Shown: positions 1 to 64,000 of the stretch, piece by piece
Position numbering within the stretch: position 1 is the stretch's first letter
How the letters are laid out: each line of letters opens with the position of its first letter
Assembly (NCBI GenBank): GCA_002197525.1
Contig: NFUN01000166.1
Coordinates: forward strand, 1 to 64,000
From: Acidobacteria subdivision 13 bacterium RH2 MAG17b
GTDB taxonomy: Bacteria; Acidobacteriota; Terriglobia; UBA7540
Direction of reading: 5' to 3'
DNA: 64,000 nucleotides
Notes under the pieces: model-generated
Seen by the model: the letters and a program-made list of their open reading frames with translations, nothing else
The model's database searches: none
What the model was told of the DNA's origin: nothing
Made by a program: the position numbers and the translations under genes

Positions 1-68
1 ACTACTAAACTTCATGGGAGCCAATATACGGTTGTTGTTCCACGCGCCACACAATATGGGCAATGTTG

Positions 69-104
69 GTGACGCAGGTCACATTGAGCCGTGACCGCGG
101 TCAC
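69..104. promoter_or_regulatory. two tandem GTGAC-N4-GTCAC palindromes (69-82 and 91-104), putative operator
   Basis: Read directly: GTGACGCAGGTCAC and GTGACCGCGGTCAC, centres 22 bp apart, upstream of the cytochrome gene. Confidence 0.5.
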
Positions 105-244
105 AGTGGCGGCAGGACAGGGTTATTAAACTTAGGATGCGTGGAAGAGAATTTGGCGTTGATAAAACTGTTGTCTTATGTAAAAACGGCCGCGGTGAGC
201 TTCACCGCTTTGGCATTCCGAGGTTGCAAAAAGGAGTGGCGAAG

Positions 245-1594
245 ATGAACGCGAAAAGGCTTATGGTTGTTCTAAGCGGGGTTGTACTTGGAGTTGTTGT
301 ACTGCTTTCTGTAAAAATGAAAGCGGTTCCAAGCTTTTCAAGGCAGACGGGGTTGCCCTGCTCGTCATGTCATTATACCTATCCGGAGCTCACGCCTTTT
401 GGCCGGTGGTTCAAGCTGAACGGGTATACACAAGCCAGCATTCAGAAAATCACCTCGAAGGGCGGCCCATCCCAATCAGGACTGAGCCTGAATCAATGGT
501 TGCCGATTTCCGTGCAGTTCCAATTGGGTGATAGCATGACAGAACGCCCCATTCCGGGCAGCCAGAACAACAGCTTCGAGTTTCCTCAATCGGCCAGCTT
601 GTTTCTGGCTGGCGCAGTAGCCAATAAAGCGGGCGTATTCGTGCAGTTGACCTACAGCGGCCAAAGCGACCATTTCGGCGCGGACAATATGGACCTTCGC
701 TATGCCAATTCAACCACGTTCGCAGGCAAGGATTTGGTCTATGGAATCACTCTGAATAACAACCCCACTGTGGAGGACCTGTGGAATGACGTTCCGGCAT
801 GGCGATACCCATGGTACGGCCCGGACGCCACACCCACGCCGGCGGCGGGCGCACTGATCGACGGCGGCCTGGCTCAGGACGTTGCGGGCATCGGCGAGTA
901 TTCGATGTGGGACAATCATTTCTATGAGGACGTTTCCATCTACCGGACCGCCCACATCGGCTCGCCTTTCCCAACCACAGGAACCGGCTTCGGCTTCAAC
1001 ATCCGGGGCGTAGCGCCTTACTGGAGACTGGCGTGGCAGCAGAGCAAAGGCAACAGTTATTTGGAAGTCGGAACCTACGGCATGTACGTGGAATCCTCAC
1101 CCAACGCGGTCGCCGGACCGTTTGATAAGTACATGGATGTGGCAGGCGATGCGCAGTACGAGCTGGTGCTGCCCAAGCTGCACAATGACGTGATTACGCT
1201 GCACAGTACTTACATTCACGAGTCGAATAACCAGATGGCGAGTTTCGAGCAGGGACTCGTGGCAGAGCCCAAGCACCAGTTGAACACCTATCGTCTGGAC
1301 GGAACCTATCATTTCGGCAACAAGTACGGCCTGACAATGGGGTACTTCCTGACCTACGGCTTTCCGGACAGCCTGCTTTACGCCCCTGGGGCAGTTTCAG
1401 GGAGCGCCAATGGGAGTCCGAAGAGCGATGGATTCACCTGGCAGGCAGCCTATTGGCCCGTGCAAAACATCGAGTTGCTCGGGCAGTATACTGACTATCT
1501 GACGTTCAACGGATTGCCAACGAATTACGATGGGGCCGGCCGTAACGCCTCAAATAACAACGCGGTGTACTTCATGGTTCAGTTCGTCTATTAG
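245..1594 (+). CDS. outer-membrane porin-like protein with N-terminal c-type heme motif (CSSCH)
   Basis: Signal-like N-terminus, GLPCSSCHYTYPELTPFGRWFKLNGY heme motif, beta-rich remainder ending in aromatic residues (VYFMVQFVY). ATG at 245 preferred to the upstream start at 137. Confidence 0.75.
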   Translation: MNAKRLMVVLSGVVLGVVVLLSVKMKAVPSFSRQTGLPCSSCHYTYPELTPFGRWFKLNGYTQASIQKITSKGGPSQSGLSLNQWLPISVQFQLGDSMTERPIPGSQNNSFEFPQSASLFLAGAVANKAGVFVQLTYSGQSDHFGADNMDLRYANSTTFAGKDLVYGITLNNNPTVEDLWNDVPAWRYPWYGPDATPTPAAGALIDGGLAQDVAGIGEYSMWDNHFYEDVSIYRTAHIGSPFPTTGTGFGFNIRGVAPYWRLAWQQSKGNSYLEVGTYGMYVESSPNAVAGPFDKYMDVAGDAQYELVLPKLHNDVITLHSTYIHESNNQMASFEQGLVAEPKHQLNTYRLDGTYHFGNKYGLTMGYFLTYGFPDSLLYAPGAVSGSANGSPKSDGFTWQAAYWPVQNIELLGQYTDYLTFNGLPTNYDGAGRNASNNNAVYFMVQFVY

Positions 1595-1655
1595 AGCACG
1601 ATCCGCCATTCCTCATACGACGGCGGTGAAACGTCTGACTGGGAGGTTTGTGAAA

Positions 1656-2387
1656 ATGCGGCGAACAAAAATAGTGGAAGTAGCGGCGCTTCTGGTAGTT
1701 TTCTGGGCGGGCATGGGCAAGGCAGCGCTCGCCGCCGGCGCAGTAACTGGCATCGAGGGGGCGGTGCATTTTGAAGGAGCGCATCCCAAGCTAAAGCCCA
1801 TTCTGATGAACCAGGATGCGTATTGTATGAAGGTAAACCAAGGAACCAGGGTCTACTTTCAGGACGAAGAAGTGAATAGCAATAACACGCTTCCCAACGT
1901 GTTCATCTACGTCGAATCAGGACTCGAAAACTACCACGCCCAGACTCCGGCGGCGGTGGTGACGTTGGACCAGATCAAGTGCGTGTACGCGCCGCACGTG
2001 CTTGGGATCATGGTGGGGCAGAAGCTAAAAGTCGTCTCAAGCGACCTGACAACGCACAACATTCACGCGATGCCTAAAGATAACCGCTCCTGGAACCAAA
2101 GCCAGACGCCTGGCGCGCCGGCTTTCACCAAGGTCTTCACGCATCCGGAGATCATGGTGCCGGTAACGTGCAACCAACATGCGTGGATGTCCGCCTACAT
2201 CGGCGTAATGAGCAATCCATTCTACGCTGTCACGGGCGGCAAGGGATCTTATAGCATCGAGGGTTTGCCACCAGGACACTACACCATTGGGGCCTGGACG
2301 GCGGCGTTTGGAACCGCGACGGAACAGGTAAATGTGGAAACAGGACACATGGCGACGCTGGACTTCACGTTCCACCATGGCCGGTAG
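1656..2387 (+). CDS. cupredoxin-like / carboxypeptidase-regulatory-like periplasmic protein
   Basis: Signal peptide; HNIHAM and CNQHAWM (candidate Cu ligands); C-terminal GSYSIEGLPPGHYTIGAW as in CarboxypepD_reg domains. Confidence 0.65.
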   Translation: MRRTKIVEVAALLVVFWAGMGKAALAAGAVTGIEGAVHFEGAHPKLKPILMNQDAYCMKVNQGTRVYFQDEEVNSNNTLPNVFIYVESGLENYHAQTPAAVVTLDQIKCVYAPHVLGIMVGQKLKVVSSDLTTHNIHAMPKDNRSWNQSQTPGAPAFTKVFTHPEIMVPVTCNQHAWMSAYIGVMSNPFYAVTGGKGSYSIEGLPPGHYTIGAWTAAFGTATEQVNVETGHMATLDFTFHHGR

Positions 2388-2451
2388 CTGCGGGCGTTCG
2401 GAAGGAAGTTAAGGCAGGGGCTCTGCCGGCAATGCCGCGGCCCCTGCCTTG

Positions 2452-5685
<3,234 letters not shown>

Positions 5686-5775
5686 TAAGAATCACTTTCG
5701 CGTGTTGAGGACACACTCTTGTTATTTTATGGGCGGTTCCGCCGGGAAGCAAGCCGCAAAGCCGCTCAGTTTGCC

Positions 5776-5835
5776 GTAGCGCCGACCTTCAGGTCGGCAT
5801 TTTGAAGGCTGTGCCGGGCTGAAGCCCGGCGCTAC
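5776..5835. repeat. double-hairpin intergenic repeat (GCCGACCTTCAGGTCGGC ... GCCGGGCTGAAGCCCGGC) bounded by GTAGC/GCTAC
   Basis: Two near-perfect hairpins read directly; related in layout to other copies in the window. Confidence 0.7.
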
Positions 5836-5975
5836 AAAAAAAGCCGTCACTATAATTTGTAATTCTCAATAAGCTTGGTGTCGCAACATCGGCAAAAATT
5901 GCCGATCCCTCCGGAGGACCTCAGCGGCCGTCCCCTTATTTCCATCCTCTCCCTCGCCCCCATCGGGGGAGAGAG

Positions 5976-6090
5976 TCTGTGTGAAAACTGCGGCTGTAGC
6001 GGCGATCTGCGATCGCCGGTCTCTGTTTTTCAATAGCCTCGGCGCTCCTAGAGCGCCGCACCCACTCAAAAACGGTAGTTTTCACACAGA
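5976..6090 (-). repeat. MITE-like family A, copy A1 (115 bp, TIR TCTGTGTGAAAACTrC)
   Basis: Terminal inverted repeats; its reverse complement aligns along its length with copy A2 at 12025-12139. Confidence 0.8.
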
Positions 6091-6229
6091 CTCGAGAGGG
6101 TGTCGCGCGTAGCGGGACAGGTGCGGGGCGACAAGACAACTCGCCCCTCTGAGGCGAAGCCAGGCGTGCTATAATTTGGATTAGCGCCGCAAGTTCAGCC
6201 TGCGCAATGGCGTTCGCGGAGAACAACTC

Positions 6230-7171
6230 ATGCCTATCGACTACTACGAGAAAGTTTGGCACAACGGAAGGTTTATTCCCTGGCAGGACGCCAACATCCA
6301 CGTAGGATCGCACGCGCTTCATTACGGCTCCTGCCTGTTTGAAGGCATCCGCTGCTACGAAACGCCGCAGGGCCCGGCCATTTTCCGGCTGAAGGAACAC
6401 ACCACCCGCCTGGTGAATTCCTGCAAGATTTACCGCATGGAACTCGACTATTCCTGCGATCAACTCCAGGAAGCCATGGTTGAGCTTATCCGCGTGAACC
6501 AGGCGCAGCACGCCTATATCCGCCCGGTGGCTTTTCGCGGCTACGGCGAAATCGGCGTGAATCCGCTCAAAAACCCCATCGAAATTTACATTCTTACCTG
6601 GCGCTGGGGGAAATACCTGGGCGATGAAGCGTTGAAGAACGGAATCGACGTTTGCGTTTCCTCCTGGAACCGGCTCGCTCCCAACACCATTCCCGCCATG
6701 GCCAAGGCGTCCGCGAATTACATGAATTCGCAACTCATCAAGATGGAAGCCGCCATCAACGGCTATACCGAGGGCATCGCGCTCGATAATTCGGGCAACG
6801 TCAGCGAGGGGAGCGGAGAAAACATTTTCATCATGCGCGATGGCAGGCTTTATACGCCTCCGCTCGCCTGCTCCGTGCTGCCCGGCATCACCCGCGATTC
6901 CGTCATCACGCTGGCTGAGGACATGGGTTTGGTTGTGGTCGAGCAGGCGATCCCGCGCGAGGCGCTCTACATCGCCGACGAGGTGTTCTTCACCGGCACG
7001 GCGGCGGAAATCACGCCCATCCGCTCGGTTGACCGCATCGTGATCGGCCGCGGCCAACCCGGCGCTATCACGCGCAAGCTGCAGGAAAAGTTGCTTTCCA
7101 TTGCTGCGGGCAAAGCGGACGATAAGTACGGCTGGCTCACCTCCTGCGCGCAGCCGGTGCCTGTGAAGTAG
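6230..7171 (+). CDS. ilvE: branched-chain amino acid aminotransferase
   Basis: Class IV aminotransferase: HYGSCLFEGIRCYET, EGSGENIFI, FFTGTAAEITPI. Confidence 0.93.
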   Translation: MPIDYYEKVWHNGRFIPWQDANIHVGSHALHYGSCLFEGIRCYETPQGPAIFRLKEHTTRLVNSCKIYRMELDYSCDQLQEAMVELIRVNQAQHAYIRPVAFRGYGEIGVNPLKNPIEIYILTWRWGKYLGDEALKNGIDVCVSSWNRLAPNTIPAMAKASANYMNSQLIKMEAAINGYTEGIALDNSGNVSEGSGENIFIMRDGRLYTPPLACSVLPGITRDSVITLAEDMGLVVVEQAIPREALYIADEVFFTGTAAEITPIRSVDRIVIGRGQPGAITRKLQEKLLSIAAGKADDKYGWLTSCAQPVPVK

Positions 7172-7334
7172 GCGCGGCTTGGCCGTGCCATGCCGCCGCT
7201 GGCCGGGAAAAGGCCGCAGCGCCGCTCCCCGTTAACCTTTTCGCGCCGCTTTGCCGATAACCCCCAGGAATCAACTAACCCGGCGCGCCCCATCCCACCA
7301 CGCGGGAAGGGCTCTCCGGTGGAGGAAAAAAGGC

Positions 7335-8474
7335 ATGACGATCGAAGATCTCTTGCGCAAAGCGTCGGAATCAGGCGCCTCAGACCTGCACCTGAAGGCG
7401 GGCAATTACCCCTATATCCGGGTTGACGGGAACTTGCACCCGATCACCGAGTTTCCCCGCCTCACCGCCGAAGCGATGCAGGGCTTCGCTTTCAGCATCA
7501 TGAACGCCCGGCAGAAGCAGAAATTCAAGGACTCGGCGGAAGTGGACATGAGCTATGCCGTCCCCGGCCTTGGCCGGTTCCGCGTCAACGCCTTTCAGGA
7601 GCGGGGCATGCTCGGCATGACGCTGCGTGTGATCCCTCCGGTGATTCGCGGCATTGAGGAGCTTCACCTGCCGCGCGTGGTCCACAAACTCTGCGAGGAA
7701 CGGCGCGGGCTGGCGCTTGTGACAGGCGCCACCGGCAGTGGCAAGTCCACCACGCTCGCCGCCATGATCGACCGCATTAACTCCACGCGCGCCGACCACA
7801 TTATTACCATCGAAGACCCCATCGAGTTTTACCATCAGGACAAAAAAGGACTCATCAACCAGCGCGAAGTCGGCTTTGACACACCCGGCTTCGAGGTGGC
7901 CCTGCGCTCCGCCCTTCGCCAGGACCCGGACGTGATTCTGGTGGGCGAAATGCGCGACATCGAAACCATGCGGACGGCCATCTCCGCTGCCGAGACTGGG
8001 CACATGGTCTTCTCCACCTTGCACACGCTCGACGCCCAGGAAACCGTCCAGCGCATCATCACCATATTTCCGGCCGATGAGCAGCGGCAGGTGCGGCTGC
8101 AACTGGCCTCCACGCTGAAGGGCGTGATTTCGCAGCGCCTGGTGCGGCGTGCGGACGGACACGGCCGCGTTCCGGCGGTCGAAGTGCTCATGGCCACCGA
8201 CTTCATCCGCGAGTGCATCATCAATCCGGAAAAAACGCGCCTCATCCGCGAGATCATGGCCTCCGGCACCTCGCAGTACGGCATGCAGACGTTTGATCAG
8301 TCGTTGTATGATCTGTACTCGCAGAAATTAATCACCCTGGAAGAGGCCTCCATGTCTTCCTCAAACCCGCAGGAATTGAAGCTGCGCATCGACGGCATCG
8401 GCTCCACCACCGAGGCGGCCCGCGAGGAAATGGAGCGCGCGATGCTCTCCCGCGTGGAACGGCTTGGCGGCTAA
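7335..8474 (+). CDS. pilT: type IV pilus retraction ATPase PilT
   Basis: ASDLHLKAG, Walker A GATGSGKSTTLAAMID, VGEMRDIETMRTAISAAETGH. Confidence 0.95.
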   Translation: MTIEDLLRKASESGASDLHLKAGNYPYIRVDGNLHPITEFPRLTAEAMQGFAFSIMNARQKQKFKDSAEVDMSYAVPGLGRFRVNAFQERGMLGMTLRVIPPVIRGIEELHLPRVVHKLCEERRGLALVTGATGSGKSTTLAAMIDRINSTRADHIITIEDPIEFYHQDKKGLINQREVGFDTPGFEVALRSALRQDPDVILVGEMRDIETMRTAISAAETGHMVFSTLHTLDAQETVQRIITIFPADEQRQVRLQLASTLKGVISQRLVRRADGHGRVPAVEVLMATDFIRECIINPEKTRLIREIMASGTSQYGMQTFDQSLYDLYSQKLITLEEASMSSSNPQELKLRIDGIGSTTEAAREEMERAMLSRVERLGG

Positions 8475-8973
8475 GACAAATCCCACGAACCCTCTCGCGG
8501 CGGCGCTGCAAATGCTCGCGCGCCGCCCTCATTCGCGCGCCGAAGTGCGCCGCGCGCTCGAACGCAAATTCGGGCGCTCCGAAGCGGTGGACGAAGCCAT
8601 CGCCCGCCTGCGCGCGCTCGGCTATCTCGACGACCGCAAGTTCGCGCTGCAATACGCTTCCATGCTCGCCCGCAGCCGTGGATTTGGCCGCGAGCGCATC
8701 CGCCGCGAGCTGCGCGCGAAGTTCGTTGAAGGCGCCGCCATCGATCCCGCGCTCGATGCCGCCCTCGAAGAAACCGGCGAACGCGATCTGCTTGAGCGCG
8801 CCCTCGAAAAGAAACTCCGAACCCTCCGCCTTCCCCTAACCCGCCCCAAATTTTACGCGCTCTGCCAGAGCTTGATGCGGCTCGGATTCCGCTCCGATGA
8901 TATTATGAAAGCGGTGCGCTCCCGGCCGGAGCTGAAGCCCCAAACCAGGGCCATTGAGTCATTGGATGATTGA
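8464..8973 (+). CDS. recX: regulatory protein RecX
   Basis: RPHSRAEVRRALERKFG...AIARLRALGYLDDRKFA; alternative start overlapping the pilT end. Confidence 0.8.
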   Translation: MAAKTNPTNPLAAALQMLARRPHSRAEVRRALERKFGRSEAVDEAIARLRALGYLDDRKFALQYASMLARSRGFGRERIRRELRAKFVEGAAIDPALDAALEETGERDLLERALEKKLRTLRLPLTRPKFYALCQSLMRLGFRSDDIMKAVRSRPELKPQTRAIESLDD

Positions 8974-9018
8974 TTCAGTAATTCAATGAACCAATGATTC
9001 AATGATGCAATGAATCAA
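8955..9018. repeat. degenerate ATTCAATGA-type short repeat cluster
   Basis: cattggatgattgattcagtaattcaatgaaccaatgattcaatgatgcaatgaatcaa between recX and alaS. Confidence 0.6.
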
Positions 9019-9025
9019 TTTCCCT

Positions 9026-11872
9026 ATGACTTCAAATCAAATTCGCCAAACCTTTCTTGACTTCTTTGCCGCGCGCGGCCACCGCATCGTGCGCTCGTCC
9101 TCGCTCGTACCGGCCAACGACCCGACGTTGCTGTTTTCAAACGCTGGGATGAACCAGTTCAAGGACGTCTTCCTGGGCCGCGAAAAGCGCGACTACTCCC
9201 GCGCCTGCTCCTCGCAGAAATGCGTGCGCGCCGGAGGCAAACACAACGACCTCGAACAGGTGGGCCGCACTACGCGCCACCATACATTCTTCGAGATGCT
9301 CGGGAATTTCAGCTTTGGCGATTACTTCAAGAAGGAAGCTATCCCCTGGGCCTGGGAATTGATCACAGATGTCTACAAAATTCCGCGCGAGAAGCTCACC
9401 ATCACCGTTTTCCGCGAAGACGATGAAGCTGAGGAAATCTGGGCCAAGATTGTACCGCGTGAGCGCATCTTTCGCATGGATGAGAAGGACAACTTCTGGG
9501 CGATGGGCGATACCGGCCCGTGCGGCCCGTGCTCGGAAATCCATTACGACATGGGCGCGGCGGCGAGCGATCAGGGCCATACCGAGTGCAAGTTCCCTTG
9601 CGATTGCGGGCGTTATGTCGAACTGTGGAATCTGGTCTTCATGCAGTTTAACCGCATCTGTGATGCGTGCGAGCCCGGCACGCAGAAATGCATCAAGACG
9701 CATGACGAGCCTTTGCCTAAGCCTTCTGTGGACACCGGCGCCGGTCTGGAACGCCTGGCAGCAGTTCTGCAAGGCAAGCTCTCGAATTTCGATACCGACC
9801 TTTTCAAGCCGCTCATCGACGAAGCCGCCGAGCTTGCGAACGTCGAATACGGCGCAAATCACGAAACCGACGTTTCGCTGCGCATCATCGCCGACCACAG
9901 CCGCGCCGCCACGTTCTTGATTTCCGACGGCGTGCTCCCCTCAAATGAAGGCCGGGGTTACGTTCTGCGCCTTATCATCCGCCGCGCCTTATATCACGGC
10001 CAAACGCTCGGCCTGAACGATCCGTTCTTGTACAAAATGGCCGGCGAAGTCGTTGAGCTAATGAAAGGCGCATATCCGGAGTTAGTCGAGAGCGCGCAGC
10101 ATATCGCGAAGGCGATCAAGATTGAGGAGGAGCGCTACGAACAAACAATCGCGATCGCATTGAGGGAGCTCGACAAGGCTATGGTCGTTCTGGACTCGGG
10201 CGATGAGGTGACATTCAGGGAGTGGAAGGGCAATCCCGGCATACGAAGGGGTTGGCTGAGGCCGGTCCAGATCATTCCAGGGGCAGAGCATATGTATTCG
10301 GTCCCACCCAAAGGAGCCGCGTGGATTCGCGGCGAAGATGTGTTCCGACTGCACGACACCTTCGGACTACGGCCGGACTTCCTCGCAGACATAGTTAAGG
10401 ACTATGGGCTGACTATAGAGTGGCACGGTTACGAGATCGAGATGCGAGACCAGCGCGAGCGGGCGAGGGCTTCGTGGAAAGGTACCGCAAAGCAAGCCGC
10501 TAGTCCTACCTATCAAATGCTTGCCGGCGGGATGTTCAGTGTCCCGCATCCTGAAGGCGGGGTGGATATTCCGCCGCCGAGCCATTGGCGTACCGAATTC
10601 CTCGGTTACGGAGAAACCACGGCTTCCCAGTGCAAGGTCCTTGCCGTCGTCCGCGACGATCGAAGCAAGTATGAGTTGGGCGCCGGCGAGTACGGCGAGA
10701 TCATTCTCGACCACACGCCGTTTTACGCCGAAGCGGGCGGGCAAGTCGGTGATATTGGGCATTTCTATGCGCCGGGAAACGATCATGAGGTGGCGCACAT
10801 TACCGATACCTACCGGCCAGTGACGGGCGTGATCGCGCACAAGGCCATCGCGCGCGATACGGTGCGCGTCGGCGACGTGGTGGCGGCGGTGGTGGATGCA
10901 GAGCGCCGCGATGCGATCCGTCGCAATCACACGGCCACACATTTATTGCACGCGGCGCTGCGAACGACGCTTGGGACGCACGTGAAGCAGGCCGGATCGC
11001 TTGTGGCGCCCGACCGGCTACGTTTCGATTTCACCCATTTTGCCCCGCTCGGCGAGCAAGACGTGCTCGACATCGAGGATTTGGTGAATCAGCACGTGCT
11101 GAAGAATGAAGAAGTCGTTACCGTGGAAATGCCCCGCGAGGAGGCGCTGAACTCCGGCGCCATGGCGCTGTTCGGCGAAAAATATGGGGACAAAGTCCGC
11201 GTGGTCTCCGTCGCGGACGGCTCATTTTCCAAAGAGCTTTGTGGCGGCACGCACGTGCGGCGCACGGGTGACATTGGCCTGTTCAAGCTGATCTCCGAAA
11301 GCAGCGTGGCCGCAGGCACGCGCCGCATCGAAGCGCTCACGGGCGGCGGTGTGCTCGCGGAGCTGCGCCGCGCAAATGAAACTCTCTCCGGCCTTGCTGC
11401 AATTCTGCGCGCAAAGCCCGACGATCTGCTCGTGGCCGCCGAAAAGCTTGCCGAAGAAGAGAAAAGGCTGCGCAAGGAATTGGAGGCGGCGCAGATCAAG
11501 CGCGCCGTCGCTGCCGCCGGAAATCTGCTGGATCACGCGCAGGACGTTAAGGGCGTGCGCGTGGTCTCCGCGCGGGTCGAAGTTCCGGACCGCGCCGCCA
11601 TGCGCCAGATGGTGGATAACCTGCGCGGCAGGCTAGGCTCCGGCGTCATTGTGCTTGGCAGCGCGGAGGACGGCAAAGTGTCGCTCGTGGCTGCGGTTTC
11701 AAAAGACCTCACGGCCAAGCTCGACGCCGGTAAAATAGTCAAAGCCGCCGCCGTCTTGGTCGAAGGCTCGGGCGGCGGCCGCAAGGATTTGGCCGAAGCG
11801 GGCGGCAAAAATCCCGCCAGGCTGGCGGAAGCCCTGGAAGCCGTTCCCGGCATCGTCGAAGGGATGCTTTAA
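9026..11872 (+). CDS. alaS: alanyl-tRNA synthetase
   Basis: TFLDFFAARGHRIVRSSSLVPANDPTLLFSNAGMNQFKD; NHTATHLLHAALR; CGGTHVRRTGDIG; GGKNPARL. Confidence 0.97.
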   Translation: MTSNQIRQTFLDFFAARGHRIVRSSSLVPANDPTLLFSNAGMNQFKDVFLGREKRDYSRACSSQKCVRAGGKHNDLEQVGRTTRHHTFFEMLGNFSFGDYFKKEAIPWAWELITDVYKIPREKLTITVFREDDEAEEIWAKIVPRERIFRMDEKDNFWAMGDTGPCGPCSEIHYDMGAAASDQGHTECKFPCDCGRYVELWNLVFMQFNRICDACEPGTQKCIKTHDEPLPKPSVDTGAGLERLAAVLQGKLSNFDTDLFKPLIDEAAELANVEYGANHETDVSLRIIADHSRAATFLISDGVLPSNEGRGYVLRLIIRRALYHGQTLGLNDPFLYKMAGEVVELMKGAYPELVESAQHIAKAIKIEEERYEQTIAIALRELDKAMVVLDSGDEVTFREWKGNPGIRRGWLRPVQIIPGAEHMYSVPPKGAAWIRGEDVFRLHDTFGLRPDFLADIVKDYGLTIEWHGYEIEMRDQRERARASWKGTAKQAASPTYQMLAGGMFSVPHPEGGVDIPPPSHWRTEFLGYGETTASQCKVLAVVRDDRSKYELGAGEYGEIILDHTPFYAEAGGQVGDIGHFYAPGNDHEVAHITDTYRPVTGVIAHKAIARDTVRVGDVVAAVVDAERRDAIRRNHTATHLLHAALRTTLGTHVKQAGSLVAPDRLRFDFTHFAPLGEQDVLDIEDLVNQHVLKNEEVVTVEMPREEALNSGAMALFGEKYGDKVRVVSVADGSFSKELCGGTHVRRTGDIGLFKLISESSVAAGTRRIEALTGGGVLAELRRANETLSGLAAILRAKPDDLLVAAEKLAEEEKRLRKELEAAQIKRAVAAAGNLLDHAQDVKGVRVVSARVEVPDRAAMRQMVDNLRGRLGSGVIVLGSAEDGKVSLVAAVSKDLTAKLDAGKIVKAAAVLVEGSGGGRKDLAEAGGKNPARLAEALEAVPGIVEGML

Positions 11873-11874
11873 CT

Positions 11875-11952
11875 GGTGCGGCGCTGTCCCTTCGCTTCGC
11901 TCAGGGCAGGCTCTCAGCGCCGAAAGACGCCAGTGCGGACACCGGCGCCACA
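11875..11952. repeat. intergenic double-hairpin core repeat with internal CTTCGCTTCGCTCAGGGCAGG segment
   Basis: GGTGCGGCGCTGTC...CTCAGCGCCGAAAGACGCC...GCGGACACCGGCGCCACA; related to copies at 35863 and 38443. Confidence 0.55.
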
Positions 11953-12024
11953 GGCAAGGCGCGCGCAAGCACCTTGGAGTGCGGCAGCGTAGCTGCCGCT
12001 TTTGCTTGGCTCGTGGTTTGATAC

Positions 12025-12139
12025 TCTGTGTGAAAACTGCCGGTTTTAAGTTGGTGCGGCGCTCTATGAGCGCCGAAGCTATTGAAAAATCAAGACCGGC
12101 GGTCACAGACCGCCGCTACAACCGCAGTTTTCACACAGA
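12025..12139 (+). repeat. MITE-like family A, copy A2 (115 bp, perfect 16-bp TIR TCTGTGTGAAAACTGC)
   Basis: TIRs read directly; same length and aligned with A1. Confidence 0.85.
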
Positions 12140-12285
12140 TTATTCAAGCGCATATCGTGCGCGGCCAGACTACATGGCGAGGGCAAAGCTCATATATCTG
12201 CGCCGTGGAAGGCGCGACGGGGTGGCCACGGTGGGAGCTTTGCTCCCGCACTCCACATGAGGCCAGCCGCGCGGACCCATTTCCC

Positions 12286-12315
12286 TTGACTCTTTATGGC
12301 CTAGTTGTGTAGACT
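12286..12315 (+). promoter_or_regulatory. sigma70-like promoter TTGACT-N18-TAGACT
   Basis: Hexamers and spacing read directly; followed by a 27-codon ORF (12322-12405). Confidence 0.45.
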
Positions 12316-12590
12316 ATGTTCATGAATTTTCCAGCCCAACGCCTGGTCAAATCGGCTACCGGACGCAGCCGTAGGAATCCTCCGAAAACACAAAAAGATT
12401 GTTGAAGCCATCGAACCCATAAGTATTTGAAAATAAAGGAATATTAGAGGAACGAACCCAAACGAACCCACTGAGTAAGTTTAAGAATTTCTTATAACTA
12501 ATTAATTATGAATAGGTTATGGAGATTTTACCCAGGCAAACCCGCATGTTATTGAAAACACAAAAGTAATCCCACTCTGCCGTTGGCTTT

Positions 12591-13973
12591 ATGCGAAATG
12601 TGACCCCAAGTTGGCTTCGTATCCCCTCCTGGCGCAGCAGGTCTACCCTGTCAAAATCTCCCTGGCAGCGGCAGGCGGCAGCAGGCAAGTTCGCTCTGCT
12701 CCTGACCTCGTTCATCACGCTTCTGGCCGCTTCGCCCAGATTGGCTCAGGGCCAAATCCCACTCGACCCCGCGATCCCCGATGGCCTGGGCGTGAATATT
12801 CACTTCACCTCCCCGCAGCCTGGTGAAATGCAGGAACTGGCTGCTGCCGGTTTCCACTGGGTGCGCATGGATCTCGATTGGAGCGCGACCGAGCGCGTGA
12901 AGGGCCGCTACGATTTCTCCGCCTATGACCGCCTGCTGGCGGCGCTTGCTCCCTATCGCATCCGGCCCATCCTGATTCTCGACTACGCCAACAAGTTTTA
13001 CGATCAGGGGATTGCCCCGCACACGGATGCGGGCCGCGCGGCCTTCGCCCGCTGGGCTGCCGCCGCAGCGCTGCACTTCCACGGCCGCGGCGTGGTGTGG
13101 GAGATGTACAACGAGCCGAACTACGCCCGCTTTTGGCGGCCCGCGCCGAACGTCGAAGATTACATTCTGCTGGCGCTCGCCACGGGCGAAGCCATCCAGG
13201 AAGCTGATCCCGGCGCTACGATCATCGGTCCGGCCTGCGCGCTGATCGACCTGCGCTTTCTCGCCGCCTGTTTCCAGGCTGGATTGCTGAATTACTGGGC
13301 GGGCGTTTCCGTGCATCCCTACCGGCAGCGCGATCCGGAAACCGTGCTACCGGAGCTGCGCGCCGTCCGCTTTCTGATCGCGCGTTATGCGCCGCCGGGC
13401 AAGAAGATACCCGTAATCCCGAGCGAGTGGGGCTATTCCTCCACCTGGCGCTACGATCACATGGATGCGCAGACGCAGGCGAGAATGCTTGCGCGCGAGT
13501 GGCTTTTTGAGGCCGCAAGCGAAGTGCCGCTGACGATATGGTACGACTGGCAGGACGATGGCGCGGACCCGCGGGACCCCGAGGTGCACTTCGGCCTCGT
13601 GCGCTTCCCCTATCGGGGCGGTGCGCAGCCTGTGTTTGCGCCGAAGCCTGCGTACCTGGCGGCAAAGACTCTCAGCCACGCGCTTGCAGGCACCCGCTTC
13701 ACCCGGCGGCTGGCGGTGGGCGGCCCTGGCGATTATGTGCTGCTATTCACGCGCGGCAATGAAGCTCGCCTCGCTGCCTGGACCACATCCAGCACGCCTC
13801 ATGCGGTGCTCATTTCCCGCGCGCGCGGCCGCTTTCGCGTGACCGGCTTTGAAGGCGCCCGCCTGCGCAAGCTGCGCGCCCGCCGCAAAGGCTTGCGCCT
13901 GAAGATTTCGGCTGATCCCGTCTACGTTGAGCCGGAAAAGGCAACCGGACTCGCGCGCGTGGTGGCGCCATAG
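12591..13973 (+). CDS. secreted glycoside hydrolase-like protein (cellulase/GH5-39 TIM-barrel type)
   Basis: GVNIHFTSPQPGEMQELAAAGFHWVRMDLDWSATE, VVWEMYNEPN, PVIPSEWGYSS. Confidence 0.75.
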   Translation: MRNVTPSWLRIPSWRSRSTLSKSPWQRQAAAGKFALLLTSFITLLAASPRLAQGQIPLDPAIPDGLGVNIHFTSPQPGEMQELAAAGFHWVRMDLDWSATERVKGRYDFSAYDRLLAALAPYRIRPILILDYANKFYDQGIAPHTDAGRAAFARWAAAAALHFHGRGVVWEMYNEPNYARFWRPAPNVEDYILLALATGEAIQEADPGATIIGPACALIDLRFLAACFQAGLLNYWAGVSVHPYRQRDPETVLPELRAVRFLIARYAPPGKKIPVIPSEWGYSSTWRYDHMDAQTQARMLAREWLFEAASEVPLTIWYDWQDDGADPRDPEVHFGLVRFPYRGGAQPVFAPKPAYLAAKTLSHALAGTRFTRRLAVGGPGDYVLLFTRGNEARLAAWTTSSTPHAVLISRARGRFRVTGFEGARLRKLRARRKGLRLKISADPVYVEPEKATGLARVVAP

Positions 13974-14135
13974 ATTTGCCCCGCGCGTTTTACGGTTCTC
14001 ACCGATAGGCGTAAAATCAGGCTAGCCGGGCGATGGCTTGGAATCGTCCGCCGCGAGAGATGAAGCGTGAGTGAATGACGCCTGAACAGCGCCGCAAGAC
14101 CGCCACGGTGAGAAACCTTATGACCTTGGAGACCC

Positions 14136-15605
14136 ATGACGCCGCTTAGGAAAAAGCTGCTGGCCGGCCTCTCCATCCCGACCTTGGCGCTTGCGGTTGC
14201 CGCCGGAATCTGGTGGAGCAGGCGCGGAGTCGTGGTGGTGCAGGCCAGCCCGGTAGCGCGCCAGGATTTGACGGCGGTCGTGACCGCTTCTGGACAGATC
14301 GAGCCGGAAAACTACGCCAACGTAAATGCCAATTCGATTGGGAAGATCACCGATATTTATGTCAAAGAAGGCGACAAAGTAAAAGAGGGACAACTGTTGC
14401 TGAAGACCGAGGACATCGAGCAACAGGCGGACGTTGACGCTCAGCAGGCGGCGCTACAGACGTCGAAATCAGACCTCGCGGCGATGCAAGCTGGGGTTCA
14501 GTCGTCTGCGGCGGCGGTGAAGACTGCTCAAGCCGATCTCGAACAGGCGAAATATCAGTTGACGCAAAAGACGCTGGCCTACAACCGGGGCTTGGAACTG
14601 CTCAAGGACAGCCTTATCGCCAAACAGGACTTCGATCAGCGCCTCAGCGATTACCAGGTGGCCCAGGCCAGCGTGCAATCGGCGGCGGCCCGCCTGCAGC
14701 AAGCCAGGGCGCAGTACCGGCAAGCGAAGTTCAATTCCGAGATGTCTAAATCCCAGGTGGAACAGAATCAGGCGGCGCTGGTGCGGGCCACCGATGCGCG
14801 GAACAAAACGGTTTACACATCGCCCTACAACGGCGTGGTTACGGCTCTGCCTGTCCACGCGGGTGAAAACGTGGTTCCAGGCGTGCAGAATCAGACCGGC
14901 AGCCTTCTTTTCCAGGTTTCCGATCTGTCCGTGATCGATGCCGAGGTTCTGGTGGATGAGACGGACATTGCCAGCGTTCGCATTGGCCAACCGGCCTTTG
15001 TTTCGATCGATGCCTTGTCCAGCCAGACGTTCAAGGGCGAGGTGACGCAAATCGGGCAGAGCGCCCTCAGCAGCACCACGGGCGAGACGACAACCGCGAC
15101 CACCACGGACAGCAATACAAGCAGCCAGGAAGCGAAGCAGTTCAAGGTGGTCGCGCGGCTGGATCGCCCTCCCGCCATGTTGCGCCCTGGGCTTTCCGCC
15201 ACGGCCCGGATTATCACCGCCGTGTCAAAGGACGCCGTCAGCATCCCCATTCAGGCGATCACTCTGCGGTCGCGGAACGAAATTCAGCAGCATTCTGATG
15301 GCGCACAGGGCGGTGCGATGGCGGCGGAATTCCAACCGGCTGGCAGCGGGAATCAGGCGTCAAGCATTGATCCAAACAACGGCGAAGTGCAGGGCGTATT
15401 CGTGATTCGCAACGGTCGGGCCATTTTTGTTCCGGTCAAGACCGGCATTATGGGCGCCATGAACGTGCAAGTCCTCGAAGGTCTCAAACCGGGGCAAGAA
15501 ATCGTGACGGGCAGCTATTCCGCCTTGCGGACGCTTCGCAGCGGGGCCAGGATCAGGATTGATAACACTGCTCTGCCGGGCGGAAACCCGCCCAACAGCG
15601 ATTGA
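14136..15605 (+). CDS. efflux transporter periplasmic adaptor (HlyD/MacA-like)
   Basis: N-terminal TM, GQIEPENYANVNANSIGKITDIYVKEGDKVKEGQLLLKTE, long coiled coil, downstream ABC genes. Confidence 0.88.
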   Translation: MTPLRKKLLAGLSIPTLALAVAAGIWWSRRGVVVVQASPVARQDLTAVVTASGQIEPENYANVNANSIGKITDIYVKEGDKVKEGQLLLKTEDIEQQADVDAQQAALQTSKSDLAAMQAGVQSSAAAVKTAQADLEQAKYQLTQKTLAYNRGLELLKDSLIAKQDFDQRLSDYQVAQASVQSAAARLQQARAQYRQAKFNSEMSKSQVEQNQAALVRATDARNKTVYTSPYNGVVTALPVHAGENVVPGVQNQTGSLLFQVSDLSVIDAEVLVDETDIASVRIGQPAFVSIDALSSQTFKGEVTQIGQSALSSTTGETTTATTTDSNTSSQEAKQFKVVARLDRPPAMLRPGLSATARIITAVSKDAVSIPIQAITLRSRNEIQQHSDGAQGGAMAAEFQPAGSGNQASSIDPNNGEVQGVFVIRNGRAIFVPVKTGIMGAMNVQVLEGLKPGQEIVTGSYSALRTLRSGARIRIDNTALPGGNPPNSD

Positions 15606-15707
15606 GAACGCGCCGGATGCCCGGCTGTGTAGGGACATGCACAACGGTGCTTAGGAGGCGTTACCAGATAACCTGTTCACCTTGCACCCGAAACGCATTG
15701 GGTGGCG

Positions 15708-15761
15708 CCCCTCACCCCTGCCCTCTCCCCGCTTGCGGGGAGAGGGCAGGGGGGAGGGGGT
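15708..15761. repeat. CCCTCACCCCTGCCCTCTCCCC / GGGGAGAGGGCAGGGG palindromic repeat
   Basis: Long perfect stem with loop GCTTGC, inside the macA-macB-like intergenic gap. Confidence 0.75.
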
Positions 15762-15825
15762 GTATTTAATCCGAAATGGAATAGTTATTATCTGACAGCC
15801 CCTTAGATCACAGGAGCGGATACCC

Positions 15826-16566
<741 letters not shown>

Positions 16567-16725
16567 GCGTCCGCAGACCACGGCCTGAACCTTTTGCGGG
16601 TGACGTGCACATCGCACTTTTACGATGTGGGCAGTGAGCAAAAAATGCCCACATGACAAAGTCGCCATGTATGAGCCACCCGCATTCTTCTATGTCTGAC
16701 GGAAGGCGCGCGCAGCCTGAAAAGC

Positions 16726-18063
16726 GTGGCTCCCGGCTACCACCCTCACAGCGGAGCGCACGTGGGCGCTGAAATTCACTCCCGGACCGCAGTACCCTTC
16801 TCTCCGCCGCCCGCCTTCCGGCGCGCCAGTTTATGGTTCACGGCGCGCGAGGCCTTCGGGATCGCGCTGGGCGAACTGCGCAGTCACAAATTGAGATCCT
16901 TCCTCACCCTGTTGGGCGTGGTGATTTCGACTGCGACGCTGATCGTGGTGATGGGAGTGGTGAACGGCTTGAATCTTTACATCGCACGCCACGTGGCCAA
17001 CCTGGGCGCAAACACTTTTCTTGTTTCCGAATTCCGCTGGGCGCAGGGTTACAAAAAACATCTGGAGGCGCGGCGCCGCAACCGGCCCATTCAGGTTGAG
17101 GAATACAATTTCCTGCGGCAAAACCTGAGCGGCTATAAACACATGGGCGCGGCGGCAAATCTCAATCCACCGCCGGAGGTAAAGTACAACCGGCAGACGA
17201 TCGAGGACGTTCAACTGAGCGGCGTCACGCCGGGCCTGGCGGACATCGGCCAGACGGAGGTTGCCTACGGAAGGTACATCACGGACTCAGACGCGCTGCA
17301 CCGGGCCATGGTGTGCTTCATCGGCAACGACCTGGTGAAGAAGCTGTTTCCGAACTCCGATCCCCTCGGCCAGGAAATTCTGATTCGCGGCCTCCCCTTC
17401 CGGGTGATCGGGGTGGCCAAGAAGATCGGAACCACCTTCGGCCTGAGCCGTGATAATTTCGCTCAAATCCCGCTCAGCGCCTTTCAGGAAATGTTCGTTG
17501 CCCAGCCCCAGCTCAACATTTTCGTTCAGGCGTGGAACGCCCGCCAGATAGCGCCGCTTGAAGATGAAGCCCGTGCGCTGTTGCGGGCCAAGCGCCACAT
17601 CCCAAACGGCGAGGACGATACATTCGGCATCAACTCGTCGGAAACCATCATGTCGGCCTGGCAGCAACTGACGGCGTCTATCTTCGGCGCGACGATCGGA
17701 ATCGTCGCCGTATTCATGATGATCGGCGGGATCGTAATCATGAACATCATGCTCGCGAGCGTGACCGAGCGCTATCACGAAATCGGCATCCGCAAATCGC
17801 TCGGAGCGCGGCGGCGGGACATCCTGATCCAGTTCATCACCGAATCCACCGTAATCGCGGGGGTGGGAGGAGTGGCCGGCGTGATTCTGGCGTTTGCCAT
17901 CACCGCAGCCCTGCACGCGCTTTTCGGCGTGGCGGCGGTGCCCGCAAGCGCCGTGGTGTTAGGCTTGTTACTGGCGGGGCTGGTGGGACTTTTCTTCGGA
18001 ATTTATCCAGCCAATAAGGCTTCCGGGTTGGACCCTATCGAAGCCCTCCGGATGGAAAACTAA
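16726..18063 (+). CDS. ABC transporter permease (MacB-type, FtsX domain)
   Basis: LRSHKLRSFLTLLGVVIS; NIMLASVTERYHEIGIRKSLGARRRDIL. Confidence 0.92.
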   Translation: MAPGYHPHSGAHVGAEIHSRTAVPFSPPPAFRRASLWFTAREAFGIALGELRSHKLRSFLTLLGVVISTATLIVVMGVVNGLNLYIARHVANLGANTFLVSEFRWAQGYKKHLEARRRNRPIQVEEYNFLRQNLSGYKHMGAAANLNPPPEVKYNRQTIEDVQLSGVTPGLADIGQTEVAYGRYITDSDALHRAMVCFIGNDLVKKLFPNSDPLGQEILIRGLPFRVIGVAKKIGTTFGLSRDNFAQIPLSAFQEMFVAQPQLNIFVQAWNARQIAPLEDEARALLRAKRHIPNGEDDTFGINSSETIMSAWQQLTASIFGATIGIVAVFMMIGGIVIMNIMLASVTERYHEIGIRKSLGARRRDILIQFITESTVIAGVGGVAGVILAFAITAALHALFGVAAVPASAVVLGLLLAGLVGLFFGIYPANKASGLDPIEALRMEN

Positions 18064-18065
18064 CC

Positions 18066-19313
18066 ATGCCGATGGATCGCGCGACCGTCCGGGAAAGCCT
18101 GCTGCTGGCGCTCGATACGCTGCGGACGCACAAGCTTCGGTCTTTTCTCACCGTTCTCGGCGTGCTCATTGGGACGGCCACGGTCATTCTGGTCGCCTCC
18201 ATCATTACCGGCCTCGAGCTACAGGTCTCCGGCATGGCGAAGCAGTTCGGCACGGACACGGTTTACATCTTCAAGTTCCAGCCCGGTATTCACTTCCATC
18301 TCACACGCGAGGAACGGACGCGCAAGCCGGTCACCTACGCCCAGGCCATGGCCGTTCACCAGGATTGCCCGGATATCCGGCGAGTCGCAGTGGAACTGGT
18401 GAACTGGGAATCCATTCCACCCGTCATTAAGTACGGGGGCAGCGAGATGGTGGACGGCAACCTTATCGGAGCGACACCCAACGATTTCGCCGTCAGCAAC
18501 GCGGAATTGGCCGAAGGCCGGTTATTCACTCCCGTAGACAACTGGCATCGCCGGGACGTGGCCGTTATTGGCTCTGACGTCGTCAAGATGTTCTTCTCGC
18601 ACGAGGACCCGGTCGGCAAAACAATCGTTGTAGGCGGCCATAATTTCGAAGTGATTGGAACGCTCGGCCAGAGAAAGGAGTTCTTTATCGATACCGGCGA
18701 TAACCGGATGGTGTTCATCCCGTATCTCACCTACAACAGCCTTTATCCGGCGGTCAAGGACAATTTCATTCTGGCCCAGGCGTATCCGGCAAGAAGAAAT
18801 CAGGCCATCGACGAAGCCACCGGCGTGCTCCGGCGGTTGCGGGGAGACAAACCCTGGCAACCCGGCAGTTTTGGCATTTCCACCGCCGACTCGTTTATCC
18901 AACAGTTCAATTCCATCATTGGAACCACCGCTTTGGCGATGATTGTGCTTTCTTCAATCGGCCTGCTTGTGGGAGGCATCGGCGTGATGAATATCATGTT
19001 GGTGTCAGTCACCGAGCGCACCAGGGAAATTGGCATACGCAAGGCGATCGGTGCGCGCCGCAGGGACATAAGCTGGCAATTTCTTCTGGAGGCGATGACG
19101 CTCACGGGAGCCGGAGGGTTGATAGGCATCGCGATCGGATGGACCGGCAGTCTGATGATTAGGTCCTTTGTCCCCAAACTTCCTTCCGCCGTTCCGCTTT
19201 GGGCGGTGGCGGCGGGATTTATAGTCTCGGTTGGCGTGGGCCTTTTCTTCGGGCTTTGGCCGGCAATGAAGGCCTCCCGGCTGGATCCAATCGTCGCGCT
19301 GCGCTACGAATAG
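18066..19313 (+). CDS. ABC transporter permease (MacB-type, FtsX domain)
   Basis: LRTHKLRSFLTVLGVLIGTATVI; NIMLVSVTERTREIGIRKAIGARRRDI. Confidence 0.93.
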   Translation: MPMDRATVRESLLLALDTLRTHKLRSFLTVLGVLIGTATVILVASIITGLELQVSGMAKQFGTDTVYIFKFQPGIHFHLTREERTRKPVTYAQAMAVHQDCPDIRRVAVELVNWESIPPVIKYGGSEMVDGNLIGATPNDFAVSNAELAEGRLFTPVDNWHRRDVAVIGSDVVKMFFSHEDPVGKTIVVGGHNFEVIGTLGQRKEFFIDTGDNRMVFIPYLTYNSLYPAVKDNFILAQAYPARRNQAIDEATGVLRRLRGDKPWQPGSFGISTADSFIQQFNSIIGTTALAMIVLSSIGLLVGGIGVMNIMLVSVTERTREIGIRKAIGARRRDISWQFLLEAMTLTGAGGLIGIAIGWTGSLMIRSFVPKLPSAVPLWAVAAGFIVSVGVGLFFGLWPAMKASRLDPIVALRYE

Positions 19314-19452
19314 CGGCTATTACTTTGCAGCCATAGGCGCGCGGGAATTTCGCCGCTATACTTCTTTGCTGGGAGCCGCAAATACCGGGGCGCCCGTTCA
19401 GCGCTCCGCAGAACGCCAGCGCGGCGCGAGGAAAGAACAGCAGCACAACGTT

Positions 19453-20436
19453 ATGGAGAAAGGCGAAAGTATCGTTTCTATTGCCGTCGCCGCGCTGCTG
19501 GTGTTGGTGGCGCTCGGCGTACAGCGGCGATGGAGCGGGTTCACGTTCAAGGATATGGCGGCCTCGGCTGAGAACTTCGTCCTGAAAACTACAGGACTGA
19601 GGGGCCGAATCCCTGACCTTCCAGGTTACGAGCAGGTTAAAACGTTTTACCTTGGGCGGTACCGCGCTGCGCTGTATCGTGCCGCGCCAGCCCCTCTGAT
19701 TTTTGCCTCCTACCGTTTCGTGATTTACAACGTGCAGAACCAGCCCGTTTTCAAAGTGGACAGCATCGAAGCTTCCACCGTCTCGTGGTCAAAACTTTAC
19801 GACTTCGCGGGCCGCCACGGACTGCCCGACTATCGGATTCACGGCGGCCCCCTTTACACTCGGGACCTTTCCGGCGACGGCAACCCAGACGTAATCCTCG
19901 GCCAATATTCCGGGGGCGACCACTGCTGCAGCACGGTGACGGTCATCGAACTTGGCAAGCAGTCCGTTAAGGTGGCAGGGCAAATTGCGGGTTTGGACGG
20001 GCTGCCTTTCGAGGGTCTGGATGTCCTGCGGCTGGACCGCAAGTCCGGCTGGCAGCTTGTGGCTCACCGCCCGTATCGCACGGTCTGCGGCCAGCACGCC
20101 GACGCCGCGGACGTCATCTCTGTTTACGCGTACAATAACGGCCAATTCTCAGATCAGACGCAACGCTTCACAGCTTTTTTGAACCACGTGTTGCAGGATA
20201 ATCTGGCAAAATGGCGGATCAATAAGCAGCGGTCACTCCATTTATTACAAACCGTGGCGGCCGATTATTCCAAGGCCGGAAAGCCCGATCTGGCGCTCCA
20301 GTTCTTTCAGCAAAATCTGCCCTCTTTCTATCCCCAGCTCAAGTCAAATGGAGTTGATCCACAAGCCTGCAGCCAGGACTTATCCAACCTTGTCAGCAGC
20401 CTCTCTGCCCAACCGTCCCAGACGTCGCAGGATTAG
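19453..20436 (+). CDS. hypothetical secreted/membrane-anchored protein
   Basis: Long ORF with N-terminal hydrophobic segment; DLSGDGNPDVILGQYSGGDHCCSTVTVIEL resembles an FG-GAP-like segment. Confidence 0.6.
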   Translation: MEKGESIVSIAVAALLVLVALGVQRRWSGFTFKDMAASAENFVLKTTGLRGRIPDLPGYEQVKTFYLGRYRAALYRAAPAPLIFASYRFVIYNVQNQPVFKVDSIEASTVSWSKLYDFAGRHGLPDYRIHGGPLYTRDLSGDGNPDVILGQYSGGDHCCSTVTVIELGKQSVKVAGQIAGLDGLPFEGLDVLRLDRKSGWQLVAHRPYRTVCGQHADAADVISVYAYNNGQFSDQTQRFTAFLNHVLQDNLAKWRINKQRSLHLLQTVAADYSKAGKPDLALQFFQQNLPSFYPQLKSNGVDPQACSQDLSNLVSSLSAQPSQTSQD

Positions 20437-20451
20437 TCTCCGCCCATCTCT

Positions 20452-20578
20452 AAATACAGAGTGACATAAGTCGGCGACGGCCATTTGCTGGTGTGGCGCT
20501 CTATGAGCGCCGAAATCCACCGGTCGCAGACCGGCGCTACAGCTTTCGAGCGTCGACGACTTATGTCGTTATGTATAG
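20452..20578 (+). repeat. MITE-like family B, copy B1 (127 bp, TIR around ACATAAGTCGnCGACG)
   Basis: Imperfect TIRs; aligned to the reverse complement of copy B2 at the same length. Confidence 0.8.
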
Positions 20579-20697
20579 CAATCGTTATCGTGGGAATTTC
20601 CAGGCGGCATTCAACCTCCTCCATTCAGACTTTGGTACCAGTACTTTCGCGTCATTCAAGATGCTTGGAACTTAAGGCGAAACTGGGGAGGGGGATA

Positions 20698-21117
20698 ATG
20701 GCTATTCCGAGGGCGCCGAAAAGACAACCCTCTGCTACGGTTACCCGGCTCGGGAAAAGGCTCTGGGAGCTTCGCCTTGAGCGCGGGCTCACTCAGGGCG
20801 GCCTCGAAGCAAAAACCGGAATACTCAAAAGCCATATTTCCCGCATCGAAAACGGCCACCGGACTCCTTCTCTCGATACCATCGGCCGCCTGGCAAACGC
20901 ATTGGAAGTTCCACTTTACGCGTTGTTTTATTCGCTCGAAGTTCCTTTTTCACGGCCTCGGACAGGGTCCAGAAGCGCCTTGAAACGCCTGTCACTGGAT
21001 GTAGATGATGACCGGAAGGACTTCCTGGCGCGCCTGCAGCGGATATACCCTCGCCTCACTGACTCAGACCGGAAGCTACTTCTCGCTGAAGCGCGTAAGC
21101 TCGCCAGGCTAAAGTGA
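20698..21117 (+). CDS. XRE-family helix-turn-helix transcriptional regulator
   Basis: LGKRLWELRLERGLTQGGLEAKTGILKSHISRIENGHRTPSLDTIGRLANALEVPL. Confidence 0.88.
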   Translation: MAIPRAPKRQPSATVTRLGKRLWELRLERGLTQGGLEAKTGILKSHISRIENGHRTPSLDTIGRLANALEVPLYALFYSLEVPFSRPRTGSRSALKRLSLDVDDDRKDFLARLQRIYPRLTDSDRKLLLAEARKLARLK

Positions 21118-21405
21118 TCCATGCCGCAAGCGCGCTTCTTGACAGAGGCCATCTCCAACTCGATCTTGAGGCTTGCTCCCGCCGTGTTATGATAGAGGTG
21201 ATGCTGAGGAGGCAAACGGGGATTCCTGATCCTCTGAATTGCCGCGCGTTCATCCACAATCCCCGATACCCAGGAAGATTCAGCTCAAGAGGGCTGGAAC
21301 CGGCCATTGAGAGCCGTGTCCGCCCGGCTGGTCTGGAATCGCGCTCGTCCTTTTTGATCGAGAGTTTCACGGAGTGCGGCTCAGCCCGCCCGGAGGACCT
21401 TGCAA

Positions 21406-21789
21406 ATGATCGTGGGAACCGGCATCGACATTGCGGAAACGAAACGTATCGAGCAGAGCTTTGAACGATACGGAGACCGCTTCAAAAACCGCGTATACAC
21501 GCCCGATGAGGTCGCCTACTGCGAACGGTTCAAGAACAAGGCGGAGCGTTACGCCGCGCGATTCGCAGCCAAAGAAGCCGTCTTCAAAGCTCTTGGGACA
21601 GGTTGGAGGGCAGGCGTGCGCTGGCGGGATGTGGAAATCACCCATCTGCCAAGCGGAAAACCGGAGCTGGCGCTTAAAGGCCGCGCACAAGAAATAGCCT
21701 GCCAGCTACGTGTGTCCCGCGCCGCCGTTTCGCTTTCGCACGCAGACCATTATGTGGTGGCACAAGTCGTTTTCGAATCCGACACCTAG
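21406..21789 (+). CDS. acpS: holo-[acyl-carrier-protein] synthase
   Basis: MIVGTGIDIAETKRIEQSFERYG; FAAKEAVFKALGTG; VSLSHADHYVVAQV. Confidence 0.93.
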   Translation: MIVGTGIDIAETKRIEQSFERYGDRFKNRVYTPDEVAYCERFKNKAERYAARFAAKEAVFKALGTGWRAGVRWRDVEITHLPSGKPELALKGRAQEIACQLRVSRAAVSLSHADHYVVAQVVFESDT

Positions 21790-22510
21790 CGGCGGCCGTT
21801 GCCTGGTGGCGCTCTTGGCCGCTGCGATCTTCTGCTCCACGCCGGTTGCACGCGGCCTTGACCAACCTTGCCTAACGTCAGGGCCGAACACCCTGCCTTT
21901 ACAGCTTCCCCGCAGCCGTGCCGCCAGGCTGCTGCTACGGGAGTCTCGGCCGGCTTACCCCATGCTTGCCCGGCTGAATTACATTGGGGGCCATGTGCGG
22001 TTGCTGGTTACGGTGGACTGCAACGGAAGGGTGCAGCAAATCCACGTACTCCGCGGCCACCCATTCCTTGCCATGGCCGCATTGCACGCAATCCGCCGCT
22101 GGACCTATCGCCCATTAATAACCCGCTCAGGGCCTGCCGAATTTCAAACTACAGTTGATGTAAGCTTTGCCCTTTTTAGCCACGAGGCTCAGGATTTACC
22201 CCCGGAGCCCGAACAATTTCTCGCTCGTTTCGTTCGCCCGCCACAGGCGCCTACCCAACCCGGCTTACGAGGAGCCAAAGAACTGGTATTCGTAAGAGTA
22301 CTGGTTAACGGCAAAGGGCGCGTGGTAGACTCCACTCTGCTATCGGGGACACCCGCGGAATTTGAAAAAGCCCAGAAAATTTTAGCGCTGTGGAAGTTTA
22401 AGCCTGCCCGGTGGGGCAACATCAACGTTCCGTGGTACGCGATGGTGCAGGTTCCGCTGGACGCCGAATCCTCGGCTCGCGTCGAATCCGGCGGGATCGC
22501 TCAGCCGTGA
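21752..22510 (+). CDS. TonB C-terminal-domain energy transducer-like protein
   Basis: RESRPAYPMLARLNYIGGHVRLLVTVDCNGRVQQIHVLRGHPFLAMAALHAIRRWTYRP (TonB_C-like), second related segment downstream; start uncertain. Confidence 0.75.
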   Translation: MWWHKSFSNPTPSGGRCLVALLAAAIFCSTPVARGLDQPCLTSGPNTLPLQLPRSRAARLLLRESRPAYPMLARLNYIGGHVRLLVTVDCNGRVQQIHVLRGHPFLAMAALHAIRRWTYRPLITRSGPAEFQTTVDVSFALFSHEAQDLPPEPEQFLARFVRPPQAPTQPGLRGAKELVFVRVLVNGKGRVVDSTLLSGTPAEFEKAQKILALWKFKPARWGNINVPWYAMVQVPLDAESSARVESGGIAQP

Positions 22511-22583
22511 TGAAGCTCGGCTTTAGTTCGAAAACCTGACTCGAAGCCCGCGTCTGCAGCGCAAGGCGGATTGGGAGCGGGAT

Positions 22584-22710
22584 CTATACATAACGACATA
22601 AATCGACGACGCTCCAGAATTGTAGCGGCGGTCTACGACCGGCGGATTTCGCCGCTCATAGAGCGGCGCTACAGCAAATGTCCGTCGCCGACTTATGTCG
22701 CTCTGTATAG
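22584..22710 (-). repeat. MITE-like family B, copy B2 (127 bp)
   Basis: CTATACATAACGACATAAATCGACGACG / CGTCGCCGACTTATGTCGCTCTGTATAG ends; inverted relative to B1. Confidence 0.85.
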
Positions 22711-22758
22711 CGCTGAGGGCGGCTGGCTCAGCGCCGCTTCTGGAAAGGACATTTGAGT

Positions 22759-23244
22759 ATGAAAGTGACAGGCGCAATCAAAGCAGGCTTCGTGATGTTA
22801 GGCCTGCTCGGAATGCAGCTTTTAATCGCCGCTTCATTGCTGGCGATCGAGGCTGCTCCGGGACAGGCACCCCGATTCACATATGCCGGCGGCACCGAAA
22901 CGATTCATGCCGGTTGCCAGGGCAAACTAGAATTGACGCATGCCTCCATGACTTTCGAATGCCCGGAAGGCGCCATCACTATTCCTTTTGAATCCATCAC
23001 CGTCATGCAATACCGGCCTTCCGTCAGCCGTGCAATCAAACACATGAAGCTGCGATGGAAGTCCAAACCCTCCGGTTCCGGCGGGAAGAATAATCTCTTT
23101 TTCACGGTGGTATATCGCGAAGACAGCAGCTTGCACGCGATGGTGCTCAAGGTGCTCCCGGCGGATATGCGGCCTTACCTCGCACAAATTGAATTGAGCA
23201 CGGGCAAACGAATTCACGTGTGGGACTATCGAGGATTTGAGTAA
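22759..23244 (+). CDS. hypothetical exported protein
   Basis: ORF with signal peptide-like N-terminus; conserved function not recognised. Confidence 0.55.
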   Translation: MKVTGAIKAGFVMLGLLGMQLLIAASLLAIEAAPGQAPRFTYAGGTETIHAGCQGKLELTHASMTFECPEGAITIPFESITVMQYRPSVSRAIKHMKLRWKSKPSGSGGKNNLFFTVVYREDSSLHAMVLKVLPADMRPYLAQIELSTGKRIHVWDYRGFE

Positions 23245-23344
23245 AACCGCTCCGGCGCCAAGGCAAGAATGCTGGGCCAGCCGGCGCGGCCTGGGTTGCG
23301 GCCATTCTGAGGCGGAATCCAATCCCCCAAGCACAGAGGTCAAT

Positions 23345-24520
23345 TCACTTTTTCTTCATCTTGATCTTGTAGAAATACCCGGCGCGCGCCATGACCTTCA
23401 AATCCGGCGGCAGCACCTTCACCTGCACGCGGTGAAAGCCCTCTTCGTTCAGCGTGCTTGGAGCATAAGCCAAAATGTACTGGCTGTTGACCTCCAGCGC
23501 GACCAGCATGAGCTGCTTTTGCAACTGGCTGGCCTTCCAATGCGAATAAGCCGATCCCCCCGTGAATCCGGCATAGAGCTGCAACAAGTTTTTGCCTTTC
23601 GCGGAGGCGATTACGTTGCCTATATCCGAGATCATAGGTAGCGTCAAAATGTTCGGCGTGTCGTACTCACCCTGCAGCATACTTTGCGTCCGCGGAGTTC
23701 CCGGCATGCCGGGTAGGGCCAGGTTTTGGGTCAGAGCATCCGGAGCCGGCGACGGCTGGGGATTTTTGAGCAGAGCCGCCGCCGGCTTAAACTGCAGCCC
23801 ATAAATAGCCACGTCCGCCCCGGTTGCGGCGCGGACAATTTCCGCTTTCGTGGTTTCGCTTCCGCGATCGAAGCCTTCCGAAAAAACGATGATCACACGG
23901 CGCTCCGCAGCAGGACGATTAACAAGCATCAGGATGGCGCGCGCCAGCGCATCGTTCAGCCGCGCCTGAGCGCCCTCATCGGTGATGTGTTGCAATGTCT
24001 GGCTGAGGGCCGCCGCGCTTGAAGTAAAGTTCTGTACCACCCGCACCTTGGTATCAAAGCAAATCACCGCCGCCTGTCCTTGCTTGCCCAGCAAAAGGTC
24101 TGAGAAAAGAGAACCGAGCGGACGAACTTGATCCAGCAAGGGAGCCACGGTTTGGTTGGTTTGAACCAAAATCACCAGCGCCACGGGCGCCGTCGCCAGT
24201 CCGAACTTGGCGATGCGCTGTTGCACTCCGTTGTCCAAAACCTGAAAATCACTTTTCGAAAGGCTCTGAACGAACTCACCCGTGCTATCCATCACCGTCA
24301 CAGGGGTTTCGACTAACGACGATTGAACGCGAATGCTGGCAAGGCTCTTAAGAGAAGGCGTTACGGTTTTGGGATCCGCCCGCTTGGAGGTCGCTGCAAC
24401 CTTGACCGGTGTTTGATTTGCCTGCTGCGCTGAAGCTAAGCTCGAACATCCCGCAGCAAGAACCAGACTGCACAGCACCGCTAAAGGCTTTCCTGAGCGG
24501 ATGCTGTTTCGTTGTCCCAT
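23345..24520 (-). CDS. VWFA-related protein (acidobacterial type)
   Basis: Signal peptide; VETPVTVMDSTGEFVQSLSKSDFQVLDNGVQQRIAKFG...VIIVFSEGFD, typical of the VWFA-related acidobacterial family. Confidence 0.82.
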   Translation of the reverse strand: MGQRNSIRSGKPLAVLCSLVLAAGCSSLASAQQANQTPVKVAATSKRADPKTVTPSLKSLASIRVQSSLVETPVTVMDSTGEFVQSLSKSDFQVLDNGVQQRIAKFGLATAPVALVILVQTNQTVAPLLDQVRPLGSLFSDLLLGKQGQAAVICFDTKVRVVQNFTSSAAALSQTLQHITDEGAQARLNDALARAILMLVNRPAAERRVIIVFSEGFDRGSETTKAEIVRAATGADVAIYGLQFKPAAALLKNPQPSPAPDALTQNLALPGMPGTPRTQSMLQGEYDTPNILTLPMISDIGNVIASAKGKNLLQLYAGFTGGSAYSHWKASQLQKQLMLVALEVNSQYILAYAPSTLNEEGFHRVQVKVLPPDLKVMARAGYFYKIKMKKK

Positions 24521-24815
24521 AATCAGTCCTCCCGGTACGTGAAACTTGCAACCCATCGCGATAAGCCCACTAACCGCCGCGGCCCGGTCCCTCATATTAT
24601 TGGATGAAAAAATCGCTCCGCGCGTTCACCAGATAAAAAAGTCAAAAGAACCGAAACCGGCACATGGAGAACCCGGTCCTCCATCACTAGCCGCAACCAC
24701 CCGCGGCCGGCGCTTCCGCGATTCCAAGCCATCTCCATGAAACTATAGTGCCACACATCAGGCGGCGCGGCGAAGGCTGCTGGAGGGAAAAGCTTTTCTG
24801 GTAGAATGAGACGTG

Positions 24816-27800
24816 ATGTCCACCTCGGAATTCGTTCATCTCCACCTGCACACCGATTACAGCTTGCTCGACGGCGCATGTGACATTCCAAAGGTCATGG
24901 ATCGCGCCGCTGAACTCCGCATGCCTGCCGTGGCGCTTACCGATCACGGCAACCTTTTCGGCGCTGTGAAGTTTTACGACGCAGCGATCAAGCGAGGCGT
25001 CAAACCGATTATTGGCTGCGAAGTTTACGTGGCCCCCAGCAACCGGTTCGACCGCTCTCCCGGCGCCGACCGTCCCAACCACTTGGTATTGCTGTGCGAG
25101 AACGAAAAAGGGTACCGCAACCTGGTGAAGCTCGCCTCTCTTGCTTACCTCGAAGGCTACTACTACAAGCCGCGTATCGATAAGGATCTGCTCGCCCGCC
25201 ACGCCGAAGGTCTTATTGGCCTTTCCGCCTGTCTCAAAGGCGAAGTCGCCTCTGCCCTCACGGCGGACCGCTACGAGTCAGCACGCCAATCGGCTTACGA
25301 CCTGCGTGACGTCTTCGGGAAAGGCAACTTTTACCTCGAGATTCAGGACCAGGGCGTGCCCGAGGAGCGGCGTATCAATCCCAGTCTCACACAGCTTTCC
25401 CGCGAAACGGGCATTCCCCTCGTGGCCACAAACGATTGCCATTACCTCCGCCATACCGACGCACGAGCCCAAGAAGTATTGATGTGCATTCAGACAGGGA
25501 AAACGCTGAGCGACCCGGCGCGCATGAAGTTTGCCTCGGACCAGTTCTATTTCAAGTCCGGCGACGAGATGCTGGAAGTTTTCAAGGAAATCCCCGAAGC
25601 CGTGCGCCGCACTCTGGAGATTGCCGAACGCTGCAACTTGCACCTGGAAAAAAGCCAGCACGTCTTCCCGCGCTTTGAGGTGCCGCCGGGCGAAACGCTG
25701 GAGACATTCTTTGAAAAGGTCTCGCGCGAGGGTTTCAACCACCGGCGGCCTCTGCTTGAGCGTCTGCGCGCCGAGGGCAGGCTGCGATATCCGCTCGAAG
25801 CGTACGAAGAGCGGCTGAACCGCGAAATCGAACTCATCAAGCAGATGCGCTTCGCAGGTTATTTCCTGATCGTTTGGGACTTCATCCGTTTCGCCCGCGA
25901 GCGGTGCATTCCGGTGGGGCCGGGCCGCGGCTCCGCCGCCGGAAGCCTGGTCTCCTACTCGATGCAGATCACGGACATCGATCCTTTACAATATGACCTC
26001 CTTTTCGAACGCTTCCTCAACCCGGAGCGCATCACCTTCCCCGACATCGACATCGACTTTTGCATGCGCCGCCGCGGCGAAGTGATCAGCTACGTCACGG
26101 AGAAATACGGCCGGGACAATGTCAGTCAGATCATCACCTTCGGTACTATGGGGGCGAAGGCCGTGATCCGCGACGCAGGGCGTGCGTTGGACATGCCGTT
26201 CGCCGAAGTAGACCGCATAGCCAAGCAAGTACCGAATGTTTTGAACATCAGCCTGCAGGAAGCAATCGAGCAGTCGCCCGAGTTGCGCCAGGTGCGGGAT
26301 GGCGACCCCCGGGTGGCGGATTTGCTGACCGTGGCGATGAGTTTGGAGGGTTTGGCCAGGCACGCTTCCACGCACGCGGCGGGAGTGGTGATTTCTCCCC
26401 AGCCCCTGCAGGAGATCGTTCCCGTTTACAAGAGCAGCAAGGACGAAATTACCACCCAGTACGCGATGGACGATCTCGAAAAGATCGGCCTCTTGAAGAT
26501 GGATTTTCTCGGTCTCGCCACGCTCACCGTGCTCGACGATGCGGTTCGCGTGATTGATGCGACGCGGGGCGAAAAGGTTGACCTCGCCCGCATTCTCCTC
26601 GATGACCCGCAGACCTATGAGCTGCTCGGCAAGGGTCTCACGGGAGGTGTCTTCCAGTTTGAAAGCCGGGGCATGACGGACATCCTGCGCCGCGTCAAGC
26701 CGAATCGCCTCACAGACCTCACCGCCCTCAATGCCCTGTACCGGCCGGGGCCCATTCAAGGCGGCATGATTGATGACTTCATAGCCCGCAAAACGGGCAA
26801 AAAGAAAGTAGCCTATGACTTGCCGCAACTGAAAGACATTCTTGAGGAAACTTACGGCGTCATCGTCTATCAGGAACAAGTCATGCAGATCGCTGCCAGC
26901 GTAGCAGGCTTCAGCCTGGGCGAAGCAGACGTGCTCCGGCGGGCGATGGGCAAGAAGAAGCACGAAGTCATGGTGGCGCAACGAGAAAAGTTCCTGGCGG
27001 GAGCCAGGGCCAACAATATTCCGCCGAAGAAGGCGGAAAAACTGTTTGAACTGATGGAACAGTTCGCCGGCTACGGTTTCAACAAGTCTCATTCAGCGGC
27101 CTATGCGCTGGTTGCTTATCAAACGGCGTACCTCAAGGCCCACTATCCGGTCGAGTTTATGGCCGCACTGTTGACGGCGGAAATCGGCAACCAGGACAAG
27201 CTGACCCGCTACCTCAACCAGTGCCGCGACATGGGCATCGGAATTCTCCCGCCGGACGTCAACTCGAGTGACCGCACCTTTACCCCTTCCGGCAACGATA
27301 TTCGGTTTGGCCTCACGGCCATCAAGAACGTGGGCGAGGCGGCAATTGAGTCCGTGCTCGAAGCGCGAAAAAAACTGAGCCGCTTTGATAGTCTCTATCA
27401 ATTCTGTGAGAACGTAGACTTGCGATTGCTCAATAAGCGCGTCATCGAGAGCCTCATTAAAGCCGGAGCCATGGATTCGCTCGGCGCCCATCGCGCACAA
27501 ATGATGGCTGCCCTCGACCGCGCCATGGATCTCGGGCAGAAGCGGCAGAGACAGATGGAAAGCGGCCAGACGGGGCTTTTCGGTCAAGGCGATTCTGAGC
27601 CTGTGGCAGCCACGCCCCTGCCCGAAACGCCGGCGTGGACCGAAACTGAGAGGCTGGCTGGAGAAAAAGAAGTCCTCGGCTTTTACGTCACTGGCCATCC
27701 CCTCGAAAAATATCGCGACGCGCTCCGCTCACTCACCCGTCACGACAGCACTTCCCTCGAGGAGGCCGAAAACGACACTCCGGTGACGCTAGCCGGAATC

Positions 27801-28301
27801 CTCACTTCGGTGCGCATCCGGCCAAGCCGGAAAGGCGATCTGTGGGCCAGCGCCACGCTGGAAGACTTGCACGGAGCCGTTGAATTGATTGTGTTTCCAC
27901 AAGCCCTCCAACAGGTTCAAAACCTGCTCAAACCGGATTCAGCGTTGCTGATCAAAGGCCGCTTGCGGCACGAGGAAAACGCCAGACCGAAAGTAATGGT
28001 GAACGAAGTGCAGCCGCTGGAAGCGGCGGTGAATCGAGTGAAACCCGAAGTGTTAATCCGCCTGAACCTGGGCCGCGCCCCCGAGAAGCTGCTGGATAGC
28101 CTGGAAAGCCTGCTCGCGGCCCATCCCGGTGAGAACCCCGTCGTCTTTGAGTTGCTTCAGCCGGGTGACTTCAAGGCTCGCCTGCGTTCCAGAAAGCCCG
28201 CCGGTGTGAGTGTGAACGCAGACGTCATCGCTCAATTGCAGGCCGTTTGCGGCAAGGAAGCCGTCACCGTCGAGCGTGAAGTGCCAGGCCGAATGCCCTA
28301 G
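24816..28301 (+). CDS. dnaE: DNA polymerase III subunit alpha
   Basis: FVHLHLHTDYSLLDGACDIPKVMDRA; GPGRGSAAGSLVSY; PDIDIDFCMRRRGEVI; GYGFNKSHSAAYALVAYQTAYLKAHYPVEFMAALLTAE. Confidence 0.97.
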   Translation: MSTSEFVHLHLHTDYSLLDGACDIPKVMDRAAELRMPAVALTDHGNLFGAVKFYDAAIKRGVKPIIGCEVYVAPSNRFDRSPGADRPNHLVLLCENEKGYRNLVKLASLAYLEGYYYKPRIDKDLLARHAEGLIGLSACLKGEVASALTADRYESARQSAYDLRDVFGKGNFYLEIQDQGVPEERRINPSLTQLSRETGIPLVATNDCHYLRHTDARAQEVLMCIQTGKTLSDPARMKFASDQFYFKSGDEMLEVFKEIPEAVRRTLEIAERCNLHLEKSQHVFPRFEVPPGETLETFFEKVSREGFNHRRPLLERLRAEGRLRYPLEAYEERLNREIELIKQMRFAGYFLIVWDFIRFARERCIPVGPGRGSAAGSLVSYSMQITDIDPLQYDLLFERFLNPERITFPDIDIDFCMRRRGEVISYVTEKYGRDNVSQIITFGTMGAKAVIRDAGRALDMPFAEVDRIAKQVPNVLNISLQEAIEQSPELRQVRDGDPRVADLLTVAMSLEGLARHASTHAAGVVISPQPLQEIVPVYKSSKDEITTQYAMDDLEKIGLLKMDFLGLATLTVLDDAVRVIDATRGEKVDLARILLDDPQTYELLGKGLTGGVFQFESRGMTDILRRVKPNRLTDLTALNALYRPGPIQGGMIDDFIARKTGKKKVAYDLPQLKDILEETYGVIVYQEQVMQIAASVAGFSLGEADVLRRAMGKKKHEVMVAQREKFLAGARANNIPPKKAEKLFELMEQFAGYGFNKSHSAAYALVAYQTAYLKAHYPVEFMAALLTAEIGNQDKLTRYLNQCRDMGIGILPPDVNSSDRTFTPSGNDIRFGLTAIKNVGEAAIESVLEARKKLSRFDSLYQFCENVDLRLLNKRVIESLIKAGAMDSLGAHRAQMMAALDRAMDLGQKRQRQMESGQTGLFGQGDSEPVAATPLPETPAWTETERLAGEKEVLGFYVTGHPLEKYRDALRSLTRHDSTSLEEAENDTPVTLAGILTSVRIRPSRKGDLWASATLEDLHGAVELIVFPQALQQVQNLLKPDSALLIKGRLRHEENARPKVMVNEVQPLEAAVNRVKPEVLIRLNLGRAPEKLLDSLESLLAAHPGENPVVFELLQPGDFKARLRSRKPAGVSVNADVIAQLQAVCGKEAVTVEREVPGRMP

Positions 28302-28388
28302 GGCTGCGATCGCAAGTCTTTCCTATAATGGTTCGTCTTGAGTCCACGGCGGGCAAGATCATTCCGCCGATGCGATAACCGAAAAGAC

Positions 28389-29354
28389 ATGGGCGACACA
28401 CAACCCAACGAGTCAAAAACAATTCACGAGTTGGAGCGGCAGATCTCCGAACTCGAGCAGGTTTCACCGTCGGTTGGCAGCCGGGACGAAATCGAGCGTC
28501 TCCGATATCAATTGGAGGCGATGCGAGGCGGAACGGGCGCGAAGCCTAAGGGTAACGAGGCTTGGAGCCGCGTTTTGCTGGCCCGGCATCCACAACGGCC
28601 TTACACGCTCGATTACATCGAGATGCTCTTCACCGATTTTACGGAACTGCACGGCGATCGCCGCTTTGGCGATGACAACGCAATGGTGTGCGGCCTCGCG
28701 CGGTTCGAGGGCCAGCCAGTTGCAGTGGTGGGCCAGCAGAAGGGGCGCGACACCAAACAGAAGGTGGCGCATAACTTCGGAATGCCGAAGCCAGAGGGCT
28801 ATCGCAAGGCGCTGCGGCTGATGCGGCTAGCCGCTAAATTCGGGCTTCCCATAGTGGCTTTTGTGGACACACCCGGCGCTTATCCGGGGATCGGAGCTGA
28901 GGAGCGTGGGCAGGCCGAAGCCATCGCGCACAATCTGAAGGAACTTCCCAAGCTGGCGACGCCGATTTTGGTGGTGATCCATGGCGAAGGCGGCAGCGGA
29001 GGGGCGCTCGCCGTTGCGGTGGGCGACAAAGTGATCATGATGAGCAACGCCGTCTATTCCGTCATCTCCCCGGAAAGCTGCTCCTCAATCCTGTGGCGCG
29101 ATTGGGAACACAAAGAAGAAGCGGCGCGCATTCTAAAGTTGACCGCAGAGGACCTTCACGGCTTCAGTATCGTGGATGAAGTAGTTCCTGAACCGCTGGG
29201 CGGAGCGCATACCGACCCTCCTGCCGCCGCCGCCACGCTGCGCCGCTCGATTTCCGGCGCCCTTAGAGAACTGCAATCTCTTCCCGCAGACGAACTTTTG
29301 CGCCGCCGCCACGAGCGCTTGCGGCGTTTGGCTACCTTTGTTAACGAGAACTGA
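28389..29354 (+). CDS. accA: acetyl-CoA carboxylase carboxyltransferase subunit alpha
   Basis: [67 protein letters not shown]. Confidence 0.96.
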
Positions 29355-29356
29355 AA

Positions 29357-30055
29357 TTAATTTGTGTCAACGGTAGTCAGGACTACTGAAGGCAGATCGA
29401 GACGCTGATAGATAACGTAGAGCGCCAACTCCAGGCGGTCGGAGACTCCGACTTTGTCGTAGACGGCTCGCAGGTGGTTTTTAACGGTCTGCTCGCTGAT
29501 TGAAAGATGCTGGGCGATTTCGCGGTTTCGCCAGCCTTGCACCAGGTAGCTGACAATCACCTTTTCGCGCTGTGTGAGTGTATCCACCGGGCGGGGCAGG
29601 CTGAGCGGCGTGGATTCAAGCAATTGCGCCATCTGCGCCACCTCCCGCTTGGGTAGCCAGATTTCGTTATCCATCACCTTGCGCACGCACTTCACCCACA
29701 GCGCGGGATCAATGGATTTCAGAATCACTCCACAGGCGCCTGCGCGCACATACCGCAACGGCGCTCCATTCCCGAGCGTTCCGGCGGTTACCACTATTTT
29801 GCAGCCAGCGGAAGCTCCACGCAGACGAGAAAGAAGATCGGCGGTTTCAGCCTCGGCCAAATCCGCCTGCAGAAAAATCAAATCTGGCTTCAGTTGCCGC
29901 GCCATGTGCATTGCTTGCGTGGGGTTTTCCGCTTCTCCGGTCACGCGAAAGTCTTCCTCAACGCTGAGCAGACGGCGGAGACCCAAGCGGAAGATAGTTT
30001 CCCGGTCCACGATCAGGATGTTAATCTTTTTCTTCAAGCGGCGGTCTTGCTTCAT
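29357..30055 (-). CDS. LuxR/NarL-type response regulator
   Basis: INILIVDRETIFRLGLRRLL receiver; LTQREKVIVSYLVQGWRNREIAQHLSISEQTVKNHLRAVYDKVGVSDRLELA. Confidence 0.88.
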   Translation of the reverse strand: MKQDRRLKKKINILIVDRETIFRLGLRRLLSVEEDFRVTGEAENPTQAMHMARQLKPDLIFLQADLAEAETADLLSRLRGASAGCKIVVTAGTLGNGAPLRYVRAGACGVILKSIDPALWVKCVRKVMDNEIWLPKREVAQMAQLLESTPLSLPRPVDTLTQREKVIVSYLVQGWRNREIAQHLSISEQTVKNHLRAVYDKVGVSDRLELALYVIYQRLDLPSVVLTTVDTN

Positions 30056-30213
30056 GGTCTTTGGCCGGCGGCCCCGCGACAGCGACGATCGCCGCAGGAA
30101 CCGGGGTCCTCGTTGTTCGTATACTCCATCGCGCGGGAAGCGCATCTTTCCTGCGGCCCCCGGCAATGTCTTGCCTTCGGTCACAGAGTCTATCGGCAAA
30201 TGAGAGGCGCATC

Positions 30214-31236
30214 ATGAAACTTAGCGACGTGGCAGAACGCATTCACTGCCAGCTTGAAGGTCCCGCCGGTCTTGAAATCACGGATGTGGCGAGCCTTGAA
30301 GAGGCGGGTCCGTCGGATCTAACCTTCCTCTCCAACCCCAAATACCATCGCCAGGCGCTGGAAACGCAAGCCGCTGCTGTTATTGCGGGACCCGGCGTCG
30401 AGCTTCCTGGCCGCGCCGTGCTGCGCGCCGCGGACGCTTATCTCGCCTTCGCCCTTGCGCTCGAAATCTTCCATCCTCCCAGCCGGCCAACGCCTGGCAT
30501 TCATCCGTCGGCGGTGATTGCTCCGAGCGCCCGCATCGGGCGCAATGCGTCTATCGGACCCTTTGCCGTTGTGGAAGAAGGGGTCAATCTGGGCGAAGAT
30601 TGCGTGCTCAAAAGCTTCGTTGTGATATACGCCGGGGCGAAAATCGGGGACCGCTTTTTCGCCCACTCGCACGCAGTCGTACGCGAAAACGTACAGATTG
30701 GCAACGATGTGATTCTGCAAAACGGCGCAGTCGTAGGCGGTGACGGTTTCGGCTTCGCCCGCGAAGCCGGTGGCACTTACCGCAAGATTGTTCAGCCGGG
30801 AACGGTGGTGATTGAAGACGGCGTCGAAATCCAATCTAATTCTTGCATCGACCGGGCCAGCGTCGGCGCCACGCGCCTGCGCCGCGGAGTCAAGGTGGAT
30901 AACCTCGTGCAGGTAGGGCACGGCTGTGACATAGGTGAAAACACACTCCTCTGTGGACAGGTGGGACTGGCGGGAAGTTCCAAACTGGGCCGCAACGTGA
31001 TTCTTGCCGGGCAAGTAGGAGTGGCTGGGCATCTCACCATCGGGGACAACGTAATGGTCAGCTCGCAGTCGGGAATTCCGCATGACGTCGAGCCGGACAA
31101 GGTCCTTTCAGGCTACCCGGCTATCGATAACTACTTGTGGCTGAAATGCTGCGCGGTCTATATGCGCCTGCCGGAAATGTACTCGGCCCTGCGCAAGATC
31201 CGAAACTATCTGGAAAAGAACGGCGCGACGGTGTAG
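30214..31236 (+). CDS. lpxD: UDP-3-O-(3-hydroxymyristoyl)glucosamine N-acyltransferase
   Basis: Left-handed beta-helix hexapeptides; DLTFLSNPKYH; GDGFGFAREAGGTYRKIVQPG. Confidence 0.95.
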   Translation: MKLSDVAERIHCQLEGPAGLEITDVASLEEAGPSDLTFLSNPKYHRQALETQAAAVIAGPGVELPGRAVLRAADAYLAFALALEIFHPPSRPTPGIHPSAVIAPSARIGRNASIGPFAVVEEGVNLGEDCVLKSFVVIYAGAKIGDRFFAHSHAVVRENVQIGNDVILQNGAVVGGDGFGFAREAGGTYRKIVQPGTVVIEDGVEIQSNSCIDRASVGATRLRRGVKVDNLVQVGHGCDIGENTLLCGQVGLAGSSKLGRNVILAGQVGVAGHLTIGDNVMVSSQSGIPHDVEPDKVLSGYPAIDNYLWLKCCAVYMRLPEMYSALRKIRNYLEKNGATV

Positions 31237-31370
31237 TGAATTTCGGCAAAGAGATGGGATTTTACGATTTGCGAAAATGCAAATGGGACGCCCGCACGCA
31301 GTTCACCCAAACATCACGCTTGCCTCGCTCGATCCCGCGCAGAACAGATAGGAGCCGTGAAATCAACTGT

Positions 31371-31399
31371 TTGACTTATCCGTGACCGCTCCATAGAAT
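31371..31399 (+). promoter_or_regulatory. sigma70-like promoter TTGACT-N17-TAGAAT
   Basis: Hexamers with 17-bp spacer, about 320 bp upstream of ffh. Confidence 0.5.
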
Positions 31400-31719
31400 G
31401 GAAACTGTAGGTTGGCATAACTCCGCGCGTGGGGGTTGAATGCCTCGTAAGACGCCGGAGGCGAGGCTTAAGATTGATGACGGTTCGCGCCCTGCCTGCC
31501 ACAGCCTAGATCGAGTGACTTTCACTCTGGCCTTTGTTCGGCGCGGGTTTTACAAAGGTAAATGCCGCGAAGCTCGCGCGTTTCGAGAAGGATGGGACGG
31601 CAAAGCCATTTTTCCGGAATCCGGGATTCAGAGCGCCTGTCAACGCGTTACGCGCCGGGGCGGTGGCGTTTCGGCTTAGCGCCAGTGCTGATCTCCAAAC
31701 AGGTGATCACTAAAAGCTA

Positions 31720-33081
31720 ATGTTCGACTCCTTGCAAGAAAAGTTCCAAAACGTTTTCAAATCGCTTCGCCTGCAAGGAGTTCTGACTGAACAGGCAGTG
31801 GATGAAACCTTGGGTGCAGTGCGTCTGGCGCTGCTCGAAGCGGACGTGAACCTTAACGTGGTCAAGGAACTGCTGGACCGCGTACGGGTGAAGGCATTAA
31901 ACCAGGAGGTTCGGTCCACACTTACGCCTGACCAGGAAATAATTCGGGTCGTGCGCGACGAGCTGATTGAAATTCTTGGACGAAGGGAATCGCTGCTCGC
32001 CTTTTCCAAGGACTATCCGACGATCTTCCTGATGGTAGGATTGCAGGGTTCCGGCAAGACCACCACCTCCGGCAAACTGGCGCTATGGTTAAGCAAAAAG
32101 AAGCGGCGTCCGATGCTCGTCTCCACAGACGTTTACCGTCCCGCAGCGCGCGAGCAGTTGGCGATTATCGCCAAAGAAATCGGCGTGCCCTGTTTTCCCG
32201 GTGACGGGATCACCGCTCCCATCGAACTGGCGCTGGCGGCCCGCAAAGATGCTTCTGACCGCGGGCACGATGTGCTGATCGTCGATACGGCCGGCCGTCT
32301 GCACATCGACGAGCATCTCATGCAGGAAGTAAGTGAATTGCAGCTTAAGCTGCGGCCCAGCGAAATCCTTCTTGTGGCCGATGCCATGATCGGCCAGGAT
32401 GCGGTCCGCAGCGCCCAGGAGTTTCATGAACGGCTGGGAACGTCCGGTGTGATTCTCACCAAAATGGATGGCGACGCTCGCGGCGGTGCAGCGCTTTCCA
32501 TCCATCACGTCACGGGCCAACCTATCAAGTTCATCGGAGCCGGCGAAAAGTACGATGCACTCGAGGTTTTCTATCCTGACCGCATTGTTTCGCGCATACT
32601 GGGCATGGGCGACGTTCTCTCCCTCATCGAAAAGGCCGAGGAAACGATCGACAAAAAGAAGGCTTTGGAAGTCCATCAGAAGCTGCGCACAGGCAGCTTT
32701 ACTCTGGCCGATTTTCAGGACCAGTTGCAGCAGGTTCGCAAGATGGGACCGCTCGATCAGATGTTGGGCATGTTGCCTAAGATGGGAATATTCAAGGACG
32801 TGGGGAAAGTGCACGTGGACGAAAAGGAGCTCATTCATCTCGACGCCATCATTAACTCGATGACGGTGCAGGAGCGAATGAACCACGAGATCATCAACGG
32901 ACGGCGCCGCAAGCGAATCGCGCGGGGCAGCGGCACCACGGTACAAGCGGTTAATCAGTTGTTAAGACAGTACGTCCAGGCTCGCAAGATGATGAAGTCC
33001 GTGAGCCAGAACTTTTTCGGGCGGCAAATGAGCCGCCTCAAGATTCCTCCTGATCTCATGAGTCAGATGAAATCGTCCTGA
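31720..33081 (+). CDS. ffh: signal recognition particle protein
   Basis: GLQGSGKTTTSGKLALWL; VDTAGRLHIDEHLMQEV; TKMDGDARGGAALS; M-domain GSGTTVQAVNQLLRQY. Confidence 0.97.
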   Translation: MFDSLQEKFQNVFKSLRLQGVLTEQAVDETLGAVRLALLEADVNLNVVKELLDRVRVKALNQEVRSTLTPDQEIIRVVRDELIEILGRRESLLAFSKDYPTIFLMVGLQGSGKTTTSGKLALWLSKKKRRPMLVSTDVYRPAAREQLAIIAKEIGVPCFPGDGITAPIELALAARKDASDRGHDVLIVDTAGRLHIDEHLMQEVSELQLKLRPSEILLVADAMIGQDAVRSAQEFHERLGTSGVILTKMDGDARGGAALSIHHVTGQPIKFIGAGEKYDALEVFYPDRIVSRILGMGDVLSLIEKAEETIDKKKALEVHQKLRTGSFTLADFQDQLQQVRKMGPLDQMLGMLPKMGIFKDVGKVHVDEKELIHLDAIINSMTVQERMNHEIINGRRRKRIARGSGTTVQAVNQLLRQYVQARKMMKSVSQNFFGRQMSRLKIPPDLMSQMKSS

Positions 33082-33128
33082 CCGGGCCCAGGAGTTATAA
33101 ACGCCGGAAGATTGAAGTGTAAGAAAGC

Positions 33129-33162
33129 GCTGCCCAGAGAGCACGGTGCGAACCTGGGCAGC
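33129..33162 (+). promoter_or_regulatory. stem-loop in ffh-rpsP intergenic leader
   Basis: GCTGCCCAG...CTGGGCAGC, perfect 9-bp stem, no T-tract. Confidence 0.5.
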
Positions 33163-33199
33163 ATCTCAAAATTCAACAGGCTTTAGATAAGGGGGTCGT

Positions 33200-33469
33200 T
33201 TGTTAAGGATACGCTTAGCCAGGGCTGGGGCCAAAAAGAAGGTCAGCTACAGAGTGGTCGTAATCGACCGGGAAAGCCCGAGAAATGGCCGCTTCGTAGA
33301 AATCTTGGGTTCATATAATCCGCGCCGCGAACCGCCCGAGTTGGTTCTAAACCGCGAGCGCGTCGCATACTGGATCAAGGTCGGCGCTCAACCCTCTGAA
33401 ACCGTGCGCAGCTTGCTCAAAAAAACTCCCGAGCCGCACTCGGACGCTTCAACCGGGGGCGCTCAGTAG
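33200..33469 (+). CDS. rpsP: 30S ribosomal protein S16
   Basis: MLRIRLARAGAKKKVSYRVVVIDRESPRNGRFVEILGSYNP. Confidence 0.95.
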   Translation: MLRIRLARAGAKKKVSYRVVVIDRESPRNGRFVEILGSYNPRREPPELVLNRERVAYWIKVGAQPSETVRSLLKKTPEPHSDASTGGAQ

Positions 33470-33574
33470 ATTCGAAAGGCGGCTTTAACAGTTCCAGCCG
33501 GTCCCAAAAGCAAGTCCCTGACGAGATATTTCCACACTGGTTGATTCCGGGCATCTCGGTTGCAGGAGGGACAC

Positions 33575-33805
33575 GTGAAAGATCTGATTGAAGCCATCGC
33601 GAAAGCGCTTGTGGATAAACCCGAAGACGTTCAGGTCCGGACGGTGGAGGGTGAGCAGGTTACGGTGCTAGAGCTTCGAGTCCATCCGACAGACCTTGGG
33701 AAGGTAATCGGCAAACAGGGGCGCACCGCGAGGTCGATCCGTACGATCCTCGGGGCGGCGGGAATGAAGCTCAAGAAGCGCTTCACGCTGGAAATTCTGG
33801 AGTAG
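33575..33805 (+). CDS. khpA: KH domain RNA-binding protein
   Basis: [21 protein letters not shown]...[20 protein letters not shown]; operon context. Confidence 0.92.
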
Positions 33806-33861
33806 AATTTCCTTTCCGTTTAACGCCTATCCCGATGGCCTGGAAGCTTTAATTCCCAGCC

Positions 33862-34446
33862 ATGCCTAGGCAACCAACAGACCCTGCCTCCCAGCTATCT
33901 ACGCGTGGGCCGGAAACTTCGTTTCTAGCGATTGCGCGCATCCTCAAGCCCCAAGGCCGGCGCGGCGAGGTTTGCGCGCAAATCCTGACGGATTTTCCGG
34001 ATCGGTTTCATCAACTCCGCCGGATTTACATCGAGAACCCTGGAAAGCCTCCCCTCGAATTGCGCCTGGAGTCCGCATGGCCGCACAAGGGGCGAATGGT
34101 ATTGAAGCTTGCGGGAGTTGACTCGATCGATGAGGCAGAGCGGCTGCGCGGACTGCACGTCCTAATCCCTTTTGAGGAACGGGTTCCTCTGGCGGATAAT
34201 TCGTATTATTGGTCTGATCTGTGCGGCTGCTCTGTTGTCACCGGCTCACCGGGAGCGTGGACGGAAATTGGTATCGTCAAATCGGTCGAGCCAACGCCCG
34301 GCGCGGCGCTGCTTCACGTGGCTCGCAAGGATTCACGGGGCGAGGTTTTAATTCCGTTGGCGGAGGAGATCTGCACCAGAATCGATCCGGGTTCCAAAAT
34401 CATCGTGGTCGATCCTCCCGCAGACCTATTGGACCTGAATGATTGA
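33862..34446 (+). CDS. rimM: ribosome maturation factor RimM
   Basis: IARILKPQGRRGEVCAQILTDFPDRF; YYWSDLCGCSVV; operon position. Confidence 0.93.
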   Translation: MPRQPTDPASQLSTRGPETSFLAIARILKPQGRRGEVCAQILTDFPDRFHQLRRIYIENPGKPPLELRLESAWPHKGRMVLKLAGVDSIDEAERLRGLHVLIPFEERVPLADNSYYWSDLCGCSVVTGSPGAWTEIGIVKSVEPTPGAALLHVARKDSRGEVLIPLAEEICTRIDPGSKIIVVDPPADLLDLND

Positions 34447-34526
34447 GCGCTTTGGGAGTGGCAGCCCCGTGCGAAAACCGGCGCCAGCGCTGGAACGCGG
34501 CATAGGCGCGGGCATAGCCATAACTC

Positions 34527-35348
34527 ATGCAATTTGATATCGTTACCATCTTCCCGGAATTCTTCAGCGGCATCCTGGAATGCGGACTTATGAAGCGCGC
34601 TATTTCCGGATCTCAGGTGGCAGTGAGTTTGCACAATCTGAGGGACTTTACAGATGACGCTCACCGCACGGTAGATGACCGGCCATTCGGCGGTGGGCCC
34701 GGCATGGTTTTCAAGCCCGAACCGCTCTTCCGCGCGGTCGAGGCGATTCAGTCCAGAGCGCCCCAGCAAGACATGCGCGTAGTTTTGCTCACGCCACAGG
34801 GGCGCGTACTGAACCAGAGCCTGGTTGAAGAATTCAGCGGTGCATCGCGCCTGCTTCTGCTCTGCAGCCGGTACGAGGGCGTAGACGAACGTGTAGCCAC
34901 GCATCTTGCAACCGACGAGGTTTCCGTAGGCGACTATGTGTTGAGCGGCGGTGAAGCGGCGGCGGCCGTGCTGATAGAAGCAGTCACCCGGCTTCTTCCC
35001 GGCGTGCTAGGAAACGAAGAATCGAAGTGCGCTGAGTCTTTCTCGACTGGAGCTTCTTCCGCGGAGGCGGTCGCGTGCGGCGGCCTGCTCGACTTTCCTC
35101 AGTACACGCGTCCGGCGGAATTTCGCGGACTGCGGGCGCCGGAAGTTCTGCTTTCCGGAAACCATGAGCAGATTCGCGTCTGGCGGTGGCGCCAGGCAGT
35201 GCTGAAGACCTATCGCAGGCGTCCCGACTTGATTGAAAAATCAGGCCTCAACCCAGAGGAAATCAGGGCAACTCTCAGGGAACTCCAGCAGCTCGGCGAA
35301 GAAGTTTCAACAACCCGGCCGGGACCACCCCCGGAGCTGAACGGATAA
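34527..35348 (+). CDS. trmD: tRNA (guanine-N1)-methyltransferase
   Basis: MQFDIVTIFPEFFSGILECGLMKRAI; DDRPFGGGPGMV; LLCSRYEGVDERV; DYVLSGGE. Confidence 0.97.
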   Translation: MQFDIVTIFPEFFSGILECGLMKRAISGSQVAVSLHNLRDFTDDAHRTVDDRPFGGGPGMVFKPEPLFRAVEAIQSRAPQQDMRVVLLTPQGRVLNQSLVEEFSGASRLLLLCSRYEGVDERVATHLATDEVSVGDYVLSGGEAAAAVLIEAVTRLLPGVLGNEESKCAESFSTGASSAEAVACGGLLDFPQYTRPAEFRGLRAPEVLLSGNHEQIRVWRWRQAVLKTYRRRPDLIEKSGLNPEEIRATLRELQQLGEEVSTTRPGPPPELNG

Positions 35349-35431
35349 CAATCCGGCTCGTCCGCCGGCAAGCCAGCCAAAGCTTCCCCTGGCGGCCCGA
35401 ATGGCAAAGACTTTAAGACGAAAGGATCAAC

Positions 35432-35785
35432 ATGATGTCATTAATTCAAAAAATCGAGCAGGAGCAGATGCGCAAGGATCTGCCCGCATTCCGCCCCGGC
35501 GATTCGGTGCGGGTCCACGTCAGGATCAAGGAAGGAGATAAGGAGCGCATCCAGGCTTTCGAAGGCACGGTCATCCGCATCCGCCGTGGCGGCATCAACG
35601 CCACCTTCACCGTGCGCAAAGTCTCCTTTGGGCAGGGCGTGGAGCGTATATTTCCCTTTCACTCGCCGATTATCGAAAAGGTTGAGCTCACCCGCTCCGG
35701 CCGCGTGCGGCGAGCCAAGCTCTACTACCTGCGCAATCTGAAAGGCCGCGCTGCCCGCATCCGCGAAGCCAAGACCGAAGAGTAG
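35432..35785 (+). CDS. rplS: 50S ribosomal protein L19
   Basis: [53 protein letters not shown]. Confidence 0.97.
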
Positions 35786-35850
35786 CCGCACACACGCTGC
35801 TCCGCATTCATCGTCTTCGTGCAAATCCGCGGTTGGACCGGCCTTCCGTG

Positions 35851-35953
35851 AGCGGCATTTGCTGTAGCGGCGCTGTCCTCAGCGCCGAATAGCGCCGGTG
35901 GGGACAACGGCGCACCAGTAAAAGCCGTCACGATAATTTGTAAACCTCAATAA
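35851..35953. repeat. composite intergenic repeat: B-like inner segment + double-hairpin core + AAGCCGTCACkATAATTTGTAAwyCTCAATAA terminus
   Basis: CATTTGCTGTAGCG matches the interior of B2; terminal 32 nt match 5841-5872 at 29/32. Confidence 0.65.
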
Positions 35954-35992
35954 TAGGCATCGCTCAAGGATCGAGAGGCTGTCACACACTTC

Positions 35993-36658
35993 ATGCCGCG
36001 CGTGCGAGATGCCAAAGCATTGCAGTGCACCTGGCGGCTTGAACGCCTCGCCTACCGCCGCGGATGGGTTCGCGTAGCCGGGTGCGATGAGGCGGGCCGC
36101 GGAGCGTTGCTCGGGCCGCTTTACGCCGCGGCGGTGATCCTCGATCCTTCCCAACCCATCTCCGGCCTGAACGACTCAAAAAAACTCTCGCCCGAACGCC
36201 GGTCGCAACTTGATGCGGAGATTCGCCTCAAGGCGATCAGCTTCCACGTCGTAGCCGTCAGCGCGGAGGAAGTGGACGCGATCAATGTCTATGAAGCCTC
36301 GCGCCAAGCCATGATCCGGGCTCTCGGCGGCCTCTCTCCTTCAGCCGATTACATCCTGACGGACGCCATGCCGCTGCGCGGCGCAGCCGCCGCGCAACTA
36401 GCCCCTCACTGGCCTCTCATTCACGGTGACGCGCGTTCCGTCTCTATTGCGGCAGCATCCATTCTGGCCAAGGTCGCGCGCGATGCGCATATGGCGGAGC
36501 TCGACCGCCTTTACCCTCAGTATCACTTGGCCCAGAACAAGGGTTACGGCACGGCAGACCACCTCGAAAGCCTTCGCCGTTGCGGCCCCTGCCGCGAACA
36601 CCGCCGGACCTTCCAACCAGTCCGAGACTCTTTCCTGTCGCTCTTCCCTCTCTCTTGA
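35993..36658 (+). CDS. rnhB: ribonuclease HII
   Basis: VAGCDEAGRGALLGPLYAAAVIL; LNDSKKLSPERR; GDARSVSIAAASILAKVARD. Confidence 0.94.
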   Translation: MPRVRDAKALQCTWRLERLAYRRGWVRVAGCDEAGRGALLGPLYAAAVILDPSQPISGLNDSKKLSPERRSQLDAEIRLKAISFHVVAVSAEEVDAINVYEASRQAMIRALGGLSPSADYILTDAMPLRGAAAAQLAPHWPLIHGDARSVSIAAASILAKVARDAHMAELDRLYPQYHLAQNKGYGTADHLESLRRCGPCREHRRTFQPVRDSFLSLFPLS

Positions 36659-36939
36659 TGCAATATGATCAGCCCGCCACAGCGGGCGTTGTTGTGTTTG
36701 TCTCCAGAACTTGTAGCGCAACGTTCGTACTGCAACGTTGCGGCCTTTTTCAGCAACCCGCTATCCTGCTTCGTAGCCGGGCGTGTAGTTTGTTGCCCTA
36801 GGTTCACTTCGCCGTTCGGGCCGATCGACTTCGGCCTTTCCTGAACATGGGGCGTCGGAACTACTGTTCCTGTTGCCTTATCAAAGTGTCCCTTGCCGGT
36901 GCGAATCATCTTTCTTTCTGTCTGAGGGGATCGCAGACA

Positions 36940-37032
36940 TCATAAACCGATGTCTGCGCCACCCGCCTTTGATGAATTTCCGGCGGTTCGCGGCTTTATC
37001 AAGCAATTTGATGGCTTCGTCGTCTTTGCCAT
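36940..37032 (-). CDS. 30-aa small ORF with strong AAGGAGG ribosome-binding site
   Basis: MAKTTKPSNCLIKPRTAGNSSKAGGADIGL; ATGA overlap with the next small ORF on the same strand. Confidence 0.35.
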   Translation of the reverse strand: MAKTTKPSNCLIKPRTAGNSSKAGGADIGL

Positions 37033-37211
37033 AATGGCTCTTCCTCCTTAAGTGCTTGTAAGAAGTGGCTGGGGATGCTGGTTCCCCGCCCTGAAGCCGG
37101 CCGCGGCATGACGGCGTTGGAGTAGAGATCACAGTTTGAAAGTCTGCTCCGGCGCGATGCAGCAATTAACGGCTGGAACTATTAAGTACGGCAAAGGGAG
37201 AAGTTTGGATT

Positions 37212-37480
37212 TTTCAAACCACAGTATTTTGGGGAAACGAATTGATCCGCCGCGTTGCGGAAGGCGACGAACCAGCGCTGGCGAGCCTGTATGACCGGTA
37301 CTCGGGAATCGTGTATTCGGTGGCCCACCGGGTACTCAGGACTCCGGAGCAGCCGAAGGGTTCTGCAAGACATTTTCTACCAGCTCTGGCGCAACGCGGC
37401 GAACTACGACGCTTCGCGGGGCGGGCTGGGCGGTTGGTTGCTGGTGAGTGCGCGCAACCGCGCCATCGACCGGCTGTGTG
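37212..37480 (+). pseudogene. ECF/SigK-like sigma factor fragment, frameshifted and 3'-truncated
   Basis: MIRRVAEGDEPALASLYDRYSGIVYSVAHRVLRTPEQ in one frame continues as VLQDIFYQLWRNAANYDASRGGLGGWLLVSARNRAIDRL in another. Confidence 0.8.
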
Positions 37481-37591
37481 GCGTTTGCGTGAAGGCATTT
37501 GGAGGTTCGCTCCGGAATCGCTATAATCGGGTTCCGGCTCGTGCCCGCAAGGGAAGAATGATTTACGCGAGCCGCAAAAAGGGCTGCTCTC

Positions 37592-38410
37592 GTGCTTCAT
37601 TTTTCATCGCACTTCATCACGCTTGCGGCGCTGATCGCTTTGGGGTTTTTTCTGGGCATGCGCCATGCAACCGACGCAGATCACGTAGTTGCCGTCATGA
37701 CCATCGTCAGCAAACAGCGGAAAGTGAGGCCGGCTGCATGGATAGGAATTTTGTGGGGCCTCGGCCATTCGCTCACCATCTTCGCCGTGGGAGCGGCGAT
37801 CATATTTTTCAGCGTGGTCATTCCGCCCCGGCTCGGGCTGAGCATGGAACTGGCGGTTGCGCTCATGTTGATCCTTCTGGGCGTCTTGAACCTAAGCGGC
37901 TTCACACGCTGGGTAGCTGAGAATGTAACGCCGCCAGTCGTAGTCCATTCGCACCCCCACAGTCACGGAGACATCGTACACACTCACGCGCACGCACATT
38001 TCGGGCACGTCCATAAAACCGAAGCTGAGGAGCATGGCCCTGGCGCGTTTGGCCGGCTCTTGCAGCGCCTTGGTCTATACAACGTCTTGCGGCCGGTTGC
38101 AATCGGCATAGTACATGGCTTGGCTGGCTCTGCCGCAATCGCCCTGCTGGTGCTCACCACGATTCGCAATCCCTATTGGGCGATCGCCTACCTCGCGATT
38201 TTCGGCGTGGGCACGATGGCCGGTATGATGGTGATCACTGCAGCGATGGCAGCCTCCTTTAAGCTCACTAGTAACCGCTTCGCCCGGCTGGACCGTCACC
38301 TCGCGACCGCCGCAGGATTGATCAGCTTTGTTTTCGGTTGCTTCCTCGTATATCAGATCGGCTTCGTAGAAGGCCTGTTCACCAAGACAGTGCACTGGAC
38401 ACCGCATTAA
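37592..38410 (+). CDS. nickel/cobalt transporter (UreH/NiCoT/RcnA-like)
   Basis: LGFFLGMRHATDADHVVAV; GLGHSLTIFAVG; His-rich loop HSHPHSHGDIVHTHAHAHFGHVH; multiple TMs. Confidence 0.85.
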   Translation: MLHFSSHFITLAALIALGFFLGMRHATDADHVVAVMTIVSKQRKVRPAAWIGILWGLGHSLTIFAVGAAIIFFSVVIPPRLGLSMELAVALMLILLGVLNLSGFTRWVAENVTPPVVVHSHPHSHGDIVHTHAHAHFGHVHKTEAEEHGPGAFGRLLQRLGLYNVLRPVAIGIVHGLAGSAAIALLVLTTIRNPYWAIAYLAIFGVGTMAGMMVITAAMAASFKLTSNRFARLDRHLATAAGLISFVFGCFLVYQIGFVEGLFTKTVHWTPH

Positions 38411-38442
38411 TGAGTGTTACAAATCATGGTGACGGCCTTGCC

Positions 38443-38493
38443 TGTAGCGCCGGTGTCCCCACCAGCGTCTTTAGGCGCTGAGGACAGCGCCAC
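38443..38493. repeat. double-hairpin core repeat copy
   Basis: TGTAGCGCCGGTGTCCCCACCAGCGTCTTTAGGCGCTGAGGACAGCGCCAC matches the reverse complement of the 35863-35916 core. Confidence 0.65.
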
Positions 38494-38512
38494 GATTGGA
38501 AGACTCGTACCC

Positions 38513-40738
38513 TCAATAGTGAAATCTCCATCGGACCTGCACATAAACTTCGCGGGGATCCACGTAATGAGTGCCGCCGAAGGTGTTGCTATTATCCAAA
38601 AGAAAGCGCGTGTTTGCCAGGTTTAGCGCGTTCAGGCTCACGGACCACGTTTTCCCAAACGACTTTCCCAGGGCCAAGTCCACGGCGGAGTGCGGTGGCA
38701 GGTGCGCTGGTCCGTTTCCGTTCAGAAATCCGGAACCATAACTGTAGACGGTGGAAATCCAACTTGCGCGAGGCAGGCGCGTGGTGATCACAGTGGTCAG
38801 CGTGTTGCGCTGGTCATGGTCGAGCAGGAAATAACCGGGAGGGGCGAATTCGAGAAGCCCGCCGGTGACCGGCCCAAGCCCCTGCGCGATCTGGTTCGAG
38901 TAGGCGATGTTCAGTTGAGCGCGGCGAAAGAGCTGAGGCGAACGAACATCGACTTCTGTACCGCGAATGAGAGCGGCAAGGTCCGTTAGCGGAAGGAAAA
39001 CATCGGAGTTTCCGATTTCGTCGTGATCCAGGTAGCTCGTCGAACTGGTCCGGAAATGATCCACGTCCAACAACCATCGGTGGAATGGTACGGAAAGACC
39101 GGCATCCCACTGGCGGTCCCGCTCACCGTGCAGAGGGATAAAGCCAAAGCCCTGCTGGAGAGCAAAGCTTAAAAGCGGGCCGGAGACCGTATCGAGCGGC
39201 GGCGGCTGATAATACTGCGCGTAATAGCCGCGCAGCGTCCAGTTCAGGCACGGCAGGCGAAGCGACGCCCCCACGCGCGGGTCGGCTGCGTTCTCGCTGA
39301 TCAAACCGCCGTAGTGACTCAGCCTTATTCCTCCGTTGAGCGTAAACCACGAAGTCAGTTTGTACTGGTCCTCGGCAAAAACCGAATCTGAGTTGGCCCA
39401 GGGCCTAAACGACTGGGTCAACGCTTCTGCGCCGGGATTAGCCGTAAGGTTGAAAAACGTGTTGTCGTGCTGCTCCCAGACTTCGGTTCCCACCTGCGCG
39501 CTGTGTTTCCCTCGATCCAGGGCCAGGGTCGCCAGGCCTCCCACGTAACTCGATCGGCGATTGTCATTCAGGATGAATGGCGTATCGCCCGGTCCACCCA
39601 CGTAATCCGCGCGGTTGAAGTGAAAGAAGGGAGACACGGTCAACACGGCGCCGCCGGGCGAGCTGTGCGCCCACGTGAAACCCAGCATATGGTCGCGCTC
39701 GATATCCAGGTCGCGAATGCCAAGGGCCTGCTGATCAGGCGTGTTCGGAATCTGGTAGTGATCGCCTCGGAGCGAGGCGATGAAGCGAAGTTGATTTTCA
39801 GCCGAGGGATTATAGAGGATGGAGGCGAATCCACCCAGGCCGCTCCCCTGGTCGTGTACCACTGCCGGAGTGGGCGTTGAAAGGCCAAGGTCTGAGCGGT
39901 TTCCGTCCACACTGGCGAAGTAGGCGAAGCGCTCCGTGTGGCTTCCGAAGCTGAGCAGGTCGTCGGTCTGGTTGAAACTGCCGTATGAAGTGACCAGGTC
40001 GGCTTCGCTGTTGCGGTCGAACCCTGACGGAGTAACAACATTGAAGAACCCGTAGGTGCGATCTCCATACTCGGACGAGTATCCGCCGCGCTGCACCTGC
40101 AAGGACTCCACGTCTTTGGGATTGATCTGCGGCCCCACGTTGGCCGCGATATTCGTGTTGATCACCGGAATGCCGTCAAAGAACCAGCTTTCCTGGTGTC
40201 CGCCGCGGACGTGGAGCATATCGTGCACCACGTAGGCGCCGGGAACGAAGTCCGTGATCATGGCCATGCTGTTCGAAAGGCCGGCGCCGGGCGTGCGGTT
40301 GATCTGCTGCTGGGATACGACGGTCTGCGTCGTTGAGGAAGTAGTGTTGAGCGTCGCTGGAGCGCCGGAGACCTGCACTTCCTGCCTTCCACCCGCGACG
40401 GCCAGCATAAGATGAAGGATCGGCACATTGCCAGAAACCATCGTGACGGACTCAGTAAGCGGCTCAAACCCCGGCGCGGTGGCGGTGACTTGATACGGAC
40501 CGGGAGAAAGATTTTGGAACTCAAATTCGCCGTTCGGGTCTGAATTGTGAGTTTCGAGCAAAGCGCCGCCTTGAGACTTAAGCGCCACGCGGGCGCCAAC
40601 TATGGGGCGGTGTTGCGGGTCGTGAACAACTCCGCGCAACATGCCTGCCGCTCCACGAGCAGGTGCGGTTGCGCATAAGGCCGCGAGTATGACTATACAA
40701 AAGACACTTCTGTGTATGCGTAGCATCGGTTCCTCCAA
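38513..40738 (-). CDS. TonB-dependent receptor with N-terminal carboxypeptidase-regulatory-like domain
   Basis: LRGVVHDPQHRPIVGARVALKSQGG...; plug SMAMITDFVPGAYVVHDMLHVRGGHQESWFFDGIPV; C-terminal YVDPREVYVQVRWRFHY. Confidence 0.92.
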   Translation of the reverse strand: MEEPMLRIHRSVFCIVILAALCATAPARGAAGMLRGVVHDPQHRPIVGARVALKSQGGALLETHNSDPNGEFEFQNLSPGPYQVTATAPGFEPLTESVTMVSGNVPILHLMLAVAGGRQEVQVSGAPATLNTTSSTTQTVVSQQQINRTPGAGLSNSMAMITDFVPGAYVVHDMLHVRGGHQESWFFDGIPVINTNIAANVGPQINPKDVESLQVQRGGYSSEYGDRTYGFFNVVTPSGFDRNSEADLVTSYGSFNQTDDLLSFGSHTERFAYFASVDGNRSDLGLSTPTPAVVHDQGSGLGGFASILYNPSAENQLRFIASLRGDHYQIPNTPDQQALGIRDLDIERDHMLGFTWAHSSPGGAVLTVSPFFHFNRADYVGGPGDTPFILNDNRRSSYVGGLATLALDRGKHSAQVGTEVWEQHDNTFFNLTANPGAEALTQSFRPWANSDSVFAEDQYKLTSWFTLNGGIRLSHYGGLISENAADPRVGASLRLPCLNWTLRGYYAQYYQPPPLDTVSGPLLSFALQQGFGFIPLHGERDRQWDAGLSVPFHRWLLDVDHFRTSSTSYLDHDEIGNSDVFLPLTDLAALIRGTEVDVRSPQLFRRAQLNIAYSNQIAQGLGPVTGGLLEFAPPGYFLLDHDQRNTLTTVITTRLPRASWISTVYSYGSGFLNGNGPAHLPPHSAVDLALGKSFGKTWSVSLNALNLANTRFLLDNSNTFGGTHYVDPREVYVQVRWRFHY

Positions 40739-40803
40739 AGAGATGTGCGCACAGGCGCAAAGCCGCGCCGTTGTGCGGAAAAATTGAACGCGAATCTATC
40801 GGA

Positions 40804-41211
40804 TCAACCGAGTTGCTTTGGAGGGTGAAATGGCGGCGGCGCGTGGCCTTCGCAGAAGCCCGCGCGGCTGAAGGGCGCTCGCCATGAAGAAACGGGGAGC
40901 GCGCAAGAAGGTTCTAAGGCTGGGAATTCCAAGTAAAGAGGGACGTGGTTCGCAACGACAGCTAAGGGAGAGCTTGAGATGGAGCAGCGGCAATCCAGAG
41001 CACATCCTTGGCTGTGCTCGTTTGGCTCCATGCTGCAAGACGATTGGCCAGGCTTGCCGCTCATATCACAATGGCCGTTGGCGCAGCAGCAGGCTGAATC
41101 GCAACAGGCATGGCTGCTCTTGACTAGCGGCGTCGCGAGCGGTACCGCGCCTTCGAGCGCTAAAACAAACAGCAAGAGCCAAGCGTATTGTCGCCCTGCC
41201 ATGCCTTGCAT
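40804..41211 (-). CDS. Cys-rich exported hypothetical protein
   Basis: Hydrophobic N-terminus; SHACCDSACCCANGHCDMSGKPGQSSCSMEPNEHSQGCALDCRC. Confidence 0.6.
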   Translation of the reverse strand: MQGMAGRQYAWLLLFVLALEGAVPLATPLVKSSHACCDSACCCANGHCDMSGKPGQSSCSMEPNEHSQGCALDCRCSISSSPLAVVANHVPLYLEFPALEPSCALPVSSWRAPFSRAGFCEGHAPPPFHPPKQLG

Positions 41212-41242
41212 TGTATCATCCGCGCGCCCCCGGCCAGCGTTG

Positions 41243-42184
41243 CTACGATATGCGCTTGGTCTGAAACATTTCATCCCGCTTAGGGAACGCGCCCGTGAGT
41301 TTCCACTGCCGCACCGCCTTGCCAACACCGCGGTCGATCCCGAACGGCCACCGGCGTTTGAGAGAATCTTCCACCTTAACCGTCAATCGCCCGATGCACT
41401 CGATCTCAATGGTGGACGTCTCCCCGTCCTGCATCGGACCGAGGCCCTGATGGTTGGTACCGCACGCGAAGACGTCGCCCACTTCCAAAGTTGCTATCTG
41501 CGCGGCCCAAACAATAATGTTGGGAATCGGATGCTCGATGTCATCGGTGTTGTAGTCCTGGCGCAACTCGCCGTTTTCCCACAGTCTAATGCTGAGCTTG
41601 TGCGGGTCGGGAATCTCGTCCTTAGTCACAATCCAAGGCCCCATCGGGCAAAATGTGTCTTGCGACTTATCAATAAATCCTATTCCGGTTCCCAGTCCGC
41701 GCGCCGATACGTCGATGATGCACGTGTAACCGAAAACATGGTCCATGGCGCCGGCTTGCGATATATCCTTCCCGCGCCGCCCGATGACGAATCCAAGCTC
41801 GGCTTCATGATGGAAAATTATCGCATCGTGGGGCGGCAACCTTACCGTGCCGCCTGGGTCCAGAATCGACGATGGAGACTTCAAAAAAAGTGAAAGAGGT
41901 TTGATTTCCGCGTCGATATTCTCCCGGTAGTTACCCATGCCGAACAGCATCTTGTTGGGCCGCGGCATCGGAGCCCTTAGCCTGACACCGCTAAGCGGCT
42001 TCCCTTGGCCGGTTGCAGCGTCCGCGATCCGGTTGCGCAGGTGGCCGAAGTCGGAGATGATGGCGGTCATGCGGTCCATGGGGTGGAGATCCATCACGGA
42101 TTTGCCCACGGCCCCGCTCAGGTCAATAATTTGGCCGCCGCTCACCACCCCAGGAATGTATTCGTCAAATAGGGCAAGTTTCAT
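41243..42184 (-). CDS. fumarylacetoacetate hydrolase family protein
   Basis: KMLFGMGNYRENI; HHEAELGFVIGRRGKDI; GMGPMQD-like GLGPMQDGETSTIEIECIG. Confidence 0.88.
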   Translation of the reverse strand: MKLALFDEYIPGVVSGGQIIDLSGAVGKSVMDLHPMDRMTAIISDFGHLRNRIADAATGQGKPLSGVRLRAPMPRPNKMLFGMGNYRENIDAEIKPLSLFLKSPSSILDPGGTVRLPPHDAIIFHHEAELGFVIGRRGKDISQAGAMDHVFGYTCIIDVSARGLGTGIGFIDKSQDTFCPMGPWIVTKDEIPDPHKLSIRLWENGELRQDYNTDDIEHPIPNIIVWAAQIATLEVGDVFACGTNHQGLGPMQDGETSTIEIECIGRLTVKVEDSLKRRWPFGIDRGVGKAVRQWKLTGAFPKRDEMFQTKRIS

Positions 42185-42339
42185 AATTCCTCATCGCGTG
42201 CAGAGTTCGCGGCCTGGGCCGCTGCGTTCGGTGAGATTATATCCCCTCAGTCAGCGTCAGGCCTCAAATTTTGATAGTGGTTTGGAATTGTGAGAGCGCG
42301 ACCCTCATGCTATATTTAGGTTTTCCCCTGTCAACCATC

Positions 42340-42415
42340 GGGCGCGTAGCTCAGTTGGGAGAGCGCGGCGTTCGCAACGCTGAGGTCGAGGGTTCGAATC
42401 CCTTCGCGTCCACCA
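42340..42415 (+). tRNA. tRNA-Ala(CGC), CCA encoded
   Basis: GGGCGCG...GAGC...CGGCGTTCGCAACGCTG...GAGGGTTCGAATCCCTT CGCGTCC ACCA; cloverleaf pairs by eye. Confidence 0.93.
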
Positions 42416-42540
42416 ACAGTTTTGAGATGCCGGCGAGCGGCGGCTCCCTGTCTAGCTCGGCAATTTCCACCCACTGACCCGGATTTTTCTGCCTGGGACG
42501 GTGATTGCAACCCCCTCAGGAGGAACGGTATTCTTAGCCT

Positions 42541-43914
42541 ATGCCTTTGAGAGCCGAATACAGCCGGGCGCTTCATCATGCGGCCACCTATTTCGGCGTG
42601 CGCGTGGGCCTGCTGCGCTTTGCCAACCTTATTCTCCTGATTCTTATAGGCTTGACTATAGGACTGGTCTTGCGTCGTCTGTGCAGCCGCTGGGCGCGGC
42701 GTTCGACAAATCCTTGGGTGCAATTCCTGTTTTCCTTGTTGGCAGTCCTTCCTGTTCCGCTGCTGCTCATCGCGGCGATTCATGTGGACTTGCAGATTCT
42801 CATCCTTCCGCCACGCTATGAGCGCCTCTGGCTGGGCGTGTTAAAAACGATGATTATCATCGTTCTGTATGTGTTTCCCGCGCGCGCGGCAGCCTTGTTT
42901 TTGAGGCAATTGGGGAGCCGGAAGCCCGAGTTGGAAAAGACAGGACGTTTCCTGGCCATTCTTACCGAAGTGGCGGTCGCTCTATTCGCAGCAGACACAC
43001 TGCTCGATGCATTTCACCCACCGGCGAGCGTGGAGCGCTGGGAATCGCGAATAATGGCTGTGGTGGTGATCGGCCTCGTCTGCTACGCTCTAGCCAAGGT
43101 GGTTTTGTTGTGGCTGGTGCGGCTCAGCCAAAGGGAGCCGGAAATCGCCCGCATTACCGAGCCAGCGGCCTTCCTGACGCGGGCCGTTTTCGCGGTGTTA
43201 GCGGTCATCGTCATCCTAGACAACTTCGGCGTCCATCTGACTGCGGTCTGGACGACCCTCGGCGTAGGAAGCGTAGCGGTGGGATTAGCCTTGCAGGACA
43301 CGCTCGCCAACTTCTTTGCCGGCATGTACATTCTGGCGGACCGGCCCATCACTCCCGGCGACTTCATTCAGTTGGATTCAGGACAGCAGGGCTATGTCGT
43401 GCGCGTGGGGTGGCGCTCCACGCTAATGCGCTCACTGGCCAGCAACATCGTGGTGGTGCCGAACTCGACGCTCAGCAAGGCGATCATTACCAACTATTCG
43501 CAACCCGAGCCGAGCCTCTTCGTCACGGTGGAGGTCGGGGTGGCTTACGGGACCGATCCGAAGCGGGCGAAGAAGGTGCTCGATGAAATCGCCGTGCAGG
43601 CGGCAAAAGACGGTGTGGAGGGCCTCGATCCGTCGAGCAAACCTATTGTGCGATTTATGCCTGGCTTCGGAGATTCCTCCTTGAATTTTACGCTGATTGT
43701 CCGTGTGCGCGAGTTTGCCAGCCAGTATCACGTCCAGACCGAACTTCGTACCCGGATTGTGGAACGATTCGAGCAGGAAGGCATTGAGTTCCCGTTCCCC
43801 ACGCGCACGATCGTTTTCGACAAGTCCACCTCCGCCGTTCTGGGGCTGGACCATCAGTCTGTGAAGGGCGAACCCGCCGCCGAGGTGGAGCAAGAACCGG
43901 TCCGGAAGTCTTGA
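42541..43914 (+). CDS. MscS-family mechanosensitive ion channel protein
   Basis: VAVGLALQDTLANFFAGMYILADRPITPGDFIQL; VVVPNSTLSKAIITNYS. Confidence 0.92.
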   Translation: MPLRAEYSRALHHAATYFGVRVGLLRFANLILLILIGLTIGLVLRRLCSRWARRSTNPWVQFLFSLLAVLPVPLLLIAAIHVDLQILILPPRYERLWLGVLKTMIIIVLYVFPARAAALFLRQLGSRKPELEKTGRFLAILTEVAVALFAADTLLDAFHPPASVERWESRIMAVVVIGLVCYALAKVVLLWLVRLSQREPEIARITEPAAFLTRAVFAVLAVIVILDNFGVHLTAVWTTLGVGSVAVGLALQDTLANFFAGMYILADRPITPGDFIQLDSGQQGYVVRVGWRSTLMRSLASNIVVVPNSTLSKAIITNYSQPEPSLFVTVEVGVAYGTDPKRAKKVLDEIAVQAAKDGVEGLDPSSKPIVRFMPGFGDSSLNFTLIVRVREFASQYHVQTELRTRIVERFEQEGIEFPFPTRTIVFDKSTSAVLGLDHQSVKGEPAAEVEQEPVRKS

Positions 43915-44055
43915 CGGCAGGTGTTTAAAAAGCTTAGAGTTTGCGTTTGCTTGTCACACGCGCGCCGGCGCGCTGGGGTTTGTGATTTGCGATCCCGGAT
44001 GTGCCGCATTTGGCTTTTCAGTAGACCGGCAGCGCAGCCGGTCTTGTTCACGAAC

Positions 44056-44883
44056 ATGAAAGACCTGGAAGGCACGGCCCTCGGCAAGATCGTTTCCCGG
44101 CGGCGATTGAAGATCGAACAGTCAAAGAACAGCTTTCCGTTGGCGCGTTTGAGTGCTGCGGCGGAAGGCAGAGGCGAAGTCCGCAACTTTAAAGAAGCTC
44201 TGCGGGGCGAGAATCCGGGAATCATTGCTGAACTTAAAAAGGCTTCTCCTTCGCGCGGCCTGCTCCGGACAGACTACCGTTGCCAGGAGATCGCTCTGCA
44301 ATACGAGCGGGCCTGCGCCACGGCGCTCTCCGTCCTAACCGAAGAAGAGTTTTTTCTCGGTTCGCTTGACGATCTTGAGAAGGTGCGAGCGGTCACGCGT
44401 TTGCCGCTACTGCGGAAAGACTTCATTCTTGACGCGTATCAGGTATATGAGTCTGTGGCGCACGGCGCAGACGCGCTGCTGCTGATTGTGGCAGCGCTCT
44501 CGAAAGAGAATCTCGCGAGCCTTCTGCAGCTTGCCGGGGCGCTGCGCATCACCGCTCTCGTAGAAGTACACACGGAAGAGGAAATCGCCAGCGCGCTGGA
44601 AGCTGGAGCAAGCGTTATCGGAGTGAACAACCGGGACCTTAAGACTTTGGAAGTGTCACTCGAAACGTCTTTCCGGCTCGTCGAAAAGATTCCTCCGGAT
44701 TGCCTCAAGATTAGCGAGAGCGGCATCAAGTCTCCTTCTGATCTGATCGCATTGTACAAGGCGGGGTTCGATGCGGTTTTGATTGGCGAGCATTTCATGA
44801 TGCAGCAGGAACCGGGGACCGCACTCGCCGACTTGCTTGAAGGCGTCAAAGCTGCAGATGAGAGATCGGGACTCAGATCATGA
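44056..44883 (+). CDS. trpC: indole-3-glycerol phosphate synthase
   Basis: IIAELKKASPSRGLLRTDY; LLRKDFILDAYQVYESVAHGADALLLI; ISESGIKSPSD. Confidence 0.96.
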   Translation: MKDLEGTALGKIVSRRRLKIEQSKNSFPLARLSAAAEGRGEVRNFKEALRGENPGIIAELKKASPSRGLLRTDYRCQEIALQYERACATALSVLTEEEFFLGSLDDLEKVRAVTRLPLLRKDFILDAYQVYESVAHGADALLLIVAALSKENLASLLQLAGALRITALVEVHTEEEIASALEAGASVIGVNNRDLKTLEVSLETSFRLVEKIPPDCLKISESGIKSPSDLIALYKAGFDAVLIGEHFMMQQEPGTALADLLEGVKAADERSGLRS

Positions 44884-45509
44884 CCAGGGTGAAGATTTGC
44901 GGAATTACCCGCGCCGAGGACGCGCTCCTGGCCGTTGAGCTCGGCGCCTCGGCGCTGGGCCTGAACTTTTACAGACCGTCACCGCGCTACCTTGAACCTG
45001 GCGCGGCGCGGAAGATCGTCACGCAGCTTCCGCCTTTCGTAACCGCTGTTGGCGTCTTCGCTGACGAAGGGGATGCTTTGCGGGTTCGGACTGCGGCCGA
45101 ACAAGGCGGAGTGAGCGCCGTACAATTGCACGGACCGTGCTTCCCAGCGGACTTAAGCCCGCTGAGATCCTTTCAGGTGATCCGCGCCGTAGCTGTTTCG
45201 CCCGGTTTTGATCCGAGCTCGCTTGTGGGGCTGACGGCCAGCGCCTTCTTGCTGGATGCCTGCGAGCCTCAGCTCATCGGCGGTACAGGCCAGACGATCG
45301 ACTGGCAGAGAGCGCGAGAGGTCCGGTTGATGGGATGCACCGTCATCCTCGCAGGCGGATTGACGCCGGAGAACGTCGGCCAGGCCATCCGCGCCGTCAG
45401 GCCCTACGCGGTGGACGTAGCGAGCGGAGTTGAGTCCTCTCCGGGGATCAAAGACGCCGGAAAGTTAAGAGCTTTTTTTGCAGCGGTCGAAGACACTGAC
45501 CGGCGATGA
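44880..45509 (+). CDS. trpF: phosphoribosylanthranilate isomerase
   Basis: VKICGITRAEDALLAVELGASALGLNFYRPSPRYL; AGGLTPENVGQAI; VDVASGVESSPGIKD. Confidence 0.96.
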   Translation: MTRVKICGITRAEDALLAVELGASALGLNFYRPSPRYLEPGAARKIVTQLPPFVTAVGVFADEGDALRVRTAAEQGGVSAVQLHGPCFPADLSPLRSFQVIRAVAVSPGFDPSSLVGLTASAFLLDACEPQLIGGTGQTIDWQRAREVRLMGCTVILAGGLTPENVGQAIRAVRPYAVDVASGVESSPGIKDAGKLRAFFAAVEDTDRR

Positions 45510-45681
45510 AGTTTGCCATGGAGCATGATCCCAGCCGGGCGTGATAGCGCGACGCGTCCAGCCCGCAGCCGGAACCCGCTTTTCGCGCGGTATCATATGA
45601 AGACTGGTAACGGCGCGGACGCAGATCGTCGCGCCGGGCCGTTTACGGGTTTCGAGTCGGCGTAGTCAGACAGGGCAATCG

Positions 45682-46890
45682 ATGAGTACAGAACTATCAA
45701 CCATGACGCACTTTCCAGACGCCCACGGACGTTTCGGCGAATTCGGAGGTCGTTTCGTGCCCGAGACGCTGATGCATCCCGTCGAGGAGTTGGAGCGGGC
45801 CTACGAAGAAGCGCGCCATGATCCGCAGTTCCGGGAAGAACTTGCGGGGCTGCTCAAAAATTACGCCGGCAGGCCGACTCCTCTTTTCTACGCCCGGCGG
45901 CTGACGGAGCATCTGGGCGGGTCGCGAATCTATCTAAAGCGCGAGGATCTGCTGCACACCGGCGCGCACAAGATCAACAACTGCCTGGGGCAGGGGCTGC
46001 TCGCGCGGCGGATGGGCAAGAAGCGCCTCATCGCGGAGACCGGAGCCGGCCAGCATGGCGTGGCCACGGCCACGGTGGCCGCGCTGCTGGGCCTTGAGTG
46101 CGTGGTATACATGGGCGAAGAGGATATGGCGCGCCAGGCGCCAAACGTCTTCCGGATGCGGCTGCTCGGCGCTCAGGTCATCGGTGTAGCATCAGGCAGC
46201 AGAACGCTGAAAGATGCCATTAACGAAGCCATGCGCGATTGGGTGACAAATGTCGAGGCGTCGTACTACTTGATCGGTTCGGCGCTCGGCCCGCATCCCT
46301 ACCCGATGATGGTGCGCGACTTTCATCGCGTCATCGGCCAGGAAGCGCGCGAACAGATGATGGCTGCCGCTGGCCGCTTGCCGGATTTGCTCGTCGCCTG
46401 CGTAGGTGGCGGAAGCAATTCGATCGGTCTGTTCTACGATTTTATTCCCGAGGCCGCCGTCAAGATGACCGGAGTTGAGGCTGGAGGCAGAGGTTCCGCG
46501 CTTGGCGAGCACGCGGCGCGCTTTTCCGGCGGCAAGCCAGGGGTGATTCACGGCATGTACACCTACGTCCTGCAAACCGGAGACGGGCTGATTTCAAACA
46601 CCCACTCGGTTTCCGCCGGCCTGGATTATCCGGCTATTGGGCCGGAACACGCAGCGCTTTACCGGCAGGGCCGCGTGGAATACACGCGCGTGAGCGATGC
46701 GAAGGCGCTTGATGCGGCGCGCCTGCTATCGAGGCTCGAAGGCATCATCCCAGCGCTCGAATCCGCGCACGCGGTGGCGGAAGTGGTGAAGCGAGCTCCG
46801 CAGATGAGCCGCGATGATCTTGTGGTGGTGAACCTCTCCGGGCGCGGCGACAAAGACCTGGGCATTTTCCAGTCTGAGGGGGTCCTCTAG
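45682..46890 (+). CDS. trpB: tryptophan synthase subunit beta
   Basis: [63 protein letters not shown]. Confidence 0.98.
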
Positions 46891-46894
46891 CGCC

Positions 46895-47713
46895 ATGTCT
46901 GAGGTGTGCACAAGCCGCATCGAGGCGCTATTGCTCGACCGGAGCACGAAGGGCGCGGGCCGTCTGATTGTCTATTTGACCGCGGGCGATCCGTCGCTTG
47001 AGGATACCGGAAAACTTCTGCATGCTGTGGACCGCGGCGGCGCCGATTTGATCGAGCTGGGAGTGCCCTTTTCCGATCCCATGGCGGATGGAGTGGTCAT
47101 CCAGCGGGCCTCGGAGCGGGCTCTTCGCGGCGGCGCAACACTGTCCCGCATCTTGGCGGAGCTTCCGCGCTGGCGGCGGAGCGTACGCGCTCCGGTCATT
47201 ATCTTTACTTACTACAATCCGGTTTTGCAGTACGGCCTCGAACGCTTCGCCCGCGACCTCGCGGCGGCGGGCGGCGATGGAGCGCTAGTAGTAGACCTTC
47301 CTCCCGAAGAGGCAGAGCCCTATGTGGCCGTCATGCGGCGACAAAACCTGGACACGGTCTTTCTGGCCTCGCCCACCTCAACGGATGAGCGGCTCTCCCG
47401 TATTGGCCGGCTCGCAACGGGATTTGTGTACCTCATTTCGCGGCCCGGCGTCACCGGCGAGCGAGCTAGCCTGTCAGACGCTGTGCCGCCGCTGGTTGAG
47501 CGGGTCCGCCGATTCACCCGGCTGCCGCTTGCGGTGGGTTTTGGCCTTTCAAACCCCGAACAGGTGCGCCAAGTGCAAGCGTTGGCGGATGCCGCCGTGG
47601 TGGGCAGCGCTTTGGTGCATGCTATTGAGCAGCATTACAGCGCACAGGGCGAGCAGGAGATCGAGCGCTTTGTGCGCTGGTTGAAATCCGGCACAGGGAG
47701 CAGACCTGAATGA
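46895..47713 (+). CDS. trpA: tryptophan synthase subunit alpha
   Basis: YLTAGDPSLEDT; LIELGVPFSDPMADGVVIQRASERAL; YYNPVLQYG; GVTGERASL; GFGLSNPEQV. Confidence 0.97.
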   Translation: MSEVCTSRIEALLLDRSTKGAGRLIVYLTAGDPSLEDTGKLLHAVDRGGADLIELGVPFSDPMADGVVIQRASERALRGGATLSRILAELPRWRRSVRAPVIIFTYYNPVLQYGLERFARDLAAAGGDGALVVDLPPEEAEPYVAVMRRQNLDTVFLASPTSTDERLSRIGRLATGFVYLISRPGVTGERASLSDAVPPLVERVRRFTRLPLAVGFGLSNPEQVRQVQALADAAVVGSALVHAIEQHYSAQGEQEIERFVRWLKSGTGSRPE

Positions 47714-47991
47714 AGGACATGGTCGAGTGGCGAAAGCGCATTGATGAGATTGATCAGCAGGTGCTCAAGCTCCTGAATGAGCGCGCCCGGTGTGCGTTGG
47801 AGATTGGACAATACAAAAAAGAGCGTAACCTGCCAGCGTGGGCCCCGGAGCGGGAAGCGGAGATTTTACGCAACGTCGTGAAGACCAACACCGGACCGCT
47901 GGACGATGCAGCCGTCCGGCGGCTCTTCGAGCGCATCATCGACGAAGCCCGCTCGCTCGAGCGCCACGTGATGAATGAAGGTCAGGTATAG
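47710..47991 (+). CDS. chorismate mutase (AroQ type)
   Basis: WRKRIDEIDQQVLKLLNERARCALEIGQYKKERNLP...RLFERIIDEARSLE. Confidence 0.92.
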   Translation: MKDMVEWRKRIDEIDQQVLKLLNERARCALEIGQYKKERNLPAWAPEREAEILRNVVKTNTGPLDDAAVRRLFERIIDEARSLERHVMNEGQV

Positions 47992-48010
47992 GCGAAGGAG
48001 TATTTGAACC

Positions 48011-49027
48011 ATGGTGGTAGTCATGCAAGAAGGCGCGCCGGAGATGCAGATCCAGGCCGTCATGGACAAGTTGTTGAAGATGGGTTTTGACGTCCACCGT
48101 TCCACAGGCGTGATGCAGACGGTGCTCGGTGGCGTGGGTGCAAAAGCGAACTTTGACATCCGGGAGATCGAATTGTTGGAAGGCGTTCAGGAAGTGCATC
48201 GCATTACCGCTCCCTATAAACTGGCCAGCCGGCAGTTTCGCCCCGAGGGTTCGGTGATTGACCTCGGCAAAGGCGTTAAGGTGGGCGGGCAGCAAGTGGT
48301 GATGATGGCGGGGCCGTGCAGCGTGGAGAGCCCCGAACAGATCGAGACCATCGCCGCGCTCGTGGCCAGCGAAGGAGTGCGCGTGTTGCGCGGCGGCGCC
48401 TTCAAACCCCGGACGTCTCCCTACACTTTTCAGGGTCTCGGGCCGAAAGGCCTCGAATATATGCGGCGCGCCGCGGATCGCCACGGCCTGCTCGTGGTCT
48501 CAGAAGTCATGGACCACTCTCAGATTCCTGTCATGATCGAGCACGTCGATATTCTGCAAGTCGGTACCCGGAATATGCAGAACTTCATGCTGCTCCGCGA
48601 GCTCGGCAAAGTGAGCAAGCCGGTGCTGCTGAAGCGCGGGATTTCCGCAACCATCGAAGAGTGGCTGCTTTCGGCGGAATACATCATGTCTGGCGGCAAC
48701 TACAACATCGTCCTCTGTGAACGTGGCATCCGGACGTTTGAAAACGCCACCCGCAACACGCTGGACGTTTCCGCCATTCCGGTAATCCACAAGCTCTCGC
48801 ACCTGCCCGTCATTGCCGATCCTTCGCAGGCTACCGGCCGCCGCGATCAGGTGATTCCGATGGCGCGCGCAGCGGTGGCTGCGGGTGCGGACGGCATCCT
48901 CCTCGAAATCCACAATAACCCCGAGCAGGCGTTGAGCGACGGGCCGCAGCAATTGTATCCCGAACAGTTCCGTACGCTGATGGCCGAACTGCGCATGATC
49001 GCCCCGGCGGTGGGACGGACGTTCTAA
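48011..49027 (+). CDS. aroF: 3-deoxy-7-phosphoheptulonate synthase
   Basis: [70 protein letters not shown]. Confidence 0.95.
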
Positions 49028-49059
49028 AGAGCTATGGTAACGTTTTGTCCTGACTAGAT

Positions 49060-49437
49060 ATGACGAAGGAGGAACTTCAAAAACTAGCGGAGATGCGACT
49101 GGAAGACGCCCAGGTGCTGCTCGAAAGACGACGACCTTCCGGGGCTTATTATCTAGCTGGTTACGCGGTTGAGTGTGCTTTAAAGGCGTGTATTGCAAAG
49201 CGGACCGAAGAGGGTAATTTTCCACATAGCCACGATCTCGTGAAGCTGCTCGATGATGCGAGGTTGCGAGATATGTTTGAGGAACGGTCTAGGCATGACA
49301 TGGAGTTTGGAAGCTCATGGGGGCTCGTCAAGGACTGGTCTGTATCCAGCCGTTATGCGATTCATGATGAGCAAGTAGCAAGGGACATGATAAACTGCTC
49401 CCGTAAGGTGCTAGAATGCTTAAAACTAAACTGGTAA
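49060..49437 (+). CDS. HEPN domain-containing protein
   Basis: RLEDAQVLLERRRPSGAYYLAGYAVECALKACIAKR, the HEPN signature region. Confidence 0.8.
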   Translation: MTKEELQKLAEMRLEDAQVLLERRRPSGAYYLAGYAVECALKACIAKRTEEGNFPHSHDLVKLLDDARLRDMFEERSRHDMEFGSSWGLVKDWSVSSRYAIHDEQVARDMINCSRKVLECLKLNW

Positions 49438-49814
49438 AGGAAAGCGTCGAAGACGGAGAGAGGCTGGTAGCGATGCTTGAGGAACAAAGCTTTCCCATTA
49501 CCGCTGCCTTGTGGTTTTATTTCCAGGAAGAAATGTTATGGAGATTCTTTCTCGTCTCTCCGGCTGTGGAGAGCGAAGGTCCGCTCCGGACCTATATGCG
49601 CATCATGGAAGCACTTGATAGGCTGCGAGGATATGTCCGATTGAGTGTAAGCGACATATCCGTTATTAGTCCAAACTGGGCGCAATTTCAGGATTTGCGC
49701 AGACAAATCGAAGACATGCGCCGTATGGGTCATATTAGATCCTCGGGACAATCAGGATGTCTTCCAGGCGTTGATTTCGAGGATGCTTATGTCTATCGGT
49801 GGGAGCCCACGTGA
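49416..49814 (+). CDS. hypothetical protein, translationally overlapped with the HEPN gene
   Basis: ORF overlapping the HEPN 3' end by 22 bp; no family recognised. Confidence 0.6.
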   Translation: MLKTKLVKESVEDGERLVAMLEEQSFPITAALWFYFQEEMLWRFFLVSPAVESEGPLRTYMRIMEALDRLRGYVRLSVSDISVISPNWAQFQDLRRQIEDMRRMGHIRSSGQSGCLPGVDFEDAYVYRWEPT

Positions 49815-50008
49815 GCCTTGAGCGGCGTACAATCCGCCTCTCCGCATTCTGTTTTTGGGAGCCATCTCCGGCGCAAAAACGGCCCTCCCATCCAGCATCT
49901 CCTCGACTTCTTGCGGCGAAGGATCCCCTCGGTTTTCTCTGGCTCAAACCCGAAGCTGCGTAGTCTCCAAAAGCGGATGGTCCGTGCTGTCGGCTCCGCA
50001 GGTCGAGG

Positions 50009-50929
50009 TTGTCCCTGTTATATGCAACCCCAATAATTCATCGGGCGCTTCCTGTGACGGCTTCTGACGGTTTTTTCCAGCGCATTGCGGTTATCGGCCT
50101 GGGCCTGATTGGCGGGTCCTGGGGACTGGCTCTCAAGGAGCACGGCTTTCCCGGTGTCCGCGTGGGTTACGATCAGCCGGAAGTCCTGAGGCGCGCCTTT
50201 GCGAGCGGTGCGGTTGACGAAGCCGAAGAGGATTGGCGCCGCGCAGTAAAAGGCGCCGGGCTTGTCATCCTCGCGATGCCGGTCGGGCCCACACTCAATC
50301 TCATCGGTGAACTCAATGGCTTCTTGGCTCCAGGCGCGCTCGTCACCGACACCGGCAGCACTAAGACGGAGATCTGCAGCCGCGCCCAACAGCGAATCCA
50401 TGGCGATATGCTTTTCATCGGAGGACATCCGTTGGCCGGCAAGGAGCGCTCCGGCATCGACAACGCCGAGGCCGCGCTTTTTGAGGGCGCTGTATATGTG
50501 CTAACTCCGCCGGGACTCGAAACCCTGCAGGACGCGCGCGGCCAGGCCTTCTCTGCCTTGATCGCGTCGGTGGGTGCGAAGGCGTGGGTGATGGACGCCG
50601 CCGCCCATGACCACGCACTAGCCTACCTCAGCCACCTGCCGCAACTGCTCTCGACCGCACTGGCCAGCCTGATCACAGACAAACAGAGGGAAGAGGCGCT
50701 GCCGATCGAGCTCGCAGCCTCGGGCTTTCGCGATGCCACTCGCCTGGCGGAAAGTCCATACTCGGTATGGCGGGATATTTGCGCGACGAATGCCGGGAAC
50801 ATCCGCGAAAGCCTCGATGCGCTGATCAACCAGCTTGAGCGCATCAAGCAGCATCTCGCCGATCCGCTGCTCGAGCAAGACTTTGAAGAGGCGTTGCGAT
50901 TGCGCGAGAAGCTGCGGGAGATAAAATGA
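50009..50929 (+). CDS. tyrA: prephenate dehydrogenase (start probably internal, about 50054)
   Basis: IAVIGLGLIGGSWGLALKE; TDTGSTKTEI; GGHPLAGKERSGIDNA; DHALAYLSHLPQLLSTALA. Confidence 0.93.
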   Translation: MSLLYATPIIHRALPVTASDGFFQRIAVIGLGLIGGSWGLALKEHGFPGVRVGYDQPEVLRRAFASGAVDEAEEDWRRAVKGAGLVILAMPVGPTLNLIGELNGFLAPGALVTDTGSTKTEICSRAQQRIHGDMLFIGGHPLAGKERSGIDNAEAALFEGAVYVLTPPGLETLQDARGQAFSALIASVGAKAWVMDAAAHDHALAYLSHLPQLLSTALASLITDKQREEALPIELAASGFRDATRLAESPYSVWRDICATNAGNIRESLDALINQLERIKQHLADPLLEQDFEEALRLREKLREIK

Positions 50930-51035
50930 CGCCTTCTCCGCATTCCCCGTCATGCGCCGTTGAACGCATCCGGGCGCCGCGCTATACTAACGGTTTTGAA
51001 GTCGAATCCATCCTCGCAATGAGAGCGTTAAAACC

Positions 51036-51731
51036 TTGAATAAAGTCATTGCCAGCATCGACGCGGCAACCGCAGACATCCCCGACGGCGCCAGCATCAT
51101 GGTGGGTGGATTCGGGCTGTGCGGCATTCCGGAAAACCTCATTGACGCAGTGCGGCACCGCGGAGTGAAGAACCTCACTATCATCAGCAACAACGCTGGC
51201 GTGAGCGGCTTCGGCCTGGGCCTCTTGCTGCAAAACGGGCAGATCAAGAAGCTCATCGGCTCCTACCTGGGCGAAAACAAACTTCTTGAGGGTCTCGTGC
51301 TGCGCGGCGAAATCGAGATGGAGCTGAATCCGCAGGGGACGCTTGCAGAGCGCATTCGCGCGGGCGGCGCCGGCATACCGGGCTTCTATACGCCCACGGG
51401 TGTGGGTACGGTAGTGGCGAACGGCAAAGAGGTTCGTGAATTTAACGGCCGCCCCTATCTGCTTGAGCGCGGGTTAACTGCCGACTTCGCATTCGTCAAG
51501 GCGTGGAAGGCCGACCGCTGGGGCAATCTGATCTACCGCAAGACGGCGCGCAACTTTAATCCGAACATGGCGACGGCGGGTAATATCACCATTGCCGAAG
51601 TAGAAGAAATCGTGAGGCTGGGCAGCCTCGACCCGGACAGCATCGTGACGCCGGGCATTTATGTGGACCGGGTTGTGCAGGGTAAGCAGTACGAAAAGCG
51701 CATTGAGAAGCGGACCGTGCGCATGCGATGA
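51036..51731 (+). CDS. scoA: 3-oxoacid CoA-transferase subunit A
   Basis: [55 protein letters not shown]. Confidence 0.94.
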
Positions 51732-52200
51732 TCGATTTCTTTGTGCAGAACTGGGGTAGCCTCGCGAGCCTCGTCGGCCTGGGCATCAGCGTATGGGTAC
51801 TGGTTGTCACCCAAAAAGCGAAGAAGGCTGCAGAGGAAGCTCAAGGCTTAAGAGTTTCGTGGAAGTCTTCGAGGAAGTAAGGAGTAAGATGCAGCAGGCC
51901 GGTCTCTCCCTGAGAAATCGGGATTGGAGTGCGGTGCAGCTTCTCGCTCAAGAAGTATCGGATCGTTGCTGGCAGGCATCGGCGCGATGGGGAGATCACC
52001 TTGCCAGGAGCGCAAGAAACAACCTCACAGACGCCGCTCAAATTGCAGAGTCTGTCGTGAGTTTCGCCGCGGAGTCATCTGTGCAACAATTGGATGGGCA
52101 AGAGCTGCGGCAGGCATTTGACGCGCAGCGGAGGGCCAGCAACCTGATCAGCATCGCGCTAGGCGAAGCGCAAAAGGCCGAGGAAAGGAGCAAGCGTTAG
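51728..52200 (+). pseudogene. membrane-anchored helical hypothetical protein, apparently split by a frameshift near 51850
   Basis: [40 protein letters not shown] (51728-51880) continues in another frame as RLKSFVEVFEEVRSKMQQ... to 52200; ATGA overlap with the scoA stop. Confidence 0.6.
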
Positions 52201-52202
52201 CT

Positions 52203-52565
52203 ATGACGACACAAAAAGATATCGAGTTCCTTCAAGAGATCATTCGCGCAACAGAGGCAGAACGGATCGTTTGGTGGCCTACGGCGAAGGTGAACGAATA
52301 CACCGGCAGTTTCGAAGGTCGTTTAAGCATCCTGATAGGAAGGGATCCGGAGGGGGAATACTACCTTCGGATGAAGGCCGAGGACGGTCAAGTTTTCCTT
52401 CGCCTTACCAACCAAGAAATCCAGGTGCTGTCTACGCCGGCCTCGGGTGATGTTGTGCAGATCACAGTAAATCCCATACGCCAGCTTTTTGAAATTGCAA
52501 GCCGGAAGGCGTTCCACGCAGACAAACGCATCGACGAGTTTCTTCAAGACCTAAAACGGGGTTAG
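52203..52565 (+). CDS. hypothetical protein between scoA and scoB
   Basis: 120-aa ORF starting 3 bp after the preceding stop; no family recognised. Confidence 0.65.
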   Translation: MTTQKDIEFLQEIIRATEAERIVWWPTAKVNEYTGSFEGRLSILIGRDPEGEYYLRMKAEDGQVFLRLTNQEIQVLSTPASGDVVQITVNPIRQLFEIASRKAFHADKRIDEFLQDLKRG

Positions 52566-52574
52566 CACCCGCAA

Positions 52575-53243
52575 GTGGCACCATTCATGGACAAGCGCGA
52601 AATCATCGCCCGGCGGGTTGCGCAGGAGCTGGAAGACGGCTTCTACGTGAACCTTGGCATCGGCATTCCAACGCTGGTATCGAACTACATTCCTCCGGAT
52701 ATCGAAGTGATACTCCAGTCTGAAAACGGCATGCTCGGTGTGGGACCGTTTCCCTACGAGGGTGAGGAGGATCCGGATCTCATCAACGCCGGCAAGGAAA
52801 TCGTCACGGAAATACCCGGCACGTCTTACTTTTCGAGCGCCGATTCGTTTGCCATGATCCGCGGTGGGCATGTGAATCTGACTGTGCTCGGCGCGATGCA
52901 AGTGGATGAGAAGGGGAATCTTGCCAGCTGGATGATTCCGGGAAAGATGATGAAGGGGATGGGCGGCAGCATGGACCTGGTCGCAGGCGCCAGCCGTGTC
53001 ATCGTTGCCATGGAACACGCCACGCGCGAGGGCGAGGCCAAGATTTTGAGTCTGTGCTCCCTGCCCTTGACCGGCATTAAAGTGGTGAACAGTATTGTCA
53101 CGGAACTTGCCGTGATCGACGTTACGCCGGAAGGCCTTTTGCTGCGGGAGCTGGCGCCGGGAACCAGCGTCGAAGACGTGCAGCGCGTAACCGGAGCGCC
53201 ACTTCGTCCCGCCGCTGACTTGAAAACATATTGTGTAGCCTGA
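52575..53243 (+). CDS. scoB: 3-oxoacid CoA-transferase subunit B
   Basis: [71 protein letters not shown]. Confidence 0.95.
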
Positions 53244-53620
53244 CCGGCGCCTTCTCCAAACCTCGCAATTTTCGCCGCAGGAGTGCTAAGAGGTTTTTAG
53301 ATATCGAACCAAACGCAATCGTCGTTGCCAGCCTGGTGAATCCGCGCGAGAAGGTCTGGGGGCAGCTCGTGGCGCTCCGGCCGGAAGGAATCACTGTGCG
53401 CGGCATCCAGATCGAGTCATTCGAAGATTTTGTCCGCCAGATCACGAACCGTACCGGCGCTGAAGTAACCCTGACGACGGCCTTTTACCCCATGCATCGC
53501 GTGGAGCGCATCGCGTCGGACGAGGCCTCCGCAGGCATCCCTTCCCTTTCCGACCGGTTCCGCGAGAAAGTCGGCATCACCATCCAAGATTATCTCGAGA
53601 TCGAACATAACACCGCGTGA
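53231..53620 (+). CDS. conserved hypothetical protein (start uncertain)
   Basis: [45 protein letters not shown]; good coding appearance. Confidence 0.55.
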
Positions 53621-53769
53621 CTGGTAGTGATTCAGTGTGGCTGCGGTACCACTACCGCCTGACTGGCGTTCTTGACAGAATGCGGGGCCGATGGCAGCAT
53701 AAAACAACGGGTTTTGCCGCGGGGACGCCGGGTACGAACAGCCCGCCGCTGCCGCAGGAGTCATACTGA

Positions 53770-53856
53770 GCCGAAGTGGCGAAATTGGCAGACGCGCTAC
53801 ATTCAGGGTGTAGTACCCGCAAGGGTGTGGAGGTTCGAGTCCTCTCTTCGGCACCA
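53770..53856 (+). tRNA. tRNA-Leu(CAG), CCA encoded
   Basis: GCCGAAG...CTACATTCAGGGTGTAG...variable arm...GGTTCGAGTCC...CTTCGGC ACCA. Confidence 0.94.
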
Positions 53857-54330
53857 AGCTTATATGTCATTTGTTCACAATAGGTTATAAAGTCGCTGAG
53901 TGCCTTGGTGTCTATCTGAGCTGCGAAAAACACCAAGGACTCGACCATGAACGCTCCAGCATTGAAAACCCACCCGGATCCCTTCCCGAACGCACTCCGT
54001 GCAATGCCACAAGCAGATTAGGATTTATCAAAAGAGCCCGCCTCGTAGGGGTCGTCTGAAATTCAATTTTCCCCTACCGAGCCGTATGCCGTTACGTATG
54101 AGACAGCCGATCGAGGTGCTACTTTGTCGAATGGCTGGAGAGTCGGAAGCGCAGTGGCGCAAGCGAAACGAACTCAGTGGAGAAGTCGTCTCCGGCAGCA
54201 CCGCGCTCGGGAGCGAAATGTTGCCACTCGAACATCGCCAGTCGCTGCCGTTCAGCCATAATCTGTAAAGCATTGCAGCTCGATCCCAAGTTTTTGCAAC
54301 CCAGCCCGACACCTCGCTATGTCCTGACTG

Positions 54331-55344
54331 TTACCCGTGCTCAAGAATAATCTTCATGTGCTGGCCACTGTCCGAGCCCATTATTCCGATCGCTGTCTTT
54401 AACTCGCCAAAAGGCATGATGTGGCTAATCAGCGGCTCCAGCCGCACAGTTCCCCGCTGCACCAGATCAATGCAGATCGGGTAATCTTCACTCTTGGCAG
54501 CCCGGGCGGTGCTAACTGTAAGCTCCTTCAGGTAAAGCTGATAGAATGGCAAGGTAGCCTCGGTTGCAGTGAAGATCCCGAAAAGCAGCAGTCGGCCCCC
54601 GTAGCGGGCCATGGCAATTGCGTCTGCAAGCGACGCCGTCACACCAGTTGAATCAATAACCAAGTCGGCCCCACGTCCATGAGTCGCTTCTACGATCGTC
54701 GGTATCGTATCATCTCCGCTCACAACGGTTAGGTCCGCTCCCAGCGTCTGCGCCAGCTCTCCTTTTGCCGCGTTGCGGGTGATGCCGATGACCAGACTGG
54801 CACCCCGCGCCTTAGCTAGCTGCACGTGGAGTTGGCCGGTAACGCCCAAGCCTAAGACAACAACGGACTCACCAGGGAATATGTTAGTCAAACGTTGGGC
54901 GTGCAAACACGTCGTCAGGACCTGTATCAAGGGTGCAGTGCGGCTATCGATTGAATCCGGCAGATGAAAAACGTGGCTTGCCGGTGCCGCCACGTATTCG
55001 GCAAAGCCGCCGTTGGTATCGCGCCCAAGCAGCATACCGTTTGGGCACAGATGAGTCTGGCCGATTCGGCAGTGGAAGCATGCCCCACAGTAAAGCACCG
55101 GGTCAATGATGATCCTCTCGCCCGACCGGAACTCATCGTGGCCGCCATCGACGACCTCTCCGGTCATTTCATGGCCCATGATCCGCGGATAGCTAACCGG
55201 GATCGCACCATTGTAGATTTTCAGGTCCGTGCCGCAGATACCGCTGTGACTGACCCGGATCAGTACCTGGCTAACACCGGCGCTGGGGCGGGCAGCCTCA
55301 TCGAGCATGAGTTCACCGGGCGCCTTTAGAACCATGGCCTTCAT
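54331..55344 (-). CDS. zinc-dependent alcohol dehydrogenase (MDR family)
   Basis: GICGTDLKIYNGAIPVSYPRIMGHEMTGEVVDGG; CGACFHCRIGQTHLCPNG; VVLGLGVTGQLHVQLAKARGA. Confidence 0.9.
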   Translation of the reverse strand: MKAMVLKAPGELMLDEAARPSAGVSQVLIRVSHSGICGTDLKIYNGAIPVSYPRIMGHEMTGEVVDGGHDEFRSGERIIIDPVLYCGACFHCRIGQTHLCPNGMLLGRDTNGGFAEYVAAPASHVFHLPDSIDSRTAPLIQVLTTCLHAQRLTNIFPGESVVVLGLGVTGQLHVQLAKARGASLVIGITRNAAKGELAQTLGADLTVVSGDDTIPTIVEATHGRGADLVIDSTGVTASLADAIAMARYGGRLLLFGIFTATEATLPFYQLYLKELTVSTARAAKSEDYPICIDLVQRGTVRLEPLISHIMPFGELKTAIGIMGSDSGQHMKIILEHG

Positions 55345-55514
55345 GAGAAGCCCCTTGCGGTCCGACATTCTCCGATAAGATTCAAACCTAGCTGCCTCGA
55401 TCCGTTCAATAAGTTTGCTGTCTTGATCCCGCAACGCTGCATGCCGCCCAATCCGGTTGTATTCTACATCGGGCAAAACATGTTCTCACCCTCAAAAGCG
55501 CTCATCCACTTCAC

Positions 55515-56642
55515 TCAAAGATAGGGCGCCAGCAGCTTCTGTGCAGTACCTCCTAAAATAGCTGCCACGTCGCTGGCAGGCAAGCCGATTTCTCTGACGT
55601 AGTTCACACAAAGCTTCATCTCAGTTTGCCAGTATGGGTAGTCCGTGCCCATCAGGACCCGGTCTGCGCCAAAGCATTCGCAGGCATCACTCAATGCAGC
55701 ACGATGTCCATTGACCGTGTCGTACCAAAACGAGCGAGCCAAGACGCTCGGCTTTTCGGAACCCTTTGGCATAAACATGGAAGCCTGGTGGTCCACGCGC
55801 CGCATCAGAAAGGGCAGAGTTCCACCAAGGTGCGCCAAAATGATTTTCATGTTTGGATACCGGCCCGGTACGCCGGCCTTCATCAGTTCCAGGGCGCAAA
55901 TGGTGTCTTCAAAAGGCGCGCCGAGAGGCCAAGTCAGGCCCGATCCAGTGATACACGAAGAACAGGCTCCGATCCCCGCAGGATGAACAAACAGGGCGGC
56001 ACCGCGGCGATTCAATTCTGCAAAAAGAGGATTGAATGCTGGATCGGCAATCGGCTTGCCGCGAACAGAGGTTAAGACCGCGGCGCCGGCCATTCCGAGC
56101 TCATCCATCCCGCGGGAGAGTTCCTTCAAAGAGGCATTGATATGAGGCAGAGGACAACAGGCAAACACTTTAAAGCGCTGCGGGTACTGCCGGGCAAGGT
56201 CAGTACAAAGATCGTTAGCGAGACGAGCCGCTTCCACGCTATGCTGTTCGCTTTCGAAGTAGGGCGCCTGTGGAAGGACCGAGAGTACCTGCATATCGAT
56301 GCCGGCTTCGCCCAGGACGCGGAATCGAGCTTCAAGATCACCGTCTTCTTTTCCCGCATGGAAGGTCTTCGCAATGGCCGTCCCGGTCTCGGACCCCCCG
56401 AAACGATCGAGCGTGTCCAGATACTCACTTGGGAAGTAATGAGCGTGAATGTCGATCGTCTTGAAAGTCTTGTCCGCTCGAATTGACTGAGCCATCGTCG
56501 GCAACGGACCGGCAGTCAGAATACCCGCCGCAAGCGAGGACTGTAGAAATCTGCGGCGGGGAAACTGCGTATTCCCTAACCTCACGTCTCTCCTCCCGAA
56601 TGCCCCTGTTTCGATAGATACATTGGGGCTGACACTATTCAC
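55515..56642 (-). CDS. TAT-exported amidohydrolase (ACMSD-like amidohydrolase_2)
   Basis: RRRFLQSSLAAGILTAG; IDIHAHYFPSEYLDTL; HPAGIG; ILAHLGGTLPFLMRRVD; RVLMGTDYPYW. Confidence 0.88.
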   Translation of the reverse strand: MNSVSPNVSIETGAFGRRDVRLGNTQFPRRRFLQSSLAAGILTAGPLPTMAQSIRADKTFKTIDIHAHYFPSEYLDTLDRFGGSETGTAIAKTFHAGKEDGDLEARFRVLGEAGIDMQVLSVLPQAPYFESEQHSVEAARLANDLCTDLARQYPQRFKVFACCPLPHINASLKELSRGMDELGMAGAAVLTSVRGKPIADPAFNPLFAELNRRGAALFVHPAGIGACSSCITGSGLTWPLGAPFEDTICALELMKAGVPGRYPNMKIILAHLGGTLPFLMRRVDHQASMFMPKGSEKPSVLARSFWYDTVNGHRAALSDACECFGADRVLMGTDYPYWQTEMKLCVNYVREIGLPASDVAAILGGTAQKLLAPYL

Positions 56643-56759
56643 TTTTTGATGATCACGTCCGCCATTATAAGTAGAAGCGAAGTTTCAGTGAGAGGAGAAT
56701 CGTCACTCCGACCGAATTCAGAGCACATGCAGCCAAATCCGATGCAGAGTAGTCCGATC

Positions 56760-57050
56760 TGTTTACCACAACTGCCCACCATGGACGACTTGGCAGACGA
56801 CGCCATACTACGCGGATCGCACCCCAGCATCGCCTCCGCAAGCCGGACTTCCGATCCAGCGCAGCATGAAGGTGGTTTCCCGAGGAACACCCCTTACATC
56901 AACCACCACCATCCACTTCATTCCCTTGCCCCGCTTGGTTTTGCCGACTCCCGAGATCCTTTTCTGCCGGAGTGAAACTCCCGTCCAGAAAGGCTTCGCT
57001 CCACTTCAGTTGCTGGGCGTTCGCTAAGTTCAGTCAGGAACGCCAGGCAG
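56760..57050 (-). pseudogene. IS5-family-type transposase remnant, multiply frameshifted
   Basis: Reverse strand reads LKWSEAFLDGSFTPAEK / GVGKTKRGKGMKWMVVVDVRGVP / SEVRLAEAML in different frames, matching the WSEAFxDGSF...VGKTKRGKGTKWMVVVDGxGxPLG pattern of IS5 DDE transposases. Confidence 0.78.
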
Positions 57051-57372
57051 CCAGATGCTCAGCTCTCTGTAGGCTTCCAGACTATTCCCCCAAAACCTGG
57101 TTTAGCAATGAATACCTTAGCGTGGTATTGCCTAGTCGCGTCATATCCCTATCTTCCCTTCTGTCCGGCTGAAGCGCCCAAATTCGAACAGGAGAGAAGA
57201 GATAGCCACCTTCGTTGCAGGACTACAGCGATCCCGGCACTCTAGCACAAGATGGCCCAGCAATTGCGGTTTCAAAGAAGATACGAACGAAAACGTTCGA
57301 CCCCAAGAGGTCGGATGCTGAAAACGACGCTTACCCTTCTGGCGGAGGGCGGAGAAACGCTCTGCCCCCAGA

Positions 57373-58296
57373 CTATGAAAAATTTATCGCAACCAGTCCC
57401 GCCCCGGCTACCCTCCACTTCTCATTCTCTTTTACGAAAAACCGGACAACCCTGTACGCTCCTGCGGTTTTCCGGCCGGAAGCAACCGAGCCTTTCAGCG
57501 TCGTATGATCTGTGGCGATGGCGAAGTTTCCATATACCGCTCGCAATTTAAAATCGTCCGGGAAGGCACCGATATTGGTGCCGCGGCCGGCCTTTGAAAT
57601 CAAATCCAGCAGTTCTGATTTGCTGACCTCCCGTCCCCCTGGGAGGACCTCGAAAAATTGACCGGTCCACAATTGCTTCAAAACATCCAGCTTCTGGTTT
57701 CGCGCGGCCTCCAGCCACTTCTGGTCGATCTCCCAGAGCTGTTTCTCTAGACCAGTATGGCTTTCAGACGCTTCGCTTGCCGTGCTGGCCTGCGAAGTCG
57801 CACCCGCTGACGAAAGCAATCCAATGCGGCACAGTGCGGATTCAGCCGCTCTCCATTTCCCGTTCTCCTTGACGAAGACTCTCACGACCCGATATCCCCC
57901 CGTGATGTCGTGCCCATAGGCCTTGGTGCCTTTTTGGGTCATGTGATCGGTCGCTAGCGCCACGTTTCCATAAACAGCCCGCAGCTTGAAATCGTCCCGT
58001 GTGGATCCGGACCCGGGTCTGCGGGGAGCTTTAGCCAACATTTTCATCTGCTCCGCCTTGTTGACCACCTTCCCTCCAGGGAGGATCTCGACAAATTGGC
58101 CGGTCCACATCTGGTCCAAAAAAGCCATCTTCCTGTTCTGCACGGCGTCCAGCCACTGCTGGTCGAGCTTCCAGAGCTTTTGTTCTAGATTGGACCGGCT
58201 CGCGGCGCCTTCGCTCTTTTGGCCAGTGTCCTGAGCAATGGCGGTCATTGAAACGGCCAAAGCCGCCATCAAAACGAACACTCGAATAAATTTCAT
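57373..58296 (-). CDS. secreted protein with two NTF2-like/DUF4440-type repeats
   Basis: Signal MKFIRVFVLMAALAVSMTAIAQ; two copies of WxxDQxWL...DDFKLRAVYGN.A.ATDH.T.KG...YRVVR.FVKEN.KWR.A. Confidence 0.72.
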   Translation of the reverse strand: MKFIRVFVLMAALAVSMTAIAQDTGQKSEGAASRSNLEQKLWKLDQQWLDAVQNRKMAFLDQMWTGQFVEILPGGKVVNKAEQMKMLAKAPRRPGSGSTRDDFKLRAVYGNVALATDHMTQKGTKAYGHDITGGYRVVRVFVKENGKWRAAESALCRIGLLSSAGATSQASTASEASESHTGLEKQLWEIDQKWLEAARNQKLDVLKQLWTGQFFEVLPGGREVSKSELLDLISKAGRGTNIGAFPDDFKLRAVYGNFAIATDHTTLKGSVASGRKTAGAYRVVRFFVKENEKWRVAGAGLVAINFS

Positions 58297-58373
58297 CGTG
58301 AGCCTCCAGTAGGATGACTGCGTTCCACCAGCACTGGTTTTAACCCCAACGCTCATGGCCAAGGATAAGCGAA

Positions 58374-58859
58374 CTAAGGAGTGACGATCGGGCACAGCGC
58401 TGCTCCAGCGACCTTCCATTCACCATTTTCCTTCACGAACATGCGGAGTACCCTGTAGTCCCCGCTGAAATCGTGACCCTTGTACATGATTCCCTTCAAG
58501 GTTGTGCGATCGGTAGCCAAGGCGAAATTTCCGTATACAGCCCGCAGTTTGAAGTCATTCGGCGTTACAGCCCTCTTCTCCGGCGCCTTCCCGCGGAGAA
58601 CTCTTTCCAGTTGCTCCCTCTTGTCCGGAACCGTGCCGCCACTATTTATTTCAAAGAATTGGCTGGTCCACAATTTCTGCAGAACATCGACTCTCCTATT
58701 CGCCGCGGCATTCAGCCATTGTTGGTCGACTTTCCAGAGCTGTTTTTCGAGGCCGGTCCAGGCCTTGCTTTTTTCACTCTCTTTCCTGCCTGCTTGGCCG
58801 TAGGAGAGCGAGGAAATCGCCACGGCTGCTATTAACGTCAGAATCTGAACATGTCGCAT
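58374..58859 (-). CDS. secreted NTF2-like/DUF4440-type protein, paralog of the adjacent gene
   Basis: LWKVDQQWLNAAANRRVDVLQKLWTSQFFEINSGG...NDFKLRAVYGNFALATDRTTLKG. Confidence 0.72.
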   Translation of the reverse strand: MRHVQILTLIAAVAISSLSYGQAGRKESEKSKAWTGLEKQLWKVDQQWLNAAANRRVDVLQKLWTSQFFEINSGGTVPDKREQLERVLRGKAPEKRAVTPNDFKLRAVYGNFALATDRTTLKGIMYKGHDFSGDYRVLRMFVKENGEWKVAGAALCPIVTP

Positions 58860-59097
58860 CGCAAATCTCCTCGATTGAGTAACCGTCGTGAGAACAAATG
58901 GGCGGAATTAGCGCTTAGGAAACCGGCTGAGCCTGAACCGAAGGCCGAAAAGAATGAGTTCCGCTGGGTCAAGCTTTTTCAGCTTCTGATCCGGGAAAAA
59001 TCGCTTCTGTCCTTATTTCCTCGATGCGGCTGACCTCTCACAACTCGGTTGCCAAGGCGCTGAGCCGACAACCGTTTATGCTGAATTCTTACAGGCC

Positions 59098-62000
59098 TCA
59101 CCAAATTACCTTCAGGGCAAATTGAATCTGCCTCGAGGTCGTCGTAGTCGCGTCAATCGCGCCGGCTCCGGGGACTGGGTTACCGAACTGATCCATAAGA
59201 GTGTTGTTGTCGAAGGGAGGCTCGAAATTGGCGCGATTAAGGATATTGAACATCTCTACTCGAAACTGCACGTTGAAGTTCTCAGAAATACTTTTGACAG
59301 GGGTGTTCTTAAAGATGGAGAAGTCAAGGTCAGAGAGTGCTGGGCCGTTCATGATGTTGCGTCCCGCATTACCTAGGACGTTGACAGGGTTGGGGAACGC
59401 GAAGCACTGTAATTTAATGTAGTCGTTAGGATTTCCCGGATTCGTCAACTGATTGCAGCCAGGACCGGTAAGGCGATTCGGGTAGTCAAAAGGGACCACG
59501 CTATTTTGGCCAAGCGGGTCTCCGCCCAGTCCAACACTAAAAGGTGGGCCGCCGGAAAGCGTGTAAATGCCGTTCAATTGCCAACCATGCAAAACCCATG
59601 TTGCCGGACCTGTGAGCGACGCGGGCGCTGGAACATTCCATACGAAATTGGCCACCAAGTCCTGGCCAACGTTGGTATCCGACAAGCCGGTGTGAGTGCG
59701 GGGATCGGGCCAGTAAGTGGCGGCGAGGGAGTTCTTATACTGATCGGATGCCGTTGAACTCGAACTCGTATCAATACCCTTCGACCACGTGTAAGAGCCT
59801 TCTGCCTGGAACCCGTGGCTCATTCTTTTGGTAATTTGGAATTCCAGAGCATTGTATTTGGACCACGAACTCCAGTTTGCCATCAGATAGCGCCCCAAAA
59901 CAGGGTTGATCGTTGTCCCGCTGCCGATGGGGAGCGGCCAAGTATAGCCTAGCGATGTTTGGGTCGGCATTACGAAGTTGCCGTTGTCTGTTTGATACCA
60001 CAAATGTAGGGCGCGTGAGCCAACATAGGCGATCATCGCTGTGGTGTTGGGCGTGAGTTCCCGTTGGAGGCTCGTATTCCACTGCATGACGTAATTGCGC
60101 TGTGGGTTAAATTGGAGGACGTAGTACTGGATTACATTAAGGGCGGGATTAGTCCCGATACTTGCGAATGCTCCCGTCGGAAAGGAGCCTGGAGAAAGAT
60201 TTGAGGTGGCGGCATCCAGGTTAAACGGTGCGGCGCCATCCACGCCGTTTCCCATCTCGTAGGGAAGAGGCAGTATATCGAACATGCCGAAGCCACCGCG
60301 GACGGCCGTCTTGCCATTATGAAATGGATCCCACGCAAATCCGGCCCTCGGCTCAAAATTTCGCTCTGTCGGATTCAGGATGTACGGGCTTCCCAAGAAG
60401 GGCTTGGTAGCGGTCGGCGAGCGGAGGTTGGACAGCTTACCCTGCACTTCAGTCATTACGCTCGAAGGTTCGTAGCGAAGACCGAGGTTGATGGTGAGAT
60501 TCGGGCGCCAGCGCATGTCATCCTGAATGTATGCACCAAAAATCGTTTGCCGCTGCCCTCGGGGGGTATCTGCGAACGGCACAGTTGTGATAAAGCTGGT
60601 AGCCGGCTGATTGGTGAGGAAATCGGACAGCGAATTGTAATTGTAGAGTCCTCCAGGGAAGTCCACGCCGTAAGTGTTAAATTCGATCCGCTCGATGTCA
60701 GCCCCGAACTTCAGCGAGTGAATTCCCTTGGTGAGAAAGACGTTGTCGTAAGCTTGCCAGGAGTTCCACCGTAACAGCGTCGGAGTTGCCGCGCTCAGAC
60801 CGCCGGTAAAAGCCGTAAGTCCTGGCACCACTAGTTGTCCCGCCGAGTAACCAGGAAGGAAGCCGTAGGAAGTGCTGGCTGCAAGAGGGTTAATTGCCGT
60901 AGCACCCGCAGGCGAACCCGCAAATTCACGGTTAAAACCCAATCGAAGAGTATTGACGAGCGCGGGGCCAACGATATGGGTTTCTTCAAGTGCCACGACC
61001 TGCCGCCGGGTACGGCTTATAACGTTTTTGTTCTTGAACTCGTCCGACTGGGTGCTCGGCGCGTTGTCGAACATGTAGGTGCCGAAGAGACTGTCCTTCT
61101 CCGAAAATCTCTGATCGAGCCGGGTAATGAAGAAATTCTCGCTCGTAACCTGGGAACCTGCAAAACTATATATTCCGGTGTCGCCAGTTCCGGGTACGCA
61201 GGAAGTGAATGGACATTGAAGCGCACCGTTAGGGAGCGGAAAGAACGCCTGGAGAAATCGCGCTGCTTGCGGGTCCACGCTTATTTTTGTGGTCGTAGAA
61301 CAGTTTGGCGGAGCGCACAGGTTGCCATTGCGGGCGGCTACAGAAGGCACAAAATCGAGGTTACTGAGGCCCAGATCCTGGCGTACTCCTTCATAATCTC
61401 CAAAAATGAAAGCCTTGTCCTTCCGGATCGGGCCCCCCGCCGACGCTCCGAACTGGTTGCGACGGAAAGGCGCAGTGTTTACGTCAAAAAAGTTCCGGGC
61501 ATCGAACGCATCGTTGCGCAGAAACTCATAGGCATCGCCATGAAACTGGTTCGTGCCCGATTTGGTGATGGCGCTGATCACCCCGCCCGAGCTTCGCCCG
61601 TACTCCGTCGAATAGTTGGTCGTCATGATGGAGAATTCGCCAACTGCATCCACGCCCAGATTTCCGCCCAGCACGCTGCCTGGACCCGCATTGGCGTAAT
61701 CGTCGATGTTAATGCCGTCCAACAGATAGGAATTTTGTTGGGGGCGGCCGCCCGAGATGCTGACCCATTGGCCCAGCCCGCGTTTCGGCCGATCACTGCT
61801 ATTAATATTTGCCTCGGTTGTGGACACAGTAACACCGGGCTGTAACTCGGCCAAATCCGTCCACGAGCGCCCGTTGAGAGGCAAGTCCAGTACCCTGGTG
61901 GTGTTCACCACACCACTGATCGTTGATGAGTTTAGTTGTACGGCTTGAGCCGCGCCGGTCACGGTCACTGTCTGGGTCACCCCTCCGACCTTCAGGGTCA

Positions 62001-62343
62001 CATTCAGCACTAGCTCTTGGCCCACGGTCAAGGTAATACCGCTGCGTACCGCGTTCACGAAGCCCTTCGCAGAAGCTGTGACCATGTAATTCCCCGGCAG
62101 CAAATTAGGAGCGGTGTACAGTCCGGAGGAATCCGTTGCAGTTGTTGTGACGATGCCCGTAGCCACATTTCTTATGGACACTTGCGCCAGAGGTAGGACT
62201 GCTCCGGATGTGTCCGTGATGGTCCCGGAGAGCGTGGCTCCCACCACCTGCGCTGATACTTTAGCCGGTACGGCGAGCGCGAGCGCCACTATAAAGGTTA
62301 CTGCAAGACTCGCAAGGTTGATCCTCAGTCGTGATTGCGTCAT
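59098..62343 (-). CDS. Oar-like TonB-dependent receptor with carboxypeptidase-regulatory domain
   Basis: GATLSGTITDTSGAVLPLAQVSIRNVATGIVTTTATDSSGLYTAPNLLPGNY; LDLPLNGRSWTDLAELQPGV; FNILNRANFEPPFDN. Confidence 0.95.
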   Translation of the reverse strand: MTQSRLRINLASLAVTFIVALALAVPAKVSAQVVGATLSGTITDTSGAVLPLAQVSIRNVATGIVTTTATDSSGLYTAPNLLPGNYMVTASAKGFVNAVRSGITLTVGQELVLNVTLKVGGVTQTVTVTGAAQAVQLNSSTISGVVNTTRVLDLPLNGRSWTDLAELQPGVTVSTTEANINSSDRPKRGLGQWVSISGGRPQQNSYLLDGINIDDYANAGPGSVLGGNLGVDAVGEFSIMTTNYSTEYGRSSGGVISAITKSGTNQFHGDAYEFLRNDAFDARNFFDVNTAPFRRNQFGASAGGPIRKDKAFIFGDYEGVRQDLGLSNLDFVPSVAARNGNLCAPPNCSTTTKISVDPQAARFLQAFFPLPNGALQCPFTSCVPGTGDTGIYSFAGSQVTSENFFITRLDQRFSEKDSLFGTYMFDNAPSTQSDEFKNKNVISRTRRQVVALEETHIVGPALVNTLRLGFNREFAGSPAGATAINPLAASTSYGFLPGYSAGQLVVPGLTAFTGGLSAATPTLLRWNSWQAYDNVFLTKGIHSLKFGADIERIEFNTYGVDFPGGLYNYNSLSDFLTNQPATSFITTVPFADTPRGQRQTIFGAYIQDDMRWRPNLTINLGLRYEPSSVMTEVQGKLSNLRSPTATKPFLGSPYILNPTERNFEPRAGFAWDPFHNGKTAVRGGFGMFDILPLPYEMGNGVDGAAPFNLDAATSNLSPGSFPTGAFASIGTNPALNVIQYYVLQFNPQRNYVMQWNTSLQRELTPNTTAMIAYVGSRALHLWYQTDNGNFVMPTQTSLGYTWPLPIGSGTTINPVLGRYLMANWSSWSKYNALEFQITKRMSHGFQAEGSYTWSKGIDTSSSSTASDQYKNSLAATYWPDPRTHTGLSDTNVGQDLVANFVWNVPAPASLTGPATWVLHGWQLNGIYTLSGGPPFSVGLGGDPLGQNSVVPFDYPNRLTGPGCNQLTNPGNPNDYIKLQCFAFPNPVNVLGNAGRNIMNGPALSDLDFSIFKNTPVKSISENFNVQFRVEMFNILNRANFEPPFDNNTLMDQFGNPVPGAGAIDATTTTSRQIQFALKVIW

Positions 62344-62493
62344 GGCTTTGAAGCCTCCTTATTAGATCCGGATTACGGCATTCTTGAGGAAACCAAAGGC
62401 CCATTCCCAACGGCTCGACCCCTGACAAACCGCTTTCGATCACCGTCCGACACCTAGCTGTGCGATGGACTCCAGTTGAGCATACGCTCTGGA

Positions 62494-63045
62494 TTACCCG
62501 TGAAAATTAGGATTAATCGGCGTATGTTGGGCAGCAACAACTTGCCACCGTCCATTAATCTTCGCGTACACGTGTGTGAACCGGATGTTTCTGGGTTCTG
62601 GGTGGCCATTGACTACAACATGGGCCACCCGGTGGCCGGTCAAAATGACGACGTCCCCGTGCCCGTAAACGCGTGCCCGAATGTCAGTGTCGACGATAGA
62701 GACGTACTTTAGCGTCCCTGTTCGATGCTCCGTCATGTCTGTGTGTTTGGTTACGAATTTTCCCTGGGCAATTGTGAACATGAAATGATGAGCCATAATG
62801 CGGTTCAACGTACTCAGGTCGTCTTTTATTCTTGCATTGTTCCATTCCTGTTGGACTTTCAAGACTTCTCGGGCAGCCTCGGCGTCTCGATGTTGCGTCG
62901 GCATTTCCACTACAGTTTGTTGACCGAAAGCTAGAGGCATGGTAGCGATTAGAACTAAGGCGAATAGCAGTATGCGTCTCACTTGGTTGACTCCTTTCGA
63001 GGTTCTGACGAGACTCGAGTAGTTTCGACTGACGTAAGAATTCAA
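62494..63045 (-). CDS. secreted NTF2-like/DUF4440-type protein (start perhaps GTG at 62983)
   Basis: VLKVQQEWNNARIKDDLSTLNRIMAHHFMFTIAQGKFVTKHTDM...FTHVYAKINGRWQVVAAQHT. Confidence 0.75.
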   Translation of the reverse strand: MNSYVSRNYSSLVRTSKGVNQVRRILLFALVLIATMPLAFGQQTVVEMPTQHRDAEAAREVLKVQQEWNNARIKDDLSTLNRIMAHHFMFTIAQGKFVTKHTDMTEHRTGTLKYVSIVDTDIRARVYGHGDVVILTGHRVAHVVVNGHPEPRNIRFTHVYAKINGRWQVVAAQHTPINPNFHG

Positions 63046-63094
63046 CTAGACCATCGCGTCCTCGTCACTGGGTTCATCTAACATGCGCGTGCAT

Positions 63095-63682
63095 TTATTT
63101 GAAGCCACTCTGCGTCACCGGTGGAGGAGGCTCGTCTGCTTGGTCATTTTTAAGTGCGTCCACGCCAGCCTTGGCGCATTGAGCGTCTTGGTCGCGGATG
63201 CCTCCCGAGACGCCGATGGCGCCGACGATCTTCCCGTTTACAACAAGCGGGATTCCACCCGCGAGGGGCACCGCGCCTTCCAGGCCTAGGAGTCGGAGAC
63301 CAGCGCCGCCTGCTGCCACAGCGTCCTGAAAGTCCTTGGTCGGGCGCTTGAAGAGGTTCGCCGAGCGCGCTTTGTCGATCGCCACATTGGCGCTGGCACT
63401 CGGGCTATTATCCATTTTCTCGTAGTAGACCAAGTTGCCGCCACTATCGACGATAGCCACCGTCATAATCCAGTTATTTTTGCGTGCTTCTGCAAGCGCG
63501 CGGCTAGCCGCTTTCTTGGCATTCCCCAGGGTAATAGGAGCGCCGTAGGGGTCGGTGATCGTACCAGAGAGCGTCGCTCCTGTTGCTTGCGCATAAGCCC
63601 GAACAGACGCGAGGGCGCTGATTGCGAGCGCAACCAATGTTGCACAGGCGCCAAATTTGTTCGCATTCGACCGAATAGACAT
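63095..63682 (-). CDS. GlcG/HbpS-family heme-binding-like protein with TonB-receptor-like N-terminus
   Basis: ITLGNAKKAASRALAEARKNNWIMTVAIVDSGGNLVYYEKMDNSPSASANVAIDKARSANLF; GGIPLVVNGKIVGAIGVSGG; N-term AQATGATLSGTITDPYGAP. Confidence 0.85.
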   Translation of the reverse strand: MSIRSNANKFGACATLVALAISALASVRAYAQATGATLSGTITDPYGAPITLGNAKKAASRALAEARKNNWIMTVAIVDSGGNLVYYEKMDNSPSASANVAIDKARSANLFKRPTKDFQDAVAAGGAGLRLLGLEGAVPLAGGIPLVVNGKIVGAIGVSGGIRDQDAQCAKAGVDALKNDQADEPPPPVTQSGFK

Positions 63683-64000
63683 GGCCTTCGACGTTCCTTA
63701 GTCGTTATATAATGAATTGGCCACTGCGACCGTGGTCGCCTCAGCATGCTCTTTTTGGGACACTCAAGTTGTACGCCAGTCGCTTGCCGCTGTCCGTCTG
63801 TACCGGGCTGGCACCATCCCTGCTCGATTACGATGCTGCGTATGCTGATTGCACGTATCCTCGTTGCGCCAGCTTTGCGGCTGCCCGTACTGCAGGACCC
63901 CGTTTTCTTAACACAGTAGTACTAGCTCCGAGATCAACGATGTAGGGTCTCAAAACGCGGATTGACGGCACAGTCTAATCATCCCGCTTTGTTTACAGCC

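Follow-up and report, generated by a model that had tools for sequence, protein, structure and literature searches.

A high-copy miniature element with IS1182-type ends and a REPIN interior in an acidobacterial draft genome

Boundaries of the repeat and its setting in the window

The window examined here is a 64-kb stretch of contig C75 from a draft genome of 2.8 Mb in 169 contigs (G000), and it holds two copies of a hairpin-rich intergenic repeat in opposite orientation. The question raised by this locus is what the repeat is and what, if anything, moves it. A preliminary description had read the copies, 115 bp each at 5976-6090 (minus strand) and 12025-12139 (plus strand), as a non-autonomous element or a structured-RNA module. 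In our sequence analyses, we found both copies at these positions, 89% identical from end to end. The matching terminal repeats described for the copies are present at all four ends, although the bounds fall short by 3 bp per side: in an alignment of 30 copies with their flanks, conservation extends to GAG...CTC, 3 bp beyond the earlier bounds at either end, and the full element is 121 bp long with the ends GAGTCTGTGTGAMAACTGC...GCAGTTKTCACACAGACTC (Table 1). Within the window, TCTGTGTGAAAACT has four matches, which lie at the four element ends and are all exact with up to two mismatches allowed (shuffle mean 0.20). The two GC hairpins attributed to each copy were likewise recovered in both, and no reading frame fits the element, as had been stated; the entries of the ORF table that overlap the two copies are mechanical. 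Copy 1 is flanked by two divergently oriented genes, secA on the minus strand (2452-5685) and a class IV aminotransferase gene on the plus strand (6230-7171). The neighbors of copy 2 are alaS (9026-11872) and an ORF without a Pfam match (12591-13973). The preliminary description had overlooked the target duplication, the IS1182 partner, the REPIN nature of the interior, and the outermost 3 bp.

Table 1. Features of the element in the window, and same-ended insertion sequences in related genera
Feature	Location	Strand	Length	Basis
MITE copy 1, full element (GAG...CTC)	5973..6093	-	121 bp	flank alignment and target-site duplication
Target-site duplication GAGA, left of copy 1	5969..5972	.		read directly in sequence
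Target-site duplication GAGA, right of copy 1	6094..6097	.		read directly in sequence
Terminal inverted repeat, copy 1, low-coordinate end	5973..5991	+		pattern matches, paired columns across copies
Terminal inverted repeat, copy 1, high-coordinate end	6075..6093	-		pattern matches, paired columns across copies
REPIN core, copy 1: GTAG foot, hairpins 6001-6017 and 6041-6057, inverted foot	5996..6062	.		core also without shell in other genera
MITE copy 2, full element, tips degraded (TAC/TTA)	12022..12142	+	121 bp	flank alignment
Imperfect duplication at copy 2: TTGA on the left, paired with TTCA on the right (12143-12146)	12018..12021	.
REPIN core, copy 2: GGTG foot, hairpins 12058-12074 and 12098-12114, inverted GTAG foot	12053..12119	.
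Intact REP-pair repeat, empty form of the sites filled at C111:13709 and C111:22297	5764..5839	-		identity across joined flanks
IS1182-type insertion sequence	G005:C54		1392 bp
IS1182-type insertion sequence	G006:C198		1399 bp
IS1182-type insertion sequence	G023:C117		1398 bp
IS1182-type insertion sequence	G005:C200		1389 bp
IS1182-type insertion sequence	G054:C21		1393 bp

Copy number, insertion targets, and empty sites

We then counted element ends in the whole genome using the pattern AGTCTGTGTGNNAACNGC with at most 2 mismatches, which gave 203 matches compared with 2 for the same pattern read backwards. This corresponds to about 100 elements, some of which are one-ended or cut by contig ends, and carries the copy count that the preliminary description had proposed as a check well beyond the two copies of the window. 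Where the inner sequence was read, 131 of 137 ends run into the shell, GCGGCTG on the left or GCCGTTTTTGAGTTG on the right. Most complete copies measure 120-122 bp; variants of 139-142 bp have a longer hairpin arm, those of 157-158 bp a different REP pair, and those of 213, 224, and 387 bp further nested insertions. The ends are 19 bp long, with 92.8% of the terminal-repeat cells paired across 33 copies. Identity among copies is about 90%, a level which does not by itself demonstrate recent activity.

Exact 4-bp identity immediately outside both tips was found in 26 of the 45 copies with both flanks, against 3.3 expected from mismatched flanks, and exact 3-bp matches in none of the 45. An exact duplication is absent in the other 19, eight of which agree at three of the four positions. 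The consensus of the target is GGC[TNNA]GCC, and its mean fold is -10.9 kcal/mol compared with -6.3 kcal/mol for a control that is mostly coding DNA. That every target is a perfect hairpin was considered and rejected: only 4 of 34 sites have a perfectly paired stem, 4 bp or longer, that directly abuts the duplication (1.5% in the control), and the claim is therefore limited to a preference for GGC-TNNA-GCC, often but not always in the form of a hairpin. Other REP hairpins often serve as insertion targets, and two systems of miniature elements, MITE and REP, are thus nested in each other.

The comparison with empty sites, also proposed earlier, gave paralogous examples within the genome and element-free orthologous intervals in congeners. 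When the element and one TGAA are removed from C111:13709, the joined flanks match the hairpin repeat at window positions 5839-5764 at 75/75 positions, and the same removal at C111:22297 gives 76/76 across the junction with 5764-5839, so that the window itself contains an empty site for the family it carries. The four bases that are duplicated form the loop of this repeat (TTCA/TGAA, 5788-5791). For copy 1, joining the two flanks gives a sequence 84-85% identical over about 54 bp to uninterrupted terminator-like repeats elsewhere in the genome. Among the congeners, G001 and G003 have matching blocks 3' of alaS that are separated by about 140 bp, with no element between them; in G002 the interval is longer, yet also element-free. 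The interval upstream of the aminotransferase gene has no element in G002 and G003. These orthologous intervals are too diverged for an empty site to be placed to the base. Elsewhere in its genome, G002 carries the same composite with a diverged shell and the REPIN in the same place, and all seven full copies read have an exact 4-bp duplication; the union of REPIN and shell therefore predates the split of these species.

Same-ended insertion sequences and the REPIN interior

The end sequence was scanned across 39 genomes of the same taxonomic family, and pairs of ends about 1.4 kb apart proved to be insertion sequences with the same GAGTCTGTGTG ends (Table 1). The two transposases scanned, of 412 and 414 aa and 60% identical, score 322 and 330 bits against the IS1182-family model NF033551 of NCBIfam (cut-off 270) and contain DUF772 and DDE_Tnp_1 domains. 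Intact transposases thus occur between such ends in related genera, while that of G006:C198 has an internal stop. The targets of these relatives are of the same palindromic kind as those of the miniature element, with the duplication inside a palindrome in G023 (GCCC-TAAA//TAAA-GGGC) and G006 (GGGC-TATA//TATA-GGCC); the copy on G005:C54 has a 5-bp duplication (CCTGG/CCTGG), and no clear duplication borders the copy on G005:C200, which lies within the palindrome CTCTCC//GGAGAG. At its right end, the G006 insertion sequence agrees with the MITE at 28 of 32 positions, a match that continues past the 19-bp repeat. Being short and non-coding, with terminal inverted repeats, many dispersed copies, target-site duplications, empty sites, and ends common to an autonomous element, the repeat is a MITE, and the reading as a non-autonomous element stands.

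The transposase with the same terminal repeats, which the preliminary description had suggested looking for, was accordingly found in related genera, but none is assembled in the own genome or in three congeners. None of the 137 ends examined in the own genome leads into an insertion sequence; the IS1182 profile gave two weak hits, 40.8 and 29.6 bits against the cut-off of 270, and the ORFs near the weak hit on C83 include no complete transposase. The family in this genus thus looks orphaned of its driver. The genomes are drafts with many contigs ending inside elements, so that loss of the transposase and its non-assembly look alike here. Same-ended MITEs without a REPIN occur in G005, G016, and G020; a further one, on G005:C84, carries a different REP pair, which is similar to the REPIN of its local target. 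Among loci L163-L173 of related genera (G005, G006, G012, G016, and G020), we also noticed further MITE families with IS1182-type ends and other interiors (99, 130, 132, and 195-198 bp), as well as a deleted insertion sequence of 406 bp.

The interior of the element consists of two inverted hairpins with GTAG or GGTG feet and a linker between them. It is a REPIN/BIME (two inverted GTAG-type REPs) and not debris of an insertion sequence, and the same core stands without the shell in other genera and in the own genome. Seven RAYT matches above the cut-off were found in the genome; the RAYTs seen with flanking REPs carry other REP types, and REPs of the core type lie only next to a RAYT remnant on C91. 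A partial RAYT gene of 57 bits, below the cut-off, was noted just past the window at the contig end (G000:C75:71315-71626).

Several other repeats were observed. In the window, a 125-bp inverted pair (20454-20578 and 22584-22708, 87% complementary) surrounds about 2 kb and represents REPINs without the MITE shell; another dispersed REP-pair repeat lies at 35869-35954, 38406-38491, and 11913-11960 and is partly common to 5827-5872; and a unit of about 107 nt recurs three times in direct orientation within 57650-58757, its copies being 73-77% alike and spaced 438 and 563 bp. A hairpin-rich repeat with ends like AGCTTGTCCAAATTA...TAATTTGGACA, absent from the window, lies within the REP hairpin in several copies of the MITE in G000 (C9:198, L089; C120:11864, L110; C121:12906, L112; C28:14614, L092), flanked by an apparent 11-bp duplication, GGTCTGTGACC, as a third layer of nesting.

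Mobilization of the element and comparison with known systems

From these observations, the repeat is very probably a 121-bp MITE with IS1182-family ends, moved in trans by such a transposase, with the REPIN as its passenger body. We infer from the elements of other genera that the mover belongs to the IS1182 group; this DDE transposase, supplied in trans, would act on the GAG...CTC tips. The targets of insertion would be short palindromes rich in GC, in many cases the hairpins of REPs or terminators, whose middle four bases (TNNA) become duplicated. The REPIN, perhaps placed originally by a RAYT enzyme, would have become part of an ancestral MITE before the divergence of two or more species of the genus, and may since have been amplified as passenger DNA and now and then exchanged for other REP pairs. 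Conceivably, the whole unit could instead be an extended REPIN/BIME moved by RAYT, an IS200-like tyrosine transposase, with the outer repeats as just a flanking palindrome, as the REP pair with GTAG feet, the RAYT genes of the genome, and the REP dimers known within palindromes of other bacteria (PMC3733652) would allow. Nevertheless, the 4-bp duplications lie outside the outer repeats and not at the REP feet, the outer ends equal those of IS1182, same-ended units exist without the REPIN, and shell and REPIN are missing together at empty sites, all of which make movement of the unit by RAYT very unlikely. The structured-RNA module of the preliminary description, i.e., a conserved RNA or regulatory hairpin such as a terminator or mRNA stabilizer copied for its function, could draw on the very stable single-strand folds of the two copies (-65.2 and -62.9 kcal/mol, z = -8.5 and -9.9), on paired changes in the stem, and on the position of copy 1 between divergent genes. 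However, this fold is explained by the terminal repeats together with the REP pair, and the alternative gained no positive support: an Rfam search of the window returned two tRNAs only and no family matching either copy, the copies occupy unrelated sites with target duplications, and they are absent at the orthologous places in congeners. Six pairs are changed on both sides, mostly at one terminal-repeat position (column 13 with 109), which reflects the end variants AAAAC and ACAAC, often found on both arms. Such matched variants in the alignment are consistent with subfamilies or with a requirement that both ends match, and are no evidence for an RNA function, which we regard as highly improbable.

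Some copies have clearly been remodeled. A different REP pair lies between the same shell halves at C81:59861, C46:11000, and C59:18764, and one-ended copies are fused to dispersed REPINs at C20:679, C28:17717, and C111:44670; recombination at REP boundaries may be the simplest cause of both. A spread of the family chiefly through homologous recombination or gene conversion among REPs, with no transposition involved, is nevertheless very improbable, because only insertion explains the exact 4-bp duplications and the clean empty sites at many unrelated loci, and recombination accounts for the remodeled minority only. The swapped interiors and the independent MITE of G005:C84, although also explained by recombination and chance capture, are compatible with a doubtful extension of the MITE model, in which the MITE-borne REPIN is still a live RAYT substrate. 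REP pairs would then be loaded into and exchanged within the IS1182 shell by RAYT while a second enzyme spreads the shell, often into REP hairpins; if true, this would be a self-feeding cycle of nesting between two unrelated transposase systems.

The MITE model can be set against known systems. MITEPye1 of Paracoccus yeei is an IS1182-type MITE which, like the present element, is non-coding and intergenic, with 18-bp IS1182-like ends, 4-bp direct repeats, and a long stem-loop fold; it has 1-3 chromosomal copies per genome compared with about 100 here, and neither a REPIN interior nor REP targeting is mentioned in the accessible part of its description (PMC11578231). IS1272 and TnSha1, of the same transposase family, likewise target stem-loops or inverted repeats and show little sequence specificity in doing so (PMC5678879, PMC4923244). 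However, IS1272 replaces or deletes its target hairpin without duplication (PMC5678879, PMC4923244), a mode ruled out here, where the hairpin arms are kept on both sides and the central 4 bp is duplicated. GTAG-REP dimers in Anabaena variabilis and CGTC dimers in Halothiobacillus neapolitanus likewise lie inside longer, conserved palindromic shells; those shells are tied to no transposase (PMC3733652), whereas the shell described here is an IS1182-type MITE with target duplications. REP hairpins are known as targets of insertion sequences, going by the part of that work available (PMC1525189); here, the inserting element carries REPs itself, so that the nesting is mutual. IS1182 MITEs, REP dimers in palindromes, and REPs as targets are thus each known, and the combination is new: a high-copy IS1182 MITE with a REPIN body and frequent REPIN targets was not found in the literature searched. 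The model accounts for a major group of the intergenic repeats in this genus, a high-copy IS1182-type MITE without an assembled driver, and provides a duplication-making counterpart to the hairpin-replacing IS1272 within one transposase family. In essence, it traces REP dimers inside palindromes, of the kind known from other phyla, to a concrete origin, and offers a simple system in which miniature elements of the DDE and RAYT types serve each other as vehicle and target.
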